A stretch of DNA of 43,932 bases, taken from NCBI GenBank assembly GCA_019429045.1, contig JAHYJL010000005.1, forward strand, positions 1-43,932. Reading direction: 5' to 3'. Position numbers and translations under genes: made by a program. The DNA is from Bacteroidales bacterium. Its GTDB lineage: Bacteria > Bacteroidota > Bacteroidia > Bacteroidales > JAGOPY01. The notes beneath the pieces are model-generated. The model was not told the origin of the DNA, ran no database searches, and was given only the letters and a program-made list of their open reading frames with translations. Each line of letters begins with the position of its first letter. Within the stretch, counting starts at the first letter, position 1. Below, piece by piece: positions 1-43,932 of this stretch.

Positions 1-31
1 TACATTGTTGTATGCCGTTTATTATTCTTGC

Positions 32-98
32 ACCAACGGGTAAACCCGTTGGTTCCGAATATGTTGCAAAAATTGGAACCGACGGGTTCACCCGTCGG
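32..98. repeat. Composite palindromic repeat, left copy
   Basis: Two hairpin-forming palindromes lie in tandem. ACCAACGGGT at 32-41 pairs with ACCCGTTGGT at 44-53. CCGACGGGT at 79-87 pairs with ACCCGTCGG at 90-98. Between them is a short spacer containing TGTTGCAAA. The same order, CGTTGGTTCC then TGTTRCAAA then the CCGACGGGT palindrome, recurs at 41666-41731 in the same orientation, so this is a dispersed element. It lies downstream of the MATE gene's stop codon. Function is unknown; REP-like or 3'-end stabilising roles are possible. Confidence 0.8.
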
Positions 99-148
99 AG
101 CACAAAAAAGATGGTATGGAACGACTTCTGATACAACCTCTTGGGGAG

Positions 149-193
149 GGGGCTGAACCGGTGGGGAAAGGGGAAGGGGATAGGGGCTGAACC
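149..193. repeat. Purine-rich direct repeat next to the MATE stop codon
   Basis: GGGGCTGAACC occurs at 149-159 and again at 183-193, separated by a G-rich run built of GGGGAA-like units. The array ends 8 bp before the end of the minus-strand MATE gene. It belongs to the set of short repeats found at gene ends in this window. No function is assigned. Confidence 0.5.
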
Positions 194-201
194 CTCTCAA
201 T

Positions 202-1599
202 TTATACCTTCTTCTCCTTCCACTTCCCGCGCCGGATAAAATACCAGGCGCTAAGGGCCATCATGACCTCCGCCACCAGGATGGCGATGAACACGCCGTT
301 TTCATTCAGCCCGGTATGGACGGCCAGGTAATAGGCCAGCGGGATCTCCAGCAGCCAGTAACAGAAGAAGTTGATCCACGTCGGTGTTATTGTATCACCT
401 GCTCCGTTCAGTGAATTGACCATCACCATTCCCAGGCCGTAGGCGATGAATCCATAGCTCAGGATTCGCAGGAAGGAGGCGCCGTATTGAATGACATCCG
501 GATCGTCGATGAATAAACGGATGAATGCATCCGGGATCAGTGCGATAACCAGTCCGATGATGCCTAAGAAGACCATATTGACCAGCCCGGTGATCCGGAT
601 GGCATGAACGGCCCGTTCCGGCTTTTCCGCCCCCAGGTTCTGCCCCACGAGCGTAGCCGAAGCATTGCTAACCCCCCAGGATGGCATGAGCATGAAGAAC
701 ATCACCCGGATGGCGATCGTGTAGCCGGCCACCACATGGCTCCCGAAAAGAGCGATCACGCGCACCAGGAAAATCCAGCTCGAAGTAGCAATAAGGTATT
801 GTCCCGTAGCGCCGGCCGACAATTGCAGAAGGTTCCGGATGATTCTCCAATCGGGCTTAAGATAGTGCAGTGAAAGCCTTACCCTGTGCTTTCCGCCGAA
901 TAACAGGTAAAACTGGTAGATAACGGCCAACCCGCGGCCGATAGTCGTGGCTATCGCCGCACCTTTGATCCCGAGAGCCGGAAATGGGCCGATGCCGAAA
1001 ATCAGCATGGGATCAAGAACGATGTTCAGCAGGTTGGCTATGCCTAGCACCTTCATGGAAATGGCGGCGTCGCCGGAGCTCCTGAATATAGCGTTGTTGA
1101 TGAACAGCAGCATGATCACGATGTTAGATCCGAGGATGATCAGGGTGTAACTTCCCAGTTCCCGCGAACTGGCCTGGTCAACACCCATCAGCATAAGTAT
1201 TTCACGGTAGAAGATCATGCCCGGTATGGCCAGGATGATTGAAATCAGCGACCCGAGAATTATCGCCTGGCCCGCCGCCCTGGCTGCCTTCTCAGGCTTT
1301 TTCTCGCCGATGCGCCTTGAAACGATGGCCGTAGCAGCTGTCCCCAAACCGATCCCCAACGAGTAAATGACCGTCATCAGCGACTCGGTGATGCCCACAA
1401 CAGCGACCGTCCCGGCCCCTAGCTTTGAAACAAAGAATATGTCGGCAATGGCGAAAACCGATTCCATGGCCATCTCCAGTACCATCGGGACGGATAAAAG
1501 GAAAATCGCCCTTCCGATCTTTTCTTTGGTGAAATCCTTTTCAGAACCTGCAATGGCCTCTTTGATATCCTGAACAATATTTTGATACTTTTTAATCAT
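202..1599 (-). CDS. MATE family efflux transporter
   Basis: This 465-residue protein is predicted to be an inner-membrane exporter of drugs or metabolites driven by a Na+ or H+ gradient. After a charged cytoplasmic N-terminus of about 30 residues come about 12 hydrophobic segments. The first contains SVPMVLEMAMES, followed by GTVAVVGITES and a second-half repeat around LMPSWGVSNASATLVGQNLGA, the pattern of the MATE/DinF superfamily. The length is normal for the family. It is the last gene of a minus-strand run of three transporters, 28 bp after the EamA gene. The ATG at 1599 fits. The substrate cannot be told from sequence. Confidence 0.9.
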   Translation of the reverse strand: MIKKYQNIVQDIKEAIAGSEKDFTKEKIGRAIFLLSVPMVLEMAMESVFAIADIFFVSKLGAGTVAVVGITESLMTVIYSLGIGLGTAATAIVSRRIGEKKPEKAARAAGQAIILGSLISIILAIPGMIFYREILMLMGVDQASSRELGSYTLIILGSNIVIMLLFINNAIFRSSGDAAISMKVLGIANLLNIVLDPMLIFGIGPFPALGIKGAAIATTIGRGLAVIYQFYLLFGGKHRVRLSLHYLKPDWRIIRNLLQLSAGATGQYLIATSSWIFLVRVIALFGSHVVAGYTIAIRVMFFMLMPSWGVSNASATLVGQNLGAEKPERAVHAIRITGLVNMVFLGIIGLVIALIPDAFIRLFIDDPDVIQYGASFLRILSYGFIAYGLGMVMVNSLNGAGDTITPTWINFFCYWLLEIPLAYYLAVHTGLNENGVFIAILVAEVMMALSAWYFIRRGKWKEKKV

Positions 1600-1627
1600 G
1601 ATAAACCCTTAAAATGAGGAAAGATGA

Positions 1628-2500
1628 TCAAAATTTTCTCTGCAGGATAATCCCAGTCAATATTAAGACCAGCCCGGCAGCGGTGGCCGCCTGTATGGGC
1701 TCGCCGACAAATATCCGTATAAGTATCAGTGACAGGACCGGGGATATGAAGATCAGGTTACTGACTTTGGCTGTTGTGGCCGAAAGCCGGAGCCCTTTCA
1801 GCCAGAAAAAGAAAGCCAGGCTCATTTCAAACAGCCCGATATAGGCTGCCCCGGCCAGGGCATAACCTGACGGGATGATCATCTTTCCCATGACAAGGCA
1901 GTATATCAGGATGTAAATGAAACCCAAGGCAAAATTGAAGAACAACTTGATCACCTCGTCCCTCTTATCCCTGACATTGTTGACCCAGAACAGAGCCCAG
2001 ATGATGGTGCTCCCCAGCGCCAGGCCGGTCCCCAGCGGGTTGCTGAACTGCATCGCCAGCGGATGTCCGCCGGTGGCAATTACCCATATCCCGGCGAAGC
2101 TGATCAGGATGGCAAGAAAACTCTTCCAGCCGATCTTCTGACGAAGCATGAAGACCGACAGGATGGTCAGGATGACGGGCCAGGCGTAGTTCAAAACCAT
2201 CGCCTCCTGTGCCAGCAGGATGTCGTAAGCATATAACAGGATGACGTAATACAGGAAAGGGTTGAGGAAGGAATTGACTGCTGAATCTAACCACTGCTTT
2301 CGGGTGGTAAGCCTGATCAGTGCCCATTTCTTCTGTAACAGAATGATAATCAGCAGGACAATGGCTGAGATGAACGATGCGAAGAGCAGCATCTGGGCCG
2401 GCTCCAGGTAGTTGAGCGTCAGTTTGAAGGCTGACCCGGCGGTTGACCACATCAGCACCGCCACCCCGGCAAATAGATATGCTTTGTTTTGCTGTGTCAT
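1628..2500 (-). CDS. EamA/DMT family transporter
   Basis: This 290-residue protein has about ten hydrophobic helices in two similar halves, each starting with an EamA-type motif (AVLMWSTAGSAFKL near residue 15 and LGSTIIWALFWVNN in the middle). It belongs to the drug/metabolite transporter superfamily and probably exports a small metabolite or amino acid. Length and layout are typical for the family. It starts 6 bp after the SLC13 gene and is followed by the MATE gene, so the three are probably cotranscribed. No substrate can be assigned. Confidence 0.88.
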   Translation of the reverse strand: MTQQNKAYLFAGVAVLMWSTAGSAFKLTLNYLEPAQMLLFASFISAIVLLIIILLQKKWALIRLTTRKQWLDSAVNSFLNPFLYYVILLYAYDILLAQEAMVLNYAWPVILTILSVFMLRQKIGWKSFLAILISFAGIWVIATGGHPLAMQFSNPLGTGLALGSTIIWALFWVNNVRDKRDEVIKLFFNFALGFIYILIYCLVMGKMIIPSGYALAGAAYIGLFEMSLAFFFWLKGLRLSATTAKVSNLIFISPVLSLILIRIFVGEPIQAATAAGLVLILTGIILQRKF

Positions 2501-2506
2501 GTCATA

Positions 2507-4045
2507 TCAGGGATGAACGGCCCAATCGGGCAATGCGAGCCCGGCATGGCCGAATACGACGCTGACCATAAAATAGGTAAATGCCGTGATGATAATGGCT
2601 CCTGCCAGGTTCAGCAGCAGGCCCGTCCGGGCCATATCCGAGACGGTAATGCGGTCGGTGCCGAAAATGATCGCATTCGGCGGGGTAGCCACCGGCAGCA
2701 TGAAAGCCATCGAGGCCGACAAAGTGGCGGGCAGCATCAGGTATAAGGGGTTGATCTCCAGTGAAACCGACAGGCCTGCCAGGATTGGTAAAAGCATCTC
2801 AATGGTGGCCGTGTTGGAAGTCAGCTCGGTCAGGAACGTCACCATCAGGCAGATCATCAGGATGATCACAAAGGGATGGAGTCCCGACAGCCATGTCATC
2901 TGCTCGCCGAACCAGGTGGAAAGCCCCGATTCCTTGAAACCGCTGGCCAGGGCAAAACCACCCCCGAAAAGGAGCACGATATGCCATGGGATGCGGGTGG
3001 CCGTCTCCCAGTTAACGATCCTTTTCCCTTTTTCGCTGCGGGATGGGATGAAAAAGAGCATCACCGACATCATAACCGCCACGGTGCCGTCGTTGACATA
3101 TTCTGGGTTTGGAAATAGATTGGCCCAGCCGGGAATGACCAGGTTGCCGAAAACCAGGTCCGACCGGGTTAACCATAATACTGCCAGCATAATAAAATCG
3201 GCAAATATGATTTTCTCCTCAAATGAAAACGGGCCCAGGGCCTGGTATTGTTTCCGGAAGATCTCTTTCTCCAGACCAAGCCAGTGACTCCTGTCCGGCC
3301 TGAACCTGAAGTAAAGGAATGCCCAGGTAAAAAGGAAGAATATTGCTGTTATAGGAAAAGCGAAAAGAAACCAGGTGGCAAAGCTGATCTCCGGGGCGTG
3401 CGGGAACATGATATGAAAGATCCGGGCAAAGGAAAGATTGGGCGGGGTCCCCACCAGGGTGGCAATGCCGCCGATGGAAGCGCTGTATGCCACTCCCAGC
3501 ATCAGCCCGATGGAGAACTTGCGAATCACTCGGCTGTCGATGCTCTCTTCCAGTTTTTGCATGACCGATAGCAGGATGGGGATCATCATCATAGCTGTAG
3601 CCGTATTGGATATCCACATCGACAAAAAAGCCGTTGCCAGCATAAACCCGAGCAAAATACTGGCCGGCCTGGCCCCGGTGAACATCAGGATGCGCAGGGC
3701 GATCCTTTTGTGCAGGTTCCATTTTTGCATGGCCAGCGCCACCAGGAAGCCGCCGATAAAGAGAAAGATGACATGATTGAAATATGTCGCCGATACATCC
3801 TTGCCGTCCATAATGCCCAGCAACGGGAACAGAACGATCGGAACCAGGGCTGTGGCTGCCAAAGGAATGATCTCCGTGATCCACCAGGCGGCCATCAGCA
3901 AGCCTACGGCCAGGGTGCGGGTAACGGCCGGGTTACCAGGATCCAGATCGGTGAAAAAGACCAGCCAGATGAAAATGGCCGGAGCCATAACAAACCCGGT
4001 GATTTGACGTATTGTTAAATGTTTAACGATTTGCAAGGGGCTCAT
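2507..4045 (-). CDS. SLC13 (DASS) family sodium/dicarboxylate or sulfate symporter
   Basis: This 512-residue integral membrane protein is predicted to import dicarboxylates (succinate, malate, fumarate) or another anion with Na+. It has both SNT signatures of the family, at residues 146-148 (SNTATAMMMIP) and 410-412 (SNTATIEMLLP). It also has WWITEIIPLAATAL near residue 54 and GTPPN near 199. It is the first gene of the minus-strand transporter run and lies back to back with carbamate kinase across a 106-bp intergenic region. The ATG at 4045 gives a normal N-terminus. The SNT motifs bind Na+ and substrate in this family; the exact anion is not predictable here. Confidence 0.92.
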   Translation of the reverse strand: MSPLQIVKHLTIRQITGFVMAPAIFIWLVFFTDLDPGNPAVTRTLAVGLLMAAWWITEIIPLAATALVPIVLFPLLGIMDGKDVSATYFNHVIFLFIGGFLVALAMQKWNLHKRIALRILMFTGARPASILLGFMLATAFLSMWISNTATAMMMIPILLSVMQKLEESIDSRVIRKFSIGLMLGVAYSASIGGIATLVGTPPNLSFARIFHIMFPHAPEISFATWFLFAFPITAIFFLFTWAFLYFRFRPDRSHWLGLEKEIFRKQYQALGPFSFEEKIIFADFIMLAVLWLTRSDLVFGNLVIPGWANLFPNPEYVNDGTVAVMMSVMLFFIPSRSEKGKRIVNWETATRIPWHIVLLFGGGFALASGFKESGLSTWFGEQMTWLSGLHPFVIILMICLMVTFLTELTSNTATIEMLLPILAGLSVSLEINPLYLMLPATLSASMAFMLPVATPPNAIIFGTDRITVSDMARTGLLLNLAGAIIITAFTYFMVSVVFGHAGLALPDWAVHP

Positions 4046-4068
4046 CGGAAATTCATCGGAATCCGTAA

Positions 4069-4076
4069 CGAAGATA
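4069..4076 (-). promoter_or_regulatory. Possible -7 box for the SLC13 transporter run
   Basis: On the minus strand this reads TATCTTCG, one mismatch from the Bacteroidota -7 consensus TAnnTTTG. A TTTG lies about 16 bp upstream. It sits 24-31 bp before the ATG of the SLC13 gene. Weak on its own; supported by position. Confidence 0.35.
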
Positions 4077-4118
4077 AAAATTTAACCCGGTTCAAACGGC
4101 TGACCTAGCAAATATTCT

Positions 4119-4126
4119 TAGCTTTG
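4119..4126 (+). promoter_or_regulatory. Bacteroidota -7 promoter box for arcC-argF
   Basis: TAGCTTTG matches TAnnTTTG exactly and lies 25 bp before the arcC ATG. No clear -33 TTTG is seen at the expected distance. It shares the 106-bp intergenic region with the divergent SLC13 promoter. Confidence 0.55.
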
Positions 4127-4151
4127 CAATTCGTTTTGAAATGATAATGTT

Positions 4152-5096
4152 ATGAAAAAGCTTGGCGTTGTTGCATTTGGAGGGAATGCCCTTATCGTGA
4201 ATAAACAGAAAGGGACGATTGATGAACAGGAAGAAAACGCGTACCTGACCTGTGAGCGGTTGCTGGTTCTGATCAATTCGGGTTATGACCTGGTGATCAC
4301 GCATGGCAACGGGCCGCAGGTGGGCAATATCATGCTGGCCAATGCGGCCGGGGAAAAGCTCTATGGCGTCCCCGAAATGCCGCTCGATATTTCCGTGGCC
4401 TATTCGCAGGGTTTCATCGGCTATGTGATCGAGCAGCAGCTCAGGAATGTCTTCCGGGAGAATGACATCGACAGGGATATCATCACGATCATCACACAGG
4501 TGCTGGTGAACCAGGATGACCCGGCATTCCAGAATCCCGTCAAACCCATCGGGCCGTTCTATACTAAGGAGGAGGCCGACCGGATCAGCCAGGCTTCCGG
4601 TGCTAAGTTTGCTGAAGACCCCAGGGACAGGGGCTACCGGAAAGTGGTGGCTTCACCTCGTCCGCTGGTGATCTATAACACCAAAACGATCGAAAGAATT
4701 GCCCGGGAGGGACAGGTCGTCATCGCCGTCGGGGGAGGGGGAATACCTGCTTATTACAAAGCAGAACATAAGCTGCAGGGGATCGACGCTGTGATCGACA
4801 AAGACCACGCTTCGGCATTGCTTGCTTCCCAGATCGGAGCCTATCGCTTTTTTATCCTGACCGATGTCCCCAAAGTTTGTCTGAATTTCAATACCCCGCA
4901 GGAAAAGACGATCGACCGGATGAACATTGCCCAGGCGAAAAGGTATTTGAAGGAGGGACATTTCTCGGAAGGCAGCATGGCCCCGAAGATCCGTGCCGCC
5001 ATCTACTTCGTCGAGCATAGCGGCCGGGACGCTATCATCACCCAGACGACATTGCTGGGGGTGGATGACGGAGGGACGAGGATCACCATAGTGTAG
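4152..5096 (+). CDS. arcC: Carbamate kinase
   Basis: This 314-residue cytoplasmic enzyme makes ATP from carbamoyl phosphate and ADP, or the reverse. It belongs to the amino acid kinase fold. Visible motifs: AFGGNAL at residues 8-14, THGNGPQVGN at 50-59, PVKPIGPFY at 129-137, AVGGGGIPA at 192-200 and DAVIDKDHAS at 212-221. Length is typical (about 310). It is followed by ornithine carbamoyltransferase, which together with it converts citrulline to ornithine, CO2, NH3 and ATP. Arginine deiminase is not in the window. A 7-bp tandem repeat starts directly after its TAG stop. Confidence 0.96.
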   Translation: MKKLGVVAFGGNALIVNKQKGTIDEQEENAYLTCERLLVLINSGYDLVITHGNGPQVGNIMLANAAGEKLYGVPEMPLDISVAYSQGFIGYVIEQQLRNVFRENDIDRDIITIITQVLVNQDDPAFQNPVKPIGPFYTKEEADRISQASGAKFAEDPRDRGYRKVVASPRPLVIYNTKTIERIAREGQVVIAVGGGGIPAYYKAEHKLQGIDAVIDKDHASALLASQIGAYRFFILTDVPKVCLNFNTPQEKTIDRMNIAQAKRYLKEGHFSEGSMAPKIRAAIYFVEHSGRDAIITQTTLLGVDDGGTRITIV

Positions 5097-5152
5097 TTCA
5101 AAGGTCAAAGTTCAAAGTTTAGTTGTCCAGTTGTAAGAAACTTAAAACTTAA
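5097..5152. repeat. Heptamer repeats between arcC and argF
   Basis: Starting at the base after the arcC stop are TTCAAAG, GTCAAAG, TTCAAAG (5097-5117). Just before argF is AACTTAA twice (5139-5152). The whole 68-bp intergenic region is largely such 7-bp units. The pattern matches the gene-boundary repeats elsewhere in the window. Confidence 0.65.
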
Positions 5153-5164
5153 AATTTCATTAAT

Positions 5165-6166
5165 ATGGCTTTCAATATACGTAACCGCAGTTTTCTGAGG
5201 CTCCTGGATTTCACGCCGCAGGAGATTGATTTTTTGCTGAAACTGTCGGCTGACCTGAAAAAGGCTAAATATGCCGGCACGGAGCAGCAGCGCTTAAGAG
5301 GCAAGAATATCGTTTTGCTTTTTGAGAAGGATTCCACCCGGACGCGCTGCGCGTTTGAAGTGGCCGCCTTTGACCAGGGGGCGAATGTCACCTACCTGGG
5401 ACCTTCCGGGTCGCAGCTGAAGAAAAAAGAAACCGTGAAAGATACGGCAAGGGTGCTGGGCCGGATGTACGACGGCATCGAATACCGGGGATACGGCCAG
5501 GATATTGTCGAAGAACTGGCCAAATACGCCAATGTACCGGTATGGAACGGCCTTACCAATGAATTCCATCCCACACAGGTGCTGGCCGATTTGCTGACCA
5601 TGCAGGAGAACAGCGCTAAACCGCTCCGCGACATCGCCTTCAGTTATTTGGGAGATGCCCGCAACAACATGGGGAATTCATTGCTGGTCGGCGCGGCCAA
5701 GATGGGAATGGACTTCCGTTCTATCGCACCGAAACAATTCCAGCCCGCACCGGAACTGGTTGCTGCCTGCCGCGAGATTGCCAAAGAAACCGGCGCCCGC
5801 CTTACCATTACCGATGATCCGGCGGCAGGGGTTAAGGGGGTCGATTTTATTCATACCGATGTCTGGGTTTCCATGGGAGAACCGGATGAAGCCTGGAAAG
5901 AAAGGCTGCAACTGATGCTGCCGTACCAGGTGAACAGCGCACTGATGAAAAAGACAGGTAACCCGGATGTGAAGTTCATGCATTGCCTGCCCTCGTTCCA
6001 CAACAGGAATACGACGATAGGGGAGGATATCTACAGGAAATTTGGCGTGACCGAAATGGAAGTGACCGATGAGGTTTTCGAATCCCCGGCCTCGATTGTT
6101 TTCGACCAGGCCGAAAACCGCCTCCATACTATCAAAGCAGTAATGGTCGCCACCCTCGGCAACTAA
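5165..6166 (+). CDS. argF: Ornithine carbamoyltransferase
   Basis: This 333-residue protein transfers carbamoyl between ornithine and phosphate. The carbamoyl-phosphate loop STRTRCAFE is at residues 57-65, FHPTQ at 134-138, DVWVSMGE at 232-239 and the ornithine-site HCLPSFHNR at 273-281 (usually HCLPAFHNR). Length and sequence match the classical OTCase, distinct from the N-acetylornithine enzyme found in many Bacteroidota. Pairing with carbamate kinase favours a catabolic (arcB-like) role in citrulline fermentation, but an anabolic role is not excluded. Its 3' end overlaps the convergent rex gene by 4 bp. Confidence 0.95.
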
Positions 6167-6783
6167 TCACTTTTCACATAAAACGCCACCTTCTCCAGCG
6201 AGGTGATCATGTCGTATTCCTCCAGGTGGACATCCCTGGGAACCAGCACTGACTTTGGCGCATAATTCAGGATACCATTGATCCCGGCTTTTACCAGTCT
6301 GTCGGCTGTGATTTGCGCCTGGTCGGCCGGTACAGTGATGATGCCGACCTTAATGTCTTCCTGCCTGATTACCTCGTCCAGCTCAGCAATATCGTGACAG
6401 GGTATCCCTGAATACTTCTTGCCTACTTTGTCGGCATTACTGTCGAAAACGGCAACGATCGAAAGCTTGGTCCGCTTGCCGCTGAAATAGTTGATGATGG
6501 CCCTTCCCAGATTCCCGACGCCGACCACGCAAACCCTGATCATGGTGTCACTGTCGATAATATCCCCGATCAGGTCAATCAGCTCCTTGACGTTATATCC
6601 TTTGCGCAATGTGCCTGTATAACCGATCAGCATGATATCGCGCCTGACCTGTACGGGTGTGATGTGGATGATTTTGGCGATCTCGTGGGAAAAAATATGT
6701 GTTTTGTCACTGTCGTGCACCATCAGCAATGCCCTGCGATACTGACTCAACCGCTCAATGGTTTTATGGGGAGGTGTTCTCAT
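6163..6783 (-). CDS. rex: Redox-sensing transcriptional repressor Rex
   Basis: This 206-residue protein has an N-terminal winged helix (about 1-78, with the typical TPVQVRRD at 42-49) and a C-terminal Rossmann domain. The dinucleotide-binding VGVGNLGRA is at 87-95. The Rex family binds DNA when NAD+ is high and lets go when NADH rises. Usual length is about 210. A perfect TTGTTAA-N4-TTAACAA box lies 67-84 bp upstream of the start, so it probably regulates itself. A second near-match at the formate dehydrogenase promoter suggests one target. Convergent with argF. Confidence 0.95.
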
Positions 6784-6849
6784 GCTGTGAAATTATGTCT
6801 GTGCTTCAGCGTACAAAAATAATTTCACAATTGTTAAAAAGCAAGTCTT

Positions 6850-6867
6850 TTGTTAATTATTTAACAA
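6850..6867. promoter_or_regulatory. Rex-type operator upstream of rex
   Basis: TTGTTAATTATTTAACAA is a perfect inverted repeat (7-4-7). It fits the known Rex box TTGTGAA-N4-TTCACAA with T in place of G in each half. It lies in the leader/promoter region of the divergently reading rex gene. A TTTCACAATTGTTAAA stretch at 6822-6837 contains two more half-sites in outward arrangement. Confidence 0.7.
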
Positions 6868-6947
6868 TTAAAGCAGTTAACTATGCCTATAAAGGGGACT
6901 AAACGAGGGAATGGGTGATTTGTGGATATGATCGTAATAAGGTAATT

Positions 6948-7445
6948 TTAATTCTGCAAGGTGGTTTCCGCAGGAATTCCCAAACCCTGGTTCCCGGAAT
7001 CGAGAACAAATTTCCATCGGCCGTTTTTATCTTTTTTCCAAATGTTGACGTATGTTCCCTGTTTCTGAACAGGTTGCCCTTCCTGAGAATACATGTCAAT
7101 TGTATAAATCCCATAAGTGTAACCCATTTCTCCTGATAATGAAACATCCGCAAACAGTGGCTCCCAGGAAAGTGTGAAATTGGTGTCACGGTGCTGGAAC
7201 ATCTTTTCAATGGCAGGGCGTCCTAATACCGGGTTCCGGTTTGGCCTGAGTAAAACGCAATCATCGCTGATGTATTCCAAAAACACTTTACGACCACCGG
7301 CTTCTGCAGATTTCCTGGAAAATTCTATATCGATTTCCAGTAATTCTTTATTTAAATATTCCTGCTTTCGGGAAGAATCACAAGCAATAGAGAGCAAAGA
7401 GAACATGATAAATACAAATGACAACCTTTTAAAATCCTTTAACAT
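6948..7445 (-). CDS. NTF2-like (DUF4440/SnoaL-type) lipoprotein
   Basis: This 165-residue protein has a signal peptide ending in a lipobox with Cys22 (LLSIAC), so it is probably a membrane-anchored lipoprotein. The remainder fits the small NTF2-like cone fold: FLEYISDDCVLLRPNRNPVLGRPAIEKMF, then strand-rich GYTYGIYTID and WKKDKNGRWKFVLDSG, the typical end of DUF4440 proteins. Families of this fold include isomerases, hydrolases and binding proteins; no catalytic residues can be named. It stands alone between rex and a divergent zinc-ribbon gene. The ATG at 7445 places the signal peptide correctly. Confidence 0.8.
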   Translation of the reverse strand: MLKDFKRLSFVFIMFSLLSIACDSSRKQEYLNKELLEIDIEFSRKSAEAGGRKVFLEYISDDCVLLRPNRNPVLGRPAIEKMFQHRDTNFTLSWEPLFADVSLSGEMGYTYGIYTIDMYSQEGQPVQKQGTYVNIWKKDKNGRWKFVLDSGNQGLGIPAETTLQN

Positions 7446-7625
7446 TCTTCTTAGTTACAGTGTTAGTAGAAGCAGTTTATTTTTAGAGGATAAAAATATA
7501 AAAATCTGTAATACAAAAATAATATATTACTGCAGTTAAAATGAGCATTTTACGTATTTGTGCCAAATTATGTAAAAAAATCTTAAAATTAATTTCTAAT
7601 AACTGCAGCATTTTTCATATATTGT

Positions 7626-7633
7626 TACTTTTG
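7626..7633 (+). promoter_or_regulatory. -7 promoter box for the zinc-ribbon gene
   Basis: TACTTTTG matches TAnnTTTG and lies about 63 bp before the ATG at 7696. The intergenic region 7446-7695 is AT-rich and contains two ACTGCAG sites (near 7531 and 7604) in opposite context; nothing else is evident in it. Confidence 0.45.
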
Positions 7634-7695
7634 TTCTACTAATGTTTAGAGCAAGCTTTAAAAATTCAAGACATACTCATAAAAACCTTTGAATT

Positions 7696-8112
7696 ATGGA
7701 AAAGCAGGTTATACTTCAGGTAAAATGTCCGCACTGCGGGCATTCATTTATGGATCCTGATCACGAGGTAAATGGTCAACCGGGCATTAAAATAGATATT
7801 GAATCAGAAAGCGGAAAAGGATTCCTTTGGTTATGTCCCATCTATGGTTGTTTTTTGCATGAAAGCGACATTACATTAAAAGAAAATGAAGTGATCAGGT
7901 TCAATTGCCCGCATTGCCATAATACACTCGCAAGAGATGTGCTTTGCAAAACCTGCAATGCACCCATGGTTGGATTTAATATTAATGTAGGGGGTAAGGT
8001 TAATGTCTGCTCGCGCAAGGGATGCCAGAAACATTATATCCTTTTTGAGGATGCCAATGACCTCATCAATTTATTCTATGAGAAATTTGAGCCCAGGGAT
8101 CTATATATGTGA
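7696..8112 (+). CDS. Cysteine-rich zinc-ribbon protein, function unknown
   Basis: This 138-residue soluble protein is built around cysteine pairs: CPHCGH near residue 12, CPIYGC near 51, CPHCHNTL near 75, CKTC near 88 and CSRKGC near 107. These would make two or three zinc ribbons. No signal peptide, membrane helix or enzymatic motif is visible. I do not recognise a named family. It lies tail to tail (1 bp apart) with a rubrerythrin-like gene, which may hint at redox or metal stress but proves nothing. Confidence 0.7.
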   Translation: MEKQVILQVKCPHCGHSFMDPDHEVNGQPGIKIDIESESGKGFLWLCPIYGCFLHESDITLKENEVIRFNCPHCHNTLARDVLCKTCNAPMVGFNINVGGKVNVCSRKGCQKHYILFEDANDLINLFYEKFEPRDLYM

Positions 8113-8113
8113 A

Positions 8114-8572
8114 TTACCAGGCTTCAATGTGTGCAGCATTCGTATAAAGTTCTTCCAATTTTACTTTATGACCCTGTTCCATTTTTGAAAGCTGCAGGAA
8201 TGTATTTTTTTGATTCAGGTCTTCGCTCGCATCGGCGAATTGCTTGTACATTGCCATTGCCTCTTCTTCCTTTTTCATAGCCAGGGCTATGCCATCGGCA
8301 AACGACATATCGTTTGTCAGAGGAGGCAATTCTGTGGCTTCAGATACTTTGTAATCAGACTTGCTCTCCTTAAAATTGAGTCTCAGTGACTCATTGTTGA
8401 GAAAAGCCTCTAAAATGTGTTTATGGGTCATTTCTTCTTCAGCCAGCTCCCGGAAAGTAGATTTAAGGTTCTCTGATGCGGCTTTTTCCGCCGCATGGCG
8501 ATAGAATTCATAAGCTTCAACCTCATTGTTAATGGCCATTTTTAAAATGTCCTTGTAGTTCCCGCTGTTCAT
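8114..8572 (-). CDS. Rubrerythrin-like ferritin family protein
   Basis: This protein of about 152 residues has two ferritin-type helical pairs. ILKMAINNEVEAYEFYRHAAEKA is followed by FRELAEEEMTHKHILEAFL, then IALAMKKEEEAMAMYKQFA and LSKMEQGHKVKLEELY. The EAYEFY, EEEMTH, EEEAMAMY and EQGHK motifs supply the Glu/His ligands of a di-iron centre. There is no rubredoxin domain. Such proteins detoxify peroxide or store iron in anaerobes. I chose the ATG at 8572 over an in-frame GTG 33 bp upstream. Confidence 0.85.
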   Translation of the reverse strand: MNSGNYKDILKMAINNEVEAYEFYRHAAEKAASENLKSTFRELAEEEMTHKHILEAFLNNESLRLNFKESKSDYKVSEATELPPLTNDMSFADGIALAMKKEEEAMAMYKQFADASEDLNQKNTFLQLSKMEQGHKVKLEELYTNAAHIEAW

Positions 8573-8612
8573 AGTATTATCGTTTAAATTAGCATTGCAT
8601 ATCACCCTGTTA

Positions 8613-8635
8613 AAGAGGAGTTAAAATAACCTCTT
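8613..8635 (-). other. Leader hairpin of the rubrerythrin-like gene
   Basis: AAGAG (8613-8617) pairs with CTCTT (8631-8635), and GTTA pairs with TAAC inside, with a two-base bulge and an AAA loop. It lies in the probable 5' untranslated region of the minus-strand gene. A regulatory role is only a guess. Confidence 0.3.
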
Positions 8636-8650
8636 GACTCAATTATTTGG

Positions 8651-8658
8651 CAAAAATA
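8651..8658 (-). promoter_or_regulatory. -7 box for the rubrerythrin-like gene
   Basis: On the minus strand this reads TATTTTTG, an exact TAnnTTTG match, about 80 bp upstream of the chosen ATG. No convincing -33 element is seen. Confidence 0.45.
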
Positions 8659-8715
8659 GTAAAATGCAGCTAACTATTTGCGATTAAAAAACACATAACG
8701 GTTCTGATATTTTAA

Positions 8716-8723
8716 TATTTTTG
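8716..8723 (+). promoter_or_regulatory. -7 box for tRNA-Sec / selAB
   Basis: TATTTTTG matches TAnnTTTG and lies 39 bp before the tRNA-Sec. Since selA starts 33 bp after the tRNA on the same strand, one transcript may carry tRNA-Sec, selA and selB. Confidence 0.45.
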
Positions 8724-8762
8724 CCTTGCAGATCCGTGTTGTTGCCCGTTTCTGTATTTTAC

Positions 8763-8857
8763 AGAGAGAACGGAACTGGTGTTTCGCCCGGTCTTCAAAA
8801 CCGGCAGCAGACGGATAAAACCGGCTGTGGCAGGTTCGATTCCTGCTCTCTCTGCCA
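8763..8857 (+). tRNA. selC: tRNA-Sec (anticodon UCA)
   Basis: This 95-nt tRNA reads UGA as selenocysteine. The anticodon TCA is at 8795-8797 in the loop CTTCAAA, on a stem CCGGT/ACCGG. The D arm has the 6-bp stem CGGAAC/GTTTCG with a TGGT tetraloop, a tRNA-Sec hallmark. A long variable arm (CAGC..GCTG plus CGG/CCG) spans 8805-8827. The T arm is GCAGG TTCGATT CCTGC. The acceptor AGAGAGA/TCTCTCT is followed by G and an encoded CCA (8855-8857). Counted this way the acceptor has 7 bp, where 8 is usual. Pairing C8762 with G8854 would give 8 bp but lose the G discriminator. Confidence 0.96.
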
Positions 8858-8890
8858 ATTCATGGATATGCATTTTGTCTGTTGCAGGTT

Positions 8891-10324
8891 ATGAGTGATC
8901 ACAAGGAGGTTTTCAGGAACCTTCCCGGCGTTGATAGGCTGCTGGCGTCGCCAGATTTGCTTCCGCTGCTTGCTGTTTATGGCAAGGAGTTGCTGACCTA
9001 TGCCATCAGGCTGGCGCTGGATGGTTTCAGGCAACAGATCATATCTCATGCTATCCCTCCGGATCACAATGATATTATTAAAAGGATTACAGCGCTGGTG
9101 CAGTTGTATGGCGGACGGCATCTCAGAAAAGTCTGCAATGCAACCGGGGTTGTCATACATACAAACCTGGGCCGGGCACCGTTCAGCCCCCATATGCTGA
9201 ATGATTCTTTTAGCGTATTGCAGGGCTATAACAATCTTGAGTTTAACCTGGAAACGGGATTGCGGGGAAACAGAAATGACCATGCATCGGCTATCCTTAA
9301 ATACCTTACCGGAGCCGGGGATATACTGGTCGTGAATAACAACGCCGCTGCAGTCATGATGATATTAAGGTCCTTTGCCAAAGGCAGGGAAGTTATCGTT
9401 TCAAGGGGCGAACTGATCGAAATAGGAGGGTCTTTTCGCATACCCGAAATCATGGCCGCATCGGACTGTAACATGGTGGAAGTCGGCACTACCAATAAAA
9501 CCAGGATAAGTGATTACAGGAAAGCGGTCAATAAGCATACTGCACTATTATTCAAGACACATAAATCAAATTATGTTATCAGGGGTTTTACGGAAGAAGT
9601 CAGTCTTGATGAATTGGTAGTTCTTGGCCGTGAGTTGAATATTCCCGTTTTATTCGATCTGGGATCAGGTTTGTTGAAGAAGATAGCCCATCCCGCCTTT
9701 GAACAGGAACCTGATGTTAGAGAAGCGCTGGCCTCAGGTGCTGATCTGGTGTGTTTCAGCGGGGATAAATTACTCGGCGGCCCACAGGCAGGAATCATTG
9801 CCGGTAAAAAACAACTGATCGATAAGCTGAAGAAAGAACCCATGCTGCGCGCATTGAGGGTTTGCAAGACAACACTGGTCTTGCTCGAGACGGCATGTTC
9901 TTATTACCTGAACGAAGAAGAACTGCATTTCAGGAATATTATTTTTAAAGCTTTTTACCGGGAAAATTCAGAATTATTTCATTCAGCAGAAACCATGAAA
10001 TCAGTTTTATCTGATAATGGTATAATCGCCCGGGTAATTGATTCCCCTGGTCAATGTGGCGGCGGTACCCTGCCCGATGCAACCATTGATAGCTATGCTG
10101 TTATCATTCAATACGGGAAAAACAACAAGGAGAGATCCGATTATGCCGAAAGGATGTACCGGGGATTACTGGAACATGAAACACCTGTTTTAGGTATCCT
10201 CCGACAAGGGAATATCCTGTTCAACATACTTACCCTCGATCCTGATGAGATTCCAGTTGTAAGCAAGGTTATTGCGGAGGTCAATGAAGTTGTCCTGAGA
10301 GAGATTGCCACAGCTTCGGCCTGA
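8891..10324 (+). CDS. selA: L-seryl-tRNA(Sec) selenium transferase
   Basis: This 477-residue PLP enzyme converts Ser-tRNA(Sec) to Sec-tRNA(Sec) with selenophosphate. Family motifs: NLPGVDRLL near the start, NATG at 83-86 and TNLGRA at 91-96, SRGELIEIGGSFRIPEIM from 171, and FSGDKLLGGPQAGII with the PLP lysine at K293. Length is typical (about 465). The ATG at 8891 is preferred over a TTG three codons earlier. It lies 33 bp after tRNA-Sec and 50 bp before selB, a compact selenocysteine cluster. Confidence 0.97.
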   Translation: MSDHKEVFRNLPGVDRLLASPDLLPLLAVYGKELLTYAIRLALDGFRQQIISHAIPPDHNDIIKRITALVQLYGGRHLRKVCNATGVVIHTNLGRAPFSPHMLNDSFSVLQGYNNLEFNLETGLRGNRNDHASAILKYLTGAGDILVVNNNAAAVMMILRSFAKGREVIVSRGELIEIGGSFRIPEIMAASDCNMVEVGTTNKTRISDYRKAVNKHTALLFKTHKSNYVIRGFTEEVSLDELVVLGRELNIPVLFDLGSGLLKKIAHPAFEQEPDVREALASGADLVCFSGDKLLGGPQAGIIAGKKQLIDKLKKEPMLRALRVCKTTLVLLETACSYYLNEEELHFRNIIFKAFYRENSELFHSAETMKSVLSDNGIIARVIDSPGQCGGGTLPDATIDSYAVIIQYGKNNKERSDYAERMYRGLLEHETPVLGILRQGNILFNILTLDPDEIPVVSKVIAEVNEVVLREIATASA

Positions 10325-10374
10325 AGGGTCAATCCCTGAATTTAACCCGGATTTGCATTTAAACTGAATGAACG

Positions 10375-12348
10375 ATGGAAAAACACCTAATCATAGGCAC
10401 GGCAGGTCACATCGATCACGGAAAAACAGCCTTGATCAAAATGCTGACCGATATAGACTGCGATACCCATAAGGAGGAAAAACAAAGAGGGATCACAATC
10501 AACCTGGGCTTTTCATATTTAAACCTTCCGGGAGGAGAATCGATTGGCATCATTGATGTACCGGGGCACAGGGATTTTATCAATACGATGATCGGCGGCG
10601 CCTGCGGTATCGATATGGTATTGCTTGTAATCGCAGCCGACAGCGGGATCATGCCCCAGACAAAGGAGCACCTGAATATCATTTCTGCACTCGGAATTTC
10701 GAAAGGCGTGGTTGCACTCACTAAGGCTGACCTGGTGGATGAGGAACTGCTTGAAATGGCAGAATTTGAAATTTCCGGCTTTCTCTCGGATACACAATTG
10801 ATAGACGCACCGGTGATTCGTGTCTCCGCCATCACCGGCATGGGTAGAAACGAATTGATCGGTGCTATCGCGGATGTAATTACAGGAATAAAAGAAAAAG
10901 AGTCCGGAAACCTTTTCCGGATGTATATCGACAGGATCTTTTCCGTAAAGGGTTTTGGAAGCGTAGTGACAGGCTCTGTGATGAGTGGCAGTCTTTCAGC
11001 CGGACAAGATGTGTACCTGCTTCCGGCCAACAAGCAGAAACTGAGAGTGCGCTCACTGGAAAGGCACGGGCAGAGCGTTGATCAAGTAGTGGCGGGCGAC
11101 AGGGCAGCCGTTAATCTTATCGGTTTGAAAACAGATGATTTCGAAAGGGGTATGATCATCTGTGATAAACCACTGGATTCGGTGAATATGATTGATGCCT
11201 TTGTGCATCTTTTTGATACCGATATCACACTGCCGGTCTGGTCCAATATTATTTTTGTTTCCGGTACCTTTGAATGCCAGGCCCGCATGCACCTGCTGAA
11301 CAAGGATCAGGTGAATGGGAATGAGGACGCCATTGTCCAGATACATCTCAGTAAACAGGCCATGCTGATGAGCAAAGATAAGTTCATTATCCGCAATTCA
11401 TCGGAGGATAGAACCCTGGGAGGCGGTTATATCATTGAAACTTCCCCTTTGCATCATCGCAAACGTACCCCAAAACTCATCGAGGAATTGACCCGGCTTA
11501 GCCAGAGCATCCTGGGCGAAAACAGCATACGTGAAATGATCAGGCTGCTGTTGAAAAAGGAATTCAGGCCATTTACCCCAGAAGAAATCGCCGACAGATT
11601 AAGCCTGAAACCAGGTGAGATATTTGAACAATTGGAGATCCCCGGTTCCGGTTTTATTTTCTATAAATCCGGACTGGTAAGTATTCTTGTATCTGACCAT
11701 TATGATGCAACGCTTAGAAATAAGATCATTCAAGTACTTGCAGATCATCACTCAAAAAACCCCTTGTTTGCAGAAGGGCTGGATTCAGGTGAAATTACGG
11801 GTAAACTGGGATTGACTAAAACACCCGATAGCAAACCATACCTGGAGATATTGCTTAAAAGTATGCAAAGGGAAGAACAGCTTGATTTTGTCAAAAATAC
11901 ATGGGTAATAAAAGGCCACCAGCCACAATTTGATGCACAGAGCCTTTCGGAGATTGAATGGTTGGAGCACGAAATTCTGAACTATGGCGAAGGCAAGCCG
12001 GTGCTTGCTGAACTGGAAGAAAAAGCCGCAATTCACAATATTCAGAAACGTAAGATAAAAACATATTTGTCCTATCTGGCTGGCCAGGGAAAAATTCAAT
12101 TCTGTAAATCCGATTTTATTCATACGGATATTCTAAAAAAATACCGTGCTATTGTGCTAAGCCACCTGGCTCATAAGGAAAACGGGATCGAAATTCAGGA
12201 GTTTAAGGAATTGCTATCTGGGACCAAACGTTTCCGTGCACTGTTGATCGACATGTTTGAAACTGAAAAAATCATCAAACTGGTCAGCGGCCAGAGTGTG
12301 GAAACCCGATTGTATATTACCCCGAAAGGGATAAACATTATTATTTAG
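10375..12348 (+). CDS. selB: Selenocysteine-specific elongation factor SelB
   Basis: This 657-residue GTPase delivers Sec-tRNA(Sec) to UGA codons marked by a SECIS hairpin. The GTP-binding motifs are GHIDHGKT (11-18), DVPGH (61-65) and TKAD (116-119). EF-Tu-like domains II and III follow (VKGFGSVVTGSV near 200). The C-terminal half has the winged-helix repeats that bind SECIS RNA in bacteria. Length matches bacterial SelB (about 610-660). Its presence beside selA and tRNA-Sec supports reading the TGA in the next gene as Sec. Confidence 0.97.
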   Translation: MEKHLIIGTAGHIDHGKTALIKMLTDIDCDTHKEEKQRGITINLGFSYLNLPGGESIGIIDVPGHRDFINTMIGGACGIDMVLLVIAADSGIMPQTKEHLNIISALGISKGVVALTKADLVDEELLEMAEFEISGFLSDTQLIDAPVIRVSAITGMGRNELIGAIADVITGIKEKESGNLFRMYIDRIFSVKGFGSVVTGSVMSGSLSAGQDVYLLPANKQKLRVRSLERHGQSVDQVVAGDRAAVNLIGLKTDDFERGMIICDKPLDSVNMIDAFVHLFDTDITLPVWSNIIFVSGTFECQARMHLLNKDQVNGNEDAIVQIHLSKQAMLMSKDKFIIRNSSEDRTLGGGYIIETSPLHHRKRTPKLIEELTRLSQSILGENSIREMIRLLLKKEFRPFTPEEIADRLSLKPGEIFEQLEIPGSGFIFYKSGLVSILVSDHYDATLRNKIIQVLADHHSKNPLFAEGLDSGEITGKLGLTKTPDSKPYLEILLKSMQREEQLDFVKNTWVIKGHQPQFDAQSLSEIEWLEHEILNYGEGKPVLAELEEKAAIHNIQKRKIKTYLSYLAGQGKIQFCKSDFIHTDILKKYRAIVLSHLAHKENGIEIQEFKELLSGTKRFRALLIDMFETEKIIKLVSGQSVETRLYITPKGINIII

Positions 12349-12376
12349 ACTAATTTCAAATTGTCAATTTTCGACG

Positions 12377-12395
12377 CAACCGAAAGCAATGGTTG
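12377..12395. other. Weak hairpin after selB
   Basis: CAACC (12377-12381) pairs with GGTTG (12391-12395), followed by TTTAT. It could be a weak terminator for selB or just part of the fdhA promoter region, since it overlaps the possible -33 element. Confidence 0.25.
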
Positions 12396-12424
12396 TTTAT
12401 CTTACATTTAGTTTTATATTTTTG
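12393..12424 (+). promoter_or_regulatory. Promoter of the formate dehydrogenase operon
   Basis: The -7 box TATTTTTG (12417-12424) matches TAnnTTTG, and a TTG at 12393-12395 lies 21 bp upstream. Transcription would begin around 12430, inside the Rex-like box that directly follows. The ATG is 63 bp downstream of the -7 box. Confidence 0.6.
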
Positions 12425-12442
12425 TTGCTAAATTTTTCACAA
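12425..12442. promoter_or_regulatory. Candidate Rex operator at the fdhA transcription start
   Basis: TTGCTAAATTTTTCACAA fits TTGTGAA-N4-TTCACAA with a perfect right half and two differences in the left half (C and T for T and G). The T for G change also occurs in the box upstream of rex. It abuts the -7 box, so bound Rex would block transcription. A small hairpin CAATGC-AAAA-GCATTG (12440-12455) overlaps its right edge. Confidence 0.6.
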
Positions 12443-12487
12443 TGCAAAAGCATTGAGTTTCACTGATATATCTAAATAATTATATAT

Positions 12488-15202
12488 ATGGAAAGTACAT
12501 TTAAAATTTACATTAACGGAAAAGCCCTCGAAACTTCAGCCGGCAAGACGGTGTTGGATGTTGCGCGGGAGCACGATATTTATATACCGACCCTGTGCCA
12601 TCATCCCCGTACGGGAAAAGCCGGGAAATGCCGTGCCTGTCTTGTGGAGGTGGAAGGACTTCGCGGCCTGAAAGAAAGCTGCGCCCTGGAGGTTAGAGAC
12701 GGCATGTCAGTGAAAACCCATACCGAACAAATACAGGAAGTCCGTAAAATGATCGTTGAACTGCTCCTGTCCAATGGTGAACACAATTGTATCGCCTGTG
12801 AAAAGAATGGTCACTGCGAGCTGCAGGACATGGCTTATCATCTTGGGATTGAACGCCCGGGCTATCTGCTGGATTATGAAAGGATTACCCTGGATGAGTC
12901 ATCGGAAGGGATCATCAGGGATGCCAACAAATGCATCGAGTGCGGCAGGTGTATAAAATCATGTAACAATAATGTCATGCACGAGGTGCTTGATTTCGGC
13001 TGGCGCTCTGACCATATGCGCGTTATTTGCGACGATGATAAGCCTATGGGCGAATCGACCTGTGTCCAGTGCGGAGAGTGTGTGCAGGTTTGCCCCGTTG
13101 GTGCTTTGACATTTAGATATGCAAAAGGAAAAGGACCATACTGGGAACTGGATAAAACCAAGGTCATCTGCACCTATTGCGGGGTTGGATGCTCCATTGA
13201 TATGTTCACCAAAGACAATAAATTTGTTTATTCTCTGGGGACAGAGGAGAATTGGCAGGATCAGACAAACAAAGGGATGTTGTGCGTAAAGGGCCGTTTT
13301 GGTTTTGATTTCCTGAACCGTGAAGACCGGCTAGATACACCGCTGATCCGTAAGAACGGCAAGCTGGAAAAAGCCGGCTGGGATGAAGCGCTCGATCTGG
13401 TAGCCTCACGCTTTACAGATATCAAAGCAGAGCATGGCCCTGGATCCATCGGGTTCTTCACATCGGCCAGAATTTCAAATGAAGAGAATTATGCACTGAT
13501 GAGGTTCGCAAGGGGGGTTGTTGGGACCAACAACATCGACCATTGCGCCCGACTTTGACACAGCTCTACGGTTGCGGGACTGGCAATCACGTTAGGTTCA
13601 GGTGCTATGACAAACAGCATGCAGGAAGCCGAAAATTCAGATGTAATTCTTATAACAGGTACGAATACCACATGGAATCACCCGGTATTTGGCGGGATGA
13701 TCAAAAAGGCCGTGATGCAGAAAGGGGTTAAGTTGATTGTTGTCGATCCCCGCGATATCGGCCTGGCTAAATATGCTGACATTCACATGAAGCAAAATCC
13801 GGGCTCTGACAATGCCTGGCTCATGGGGCTGCAGCATATTATTGTAAAGAATAACTGGCATAACAAGGAATTTGTTGAAGAGAAGACTGAAGGTTGGGAA
13901 GAATATCTCCAGAGCCTTGAATTCTACACACCCAAAAAAGTAGAGGAGCTAAGCGGCATTCCCAAAGAACAGCTTTATGAAGCGGCAAAGTTGTATGCCA
14001 CCTCAGGCCGGGGAGCCGCTTATTATGCAATGGGTATCACCCAGCATTCCCACGGAGTTGACAATGTGATGGCCATTTCCAACCTTCAGATGATCCTCGG
14101 GAATTTTGGGCTTCCCGGAACGGGAGTAAATCCCCTTCGCGGCCAGAACAATGTCCAGGGGGCCTGTGATATGGGAGGGCTTCCCAATGTGTTTACTGCG
14201 TATCAGCCTGTAGTAAATGAAGATGCCCGCAAGAAGTTTGCAGAAGCCTGGGATAAAAAGCTGGAGGAAATGGATGACAAGGTGGGGCAAACTGTCACCA
14301 CCATGGTGAAAAATGCGGGTGATTCTATCAAGGCTTTATACATTGTAGGAGAAAACCCCATGATGTCTGATCCCAATCAGAATCATGCGAGAAAACAGAT
14401 GGATAAGCTTGATTTCATCGTCGTGCAGGATATTTTCCTGACGGAAACTGCTGCGATCGCCGATGTTGTCCTGCCGGCCTTTGCCTTTGCTGAAAAATAT
14501 GGTACATTCACGAATACAGAGCGAAGGGTTCAGTTCTCAAATAAAGCTCTTGACGGGCCGGCCGGCGCTAAAAGCGATAATGAGATCATAGCCGCCATTG
14601 CCAGGCGAATGGGGTGTACGGACTTCCCCGAAACGGTAGAGGATTTGTATGCTGAAATCAGGGAGCTCACTCCTTCCTACGCAGGTGTATCTTATGAAAG
14701 GATCAAAGACAGCACGGGCCTTAGGTGGCCCTGCCCGACGGAAGAACACCCGGGGACACCCATTCTGCATGTCGGGAAGTTTGCCAGGGGTAAAGGCCTG
14801 CTGAAAGCCATCGAATACCGGCCCCCCGCGGAATATGCCGATGAGGATTACCCGCTGGTACTAACTACTGGCCGCTTGCTGCAGCATTATCATACGGGAT
14901 CCATGACACGCAGGTCGAAAGTGCTGGAGGGAATCGTGTCGTCTGGCATGATCGAGCTCAATGTTGCCGACGCGGAACACCTTAAGGTAATTAATGGTGA
15001 AAAGGTGAAGGTGTCTTCGCGTCGTGGTTCCATTGAGATAACCGCCCTGGTCACCGATAAGATCAAAGAAGGCATCGTGTTCATACCATTCCATTTTGTC
15101 GAATCAGCCGCTAATATATTGACCAACGATGCGCTTGATCCGGTGGCAAAAATCCCGGAATACAAAGTGTGCGCTGTAAAAGTCGAAAAGATTGCTGAAT
15201 GA
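12488..15202 (+). CDS. fdhA: Selenocysteine formate dehydrogenase, NuoG-like catalytic subunit
   Basis: This 904-residue enzyme oxidises formate to CO2 at a Mo/W bis-MGD centre. It is read through TGA at 13556-13558 as Sec357, in the context CARL-U-HSSTVAGL, which matches CARV-U-HGPSVAGL of E. coli FdhF. Order of domains: [2Fe-2S] plant-type (C37, C48, C51, C65); NuoG-like C101/C104/C110 cluster; two [4Fe-4S] ferredoxin motifs (C149-C159, C192-C202); molybdopterin-domain [4Fe-4S] (C228, C231, C235, C266); molybdopterin oxidoreductase and C-terminal dinucleotide-binding domains. It resembles FdhA/FdhF2 of NAD-linked or bifurcating enzymes. The partner NuoEF-like gene follows after 24 bp. An annotator treating TGA as stop would split it in two. 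Confidence 0.95.
13556..13588 (+). promoter_or_regulatory. Sec UGA codon and SECIS-like hairpin
   Basis: TGA at 13556-13558 is followed, after exactly 11 nt, by GGTTGC (13570-13575) pairing with GCAATC (13583-13588) around the loop GGGACTG. In E. coli fdhF the SelB-binding minihelix likewise starts with GGTTGC 11 nt after UGA. The loop differs from the E. coli loop, and no bulged U is needed in the pairing shown. Part of the similarity may come from the conserved protein sequence. Confidence 0.75.
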
Positions 15203-15226
15203 TGCTTAACGTAAAATTAACTTTAA

Positions 15227-16963
15227 ATGAATGACAATATAAAATCCAGGATACAACAGATCATGGGCCGGTACCCGCGAAAGGAATCGGCGCTGCTGCC
15301 GGCCTTGATGCTTGTTCAGAAAGAAAATGGCAATAACCTGACCAAGGAACTTGTTGCTGAAGTGGCAGATGTAATTGGAGTGTCCCTGTCCCGTGCATTT
15401 GGGGTAGCCACCTATTATTCCATGTTTAATGTCAGCAGGCCGGTGGGGAAATATCACCTGCAGGTAGATACCAATATCCCGGCTACCATCATGGGTGCCG
15501 TTGAAATTTTCAACTACCTGAGTGATAAACTGGGGATTAAACACGGAGAAACCACACCGGACGGCCTGTTTACACTCTCCAAGGTGGAATGTCTGGCATC
15601 TTGCGGTACCTGTCCGGTTATCCAGGTGAATGAACGCTATTATGAGCTGATGACAAAAGAAAAGGTTGACATGCTCATTGATTCGTTGCGCAAGGGGATA
15701 ATGCCCGATCTGCCGGTGGAATACAACTGGGGCACCTTATGCAATGTATTGCTGAAGAATCGCGGAGTAGAAAATGCAAAATCCATTGCTGTTTATAAAC
15801 AGCTCGGCGGGTATAAAACCCTGACCAAAGCCCTCAAAATGAGCCCGGAGGAAATCATCCAGGCGGTAAAGGACTCGCAACTTCGCGGCCGTGGCGGAGC
15901 GGGATTCCCTACCGGGATCAAGTGGGGATTTGTCCCAAAAAATACGGGCAAACCTGTGTACCTGATCTGCAATGCCGATGAAGGCGAGCCCGGAACGTTT
16001 AAAGACAGGCAAATCCTGGCTTATGACCCGCATTTGCTGCTCGAGGGGATGATTATTTCTGCTCATGCACTGGGCTGCAAGCAGGCATTCATTTATATCA
16101 GGGGCGAATTCGGCTGGATAGCAGAAATCCTGGAAAAGGCGATTGACGAGGCAAAGCAGGACGGACAATTGAATGACCTGAGCATCGTGGTACACCGGGG
16201 AGCCGGGTCATATGTTTGCGGAGAAGAAACAGCACTGATCGAATCACTTGAAGGGAAACGCGGACTTCCCCGCATGAAACCCCCTTTCCCTGCTATTGAG
16301 GGACTATACGGTTGCCCGACCATTGTCAATAATGTCGAAACCCTGGCCAGTATTCCCTATATTGTGGAGCACGGAGCGGATGCTTTCAAGCAATGGGGAT
16401 CCAAAGCCGGGTACGGTTTTAAATTATTCGGAGTTTCCGGAGCCGTCAATAAACCAGGTGCTTACGAATGTCCGATGGGGATTTCTTTTGATGAACTCAT
16501 TGAAATGGCCGGCGGCTATAAAGGGAAGATCAAAGGTGTCATCATCGGGGGATTGTCAGTACCTATCGTTACTCCGGAAGAACTAAAAAAAGGCCCGGGG
16601 TTGAAACTGGATTATGAATCTCCGGCAGAATACGGTACAAGCCTTGGCTCGGGCGGCGTGATGGTCATTGGGGAAGAATTTACCATGCCTGAAATCGCGG
16701 CGCGCACGATACAGTTTTATCACCATGAATCATGCGGGCAATGCACACCCTGCCGCCTGGGTTCAACCATGATGACACAACTGCTCGAGAAGATAGCTGA
16801 CGGGAACGGCCAGGAAGGAGATATAGAAAGGGTTCTGTGGCTGTGTAACAATATACGTGGTAACACGCTCTGTCCCACAGGCGAGGCTTACGCCCATCCG
16901 GTGATCACGATGGTTACCAAATTCCGGGATGAGTTTGAGGCAATGATTCCCAAAAAAGCTTAG
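15227..16963 (+). CDS. NuoE-NuoF-like NADH oxidoreductase subunit of formate dehydrogenase
   Basis: This 578-residue fusion passes electrons between formate dehydrogenase and NAD. Residues 1-155 are a NuoE-like thioredoxin fold. The rest is NuoF-like: the FMN/NADH motif GRGGAGFPTG (221-230), ICNADEGEPGTFKDR (247-261), and the [4Fe-4S] ligands C503, C506, C509 and C549 (ESCGQCTPCRLG). In the NuoE part the second ligand pair is kept (C122, C126) but the first is replaced by D81 and A86 in VDTNIPATIMGA, where VCTxxxC is usual. So its [2Fe-2S] cluster may be absent or altered. It follows fdhA by 24 bp, in the same operon. Confidence 0.92.
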   Translation: MNDNIKSRIQQIMGRYPRKESALLPALMLVQKENGNNLTKELVAEVADVIGVSLSRAFGVATYYSMFNVSRPVGKYHLQVDTNIPATIMGAVEIFNYLSDKLGIKHGETTPDGLFTLSKVECLASCGTCPVIQVNERYYELMTKEKVDMLIDSLRKGIMPDLPVEYNWGTLCNVLLKNRGVENAKSIAVYKQLGGYKTLTKALKMSPEEIIQAVKDSQLRGRGGAGFPTGIKWGFVPKNTGKPVYLICNADEGEPGTFKDRQILAYDPHLLLEGMIISAHALGCKQAFIYIRGEFGWIAEILEKAIDEAKQDGQLNDLSIVVHRGAGSYVCGEETALIESLEGKRGLPRMKPPFPAIEGLYGCPTIVNNVETLASIPYIVEHGADAFKQWGSKAGYGFKLFGVSGAVNKPGAYECPMGISFDELIEMAGGYKGKIKGVIIGGLSVPIVTPEELKKGPGLKLDYESPAEYGTSLGSGGVMVIGEEFTMPEIAARTIQFYHHESCGQCTPCRLGSTMMTQLLEKIADGNGQEGDIERVLWLCNNIRGNTLCPTGEAYAHPVITMVTKFRDEFEAMIPKKA

Positions 16964-17072
16964 ATTTTATGATAACTATAAATAATTAATCAACATTTTG
17001 TTTGTCGAAATGTGAACTAATTATTACCCTTACAATTTTAAACCAAAGATGAATTCAAACTAAACTAGAACA

Positions 17073-18350
17073 ATGGAAACAAAAAAACACAATCGCTGGC
17101 TTGTAGCCATCATGTGCACAATTTTAATGATTGTGCTGGGAACAATTTATTCGTGGAGTTTCTTCCAGAAACTCATTGTTGCAGAATACGGATGGTCCAA
17201 TACTGCCGTTGCCTGGGCTTTTAGCGCCAGTATAGCTTTTATTGGTTTTGCCGCGGCATGGGGTGGAATTAACCTTCCCAAATACGGCCCTCAAAAACTG
17301 GCAATGCTGGGTGTCGGACTGCACGGGATCGGCTATATGCTAGCTGCATTGGCCTTTAAAATGGAAAGTATTCCTATTTTAATTATCGGATTCGGTCTTA
17401 TCGGAGGTATCGGGCTGGGTCTCGGTTATGTAACGCCAGTGATTTCTGCAGCCAAATGGTTCCCTGATAAAAAAGGTTTGGTAACCGGTATGGTGGTTAT
17501 GGGTTTTGGCTTTGGCGCCTTGTTAATGTCTAAGATTATTGCACCGGTGATGATGAATATTGCCGGACAGAGTCTGATAAGCGGTTTTCTTTTCATCGGA
17601 ATCACCATCTTTGTCCTCGGGATTATTTCCGCCTACTTTGTGGTTTTTCCACCCGCCGGATATGTTCCGGAAGGCTTTACTCCACCGGTACAAAAAGCAA
17701 CCCAGACAGACGTGCCGCAAATTACCGCTGGTAAAGCAATTCGCACAAACAAATTCTTTTTTATGTGGATGCTCTTGTTTATCAATGTAACTGCCGGTAT
17801 CATGTTCATTGGATTTCAATCACCCATGATGCAGGATTTGTGGGCAACATTCCGGCCTGGTACTGATGCTATTGCATTGGCATCTATCGGCGCTACACTC
17901 ATTGCTATCAGCTCGCTGTTCAATGGCATCGGCCGCTTTTTCTGGGGAGGCATGAGTGACAAGATCGGACGTGTGCAAACATTCAGATGGATACTGGGAT
18001 CGCAAATCATCATTTTCATCATTTTATTGTTTGTGGGGAATCCCTATCTGTTTGCCATTTTGGTATGTTACATATTACTTTGCTATGGAGGCGGCTTCGG
18101 CACAATGCCCTCATTTGTCGGGGATGTCTTTACCCCTCGGCTGATGCCGGTAGTTTATGGAACAATCCTTACTGCCTGGTCGGCAGGTGGGGTTGTCGGA
18201 CCACAAATTGTCGCTTTTATGAAAGATAGATTTATTGATTCTCCGGCAAATGCTGCTTTTTATTCATATATCGCCGGCGCTATCCTGCTTGCCATCGGTT
18301 TTATATTTGCTTTATTCCTAAATAATAAACCTATTGTAGAAGAGCACTAA
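17073..18350 (+). CDS. OFA family MFS transporter (oxalate/formate antiporter type)
   Basis: This 425-residue protein has 12 predicted membrane helices and the MFS layout of the oxalate:formate antiporter group. Typical stretches are GTIYSWSFFQKLIVAEYGW near residue 25, FGLIGGIGLGLGYVTPV near 110, KWFPDKKGLVTG near 130 and RFFWGGMSDKIGR near 290. It follows the formate dehydrogenase genes by 109 bp and ends in a strong hairpin. A role in formate or oxalate movement is inferred from family and context; other monocarboxylates are carried by members of this group. The 109-bp gap before it shows no clear promoter. Confidence 0.85.
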   Translation: METKKHNRWLVAIMCTILMIVLGTIYSWSFFQKLIVAEYGWSNTAVAWAFSASIAFIGFAAAWGGINLPKYGPQKLAMLGVGLHGIGYMLAALAFKMESIPILIIGFGLIGGIGLGLGYVTPVISAAKWFPDKKGLVTGMVVMGFGFGALLMSKIIAPVMMNIAGQSLISGFLFIGITIFVLGIISAYFVVFPPAGYVPEGFTPPVQKATQTDVPQITAGKAIRTNKFFFMWMLLFINVTAGIMFIGFQSPMMQDLWATFRPGTDAIALASIGATLIAISSLFNGIGRFFWGGMSDKIGRVQTFRWILGSQIIIFIILLFVGNPYLFAILVCYILLCYGGGFGTMPSFVGDVFTPRLMPVVYGTILTAWSAGGVVGPQIVAFMKDRFIDSPANAAFYSYIAGAILLAIGFIFALFLNNKPIVEEH

Positions 18351-18376
18351 TCATTTTATTAATTTATGTAGGAAAG

Positions 18377-18420
18377 AAAATAGCAAATACCTCATTAATT
18401 CAGGTATTTGCTATTTTTTA
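18377..18420 (+). terminator. Strong hairpin after the OFA transporter
   Basis: A 16-bp perfect stem (18377-18392 with 18402-18417) has the loop CATTAATTC and is followed by TTTA. It looks like a rho-independent terminator closing the formate operon. The P-loop/MobA gene starts only 14 bp later with no visible promoter, so it may instead act as an attenuator or partial stop. Confidence 0.75.
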
Positions 18421-18433
18421 TACCTTCACGATC

Positions 18434-19612
18434 ATGATTAAAAGATCAAATTTCATCATTCTCGGTTCCACCGGAAGAAATACAGGCAAAACAGAGTTTG
18501 CCTGCCGGCTGATTGAAAAATATTCGAAGGACCGTCCGATATATGGCGTTAAGGTTGTCACCATTGATCCGAATGAGGGGAATTGCCCGAGAGGGGGAAA
18601 GGGTTGTGGAGTATGTACTTCGCTGATAGGGGATTATGAAATTACTGATGAGAAAATACTAAATCCGAAAAAGGATACTTCGCGAATGTTGATGGCAGGT
18701 GCGAAGAAGGTATATTTCCTCAAAGTGAGCGTTCACTCGCTGGAAAAAGGACTGAAAGCCCTGTTGAAAATTATACCTGAAAATGCCCTTACCGTTTGTG
18801 AATCAAACTCGATTCGTAAGGTGATAGAACCGGGACTATTCCTGGTTATTAAAAACCTGAAAGAAAAGCAGGTAAAGGAAAGCTGTGCCGAAGTCATTCA
18901 ATATGCTGACAAGGTGATCGACTTTTCCGATATGAGCTGGAATTTTTCACCCGACAGGGTGCTGATTAAAAACAACAGCTGGATCATACGCGAAAAGGCT
19001 ACTGCCATAATCCTAGCCGGAGGCAAGAGCTCAAGGATGGGCGGGGTGGATAAAAGTTTGCTGCCCGTTCATGGCGAAACAATGATCTCATATATTGCCA
19101 ACCAGCTGAAAGACCATTTCGATGAGCTGCTCATCGGCGCCAATGATCCTGAAAAATATGCATTTCTCAATTTGCCGGTTATTCCCGACGTGGAAAAGGA
19201 TAAAGGCCCACTGATGGGAATCTATTCCTGCCTGCTGGCCTCAGGCAATGAAGTGAATTTTATCACAGCATGCGATATCCCGGAAATGAACCTCCGCCTT
19301 ATCCATAACATGATAAACCTTGCGACGGATTTCGATATGGTTATTCCCGTGAAGGAGAATGATAAGTACGAACCCTTATTTGCAGTTTACAGGAAATCTG
19401 TAGCCCCTCATGCAGAACGGATTTTGAAAAAAGATGCCCGGCGGATCATAGAACTGATCAGTCACGCAAAAGTGAGATTAATTGATTTTACTGACACTTC
19501 ATGGTATCAAAACCTGAATTTCAGGGAGGATTATCATGAGTTTATTAAAAAAGGGAAACTGGAAAAATGTTTCCGGCAGGAAGATGAGAATGAATTAATT
19601 ACAGGTTATTAA
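18434..19612 (+). CDS. P-loop domain fused to MobA (molybdenum cofactor guanylyltransferase)
   Basis: This is a 392-residue two-domain protein. Residues 1-185 are a P-loop NTPase with Walker A GRNTGKT (14-20), reminiscent of MobB, and carry a cysteine cluster C51-x6-C58-x2-C61 (CPRGGKGCGVC) that could bind metal. Residues 188-392 are MobA-like: LAGGKSSRMGGVDKSLL (194-210) binds GTP, and ACDIPEM supplies the Mg-binding Asp. MobA attaches GMP to molybdopterin, forming the MGD cofactor needed by the formate dehydrogenase upstream. The N-terminal part may be a MobB-like accessory or a distinct NTPase; I cannot assign it firmly. Confidence 0.82.
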   Translation: MIKRSNFIILGSTGRNTGKTEFACRLIEKYSKDRPIYGVKVVTIDPNEGNCPRGGKGCGVCTSLIGDYEITDEKILNPKKDTSRMLMAGAKKVYFLKVSVHSLEKGLKALLKIIPENALTVCESNSIRKVIEPGLFLVIKNLKEKQVKESCAEVIQYADKVIDFSDMSWNFSPDRVLIKNNSWIIREKATAIILAGGKSSRMGGVDKSLLPVHGETMISYIANQLKDHFDELLIGANDPEKYAFLNLPVIPDVEKDKGPLMGIYSCLLASGNEVNFITACDIPEMNLRLIHNMINLATDFDMVIPVKENDKYEPLFAVYRKSVAPHAERILKKDARRIIELISHAKVRLIDFTDTSWYQNLNFREDYHEFIKKGKLEKCFRQEDENELITGY

Positions 19613-19639
19613 TCTTAACAAATTAAATTACAGTTAATT

Positions 19640-20869
19640 ATGACAACTAAAAGTGTACATTTTCTTTTTGTGGCTTTGATGTTATTAGCTCAGCCATTAT
19701 TCTCACAGGAGGGTGAACCTCAAAAGGATGAAAAAGAACCGAACAAAAAGCTCGACCTGAAGTTTTATGGGTTTATCAAGGGTGATATGACCTATGTTAC
19801 AGCGGGGGTTTATTCCTGGGGAAGCCCTGAGAATAATTATCTTACATCTCCGCAGTTTGCCAGTGGAGTGGAAGATGCAGCAATTGGTTTTACTGCCCAG
19901 CATTCGCGCCTGGGACTCAAGGCCACTGTCGGTGAAAACATCAAAGTAGGGGGCGTATTGGAAATTGACTTCTATGGCGGGCCATCGGATGCCAATACCA
20001 GGCCCCGGCTTCGTCTGGGATATGCTTCTGTGGCTACCGGCGGTTTGGAATTCAGGGCAGGCCAGCAATGGGATCTCTTCTCACCCCATAATGCTAACAC
20101 ACTGAATACCAATGGCAATATGTGGTTTGCCGGAAACATGGGCTTCAGAAGGGCTCAACTTCAACTGAGCTATACCCTGGCTAATGATGTCTTTTCACCT
20201 ATGCTGCAATTGTCAGTGGGTGAGGCCGCCAGGGATGTAACAGGGTTGGGAAAGGATAATCTATCCGGACAGCCTATGATACAGGCGCGTCTGTCCGGTA
20301 AGATCGTTAATAAATATACCGTAGGCCTGGCATTTGCTTATGCTGCTTTCCAGGAAAAACATGGCACAGTTGTAAATGCTGATACCCTTTCGAAAGATTT
20401 CTTGTTTAATACCACCGGGATAGGGGTGGATGTCAATCTCCCGTTTCATAAATATTTTACCTTTACCGGTGAATTCAATACCGGAACAAATCTGAATAAC
20501 TCAAACCTTTTCAGCGCTGCTGGGAATTATTATTGGTCAATTGCGGATGGGAACACTGTGGAGTTTGACAGAAAAAGTACTGCTTTCTGGTTCAATGCAG
20601 TATCGAATGTAACCAGCTGGCTGAACCTGGTGGTCGGATATGGCATGGATAAGAATACAAGTGATGCATTTAAGACCGGGGCGGTGGAAAAGAATGCCAC
20701 AATGTATGCTGATGTCATTTTCCCCATTAAACATGGTTTTTCTCTGGCTCTGGAATTTCAGAATATCAAAACTACTGTAGTGACCGCAACGGATATGAAC
20801 AATGAAGTTACGGGGACAAAGGATAATATTGCCAATGTGATTTGTATTTCAGCAAGAGTGAATTTTTAA
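19640..20869 (+). CDS. Outer-membrane porin (DcaP-like)
   Basis: This 409-residue protein has a cleavable signal peptide (about 1-22, ending LFSQ). A short charged linker follows, then an amphipathic beta-barrel with alternating strands: KFYGFIKGDMTYVTAGVY, QHSRLGLKATVG, VGGVLEIDFYGG, LEFRAGQQWDLFSP. The layout resembles DcaP-like trimeric porins. It follows the MobA fusion by 27 bp and may be cotranscribed. A role in letting formate or another anion across the outer membrane is inferred from position only. Confidence 0.78.
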   Translation: MTTKSVHFLFVALMLLAQPLFSQEGEPQKDEKEPNKKLDLKFYGFIKGDMTYVTAGVYSWGSPENNYLTSPQFASGVEDAAIGFTAQHSRLGLKATVGENIKVGGVLEIDFYGGPSDANTRPRLRLGYASVATGGLEFRAGQQWDLFSPHNANTLNTNGNMWFAGNMGFRRAQLQLSYTLANDVFSPMLQLSVGEAARDVTGLGKDNLSGQPMIQARLSGKIVNKYTVGLAFAYAAFQEKHGTVVNADTLSKDFLFNTTGIGVDVNLPFHKYFTFTGEFNTGTNLNNSNLFSAAGNYYWSIADGNTVEFDRKSTAFWFNAVSNVTSWLNLVVGYGMDKNTSDAFKTGAVEKNATMYADVIFPIKHGFSLALEFQNIKTTVVTATDMNNEVTGTKDNIANVICISARVNF

Positions 20870-20930
20870 TTGTAAAATTTTAGATGTATTATATTTTATT
20901 ATTTTTACCAAAAATTAAATTTTAAACCCT

Positions 20931-21398
20931 ATGAAAAGAATTTTACAAACAATTACGATTTCCGGTCTGCTTTTACTCGCATTGGCAGTCTTTTTTGCCG
21001 GCTGCAAAAAGGATAAAAATGATACCAATGGCAAAATCAAAGGAACAGCATCGTTCCCGGCAGGTGTAAGTGGCGACCTTTCAAACGCCAAGGTTAGTAT
21101 CTACACCAGCTATGACAATTGGGCGTTTAATCAACCTATCAAATTTGTTGGTGCCCAGGGGGCTGGTGCATCCTTAACTTTTGAAATGACGGATGTACTC
21201 CCCGGTAATTACTACCTGGATGTATGGAAAGACATTGATAACTCAGCTACCTGGAGCAGCGGCGATTATGTCGGCTGGTATGGTTCAGGGGGCCTTGGTA
21301 GCCCGGCACTTACCGAGTTTCAGGTCGTCGGAGGAAAGACATTTGATATGAATATCCAGATGTATATCATCGCCAAAGGCAGTATTCTGCCAAAGTAG
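20931..21398 (+). CDS. Small lipoprotein with beta-sandwich-like domain, function unknown
   Basis: This 155-residue protein has a signal peptide and lipobox FFAGC (Cys25). The mature part looks like one beta-sandwich: KIKGTASFPAGVSGDLSNAKVSIY, then LPGNYYLDVWKDIDN and a Gly-rich GWYGSGGLGSPA. This resembles carbohydrate-binding or prealbumin-like modules in Bacteroidota lipoproteins. It lies 61 bp after the porin and ends at a shared terminator. No function is claimed. Confidence 0.75.
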   Translation: MKRILQTITISGLLLLALAVFFAGCKKDKNDTNGKIKGTASFPAGVSGDLSNAKVSIYTSYDNWAFNQPIKFVGAQGAGASLTFEMTDVLPGNYYLDVWKDIDNSATWSSGDYVGWYGSGGLGSPALTEFQVVGGKTFDMNIQMYIIAKGSILPK

Positions 21399-21422
21399 AA
21401 TTCATGCCCAAAATTTATTATT

Positions 21423-21458
21423 AAAAAGGCTGCCTGTGATCACAAGCAGCCTTTTTTT
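21423..21458. terminator. Bidirectional terminator
   Basis: AAAAAGGCTGC (21423-21433) pairs with GCAGCCTTTTT (21446-21456), followed by more T. Flanking A and T runs let it work on both strands, between the convergent lipoprotein gene and the outer-membrane barrel gene. Confidence 0.88.
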
Positions 21459-21466
21459 GAACTTTT

Positions 21467-22765
21467 TCAGCGGCCCGGTGATTCAAACAGAACCGGTTTC
21501 GCAGTAATCATGATCCAGGCCCAGGATGGGAACCGCGCATTGCCATATACACCTTGCAGTTTCTCCATCGTATCGGTTGCCAGGAAAAGTGAATAGCCGC
21601 CCCGGATATTGACATATTTTATTATGTCCCATGAAATGTAAAAATCAAACTCCTGTCCAAGCTGCCTGGACAAGGCGGTAAAATCTTCAGTGGTATTATC
21701 GATCACGTCATTCTGCAAACTGAAAGTGTGTAAATCCAAACCCAGATTGGCATTGGGAACAAACATCCAATTGAATTTGAGGAAGATATCAACCATGCCA
21801 CCGTTATTGGTAGATTTGGAAAGATTGTTGAAATAGTCAAGATGGCCAAAGAAACCGTGTCGGGTACCATATAAATTATCGAAAGAATGATTCTTTGAAG
21901 CATAGTCAGGGCCGGTTGCCAACTGGTCAGTTCCGGAAAGGTAATCAATACCCACACCGATTTTATATTTCCCGGCAAACAGGTAATCGCTTTTTACTGC
22001 AAACATGTATGCGGACGTGTTCGTTCCCTTTCTGTTTTTGCCCTTCTGATAATACCCGCTGGCCAGAGCATTGAAGTTACCCTTTTTTGCGCCAACATAG
22101 ACCCCATAAGTTCCTTGCATGTTTATTTCGGAGGTAGTGTCCGTGGCAGTATAGCCGGAAGCAATGCCTGTCCCTGAAAGATACAGCCAATCGTTAATGT
22201 TCCATTTCAGGTATAAGAAGTTAAGGGTTTTCATTTTTCCACTTGGATATTTGTTCCCGAAAGTTATCTCCTGCATATTGTTCCATGACAATCCAAGGTC
22301 GATGCGAAACGTTTCACCAGAGTGTTTAAACAGAAACGCATCATACTTTATTTCACTCTGGTTCCAGCCACGGCGTGATAAAATCCGTTCATCCTCATAT
22401 ATCCAATATTGCCTGCCGATCTTAATCAGTCCTTTCTCATAAGGTTTGATCCCAATCCAGCCTTCGTTCAGATCTATGCTGGCATAACTGCCCATTGCAC
22501 CGGTCGCTCCATACATATCATCATCGCCCCATACCCTGACATCCTGAATGCCAAAACCAAAGCTGAAGATGCCTGTCTGATAATAAGCTGACAATCTGGT
22601 GCGCTGTGAAACAGTAAGGACCGGTTCTTCGTCGATTGACAATATTTTGCCATAACCTCCCCGGTACTCAAACCTCGGCCTGAACTCTCCTAAAAGCGTG
22701 AATTGCCCGATTGATTCCGGCATTAAAGAAAACAATAACAGCGATAAAACAACCAACTTTTTCAT
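21467..22765 (-). CDS. Outer-membrane beta-barrel protein (alginate-export-like porin)
   Basis: This 432-residue protein has a signal peptide (about 1-20, ending ESIG) and a barrel of repeated amphipathic strands. Typical are FRPRFEYRGGYG, SQRTRLSAYYQTGIFSFGFGIQDVRVWGD and IGRQYWIYEDERILSRRGWNQS, as in alginate-export/OprD-like families of Bacteroidota. It is the last gene of a minus-strand operon with a Pst-type importer, 28 bp after pstB. It probably brings the importer's substrate through the outer membrane, but the substrate is not known. Confidence 0.75.
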   Translation of the reverse strand: MKKLVVLSLLLFSLMPESIGQFTLLGEFRPRFEYRGGYGKILSIDEEPVLTVSQRTRLSAYYQTGIFSFGFGIQDVRVWGDDDMYGATGAMGSYASIDLNEGWIGIKPYEKGLIKIGRQYWIYEDERILSRRGWNQSEIKYDAFLFKHSGETFRIDLGLSWNNMQEITFGNKYPSGKMKTLNFLYLKWNINDWLYLSGTGIASGYTATDTTSEINMQGTYGVYVGAKKGNFNALASGYYQKGKNRKGTNTSAYMFAVKSDYLFAGKYKIGVGIDYLSGTDQLATGPDYASKNHSFDNLYGTRHGFFGHLDYFNNLSKSTNNGGMVDIFLKFNWMFVPNANLGLDLHTFSLQNDVIDNTTEDFTALSRQLGQEFDFYISWDIIKYVNIRGGYSLFLATDTMEKLQGVYGNARFPSWAWIMITAKPVLFESPGR

Positions 22766-22793
22766 AATAAATTAGTTTGATTCAATTCAATAT

Positions 22794-23588
22794 TCATTGC
22801 AAAATGCAAAATGCAAAATGCAAAATGCTAATAGAACAATCCTTTAAAATACGATTTTGTGATCTCTTCCTGGGGTGATTGAAGATCTGATCAGCGGGAC
22901 CTTGTTCAATGACCTCCCCGAGATACATGAATACCACATGGTCAGCTATGCGCTTGGCCTGTCTTAAAATATGCGTAACAAGTACGATAGTGTAGTTCTT
23001 CTTTAATTCCACGAATTTTTCCTCGATAGCCTGGCTTGAAATGGGATCCAGGGCGGAAGTTGGCTCATCGGCCAGAATGATTTCGGGATCAACGGCCAGG
23101 CCACGTGCAAGGCATAACCGTTGTTGCTGACCGATGGATAGCCTCGAGGCGGATTCCTTCAGCCTGTCCTTTACTTCATCCCACAGGTTGGCCATTGTAA
23201 GATAATGCTCAATCCGTTTATCGAGGTATCTTTTCTTTCGTCTGCCGCTGATCCTTAATCCATAGGCAACGTTATTATAAATATTCATGGGAAGGGGATA
23301 GGGGCGTTGCGAAAGCAACCCCATTTTTTGCCGCAGGATGGTGATATCCTGCTGGGTATTCAAAATATCCTCATCATTGATGAAAATATTGCCGGATACT
23401 TTCACGTCTGGATAGATATCTGTCAAACGGTTCATTGTTTTCATCAATGTAGTTTTCCCGCAGCCCGAAGGTCCGAGGATCACGGTAATTTTCTTTTCAG
23501 GGATCGTCACATTGACATTTTTCAGCACGTGATTTTTCCCGAAATGAAGATTCAGATCTCTAACCAGTATTTTAACACCTTTCTCCAT
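22794..23588 (-). CDS. pstB: Pst-type ABC transporter ATP-binding protein, frameshifted at its C-terminus
   Basis: This ABC ATPase has Walker A GPSGCGKTT, signature LSIGQQQRLCLARG, Walker B ILADEPTSALD and the PstB-like end VVFMYLGEVIEQGPADQIFNHP. After FNHP the frame runs into a tail unlike any PstB (RKRSQNRILK...), ending in a repeat. The alternative frame gives PQEEITKSYFKGLFY and then TAG at 22828-22830, aligning with the normal PstB end T-x-x-Y-x-x-G-x-F. One missing C in the CCCC run (plus strand GGGG at 22872-22875) explains this. So the intact gene would end at 22828. It could be a real mutation or a sequencing error. Part of the importer operon with pstA and pstC. Confidence 0.88.
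   Translation of the reverse strand: MEKGVKILVRDLNLHFGKNHVLKNVNVTIPEKKITVILGPSGCGKTTLMKTMNRLTDIYPDVKVSGNIFINDEDILNTQQDITILRQKMGLLSQRPYPLPMNIYNNVAYGLRISGRRKKRYLDKRIEHYLTMANLWDEVKDRLKESASRLSIGQQQRLCLARGLAVDPEIILADEPTSALDPISSQAIEEKFVELKKNYTIVLVTHILRQAKRIADHVVFMYLGEVIEQGPADQIFNHPRKRSQNRILKDCSISILHFAFCILQ
22801..22828. repeat. Heptamer repeat (AAAATGC)x4 at the pstB end
   Basis: Four perfect copies of AAAATGC. They overlap the frame-corrected stop of pstB by one base and lie between pstB and the outer-membrane barrel gene. It belongs to the gene-end repeat class in this window. Confidence 0.85.
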
Positions 23589-23589
23589 T

Positions 23590-24453
23590 TCAGAAGTTTA
23601 TTTTATGTTTCTGGTATTTCCTGGAATATAGTCTGGCTAATATGCTAATAATCAATATAATTACTGTAAGGATAACGGCTGATGCAAAAGCCCTGTTTTG
23701 GACTTCTTCAATAGGGGAGGAGAGCTGGAAGAAGATCGATAGCGGCAGTGTAGCAGTAGGCTGGGTTAAAGATGTGGGAATATGGTCAGTATATCCTGTA
23801 GTAAAAAGCACCGAAGCCGCATCACCGATAGCCCTTCCAAAGGAGAGCAGCACCGCCGTGACCAGTCCGGGTGAAGCCTGTTTCAGAAAAACCTTATAAG
23901 CCGTTTCAGACCGTGTTGATCCCAGGGAGAGGGAAGTTTCCAACAAGCCAAAGGGGACGGTTTTCAGCACTTCGTCCATCGCCCTGACCATGATGGGGAT
24001 AATGAAAAGTGTCACGGTAATGATCCCTGCCAGCAGAGATGTTTTCAGGCCCAGGTAAATCATGATGGTAAATCCGAAAGCTCCGTAAACGATCGATGGA
24101 ATACCCCAGAGCAAATCCAGAAAAAACCTTATGGTGTTGACCGTTTTTTTAAATTTTACCAGGTATACGTTCATGAATAAAGCTACGGGCAAGCCTATGA
24201 CAAAGGCCAGCAAAGTAGCGCCGATAGAAAGATAGAGTGATCCGATGATAGCATTCAGTACGCCGCCCTCCTTACCAAAATAAAACCCGCCTTTCGGGGT
24301 TTGGCTGATCATTTCCCATGACAGGGACGGAAGTCCTTTATATAATATGCTGAAGATGATCAGCAGCAGTACCATTACGATGAGTGTAGTGGAAAAGAAC
24401 ATCAGCACCCTGAAAAACTTTTCTTCGATGTATTTATGTTTACGCATTGGCAA
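23590..24453 (-). CDS. pstA: Pst-type ABC transporter permease
   Basis: This 287-residue inner-membrane permease has about six helices. The EAA loop reads LETSLSLGSTRSETAYKVFLKQASPGL, and the MVRAMDEVLKTVP stretch before it is typical of PstA. It pairs with PstC to form the channel of the importer. It ends 1 bp before pstB and starts 19 bp after pstC. Confidence 0.9.
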   Translation of the reverse strand: MPMRKHKYIEEKFFRVLMFFSTTLIVMVLLLIIFSILYKGLPSLSWEMISQTPKGGFYFGKEGGVLNAIIGSLYLSIGATLLAFVIGLPVALFMNVYLVKFKKTVNTIRFFLDLLWGIPSIVYGAFGFTIMIYLGLKTSLLAGIITVTLFIIPIMVRAMDEVLKTVPFGLLETSLSLGSTRSETAYKVFLKQASPGLVTAVLLSFGRAIGDAASVLFTTGYTDHIPTSLTQPTATLPLSIFFQLSSPIEEVQNRAFASAVILTVIILIISILARLYSRKYQKHKINF

Positions 24454-24472
24454 TAAGGGATTTCAGGTTATT

Positions 24473-25375
24473 TCAGTTGGTTATCTTTTCAGATCTCATA
24501 ATTAGTATCCTCGACAGGAAATTGAAAATAAGCACAACGCAGAACAGTATCAATGCTGCCAGCATCAGCGCTGAATCATACATAGGGATGGAGAGCATTT
24601 CACCGTAATTATTGGCAATCAGGGCAGGCAACGGATAACCGGCCTGGAAGACCCCGGTAGGGATTTTGGCCACGTTCCCAACAACCATTAATACGGCGAT
24701 GGTTTCCCCAAAGGCCCTGGATATACCCAGGCCAAAGGCGGATATAATTCCCGGAAATGCTTTCCTGATCACTACAAGCTTGATAGTTTGCCATTTACTG
24801 GCGCCGAGTGAGAGAGATGCTTCTTTCAGTTCATCCGGAATCATCTTGAAAACATCGATCATGATGTTCAGGATGAATGGTATGATCATCACTGCCAATA
24901 CAATGGATCCGGTAAGGATGGTGTATCCGGATGTTTCAATACCGAATATGGGAGCCACATACCTGGAGATGAAGGGTACAATGACAAGAATGCCCCACAC
25001 ACCGAAGATAACGGAAGGGATTCCCGCCAGAATGTCAATCACCGGGTGCATGATCTGCAATACCCATTTTTTTGCATAATGGGTCAGGTGGATGGCTGTG
25101 AGAAGGCAAATCGGCCCTGCGATCAGCAAAGAGAGAGCAGTTACCCAGAGCGAGCTGATGGCAAATGACAAAAAACCAAAATTTCCTGAGAGCGGTCTCC
25201 AGTCGCTTGAAAATAGCAATTCCCAAAGCGACTTTTCCTCCAGTAACAGGATAGATTTAACGTAAAGCCCAATTCCCAGAATGAAAGGTAAAAGGAGGAT
25301 GATCATCAGGCTGACAACCATCCAGACCAGGTGAATCCTGCTCCTCAAATGCCTTCCGATCCGGAACCTTGCCAA
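24473..25375 (-). CDS. pstC: Pst-type ABC transporter permease
   Basis: This 300-residue inner-membrane permease has six helices after a basic N-terminus. The EAA loop is EASLSLGASKWQTIKLVVIRKAFPG, and FGETIAVLMVVGN is typical of PstC. It starts 1 bp after the second binding-protein gene. Family usage is phosphate import; the unusual binding proteins leave room for another oxyanion. Confidence 0.9.
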   Translation of the reverse strand: MARFRIGRHLRSRIHLVWMVVSLMIILLLPFILGIGLYVKSILLLEEKSLWELLFSSDWRPLSGNFGFLSFAISSLWVTALSLLIAGPICLLTAIHLTHYAKKWVLQIMHPVIDILAGIPSVIFGVWGILVIVPFISRYVAPIFGIETSGYTILTGSIVLAVMIIPFILNIMIDVFKMIPDELKEASLSLGASKWQTIKLVVIRKAFPGIISAFGLGISRAFGETIAVLMVVGNVAKIPTGVFQAGYPLPALIANNYGEMLSIPMYDSALMLAALILFCVVLIFNFLSRILIMRSEKITN

Positions 25376-25376
25376 T

Positions 25377-26351
25377 TTAGTTCAGCTTAAGTAATTCTGC
25401 AGCAATCTTATCTTCAGGTAATTCAACATAGCCGGCCTCGTGGACAAATTGTTGCCCCTCCTCCAAAATCCATTCGAGAAATACCAGGACAGCCTGATTT
25501 ACCGGTTTCCCTTTGGATACGAAATACAGTTCGCGTGCCGGGGGTGAAGGATATCTGCCTGACTGGATTGCCTCCATGATATCATCCAGTGAATCATAAA
25601 AATCCTCTTCCGGATCGATCTGCCCGTTTCCATTCAAATCAATGGGCAAAATTTCCAGCCCGGGATATTTCGTCCGTGTTTTCATATCGTAGGCATACAC
25701 AACGTTGTTATAGCCTAACCCTAGCCGGTCATTTTTCACGGCGTCGGCAATGCCCGGGTCTCCAAACACACCAATTCCATGGAGGCTTTCCTGGTTGCTG
25801 CCCAGGTATTTGCCCCACATTTCGGCAGCCCCGCAGGCATCGGACCTTGTGTATACATTAATTTTACTCTGTTCTGTAATACCAAGAAATGCTCCCCAGG
25901 TGTAGGTTTTGTTTTGAAGAAATATTTCCCGGAATGTCTCCAAGGTAAACCCTTTTTTCTTCAATTCATCCAGAACGGGATTTTTACTGCTGACCGTTGG
26001 CAGCACGGCATCTTTTGTGACGGCTATGTACCACGCCCCCTTATCCAGTTCGGGCTGCGTGATTTCCCTTGAAAACATCCCCAGGTCAACCATGCCTGAA
26101 AGTGCGTCCATCATCCCTTTTCCAGCTCCGCCTGCGGAGATATCAATCCTTACGTCCGGATATACTTTGTTAAACTCCTCTGCCCATTTCACCGTCATGG
26201 GATACAGGGCAAAGGCACCGGAAATTGAAATGTTTCCCTTCAGATAGCCCTCTTTTTGTTCCGACTGCTGCGTTCTACGCCCACAATCCCATACTGAGGC
26301 CAGGAAAATGAAGACAATGGGCAGAATGTACAAATAGTTTTTAGCGTTCAT
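25377..26351 (-). CDS. PstS-like substrate-binding lipoprotein with EF-hand-like loop
   Basis: This 324-residue periplasmic binding protein is anchored by a lipid at Cys23 (SVWDC). PBP-like motifs for an oxyanion are SISGAFALYP (42-51), SAGGAGKG (72-79) and TRSDACGAAEMW (168-179). A loop at 238-249, DLNGNGQIDPEE, is a textbook EF-hand calcium site (D1, N3, N5, I8, D9, E12), not usual in PstS. The paralogue next door has the same loop. It lies directly before pstC. Phosphate is the default guess; the divergent ligand motifs make this uncertain. Confidence 0.85.
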   Translation of the reverse strand: MNAKNYLYILPIVFIFLASVWDCGRRTQQSEQKEGYLKGNISISGAFALYPMTVKWAEEFNKVYPDVRIDISAGGAGKGMMDALSGMVDLGMFSREITQPELDKGAWYIAVTKDAVLPTVSSKNPVLDELKKKGFTLETFREIFLQNKTYTWGAFLGITEQSKINVYTRSDACGAAEMWGKYLGSNQESLHGIGVFGDPGIADAVKNDRLGLGYNNVVYAYDMKTRTKYPGLEILPIDLNGNGQIDPEEDFYDSLDDIMEAIQSGRYPSPPARELYFVSKGKPVNQAVLVFLEWILEEGQQFVHEAGYVELPEDKIAAELLKLN

Positions 26352-26367
26352 TGGTGATAAATTAATG

Positions 26368-27396
26368 TTATTCAGGTGTAGAATATTCTACGGATTGTGT
26401 TGTCTCGTTCAGCCATTTTATCAACTTGTTTAATTCTCTTTGGGATTCATCTTCTGTGAGTCCGACATAACCGGCTCCATCAGTAAATAAGGTCCCTTCA
26501 GTCAGCACCCAATTCAGGAAATCCCTGACAAAGGGATTCCTTTGCTCCCGGTTTACAACTAAATATAGATCCCTGGCCAGCGGATATAAATAGTTGCCTG
26601 ATTTGATACCTTCCTTCAACGACTCAATATTTATATAAAGACGCTCTTCAGGATCAATCTGATCGTTCATATTGAAATCAACCGGCGGAACATATAGACC
26701 GGGATAGAGCCGGCCGCTTTTATTGTCAAAAACAAACCGGAGATTATCATAACCCAGGGAATAAATATCAGACCTCACCGCCTGGGTCATCCCGGCATCA
26801 CCATAAACGCCAATTCCTGTCAGGTTTTCCTGTGTTGCTCCCAAAAACTCAGCCCAGACAGCTGCAGCGCCACTGGCGTCAGAGCGTGTGAATAATACTA
26901 TTTCCCTGCCTTCTTCTGATCCTGTCAGCTGATTCCACCTATCAATCCGTCTTGTTATATAGACATCTTTAAGATCAGCAATACTCAATCCGTTCTCAAT
27001 TAGTTCTTTCAAATAAGGGTTTGATTGGTTTATTGTAGGCACAACAGCATCTTTGGCAACCTTGAAAACAATTAATGCTTCGTCAATACTTTCAGGATGT
27101 AGGCCGGAATATAAACCTATTTCTGCAAGGCCCAGTAATGCATCGGTTACGCCTTTGGTTGAACTGGCCGGGAATACAGTGATCCTGACCTCGGGCAATG
27201 ACTGTTTATAAATATCAACCCAGATTTGGGCAAGCGGATACAGCGCATACGCTCCGCTGACGGTAAAATTGGCATCTCTTAATCTTACATCGGCATGATC
27301 GGCAGTGTTCCTTTGATCTGAAGTCTGACAAAAATGAAATAGAAATCCAAATATTAAACCTCCAAATAATAAAAAATATGGCCCTGTTTTATTCAT
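26368..27396 (-). CDS. Second PstS-like substrate-binding protein with EF-hand-like loop
   Basis: This 342-residue paralogue of the adjacent binding protein has a signal peptide and probable lipid Cys23 (FLFHFC). Ligand motifs are TVSGAYALYP (45-54), PASSTKG (76-82) and TRSDASGAAAVW (170-181). The EF-hand-like loop DFNMNDQIDPEE is at 240-251. The start at 27396 puts the signal peptide first; a longer frame reaching 27573 would run over the promoter of the divergent gene and is rejected. Two binding proteins feeding one importer suggest different affinities or substrates. Confidence 0.83.
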   Translation of the reverse strand: MNKTGPYFLLFGGLIFGFLFHFCQTSDQRNTADHADVRLRDANFTVSGAYALYPLAQIWVDIYKQSLPEVRITVFPASSTKGVTDALLGLAEIGLYSGLHPESIDEALIVFKVAKDAVVPTINQSNPYLKELIENGLSIADLKDVYITRRIDRWNQLTGSEEGREIVLFTRSDASGAAAVWAEFLGATQENLTGIGVYGDAGMTQAVRSDIYSLGYDNLRFVFDNKSGRLYPGLYVPPVDFNMNDQIDPEERLYINIESLKEGIKSGNYLYPLARDLYLVVNREQRNPFVRDFLNWVLTEGTLFTDGAGYVGLTEDESQRELNKLIKWLNETTQSVEYSTPE

Positions 27397-27492
27397 ACAA
27401 TAATTATAACTGCTTGATATCTTTCTAATTATAATTAATATTTTGCACCCAGTAAAGATATTAAATTTACAGAATAAAATCCAGAAAATAAA

Positions 27493-27524
27493 TTTGACTT
27501 TAGGATACTGAATGTTTATATTTG
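27493..27524 (+). promoter_or_regulatory. Consensus Bacteroidota promoter for the PAS protein gene
   Basis: TTTG at 27493-27496 and TATATTTG at 27517-27524 are separated by 20 bp, an almost ideal TTTG-N19/20-TAnnTTTG promoter. The ATG at 27552 is 27 bp after the -7 box, which excludes a TTG start at 27522 inside the promoter. Confidence 0.8.
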
Positions 27525-27551
27525 CAGTGCTTTTGCCTGATTTTATTTTTG

Positions 27552-28664
27552 ATGGATCCTGTGCTGGTTTCACTTACGGTGTTAGCTGCGATTTCATATT
27601 ACGCATGTATTCAGGAGATTGTATTATATTTTGTTAAAAAATATGACCGGTTCACTTTCCTGAGAGGGGCGATCTTGTCATTCATCATTGGAACTTACCT
27701 GGTGATATCTATGGTTACCCATCACCAAGGTGTTACTTCTGTTCATAGTTATACTTTATACCGGATCAACCTGATCTTCCTTCAACTTTCACTCGTTGCC
27801 CTGATCCTCATAATGTATTTTTTATCGGACAGGAAACATTACCTGTTTATTTATTCAGGACTGATCATCATGGGAATAATGATTTTTATCAGCGCAGTTA
27901 TTCCAGTCAGTTTTCTTTTTGGACAGGTGTTTTCCGGAATTAAGCTTTTACCCGTAAGAGACAATATGATCTTGCCACTTCAGCAATACATCTTAAGATG
28001 GCATCTGCTGCAGTATTTAACGATAGGGATTTTTATCGTGTTAGTATTGACCATTCTTGTGGCAAAAGCTATTAGTGCCAGAAAATGGATTCATATGGCC
28101 ATGTACTTTTCTGTCGGATTCATTATTCTCACAACCGGACTGGATATCCTGAGGATTTTGGGTGATATGAAAATGATCAGCCTGATTCCGTATGCTGTAT
28201 TTTTTTACCTGGCCATCCTTACGATTTTTATTTATAATGTTTTGATCGGGGATATATTACTGAAATATAAGGATTATGAAGATGAAAATAAATGTAAGTA
28301 CCTGTTAAACAATGCGAATTTTATTGTTGTTAAGCTTAATCGACTCGGTCATGTCGAGTATATCAATCCATATTTTTGTAAACTAACCGGTTTTCAGGAA
28401 AACGAGGTAGCAGGCAAGGACTGGTTCGAATTTTTTATCCCTTCTCAGTCATTACAGGAATTGCAAGGTACATTCATTGAGATACTTGAATCAGATTTTC
28501 ATGCACGTTATCAAAATCCTATCGTTACGAAAAGTGGTGAAGAGATCATGGTCAACTGGTATAATTCGCGTATTACAGATAAGGATGGAAAGATTGCGGG
28601 AAGCTTCAGTATCGGGGGTGAAGTTTACCCATCAGAAACACCCATCGAAAAGCTTTCATTCTAA
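27552..28664 (+). CDS. Membrane protein with 7TM-like sensor and PAS domain, no output domain
   Basis: This protein of about 370 residues has seven or so N-terminal membrane helices (about 1-235), like sensor modules of histidine kinases. One PAS domain follows (about 255-360: NANFIVVKLNRLGHVEYINPYFCKLTGFQENEV, GKDWFEFFIP, then the PAC end NWYNSRITDKDGKIAGSFSIGG). No kinase, GGDEF or other output follows; it ends with its last 9 bp overlapping the convergent GH127 gene. Either it signals through a partner or it is a shortened kinase. It lies head to head with the binding-protein operon. Confidence 0.78.
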   Translation: MDPVLVSLTVLAAISYYACIQEIVLYFVKKYDRFTFLRGAILSFIIGTYLVISMVTHHQGVTSVHSYTLYRINLIFLQLSLVALILIMYFLSDRKHYLFIYSGLIIMGIMIFISAVIPVSFLFGQVFSGIKLLPVRDNMILPLQQYILRWHLLQYLTIGIFIVLVLTILVAKAISARKWIHMAMYFSVGFIILTTGLDILRILGDMKMISLIPYAVFFYLAILTIFIYNVLIGDILLKYKDYEDENKCKYLLNNANFIVVKLNRLGHVEYINPYFCKLTGFQENEVAGKDWFEFFIPSQSLQELQGTFIEILESDFHARYQNPIVTKSGEEIMVNWYNSRITDKDGKIAGSFSIGGEVYPSETPIEKLSF

Positions 28665-30644
28665 TTTATATGGTACCATCAGCTCTTTGTTTTCCGGAAA
28701 CCATACCCTCATTTCACCGGCACCACGGTTGGCCCATGCGTAATATGGGATCGCACAAAACGGCCCCGGTTCAATTTGAACTGTACCATTTGGCTGAATA
28801 AGTGTTATTCCGGCTTTGCCTTCCAATGTGCCAATACCTCCCAGGAAATCATCATAAAAATGAAAATCAATTTGTAAGTCGCTATCAATCATAATATTAC
28901 TGATGGCATGGTATGCCTGGTCAACTTGTTCAGCGCAATAAATCAGCGGCCCATATTGCAGCGCCAGCAGTCCTGAGTCGGTCTTCACCATGGGATGCGC
29001 CATTACTTTCCGGATCTCCAGAGGGAATTCAATAATGACCTTATCATCATTTCTCCAGGATCGTTTTATGGAAGCATACCCATTGACAATTTCAGGATGC
29101 ATCTGTATGCCGTTGACCATAAAAGCAGGTGACTGGGAAGAAGTATCGGTGAATTGGTAAAGGTCGCCGGGGAAAGCTTCATTTTTTGTCCAACCCGGTA
29201 TTCTGATCATTAAATTAAAGGTGATAGGCTTTGCAGAATTTATGGTAATAAGAGTTTTTCCATCCCAGGGATACCCGGTAGCCTGCTCAATGCCGATTTT
29301 ACTTCCTTTCAACTCAATTCCAGCCTGATTGCTCATGAAAAGATTGACATACAATTCATCATCCTTTACCGCATAGATATAACCCGGCAATGAAGGCAGG
29401 AAACGGGTGATATTCACCGGGCAGCAGGCGCAACCAAACCATTCTTTCCGGGAATGCTGCCCACTGGATGCCAATGGATTCGGATAGAAGAAGTGATCTC
29501 CGGACAATGATACCCCTGACAGTAAGCCATTGTAAAGTACTTTCTCGAAAACATCAAAATACCTGGCTTCGCCGGAAAGCAGAAACATCCTGTGATTCCA
29601 GAAGGCGTTGGCGATGGCGGCACAGGTCTCGCTGTAAGCCTCTTCATTCGGCAGATAATAAGGGTCGCTAAAACCTTCGTGGTTCCTCACAGCGCCGATG
29701 CCTCCGGTGATATAGGTTTTGGATGAAACGACGTCGTTCCATAACTTGCCGATAGCCGCCAGGTATGCTTCATCACCTGTCAATGCGGCTATATCGGCCA
29801 TGGCTGCATACATATACTGAGCCCTGACAGCATGGCCAACTGCCTCCACCTGGTCTGCCGGCCTGAGGTGCATCTGGTTGTATTCGCTTCCGCCAGGACC
29901 TCGCCGGTCGAGAAAGAATTTGGCCAGGGTAAGGTATTTTTCATCACCCGTGACCCTGTAGAGTTTTACCAGGCCGATTTCGATTTCCTGGTGGCCGGGG
30001 ACAATCTCAAGCTTACCCCAACCGAAAAGACTGTCGATCAGGTTGGCATTTTTCAGCGCCACCTCCAGCAGGGAGCTTTTGCCTGTTGCCTGGTAATGCG
30101 CCACCGCTGCTTCATAAAGATGACCGACATTGTATAATTCGTGGCTGCCCTCTTCAATTCTGCTCCATCGTTCCGGCCCGGCCATATCATGCGGGTTCAG
30201 CGGGTCAATGGTACGATTGGTATAAAGGTAGCCGTCATCTTCCTGAGCTGCAGTAATATAGGAGATCAGGGTATCAAGATAGGCATCCATGGCAGGATCA
30301 GGAAATATTTGCATAGAATAGCAGGCCGCTTCGATATTCTTAAAAACATCGGAATCGTCAAACGGGTATTGTGAAGAAAACTTTCCCTCTTTCAGCTCAC
30401 CTGCGATCCTGAAATTGTCAATCCTGCCGGTTTCTTCCGACTTTTGGAAAGCAATGGGAATGGTTACCCGGTGATTCGTGACAATTCTGGGGTACCAGAA
30501 ATCATCAGTAAGCCGGACATCGGTAAAGGCAACCGGGCGGATCGGGTAGTCATTCGGTTTGCTGGTTTCTTCCCGGCAGCATCCTGTTGTAATGAAAACC
30601 ATCGCCAGTGCAATGATGAGGGAATTTTTCGCAAGGTCATTCAT
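28656..30644 (-). CDS. GH127 family beta-L-arabinofuranosidase-like lipoprotein
   Basis: This 662-residue protein has lipobox TTGC (Cys22), then the (alpha/alpha)6 domain of GH127 (DUF1680). The zinc/nucleophile set is visible: E339 and C341 in YSETCAAIAN, and C405, C407 and C408 in WFGCACCPVN, near the E338/C340/C417/C418 positions of HypBA1. The family releases L-arabinofuranose from plant or arabinogalactan glycans. The signal peptide suggests a periplasmic or surface position. I chose ATG 30644 over a TTG 12 bp upstream. Divergent from an AraC-type regulator that may control it. Confidence 0.9.
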   Translation of the reverse strand: MNDLAKNSLIIALAMVFITTGCCREETSKPNDYPIRPVAFTDVRLTDDFWYPRIVTNHRVTIPIAFQKSEETGRIDNFRIAGELKEGKFSSQYPFDDSDVFKNIEAACYSMQIFPDPAMDAYLDTLISYITAAQEDDGYLYTNRTIDPLNPHDMAGPERWSRIEEGSHELYNVGHLYEAAVAHYQATGKSSLLEVALKNANLIDSLFGWGKLEIVPGHQEIEIGLVKLYRVTGDEKYLTLAKFFLDRRGPGGSEYNQMHLRPADQVEAVGHAVRAQYMYAAMADIAALTGDEAYLAAIGKLWNDVVSSKTYITGGIGAVRNHEGFSDPYYLPNEEAYSETCAAIANAFWNHRMFLLSGEARYFDVFEKVLYNGLLSGVSLSGDHFFYPNPLASSGQHSRKEWFGCACCPVNITRFLPSLPGYIYAVKDDELYVNLFMSNQAGIELKGSKIGIEQATGYPWDGKTLITINSAKPITFNLMIRIPGWTKNEAFPGDLYQFTDTSSQSPAFMVNGIQMHPEIVNGYASIKRSWRNDDKVIIEFPLEIRKVMAHPMVKTDSGLLALQYGPLIYCAEQVDQAYHAISNIMIDSDLQIDFHFYDDFLGGIGTLEGKAGITLIQPNGTVQIEPGPFCAIPYYAWANRGAGEMRVWFPENKELMVPYKLE

Positions 30645-30745
30645 ATCTATGATCAATAAGGTATTAAATTTACGAAATTATTAAAAACATCTTATTAAAA
30701 CATTAGTCCCTATCAGCCCGCTTAATTAATTGTCAATTCGATGGG

Positions 30746-30772
30746 ACATACAATTGTATGTTTTTATCTTTG
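30746..30772 (+). promoter_or_regulatory. Perfect 16-bp palindrome and -7 box before the AraC regulator
   Basis: ACATACAATTGTATGT (30746-30761) is a perfect palindrome just upstream of TATCTTTG (30765-30772), an exact TAnnTTTG box. The palindrome occupies the -33/spacer region, as expected for an operator. The ATG is at 30795. It lies in the 150-bp region between the divergent GH127 and regulator genes. Confidence 0.6.
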
Positions 30773-30794
30773 CACTCTACCAATTTGCCGCACT

Positions 30795-32012
30795 ATGATA
30801 AACCACGACAGTCTTTACGTGATTTTATTCTCATTTCCGATTTACCAGATCCTCTTTTATACGGTACAACTATTGTCTTTTAAGCTGAAAAACCCGTCAA
30901 AGAAATACCTTGGCCTTCTGTTGCTATGCATGACCGTTTTTCTGATACTGAATGCAGTCCATGCGTTGGGTTATATTGATTTGTTTTCCGACCTATACCT
31001 GATTTATCTTCCTGTTTTATTGAGTATTGCACCGGCATTTTTTCTCTATTTTCTTTCCATTACCAGTGAAAACCATGACGTGAACAGAAGGCAGCGATTG
31101 ATCCTGTTCAGTCCTGCTGTTTTTATGTTTATCGTGAATATTTTTGTGTTTATTGTTTATGATAAATCGTCCCGGGTCACATTTCTCGAACAGGGCATAT
31201 TCCAGTCGGGCGATGCAGGAGATCAATTTACTGTAATGCTCTTACTGTGGATGACAGGCGTTTTATTGGTCTTTTTTCAAATTGTTTTTGCCATTATCAG
31301 GCTTTTGCGAATCATTCAGACAGAATCTGATCTGATGCGCAAACAGCCATCCCGTCTGGCATACCTGGAGTGGACCTGGGTAATCGGTATTTCGATCAGT
31401 GTAATGGTTTTCCTGATTATCAATGCTATGTTCGAAATGCTTTGGCCGGTGGATCTTCTGGGAGTTGTTATTGTCTATAATCTTCTCATGTTGATTTCCG
31501 GAGGCTTGACCGGTTACCTTGGGATGAAGCAAGACACCTTGCTTAACCAGGTTGTCAATATCGGCCAGGCAGCTACCATATCGCCGGACCTGGATGACAG
31601 ACAGGTGGATTCAGGTGTTGACCCGAGGGCCTCCGATTTTATTGACCAGGATGAAGTAACTGTTACGTTAAGCAGGTTGAATGAGATCATGCTGAATGAA
31701 AAACCTTATTTGAAAACCGATTTTTCATTGCAGGATCTTTGCAGCCTTCTGCAGGTCAATCGAAGAAAAGTCAGTTATGTCTTAAATGAGGTCATGGGCA
31801 AGAACTTCTATGGCATCGTCAATGAATACAGGGTGAAAGAAGCGCAGCAATTGATCATGCGGGATGAGGTGAGCCAGTTGAAGATTGAAGCGCTTGGGGA
31901 AATGGTGGGGTTTCAATCAAAATCATCCTTTAACGCATGTTTCAAGAAGTTCACGGGACTGACACCGTCTGAGTATAAAAACAAGCAGAGAGCAGAGAAT
32001 GCTGGAGATTGA
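30795..32012 (+). CDS. AraC family regulator with N-terminal membrane domain
   Basis: This protein of about 405 residues has six or seven membrane helices (about 1-230), then a linker and a C-terminal AraC-type DNA-binding domain (about 290-400). The latter reads FSLQDLCSLLQVNRRKVSYVLNEVMGKNFYGIVNEYRV and then GFQSKSSFNACFKKFTGLTPSEYK. Such membrane-bound AraC regulators are common in Bacteroidota and respond to unknown signals. Start chosen at ATG 30795 since the -7 box lies at 30765-30772. The next gene truA starts 3 bp after its stop. Confidence 0.88.
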   Translation: MINHDSLYVILFSFPIYQILFYTVQLLSFKLKNPSKKYLGLLLLCMTVFLILNAVHALGYIDLFSDLYLIYLPVLLSIAPAFFLYFLSITSENHDVNRRQRLILFSPAVFMFIVNIFVFIVYDKSSRVTFLEQGIFQSGDAGDQFTVMLLLWMTGVLLVFFQIVFAIIRLLRIIQTESDLMRKQPSRLAYLEWTWVIGISISVMVFLIINAMFEMLWPVDLLGVVIVYNLLMLISGGLTGYLGMKQDTLLNQVVNIGQAATISPDLDDRQVDSGVDPRASDFIDQDEVTVTLSRLNEIMLNEKPYLKTDFSLQDLCSLLQVNRRKVSYVLNEVMGKNFYGIVNEYRVKEAQQLIMRDEVSQLKIEALGEMVGFQSKSSFNACFKKFTGLTPSEYKNKQRAENAGD

Positions 32013-32015
32013 ACA

Positions 32016-32783
32016 TTGAATTTCAGATATTTCATACACCTGGCTTATAACGGGTCACATTACCACGGCTGGCAGGTGCAGGAGAATGCACCGTCGGTGC
32101 AAGAGGTAATTACCCATGCCTTGCAAATGATCTGTAACACTGAGATTAACCTGGTTGGGTGCGGGCGAACAGACACCGGCGTGCATGCCCGGGAATACTA
32201 TGCTCATTTCGAACTGGAAGAGAATAATACACAGGAAGAGCTGGATGAGCTGGCATATCGCCTGAACCGGTTTCTGAAGGACGATATTGTTATTTTCCGC
32301 ATTTTTCCTGTGCCTTCTGATCTTCACGCGCGGTTCAACGCCCATACCCGCACGTACGAATATCATATTCACACCCGCAAGGACCCTTTTTTACAGGATT
32401 ACTCATGGTTTGTTCATCCTGAGCCCGATATCAGCCTGATGAATGAAGGGGCGAAATTGTTATTGAAGACCGATGATTTCACCAGTTTTTCCAAGCTACA
32501 CTCGGCGGCGAAAACCAACATTTGCAAAGTAACGTATGCCCAATGGGATCAAACCGGTCACCGGATGATCTTTACCATTACCGCCGATCGTTTCCTGCGG
32601 AATATGGTCAGGGCCATTGCCGGAACGCTGGTGGACCTTGGTCATGGCAAGATTTCTTTGGAAGACCTGCAAAGGATCATCGATGGCAAAGACCGGGCCC
32701 TGGCCGGGGAATCGGTGCAGGCCAAAGGGTTGTTTTTGGTTAAAGTGGTCTATCCGCCACTAAAGCACGAAAGCACTAAATAA
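32016..32783 (+). CDS. truA: tRNA pseudouridine synthase A
   Basis: This 255-residue enzyme makes pseudouridine at positions 38-40 of the tRNA anticodon stem. Family motifs: RYFIHLAYNGSHYHGWQ at the start, and GCGRTDTGVHA (48-58) with catalytic D53. The start codon must be TTG at 32016: an in-frame TGA ends the upstream gene 3 bp before, and the normal TruA N-terminus begins right there. Its last codons and stop lie in an 8-bp repeat. Confidence 0.95.
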   Translation: MNFRYFIHLAYNGSHYHGWQVQENAPSVQEVITHALQMICNTEINLVGCGRTDTGVHAREYYAHFELEENNTQEELDELAYRLNRFLKDDIVIFRIFPVPSDLHARFNAHTRTYEYHIHTRKDPFLQDYSWFVHPEPDISLMNEGAKLLLKTDDFTSFSKLHSAAKTNICKVTYAQWDQTGHRMIFTITADRFLRNMVRAIAGTLVDLGHGKISLEDLQRIIDGKDRALAGESVQAKGLFLVKVVYPPLKHESTK

Positions 32784-32791
32784 CACTAAAA
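32758..32791. repeat. Octamer repeat over the truA stop codon
   Basis: CACTAAAG, CACGAAAG, CACTAAAT and, after AA, CACTAAAA. The TAA stop of truA (32781-32783) starts in the third unit, so the last residues of TruA (KHESTK) are repeat-encoded. Confidence 0.75.
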
Positions 32792-32804
32792 TATATCTAA
32801 AACA

Positions 32805-35042
32805 TTGAAGCAACCTATCTACCTCGACTATAACGCCACCACACCGGTTCACCCGGAGGTGACAGAGGCCATCCGGCCATACCTGGAATCTTATTTCGGA
32901 AACCCTTCGAGCGCACACCTGTATGGTGCAGCGGCCAGGACCGCGGTTGAGAAAGCCCGTGCCCAGGTTGCATCCCTGCTGGGATGTTATAACCACGAGA
33001 TTATTTTTACCAGCGGCGGAAGCGAATCCAACAACATGGCCATCAAAGGGATAGCCAGGCAATACCGGTCAAAGGGAAACCACATCATCACCAGCAGTAT
33101 TGAGCACCCCGCCGTGTATGAAGTTTGTAAATACCTGGAAAATAATGGTTTCCGAATTACCTGGCTGCCCGTGGATGATACCGGGATGGTCCTGCTGGAT
33201 GCCCTGGAAAAAGCCATCGCAACTGATACCATCCTGATTACCATTATGCATGCCAATAATGAAGTCGGTACCATACAGCCTGTTCGCGAAATCGCAACCA
33301 TAGCCCATGCTCATAATATATTATTTCATACAGATGCCGCTCAATCCGCCGGAAAAATACCGGTGAACGACACTGGTGCTGATTTGATCTCTTTAGCAGG
33401 GCATAAGCTATATGCCCCAAAAGGTGTGGGCGCATTATACATAAAAGAGGGAGTACAGGTGGAGAAACTGATCCACGGTGCGGATCACGAACATAACCTG
33501 CGTGCCGGAACGGAGAATGTGGCACTCATTGTTGGGCTGGGCAATGCATGCGAACTGGCAGCAAGAGACCTGGAAGAAAATGCGGCGCATGCTCAAAAAA
33601 TGCGTGATTTGTTATATCAGGAGATCCAAGCTGATATCCCGGAGATCCGGCTGAACGGCCACCCGGAAAAACGGCTGCCCAACACCCTCAGTGTTTCTTT
33701 CCCCGGTATCGACGCTAACCTTATACTATCGGAGATATCCTCAGAAGTGGCTGCCTCCGCCGGGGCCGCCTGCCATACAGGAGGAGCCGATATTTCCCCC
33801 ACCCTCACCGCTATGCACATACCCTTTGAAGCCGCACGCGGCACCATCCGCTTCTCTACCGGGAAATACACCACGGAGGAAGAAATCCTTCGAGCCGCCG
33901 AAATCCTTTCTGATACAGTGCATAAACTCCAAACGAAAGAACGTAATCAAAACTCAGAACTCGAAACTCAGAACTCAGAACTCAAAACTCAGAACTCAAA
34001 ACTCACGCAGTTCACTGCGGGCCTCGGTTGTGCCTGCAAGCTAAGGCCCCAGGCGCTGGAAGAGATCCTGCAAGCTTTCCCGACCACCTTTCATCCCGAT
34101 ATCCTTGTCGGTCTGAACGAATCCGACGACGCAGCGGTTTACCGGATTAATGACGAGCAGGCCATCGTCCAGACCCTGGATTTCTTCACACCCATTGTGG
34201 ATGATCCTTACACTTTCGGCGCGATCGCTGCCGCTAATGCACTCAGCGACATTTACGCTATGGGTGCGAAACCCTTGTTTGCTCTGAATATTGTTGGTTT
34301 TCCTACAAACCGCCTGCCCATCGAAGTGCTTAAGCAAATTCTGCAGGGAGCAGTCGACAAGGCAGCCGAGGCGGGAATACAAATCATCGGCGGGCATACC
34401 GTGGAAGATCCTGAACCGAAATTCGGCATGGCGGTAACCGGTATCATCCACCCGGACAAGATATTGAAGAACAACGGAAACCAACCCGGAGATGTGCTGG
34501 TACTCACCAAACCGATTGGTACCGGCATTCTGACCACCGCCATGAAACGCGGTCTTCTGGAACCTTGGAACTCTGGAACTTTGGAACCCTGGAACAAAAC
34601 TTTAGTAACTATGCTTGCCCTCAACAAGGAAGCGGCTGAAGTGATGCAGTCCTTCCCCGTTTCCGCCTGCACCGACATCACCGGCTTTGGCCTGCTGGGC
34701 CATCTGAAGGAAATGCTGGTTGCCAGCAATATGGATGCGGAGGTTTACGCCAAAAACGTGCCGCTTCTTCCCGGTACGGAAGACATGGCAGCGGCCAATG
34801 TCATCCCCGGCGGCACCCTGAACAATTTTGAATTCATATCACCTTACATTGTTTGGGCTGAAAATATCCCGGAATTCCGGAAGCTGATCCTATGCGACGC
34901 CCAGACCTCCGGTGGTTTACTGGTCAGCCTTCCTGAAAGCCATGCCGGGGAATTTGTGAAGAGATTGGCGGGTCAGGGAATAACCGGTGCCATTATTGGT
35001 AAAGTTATTTCACAGGGAGAAGGTTTAATAACAGTAATATGA
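32805..35042 (+). CDS. selD: Cysteine desulfurase-SelD (selenophosphate synthetase) fusion
   Basis: This is a 745-residue two-enzyme protein. Residues 1-380 are a NifS/IscS-type desulfurase: LDYNATTPV, HTDAAQSAGK, PLP lysine K201 in AGHKLY, catalytic C323 in SAGAACHTG. Residues 402-745 are SelD: GLGCACKL with C409 and K412 matching C17 and K20 of E. coli SelD, then DDAAVY, DIYAMGAKP and GGHT. The first half can free selenium from selenocysteine; the second makes selenophosphate with ATP for SelA. The linker (381-401) is encoded by a heptamer DNA repeat, and an octamer repeat encodes 585-598. Start codon is TTG at 32805; no ATG lies between it and an upstream in-frame TAA. Confidence 0.94.
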   Translation: MKQPIYLDYNATTPVHPEVTEAIRPYLESYFGNPSSAHLYGAAARTAVEKARAQVASLLGCYNHEIIFTSGGSESNNMAIKGIARQYRSKGNHIITSSIEHPAVYEVCKYLENNGFRITWLPVDDTGMVLLDALEKAIATDTILITIMHANNEVGTIQPVREIATIAHAHNILFHTDAAQSAGKIPVNDTGADLISLAGHKLYAPKGVGALYIKEGVQVEKLIHGADHEHNLRAGTENVALIVGLGNACELAARDLEENAAHAQKMRDLLYQEIQADIPEIRLNGHPEKRLPNTLSVSFPGIDANLILSEISSEVAASAGAACHTGGADISPTLTAMHIPFEAARGTIRFSTGKYTTEEEILRAAEILSDTVHKLQTKERNQNSELETQNSELKTQNSKLTQFTAGLGCACKLRPQALEEILQAFPTTFHPDILVGLNESDDAAVYRINDEQAIVQTLDFFTPIVDDPYTFGAIAAANALSDIYAMGAKPLFALNIVGFPTNRLPIEVLKQILQGAVDKAAEAGIQIIGGHTVEDPEPKFGMAVTGIIHPDKILKNNGNQPGDVLVLTKPIGTGILTTAMKRGLLEPWNSGTLEPWNKTLVTMLALNKEAAEVMQSFPVSACTDITGFGLLGHLKEMLVASNMDAEVYAKNVPLLPGTEDMAAANVIPGGTLNNFEFISPYIVWAENIPEFRKLILCDAQTSGGLLVSLPESHAGEFVKRLAGQGITGAIIGKVISQGEGLITVI
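33951..34006. repeat. Heptamer repeat (AACTCAR)x8 encoding the fusion linker
   Basis: Eight 7-bp units, mostly AACTCAG or AACTCAA, in the reading frame. Three units make 21 bp, so the protein shows a 7-residue repeat (NSELETQ, NSELKTQ, NSKLT). The same unit, also eight copies, lies at 42834-42889 upstream of an unrelated gene. Confidence 0.9.
34559..34595. repeat. Octamer repeat (GGAACYYT)x4.6 inside the SelD domain
   Basis: Units GGAACCTT, GGAACTCT, GGAACTTT, GGAACCCT and GGAAC. Read in frame they give the 8-residue repeat EPWNSGTL, EPWNKTL at residues 586-600, between MKRGLL and LVTMLALN of SelD, a surface-loop region. Confidence 0.88.
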
Positions 35043-36347
35043 GATCCGCGATCATCCATAAAATAAGCAGTTTTGGCGATCAGCTCATCGAGGTGGTGCT
35101 GGGCGATGGTACCGGTATGAACTGGACAGTTTGGGACGAGGGACTGGCGACCAATGGCGAAACCTGGGGGATGTTCGGCACCGCTTTCGCCGATTTCAAC
35201 AATGATGGGTATCTCGACCTGGTAAGCACTGCCTTTGGCTGCTGCGCCGGCATACATGTTTACATTAACCAAACCGACGGCAGTTGGGAACAGTCGTACG
35301 GTTTTACAGGCGGGAACTCCGGATTGATCGTCAGGGCAATAGATATTAATAGCGACGGCCATATGGATTTCGTTGCCAATCACCAGAATGGTACCGCCTA
35401 TTTCGGTGACGGCACAGGTAATTTTACCACCGTGGATATCGGACTGCCCACAGGGACTTCCCGCGGCGGCATCGATGCTTCATATTGGACCGGACATGAG
35501 GGTGCGGGGATATCGTATATCAACTCCTCCGGTGGGGTGGTGGTATATCGGTGGGACAACAACAGCGCAGCCTGGACCGACCTTTCCGGAAATCTGCCTC
35601 AATCGGGTCCTTACCAGATGTCGCAATTGCACGATATGAACAGCGACGGCCATCCCGATGTGCTGGCATACGGTAACAAGACTTTCCAGCTCTGGTTGGG
35701 CGATGGTGCCGGCAACTGGACTCCGGATGCGACTTTTAACATCAATGCAAACCCGGGTTATGCCCGTTCTGTCAGGACCGGTGGCGACTTTGATAACAAT
35801 GGCTATCCCGACCTTGTGATCCTGAACCAGGAGCTGAGCGGTGGTTTTATCCAGTTTGATCAAAGCAGGCTGTATGTATATTTTGAAGGATCCGTGGCCG
35901 ACAGCTTACGGATCAGACCGGTCTATCCCGCCGGCGGCGAGAATTTTTATGCCGGATCGGTGCGCTTCATCGAATGGATATCCGCCGTGCCCGGCAATAT
36001 TCCATTTGAAGCTCACCGTCAGCTCAGCCAATGGATCAGCCCAGCAGGTGGTTCCGGCGCCGTTTACCATTTATGGCACACCGGTCGATGTGCAGGAGTT
36101 ACCCGTTAACCATAATACTAATGTTTCCCTTTTCCCCAATCCGGGCAAAGAAATTGTTACCATCAACAGTGCGCAGAAGATAGAGCAGATAATATTTTTC
36201 GATGCAATGGGCAGGAAAATGCTGGCAATCAACGAACCGGATCGGGTTATTAACATGGGGCACCTTCCGGAAGGGATCCATTTTTACAGGGTGATTTTAG
36301 AAGACGGGTTGCAGACGGGCGGGATTTGGATTAAAACAGACTCATAA
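35039..36347 (+). pseudogene. Decayed FG-GAP repeat protein with T9SS sorting domain
   Basis: One frame (35039-36109) encodes several FG-GAP/VCBS repeats (ADFNNDGYLDLV, DINSDGHMDFV, DMNSDGHPDVL, DFDNNGYPDLV), then an Ig-like start (GGENFYAGSVRFIEW). A second frame from about 36005 continues with LKLTVSSANGSAQQ, PAPFTIYG and a T9SS type A sorting domain (VSLFPNPGKEIVTI to the end at 36347). Between IPFE and LKLTVSS roughly 40 residues of the Ig-like domain are missing and the frame is broken. There is also no signal peptide: the frame starts at an ATG overlapping the selD stop (ATGA). So both the front and an inner piece are lost. Confidence 0.8.
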
Positions 36348-36371
36348 TGCACACCAAGAACATGAAACGCT

Positions 36372-36545
36372 ATGCCAAACAAAACTTTACCTCCTTACGA
36401 ACACTGGTGGGACAATAATGTTATCGAGATCGTGGAAGACCGCACGCGGACCTGGACCCGAACGAAATATAAAGCCACAGACGGGTACTGGATCGTATAT
36501 GAGGGCTTCCGGATGCTGGGAAAAGTGACGCCCGGCCTGTTATGA
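36372..36545 (+). CDS. Small protein of 57 residues, function unknown
   Basis: ATG at 36372 opens a 57-codon frame ending TGA at 36543. The product is rich in aromatic and charged residues (YEHWWDNNVIEIVED, then TDGYWIVYEGFRMLGK), looks soluble, and has an ordinary codon pattern. It lies between the decayed FG-GAP gene and an oxidoreductase gene, followed by an 8-bp repeat. I do not recognise it. Confidence 0.5.
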   Translation: MPNKTLPPYEHWWDNNVIEIVEDRTRTWTRTKYKATDGYWIVYEGFRMLGKVTPGLL

Positions 36546-36572
36546 AAAACATATCCTGCCCAGGGAAAAAGC

Positions 36573-36612
36573 AATTTAACAATTTAACAGTTTAACAATT
36601 TAACAGTTTAAA
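36573..36612. repeat. Octamer repeat (AATTTAAC)x5 abutting a start codon
   Basis: Units AATTTAAC, AATTTAAC, AGTTTAAC, AATTTAAC and AGTTTAAA end at the base before the ATG of the next gene (36613). The array therefore replaces the normal ribosome-binding region. Changes in copy number could alter translation. Confidence 0.88.
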
Positions 36613-37266
36613 ATGCAAACCGCAACAATTATAGGCTCAACCGGATTGATCGGAGGCCACCTTCTGAATCAACTGCTGCAGGATGATGACATTGCAACCG
36701 TACGTGCGCTGGTGCGCCGGTCATTGAAAACCAGCCACCCGAAACTGCAGGTGGTTGTGATCGATTTTTCCGACCTCGCCGCTTTCAAAGAAGGCATCCG
36801 GGGCAGCGATGCGGTGTTCTGCGCCGTGGGTACAACCAATAAAAAGGTTAAAGGCGACAAAACGGCCTACCGCAATGTGGACTACAATATTCCGGTGAAC
36901 GCGGCCCGCTGCTGTGCCGAAACGGACGGGAAACAGTTCCTGCTGGTCTCATCCGTGGGCGCCGACAGCCATAGCCGCAATTTCTACCTCAAACTCAAAG
37001 GGGAGGTGGAAGAGGAGATTCGCCGGCTGCCTATCCCGTCGGTCTCCATCTTCCGCCCATCCATGCTTTTAGGCAAACGCCAGGAATCACGGCCCATGGA
37101 ATCCATAGCACAGGCGATCAGTAAATCGCTTCCTTTCCTGTTCCCTTCCAAATATAAACCCATTGCAGCCTCTAACGTGGCACGGGCGATGGTAGCGGCT
37201 GGCAAACAGGATTTACCGGGCATCCAGGTACACCACTTCCGGGAAATGATGGCATTGCTGAAATAA
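36613..37266 (+). CDS. NAD(P)-binding atypical short-chain dehydrogenase
   Basis: This 217-residue Rossmann protein has the dinucleotide motif GSTGLIGG (8-15), VRALVRRS after beta-2, SDAVFCAVGTTNKK at beta-4 and LLVSSVGADSHSRNFYLKLKGEVEE, as in the NmrA/HTATIP2-like atypical SDR group. The size fits. These proteins reduce small compounds or act as NADPH sensors; the substrate is not predictable. Its start follows a repeat array directly. Confidence 0.85.
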   Translation: MQTATIIGSTGLIGGHLLNQLLQDDDIATVRALVRRSLKTSHPKLQVVVIDFSDLAAFKEGIRGSDAVFCAVGTTNKKVKGDKTAYRNVDYNIPVNAARCCAETDGKQFLLVSSVGADSHSRNFYLKLKGEVEEEIRRLPIPSVSIFRPSMLLGKRQESRPMESIAQAISKSLPFLFPSKYKPIAASNVARAMVAAGKQDLPGIQVHHFREMMALLK

Positions 37267-37277
37267 TCCATTGGTGC

Positions 37278-37343
37278 TCAACCCCTACAGGGTTGAATAT
37301 TGTAATCGCCATCCTTTCTACAATAGCTGATGCCCTACGGGCA
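37278..37343. repeat. Two short palindromes between convergent genes
   Basis: TCAACCC-CTACA-GGGTTGA (37278-37296) and TGCCC-TAC-GGGCA (37331-37343). Both have the look of dispersed hairpin elements and could help end transcripts of the convergent SDR and dnaE2 genes. No T run follows either. Confidence 0.6.
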
Positions 37344-37353
37344 AAAGCTTTAT

Positions 37354-37379
37354 CTTCCCCTCTTCCCCTCTTCCCCTCT
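37354..37379. repeat. Octamer repeat (CTTCCCCT)x3 touching the dnaE2 stop
   Basis: Three copies of CTTCCCCT and part of a fourth run up to the stop codon of the minus-strand dnaE2-like gene (stop at 37379-37381). Same pattern as the other gene-end repeats. Confidence 0.8.
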
Positions 37380-40324
37380 CACCCTCCCCGCGGATCCGCC
37401 CGCAGCGCCATCTTTTCCATCCGCTCCACCTCGACACTCGGAAACCCGAACTCTTCCACTACTTTGCCATAAACCTGGTAAACCCCGTCGCCTTTGAACG
37501 GACTGGTTCTCAGGGTGGGAGGGAAGTGCACCGTATCGAAGAACTCGCCTTCGGCGTCCAGGAAAGCGGCAAAGTGCATGATCTCGCCCTTCACGGTCCG
37601 CACATACTTGATGGTGACCAGGTTACCCACCAACCGCACCTTCGTTCCGATATTCTTTGTGAGTTCCCTGGCCCTGACATCACCGTGAAACTCCGTCTGT
37701 AGCAGGTCGAAAGGGGAGAGGCTGACGGGCCAGCCGAGCAGCTCCATCTCGTCGTAGGCGTCTTCCAGCGGTTCGTGCACGAGCTTCGGCAGGGTGTAAG
37801 CCAGTGAAGGCGGGCGGAACAGCGCGTTGTGGTGTTCGTTGGGCTTACTCCTTCGCAGCAGCAGGTGCACGTCCCACAGCAGCTCCGCTTTCGACCGGCC
37901 GGTGAAGCGGAAGGCGCCGATGCGGATCAAAAGGATCAGTTGCTCCAGGCCGGCATCCACGCGCTCCACAAAGTTCTCCAGGCTGGTGTAAGTCCCGTTT
38001 TCTTCACGTTCTGCATCGATCGCCTGCCCCACCTTCCGCTCCAGGCTGTCGATGTGGATGAAGCCGGTGTAGATATCCGTTCCTATAATGCAGGTTTTGT
38101 ACCGGCTGTGGTTCGCGCAGGGGAGGTGGATGGTGGCGCCGCATCGCCGGGCCTCGTTGAAATAGACCCAGGTCCGGTAAAACCCGCCGAAATTATTGAT
38201 CACCGCCACCATGAACTCCAGCGGGTAATGAGCCTTCAGGTACAGGCTCTGGAAGCTCTCCACGGCATAGGAAGCGCTGTGGGCCTTGGAAAACGAGTAG
38301 CCGGCGAACGACTCGATCTGCCGCCAGACCTCTTTCGTGATGGACTCAGGATAGCCCTTCTCCCGGCAATTCTGATGAAACTTGTCCACGATCCGCTCCA
38401 GCTCTTTTTTGCTTCGGAACTTGCCGCTCATCGCCCTTCTCAGTACATCGGCGTCGGCCAGGTCGAGCCCGGCGAAATGATGGCACACCTTCAGAACGTC
38501 TTCCTGGTACACCATCACACCGTAAGTTTCTTCGAGTTGCTCCTTCATCACGGGATGGATGTATTGGAACCTGCCGGGGTGATGAAAACGGCGGATGTAT
38601 TCCTTCATCATGCCCGACTTGGCAACGCCGGGCCGGATGATCGAGCTGGCCGCCACCAGCGTCAGGTAATTGTCGCACTTCAGCTTTTTGAGCAATCCCC
38701 GCATCGCCGGGCTTTCGATGTAAAAACAGCCGTTGGTCTCGCCGTTTTTCAGCTGCGACTTCACCTTCGGGTCGCGCTTGAATTTGTCGACCTGGTGCAC
38801 ATCTACCTTCAAACCCCGGTTCTCCGCCACGATGGCGGCGCAGTCCTTGATATGGCCGATGCCCCGCTGGCTGAGGATGTCGAGCTTCTCGAAACCGAAA
38901 TCCCCGGCCACGTACATGTCCCACTGCGTGGTGGGGAAGCCCTTGGGCGGCAGGTCCAGGGCGGTGTAATACGTGACGGGCTTCTCGGAGATCAGCACCC
39001 CGCCGGCATGGATGCTGCGGATGTTGGGGAAGTCTACCATCATCCTCGCAATTTGATAGATCTGCCGGGTGATACCGCTGTTGTTGATCGCTGCAAAAGG
39101 CCGTTCGGTCAGCGCGTCGATATCCCCGGCAGGCAGGCCGTAAACTTTTCCCAGCTCCCGCAGGATCGATTTGCCCTTGAAGGTCGACATGGCCCCCAGC
39201 AAAGCGGTGTGCTCCCGGCCGTATCTCTTGAAGATATAATCCTGTACTGCCTCCCGCTCGGTCCAGGAATAATCGATGTCGAAATCAGGCGGACTGCTCC
39301 GCTTCGGATTGATAAACCGCTCAAAGTAAAGGTTTAAATCAATAGGGTCAACATCAGTGATTTTCAAACAGTAAGCAATAACACTGTTTGCGCCGCTGCC
39401 CCGCCCGACATGATGAAATCCCCGGTTCATGGAATAGCGGATAATGTCCCAGGTGATGAGAAAGTAAGCGGAGAAGCCCATGTTGCAGATGATGTCCAGC
39501 TCATGTTTCACCCGCCTGGCCGCTTCGGCATTTTTCTTCCCGTAGCGGTACTCCAGCCCGTCCATCGCCAGCTTCTCCAGCAGCACCTTATCATCGTAGC
39601 GGTCGCCGGTGAAAGTTTCCTTGTTCTTCACCGCCTTGTAGTCGAAATCAAGCTGGCAGGCAGCCATCATCTTTTCAGTATTCTCCAGAATATCCGGGTA
39701 ATCCCTGAAAGGGTTTGATATCCGTTCTACGGGGAAGAAGCGTTCATGCTTCAATGCAGCCTGACCCGTCTGTAGCTTGGTAATGAGGGTGTTGTGGTCG
39801 ATGGCGCGAAGGTTGCGGTGGAGCATAAAGCTTTCGCCGCCGTTCTCCAGGGTGACGGGGTGACGGACGACCAGCTTGCCGCGGTCAGCGGAAAACCTTG
39901 AAGTGACCAGCCGGTTGATATGCTCCGGCCGGATGCCGATGCGCTCGTTGTCACTGAGCTTATGACCGTTGAAGGATTCGAAAGGAAAGATGACGTAAGC
40001 GTTCTGGAACTCTGGCGGCCGGAGAGGCAGGGGAGAGCCTTCCAGGTTATGGCGGGACAGGAACTCGTTCAGCTCGCGAAACCCCTCGTTATTCATTGCC
40101 AGGCCGGTGTATAACAAAGCATCCCCATCCCGGAACTCGATCCCCGCCAGCGGCCTGATACCGGCTTCCCCGCACAGCCGCACAAAATCCAGCACCCCCG
40201 TGGAATTGTTGATATCGGTCAGGCCCAATGCCTCCAGGCCAAGCGATTTCGCTTTCCCCACGAGCCTTTCCAGCGACAAAGTCCCGTAACGTAAACTGTA
40301 ATATGAATGACAATTCCAAAACAT
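37379..40324 (-). CDS. DnaE2/ImuC-like error-prone DNA polymerase III alpha subunit
   Basis: This 981-residue C-family polymerase is shorter than the replicative DnaE (about 1160). The N-terminal PHP domain begins CHSYYSLRYGTLS, keeping one histidine (H6) where replicative enzymes have H-x-H, and GLTDINN has lost another, so PHP metal binding is probably gone. Polymerase motifs: GRGSGANS (307-314) and the catalytic PPDFDIDY (345-352). A Y-family polymerase lies directly upstream on the same strand, and a LexA-like repressor is next. This context and the degenerate PHP favour translesion synthesis over replication. Its stop touches an 8-bp repeat. Confidence 0.88.
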   Translation of the reverse strand: MFWNCHSYYSLRYGTLSLERLVGKAKSLGLEALGLTDINNSTGVLDFVRLCGEAGIRPLAGIEFRDGDALLYTGLAMNNEGFRELNEFLSRHNLEGSPLPLRPPEFQNAYVIFPFESFNGHKLSDNERIGIRPEHINRLVTSRFSADRGKLVVRHPVTLENGGESFMLHRNLRAIDHNTLITKLQTGQAALKHERFFPVERISNPFRDYPDILENTEKMMAACQLDFDYKAVKNKETFTGDRYDDKVLLEKLAMDGLEYRYGKKNAEAARRVKHELDIICNMGFSAYFLITWDIIRYSMNRGFHHVGRGSGANSVIAYCLKITDVDPIDLNLYFERFINPKRSSPPDFDIDYSWTEREAVQDYIFKRYGREHTALLGAMSTFKGKSILRELGKVYGLPAGDIDALTERPFAAINNSGITRQIYQIARMMVDFPNIRSIHAGGVLISEKPVTYYTALDLPPKGFPTTQWDMYVAGDFGFEKLDILSQRGIGHIKDCAAIVAENRGLKVDVHQVDKFKRDPKVKSQLKNGETNGCFYIESPAMRGLLKKLKCDNYLTLVAASSIIRPGVAKSGMMKEYIRRFHHPGRFQYIHPVMKEQLEETYGVMVYQEDVLKVCHHFAGLDLADADVLRRAMSGKFRSKKELERIVDKFHQNCREKGYPESITKEVWRQIESFAGYSFSKAHSASYAVESFQSLYLKAHYPLEFMVAVINNFGGFYRTWVYFNEARRCGATIHLPCANHSRYKTCIIGTDIYTGFIHIDSLERKVGQAIDAEREENGTYTSLENFVERVDAGLEQLILLIRIGAFRFTGRSKAELLWDVHLLLRRSKPNEHHNALFRPPSLAYTLPKLVHEPLEDAYDEMELLGWPVSLSPFDLLQTEFHGDVRARELTKNIGTKVRLVGNLVTIKYVRTVKGEIMHFAAFLDAEGEFFDTVHFPPTLRTSPFKGDGVYQVYGKVVEEFGFPSVEVERMEKMALRADPRGG

Positions 40325-40339
40325 TTTCCTACAGTCCTA

Positions 40340-40400
40340 CATGTCTACTTAATGTCTACTTAATGTCTACCTAATGTCTACCTAATGTCTACCTAATGTC
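40340..40400. repeat. 11-bp tandem repeat between dinB and the dnaE2-like gene
   Basis: About 5.5 units of AATGTCTACYT. The TAG stop of dinB (40389-40391, minus strand) lies inside the array, and the dnaE2-like ATG starts 16 bp past its other end. The array fills nearly the entire gap between the two polymerase genes. Confidence 0.9.
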
Positions 40401-41543
40401 CATCCCGGCGGCACGTCTAATGGCCTTCTTCCCGAACCTCAGCCGGATGCGGTCCATCGCATTGTACAGACTGATCATCTCCGGCACGTCCTCGAACATA
40501 TTGAGCTGCTGCACGCCGCCCACCAGGTGCGAGAATTTGACCCCCACCAGCCGGATGAGCATCCTGCGCTGGTACAGCCGGTCGAACAGCTCCAGGGATA
40601 TCTTCATCAGCACATGGTCGAACGATGTAAAGGGGATGCGTTGCTGCAGGGTATGGGTGTCGAAGTTCGAATAGCGTATCTTGACGGTCACGCAGGAGGT
40701 CAGCTTCTGCTTTTTCCGCAGCTCGAAGGCCAGCCGTTCCACCTTGGCGGAGAGCACCTGCCGGATGCGGGCCACGTCGATGGTGTCGCTCTCGAAGGTG
40801 GTCTCCGAGCCGATCGATTTTCGCTCCGAATAGGGCTTCACCGGGGTGGGGTCGATGCCGTTGGCCTTTTTCCAGATCACGATGCCGTTCTTTCCCAGCA
40901 CTTTTTCGACCATTTCCGGCGGGATCCGGCTCAGGGTTTCAATGGTTCCCACGCCCATCGAGCGGAGCAGGTAGTACACCCGGTCGCCGATCATGGGTAT
41001 TTTCTTGATCGACAGGGGGTTGAGAAACTGCTGCACCCGGTCCCCGGGCACCTCGATCTCGCCGTTGGGCTTGGCCTCGCCCGTGGCAATCTTGGATACG
41101 GTCTTGTTGACCGACAGCCCGACCGAGATGGGCAGCCCTGTTTCCCGGATGATGGTCTGCCGCAGCTCGTGCGTCCAGGCCAGGCAGCCGAAAAAGCGGT
41201 CCATCCCCGTGATGTCAAGATAATGCTCGTCGATGGAGGCTTTCTCATACACCGGCGCCCTTTCGGCGATAATGTCGGTCACCATGCGGGAATGGCGGCT
41301 GTACAGGTCCATGTCGCCCCGCACGATGACGGCATCGCGGCACAGCATGCGGGCCGTCTTCATCGGCATGGCCGAATGTACCCCGTATTGCCGCGCCTCG
41401 TAACTGCAACTGGCCACCACCCCCCGGTCAGACGTGCCGCCGATGATCACCGGTTTGCCCGCCAGGCGGGCGTTCTGCAAACGCTCCACCGACACGAAGA
41501 AAGTGTCGAGGTCGAGATGGACGATATGGCGGGTTTCGGTCAT
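40389..41543 (-). CDS. dinB: DNA polymerase IV (Y family)
   Basis: This 384-residue translesion polymerase has catalytic residues D11 (HLDLDTFF) and D105/E106 (SIDEHYLD) and the steric region CSYEARQYGVHSAMP (46-60). The C-terminal clamp-binding motif QLNMF is at 346-350. The start at 41543 matches the family N-terminus; a longer frame through the upstream 37-bp repeat is artefactual. It is followed by the dnaE2-like gene and preceded by a repeat array; a LexA-like gene is divergent. Such mutasome sets are often damage-inducible. Confidence 0.94.
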   Translation of the reverse strand: MTETRHIVHLDLDTFFVSVERLQNARLAGKPVIIGGTSDRGVVASCSYEARQYGVHSAMPMKTARMLCRDAVIVRGDMDLYSRHSRMVTDIIAERAPVYEKASIDEHYLDITGMDRFFGCLAWTHELRQTIIRETGLPISVGLSVNKTVSKIATGEAKPNGEIEVPGDRVQQFLNPLSIKKIPMIGDRVYYLLRSMGVGTIETLSRIPPEMVEKVLGKNGIVIWKKANGIDPTPVKPYSERKSIGSETTFESDTIDVARIRQVLSAKVERLAFELRKKQKLTSCVTVKIRYSNFDTHTLQQRIPFTSFDHVLMKISLELFDRLYQRRMLIRLVGVKFSHLVGGVQQLNMFEDVPEMISLYNAMDRIRLRFGKKAIRRAAGMDIR

Positions 41544-41554
41544 TAGTCCAGTTT

Positions 41555-41692
41555 GTGCTCCAACGACTAAAGCCGTTGGTTCTGTTTTTTCGTGCTCCAA
41601 CGACTAAAGCCGTTGGTTCTGTTTTTTCGTGCTCCAACGACTAAAGCCGTTGGTTCTGTTTTTTCGTGCTCCAACGACTAAAGCCGTTGGTT
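41555..41692. repeat. 37-bp tandem repeat, 3.7 copies, each with a hairpin
   Basis: Units start at 41555, 41592, 41629 and 41666. Each contains CCAACG-ACTAAAGC-CGTTGG (hairpin with 6-bp stem) followed by TTCTGTTTTTTC; the last unit is cut after CGTTGGTTCC. Full copies are essentially identical, suggesting recent expansion. The array begins 12 bp upstream of the dinB start, so it would be in the dinB leader RNA. No unique spacers, so not a CRISPR. Confidence 0.92.
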
Positions 41693-41705
41693 CCAAGTGT
41701 GTTAC

Positions 41706-41731
41706 AAACCGACGGGTTAACCCGTCGGTTT
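41706..41731. repeat. Perfect 26-bp palindrome, right copy of the composite element
   Basis: AAACCGACGGGTT and its exact complement AACCCGTCGGTTT join to form the palindrome. With the last CGTTGGTTCC of the 37-bp array and the intervening TGTTACAAA it matches the layout at 32-98. Confidence 0.88.
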
Positions 41732-41791
41732 AATGCCTGGAATTCAGTCGTCGGACTACCAGAAAAAAGAGATTTTTTAGACTTATGGTAT

Positions 41792-41819
41792 AACCTCGTG
41801 AGGCTGGGAGGTTTTTTTC
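41792..41819 (+). other. Terminator-like hairpin within the composite element
   Basis: AACCTC (41792-41797) pairs with GAGGTT (41808-41813), followed by a T run. No plus-strand gene lies upstream to be ended. A related AACCTC..GAGG stretch follows the left composite repeat (135-149), so it is probably a third part of that element. Confidence 0.45.
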
Positions 41820-41855
41820 TACTTTTTTCTTGACTTTTCATTTTTTTAATTATAC

Positions 41856-41901
41856 TTTTGATTAAAATTTAATCAAAATTCTGATTACAATTTAATCAAA
41901 A
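41856..41901. promoter_or_regulatory. Two adjacent 23-bp palindromic operators
   Basis: Two 23-bp sites lie end to end (41856-41878 and 41879-41901), with core GATTAAAATTTAATC in the first and GATTACAATTTAATC in the second. The first is a perfect inverted repeat (11-1-11); the two differ at only two positions. They lie 89 bp before the LexA-like repressor gene and upstream of dinB on the other strand. The probable binder is that repressor. Confidence 0.75.
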
Positions 41902-41989
41902 AATCAATCGAAGTCAAGTTTTTAAAAAAATTTTTCAACTGACCGGGTATATTTTCAAAAAAACCGGATAAACAATAAAAAAGAAGACG

Positions 41990-42796
41990 ATGCAATATTT
42001 CAGTTCAAACATCAAATTGCTCCGCAAGCGCCTGGGGCGTACGCAGGACGATGTGGCATTCTCCCTCGGCATGAAGCGCCCGACCCTGAGCGGGTACGAA
42101 AATAATGTGGCCCAGCCGGGACTGGAGGCCATGATCGCTTTCAGCCGCCATTTCAAGATTTCCATCGACACCCTGGTGAAAGTGGACCTGTCGAAACTGG
42201 CCGAAAGCGAACTGTCGCAGCTCGAGCGCGGCTACGATGTCTTCATCACCGGGGGCAAACTGCGCGTGCTGGCCACCACGGTCGACCAGGACAACGAGGA
42301 AAATATAGAAATGGTGAATGAAACGGCCAAGGCCGGCTATCAAAGCGGCTTTGCCGATCCGGAGTTCATCCGTGTCTTACCCGCCTTCCGGCTGCCGTTC
42401 CTGTCGAAAGAGCGCAAATACAGGGCCTTCCAGGTGAACGGCGACTCCATGCTGCCCATCCCCGACAAATCGTGGGTCATCGGGGAGTTCGTGCAAAACT
42501 GGCTCACCGTCCGCAGCGGGTATCCTTATATCATCCTGACCATGGAAGATGGCGTTGTATTCAAGATCGCAGAAAATAAATTAAAGGAAGGTAATGTGCT
42601 GAACCTCATCTCCCTGAACCCGCTCTACGAACCTTTCGAAGTACATGCCAAAGACATCCGCGAGGTATGGCGGTTCGTCTATTTCATCTCCTCCGAGATC
42701 CCCGAACCCAACCTGCCAAAGGATGAACTGATACAAACGGTCAAATCAATACAAAAAGAGGTGAAAGCCATCCAGACCCGGCTCAACCTTCCATAG
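41990..42796 (+). CDS. LexA-like XRE-family repressor with S24 peptidase domain
   Basis: This 268-residue protein has an N-terminal HTH_XRE (about 8-62: LRKRLGRTQDDVAFSLGMKRPTLSGYE). The C-terminal S24/LexA-type domain has catalytic Ser153 in NGDSM and Lys192 in VVFKIA. An Ala-Gly pair at 115-116 (AKAGYQSG) is the likely self-cleavage site. A charged C-terminal tail follows (about 235-268). By analogy to LexA and CI, DNA damage would trigger cleavage and free the polymerase genes on the other strand. Tandem 23-bp palindromes upstream are its likely operators. Confidence 0.88.
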   Translation: MQYFSSNIKLLRKRLGRTQDDVAFSLGMKRPTLSGYENNVAQPGLEAMIAFSRHFKISIDTLVKVDLSKLAESELSQLERGYDVFITGGKLRVLATTVDQDNEENIEMVNETAKAGYQSGFADPEFIRVLPAFRLPFLSKERKYRAFQVNGDSMLPIPDKSWVIGEFVQNWLTVRSGYPYIILTMEDGVVFKIAENKLKEGNVLNLISLNPLYEPFEVHAKDIREVWRFVYFISSEIPEPNLPKDELIQTVKSIQKEVKAIQTRLNLP

Positions 42797-42833
42797 AAGT
42801 AAATTCCAAATTCCAGGCACCAAATTCCAACCG

Positions 42834-42889
42834 AACTCAAAACTCAGAACTCAAAACTCAGAACTCAGAACTCAAAACTCAGAACTCAA
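42834..42889. repeat. Heptamer repeat (AACTCAR)x8 before the exonuclease gene
   Basis: Eight perfect 7-bp units (AACTCAA or AACTCAG) end 4 bp before the ATG at 42894. The same unit, also eight copies, is inside the desulfurase-SelD gene. AAATTCCA-like units fill most of the gap back to the previous stop (42802-42830). Confidence 0.92.
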
Positions 42890-42893
42890 AGTT

Positions 42894-43932
42894 ATGTACG
42901 CAATCGTCGACATCGAAACCACCGGCCTGAATGCACGCAAGGACAGGATCACCGAAATAGCGATATTTATCCACGACGGTGAAAACGTGATCGGGAAGTT
43001 TGAAACGCTGATCAACCCCGAGTGCCGGATACCTTATCATATCACTTCGCTGACGGGCATCAGCAATAAAATGGTGGCCGAAGCGCCCCGTTTCTGCGAG
43101 GTGGCGCGGCAGATCGTCGAAATGACCCAGGGGAAAACGATCGTTGCCCATAATGCGGCCTTTGATTATAACTTCATCCGGTGCGAGTTCAAGCGGTTGC
43201 TCTATGATTATTCCGGGACGACGTTATGTACGAAAAAACTCAGCCGGAAGTTCCTCCCCGGGATCAAATCCTACGGACTTGGAAACCTGGCCCGGATCCT
43301 GAATATCCAGAACCCGGCCAGGCACCGGGCGGCAGGGGATGCATGGACCACCGTGAAATTACTGGAACATCTGCTGAAATTTGAGAAAAAGCCGGAGGAC
43401 CTGCCACTCAAAGGACTGAATTCCAAACTGTCTGTCAGCGATCTCAAAAAACTGCCCGACTCACCGGGTGTTTATTATTTTCATGATGATGAGGCCAATA
43501 TCATCTATATCGGAAAAAGTGTCAATATCCGCAGCCGCGTCATGTCGCACCTGAGCAATAACGAACACAAGCGGGAAATTGAAATGCGGGAGAAGATCGC
43601 TTCGGTCAGTTATGAGGAAACGGGCAGCGACCTGGTGGCGTCGTTGCTGGAATCTGCAGAGATCAAAAAGCATAAGCCCTTGTTTAACCGTTCGCTGCGC
43701 CGCTCCCTCTTCCGGTATGGGCTGTATTCATATACCGGCAAGGATGGTTATATTCACATGAATATCGAAACCATAAAAGACGGGCAATTGCCGCTGACTT
43801 CCTATGGCTCCCGGAAAGAGGGGGTGAGCCATTTGCAATGGCTGATCGACGAGTTTGAACTGTGCCAGAAGATTTGCGGCTTGTACCCTTCAAAAGGGGG
43901 GTGTTTTGAATACCAGCTCGGAATTTGCAAGG
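42894..43932 (+). CDS. DnaQ-like exonuclease with GIY-YIG (UvrC-type) domain, partial
   Basis: The frame starts at ATG 42894 and is open to the window end, so the C-terminus is missing (346 residues seen). Residues 1-165 are a DEDDh 3'-5' exonuclease: IVDIETTG near 4-11, IVAHNAAFDYNFI and HRAAGDAW. From about 190 a GIY-YIG nuclease domain follows (SPGVYYFHDDEANIIYIGKSVNIRSRV), as in the UvrC N-terminus and Cho. A Cys-rich stretch near the cut end may begin another module. Such fusions occur in Bacteroidota and are thought to act in DNA repair, fitting the neighbouring translesion genes. Confidence 0.9.
   Translation, partial: MYAIVDIETTGLNARKDRITEIAIFIHDGENVIGKFETLINPECRIPYHITSLTGISNKMVAEAPRFCEVARQIVEMTQGKTIVAHNAAFDYNFIRCEFKRLLYDYSGTTLCTKKLSRKFLPGIKSYGLGNLARILNIQNPARHRAAGDAWTTVKLLEHLLKFEKKPEDLPLKGLNSKLSVSDLKKLPDSPGVYYFHDDEANIIYIGKSVNIRSRVMSHLSNNEHKREIEMREKIASVSYEETGSDLVASLLESAEIKKHKPLFNRSLRRSLFRYGLYSYTGKDGYIHMNIETIKDGQLPLTSYGSRKEGVSHLQWLIDEFELCQKICGLYPSKGGCFEYQLGICK

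Follow-up and report, generated by a model that had tools for sequence, protein, structure and literature searches.

In the Rex family, the NAD+-bound repressor binds DNA and NADH releases it. The window, that is, the whole stretch of 43,932 nucleotides analysed here, encodes both a Rex protein and a selenocysteine (Sec) formate dehydrogenase, and a palindrome resembling a Rex box is found at the promoter of the latter. This raises the question of whether formate metabolism is controlled by the redox state of the cell. Our analysis indicates that the palindrome at 12425-12442 is likely a Rex operator governing the NAD(H)-linked fdhA operon of this anaerobic Bacteroidales bacterium. Formate metabolism would then probably follow the NADH/NAD+ balance.

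The fdhA promoter and its surroundings

The features concerned are as follows.

6163-6783, minus strand: rex, redox-sensing repressor (NF003995, 209.9 bits, cut-off 126)
6850-6867, minus strand: perfect TTGTTAA-N4-TTAACAA box upstream of rex (motif and matrix scan)
8760-8856, plus strand: tRNA-Sec (ARAGORN)
8882-10324, plus strand: selA (TIGR00474)
10375-12348, plus strand: selB (TIGR00475)
12376-12396, plus strand: terminator-like hairpin 3' of selB (consensus scan, 1 seen against 0.1 expected)
12393-12395, plus strand: -33-type TTG of the putative fdhA promoter (consensus match only), 21 nt 5' of the -7 box
12417-12424, plus strand: -7 box of fdhA, TATTTTTG (6/6 matches to TAnnTTTG)
12425-12442, plus strand: predicted Rex operator, TTGCTAAATTTTTCACAA (17.2 bits, P = 3e-6 per position)
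12488-15202, plus strand: fdhA, Sec formate dehydrogenase alpha subunit (TIGR01591, 813.7 bits, cut-off 666)
15227-16963, plus strand: NuoE-NuoF fusion, NAD(H)/FMN module of the dehydrogenase (NuoE and NuoF domains)

The rex product comprises an N-terminal winged-helix domain (PF06971, 48.5 bits) and an NAD-binding Rossmann domain (PF02629, 83 bits). Its gene lies 5.6 kb from the fdhA box, in agreement with the distance of about 6 kb given in the first-pass annotation. The perfect box that the same annotation had placed in the leader of rex does exist, but it stands just upstream of the -33 and -7 boxes, outside the transcribed leader. Besides this box, the region 6784-6870 contains TTAACAATTGTGAA between the -33 and -7 boxes of rex, which forms two everted Rex half-sites.

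The Sec cassette (tRNA-Sec, selA and selB) sits just 5' of fdhA. As a terminator-like hairpin separates selB from the fdhA promoter, it is probable that fdhA has its own transcript. The candidate operator abuts this promoter, which was assigned by consensus only; 21 nt between the TTG and the -7 box is the usual spacing in Bacteroidota promoters. Sequence inspection confirmed that the palindrome follows the -7 box with zero gap, exactly as first described in both sequence and coordinates, and the start codon of fdhA is at 12488. The Sec codon TGA (13556-13558) is in frame at the metal-ligand position, within the motif HCARLU. A stem with a GGAC-containing loop 3' of this codon folded no better than shuffled sequences. 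The N-terminus of FdhA is NuoG-like, and fdhA is followed by the NuoE-NuoF fusion, an MFS transporter and a MobA-domain protein. These domains predict a soluble formate dehydrogenase of the NAD(H) type, made up of a Sec-containing FdhA and a NuoEF fusion. Anaerobes have similar soluble, NAD(H)-linked enzymes, in which a NuoG-like Fe-S FdhA is combined with an FMN/NAD subunit, although here NuoE and NuoF form a single fused polypeptide.

Compared with TTGTNAA-N4-TTNACAA, the fdhA box has a single mismatch (T4 to C). We scored it with a matrix built from 26 other promoter sites of the same genome, its congener G002 and G014, with the fdhA box excluded. It reached 17.2 bits, and the weakest training site had 17.6 bits. 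Apart from the three boxes at 4012, 6850 and 12425, no position in the window scored above 5.5. The box might nevertheless have arisen by chance or have decayed and lost its function, since its mismatch hits a half-site position at which 26/26 training sites have T. Against this, the probability per position was 3.3e-6 under an AT-rich intergenic model, which means that about 5e-4 such matches are expected in the 139-bp gap between selB and fdhA. A chance match is thus unlikely.

The third box, TTGTTAAATGTTTAACGA at 4012-4029 (17.4 bits), lies where a DASS transporter gene begins, about 120 bp before carbamate kinase.

The motif and Rex across genomes

In the genome to which the window belongs, eight strict sites were found, compared with none in the reversed control; they include sites at rex, korA, mutA, mce, putA, hutH and aspC. 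The 16-bp core gave 21 sites against 0 in the control. When one mismatch was allowed, the counts were 39 in the genome and 8 in the control, and chance would thus explain about one fifth of such sites; this figure also counts in favor of the chance or decay reading of the fdhA box. Strict sites and many of the one-mismatch sites were located in the promoters of rex and of genes for histidine ammonia-lyase, 2-oxoacid:ferredoxin oxidoreductase, methylmalonyl-CoA mutase and epimerase, proline dehydrogenase, an aspartate-type aminotransferase, the cytochrome b of succinate dehydrogenase/fumarate reductase, an ADP-forming-type acyl-CoA synthetase, glycine C-acetyltransferase and malic enzyme. The motif marks a genuine, if predicted, redox and fermentation regulon in this genome. 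The fdhA site would be one of about 20 in this regulon, together with those of 2-oxoacid oxidoreductases, propionate-pathway genes and amino-acid catabolic genes.

Similar gene sets were found in three relatives, where genes were named by BLAST to the regulon of the window or by reading the sequence. In G210, motif sites were located at acdA, frdC, gdhA, mutA, malic enzyme, mce and rex, near an acetate kinase-like gene and at a hydrogenase-type NuoE/F pair. Hydrogenase-type NuoE/F genes also had sites in G335, and malic enzyme, tdh and the fdhA operon had them in G399. The predicted regulon is conserved in all three genomes.

We surveyed 393 genomes of the order, sampled from about 120 families with kinship ignored, and defined own-type Rex by an E-value of at most 1e-50. 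Genomes with own-type Rex had a mean of 1.97 strict sites and those without it 0.38 (Mann-Whitney test, P = 9e-20). Three or more strict sites were present in 43/150 genomes with own-type Rex and in 5/243 others. A looser motif compared with any PF06971 protein in 60 genomes gave no significant association (P = 0.29), a comparison blurred by divergent Rex types and by the loose pattern.

It is conceivable that a regulator of the Crp/Fnr family, which recognizes TGTNA-N6-TNACA, binds the palindrome instead of Rex and controls the whole promoter set. The spacing of the half-sites is identical to that of Crp sites, and a search of the genome showed that it encodes two HTH_Crp_2 proteins. In addition, the two nearest kin, G002 and G001 of the same family, have the motif regulon, with 11 and 5 strict sites, respectively (loci L145-L155), and rex was undetected in either assembly. 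These assemblies are only 76-78% complete and the neighboring OTC gene is missing from both too, so a true absence of rex remains tentative. Other observations favor Rex over Crp/Fnr. Positions 6 and 7 of the half-sites are A and A, as Rex boxes require, in 52/52 and 50/52 cases, and the number of strict sites tracks Rex across the 393 genomes. Moreover, rex itself bears the box in many relatives: it was found upstream of rex at 14/37 rex loci, and also in G399, with a few of the remaining loci out of register and hence unfairly tested. In G210 and G399 the Rex box of the rex promoter likewise directly follows the -7 box.

Conservation of the box before fdhA orthologues

The comparison covered twelve genomes, including that of the window, whose FdhA proteins are close orthologues (69-81% identity to the protein of the window). 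Rex was present in seven of them and undetected in five. Within 300 bp of the start of the operon, top site scores ranged from 9.3 to 17.8 in the seven Rex genomes and from 0.4 to 8.2 in the five others. A Rex-like palindrome was thus found at the fdhA operon promoter in 7/7 genomes with Rex and 0/5 without it (exact P = 0.0013). The operon start was chosen as the reference post hoc, and fixed windows measured from fdhA were therefore added, giving P = 0.005 for 700 bp and P = 0.13 for 300 bp. None of 500 column-shuffled palindromic matrices reached the observed difference. Rex state changes about two times on the FdhA tree, so the 12 genomes are not independent cases, and more weight falls on the retention of the box in deep branches than on the P value. 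The conservation upstream of fdhA relatives that had been proposed as a check of the Rex link was found in the genomes that have Rex.

The placement of the boxes is also shared. In five of the seven Rex genomes, a -7 box with 5/6 or more matches lies 0-2 nt before the start of the Rex-like box, and such placement has a background of 4.9% of positions. Two promoters of G399 agree closely: that of rex is TACTTTTGC-CTGTTAATAAAATAACAA and that of the fdhA operon TAGTTTTGCC-CTGTTAAATAATTAACAG, with nearly identical spelling and the box in the same position. A promoter position common to the boxes of the orthologues and a pattern not reproduced by shuffled matrices both argue against chance or decay, which we consider highly improbable for the fdhA box.

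The boxes of the relatives are frequently weaker or in tandem, and two among the seven Rex genomes are weak (9.3 and 9.8 bits). Some retain only TGTTA-N6-TAACA, with variation in the outer base and position 7, which would suit a Crp/Fnr-type regulator. However, the fdhA box was seen only where Rex was found, and on balance we regard control by a Crp/Fnr protein as improbable. The Rex reading of the fdhA site is favored by a palindrome with one mismatch, a rex gene in the same genome, a position abutting the promoter and conservation among orthologues, as expected of a Rex operator.

A search allowing at most one mismatch found no sites upstream of fdhA orthologues in other families. The impression of a non-conserved box given by that search was overturned by the matrix scan and the use of operon starts. 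For more distant FdhA relatives (38-50% identity), no strong box was found near the gene, which is often close behind other genes. Paired tandem boxes with a 17-bp period occur upstream of fdhA or its operon at L066, L067 and L068, and suggest either that two dimers bind next to each other or that another regulator is involved; a ModE-type site is a further conceivable reading. L067 belongs to Perlabentimonas gracilis, which has Rex.

The first-pass annotation had proposed that the NADH/NAD+ ratio controls a Sec-dependent enzyme. The comparison supports the predicted link between Rex and fdhA, but the link is not specific to Sec. FdhA of G399 and G368 has Cys at the Sec position, and the best-scoring fdhA box belongs to G399, so Rex control would not be tied to selenocysteine. 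The orthologues at L072 and L022 have the Cys codons TGC and TGT where Sec is expected, indicating that Sec/Cys exchange has occurred within the group.

Predicted control of formate metabolism and known Rex regulons

The position of the box suggests how the operon might be controlled. NAD+-bound Rex would sit right after the -7 box, at the expected transcription start, and block RNA polymerase. By analogy with the Rex family, a rise in NADH would release Rex and allow the fdhA operon to be transcribed. With an NAD(H) module as its partner subunit, the enzyme would use the same cofactor as the sensor. It makes little sense to produce a formate oxidizer when NADH is already high, which would point to the CO2-reducing direction. 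The likeliest role, proposed with low certainty, would then be that of an electron valve by which excess reductant and CO2 are converted to formate. A pure NADH-disposal logic is weakened by regulon members that produce reducing equivalents, namely proline dehydrogenase, malic enzyme and the glutamate dehydrogenase of relatives, and the regulon may represent a general switch to fermentation. In its widest form, this idea would place amino-acid and propionate fermentation under Rex as the master switch, through about 20 sites, and would make the Sec-containing, NAD-linked formate dehydrogenase an NADH-triggered valve supplying formate to syntrophic partners. We offer this as a tentative possibility and consider it somewhat doubtful.

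Hydrogenases, 2-oxoacid oxidoreductases and fermentative enzymes are established Rex targets. The Rex regulons of Firmicutes and other anaerobes, with their TTGTGAA/TTGTTAA palindromes, are similar to the present one in repressor family, box, promoter placement and rex autoregulation. The target classes overlap in kor, hydrogenase-type NuoE/F, malic enzyme and acetate formation. The present regulon differs from those of Firmicutes in its Bacteroidota promoter type, in its many genes of amino-acid catabolism and the methylmalonyl-CoA pathway, and in having a Sec-dependent NAD-linked formate dehydrogenase as a predicted target. In the Firmicute Calderihabitans maritimus, a Rex-like motif was predicted before an fdh cluster (PMC7306483). 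Both cases have such a motif before formate dehydrogenase genes and kor in the set. However, the C. maritimus study concerned a periplasmic Fdh and CO-induced genes and used a motif search, whereas here the enzyme is of the soluble NAD(H) type and there is comparative support across families. A literature search, with most subscription papers outside its reach, yielded no description of a Rex regulon from Bacteroidales. Judged from sequence comparison, fdhA is a new predicted target, in Bacteroidales, of a known regulator. This would add to the Rex regulon of the order a formate dehydrogenase with NAD(H) as its own cofactor, and it offers a simple rule: the box is present when Rex is present. 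The rule bears on how fermenting, and possibly syntrophic, Bacteroidales tune their formate and hydrogen output to redox state.

The window also encodes, at 7696-8112 on the plus strand, a 138-aa double zinc-ribbon protein that matches no Pfam family above the cut-off. Four of the seven Rex genomes have a small zinc-ribbon gene at the head of the fdhA operon; homologues of the 138-aa protein occupy this place, right after the Rex-like box, at L068 and L072 and in G335 and G210. It is possible that this double zinc-ribbon protein is an uncharacterised partner of formate dehydrogenase.
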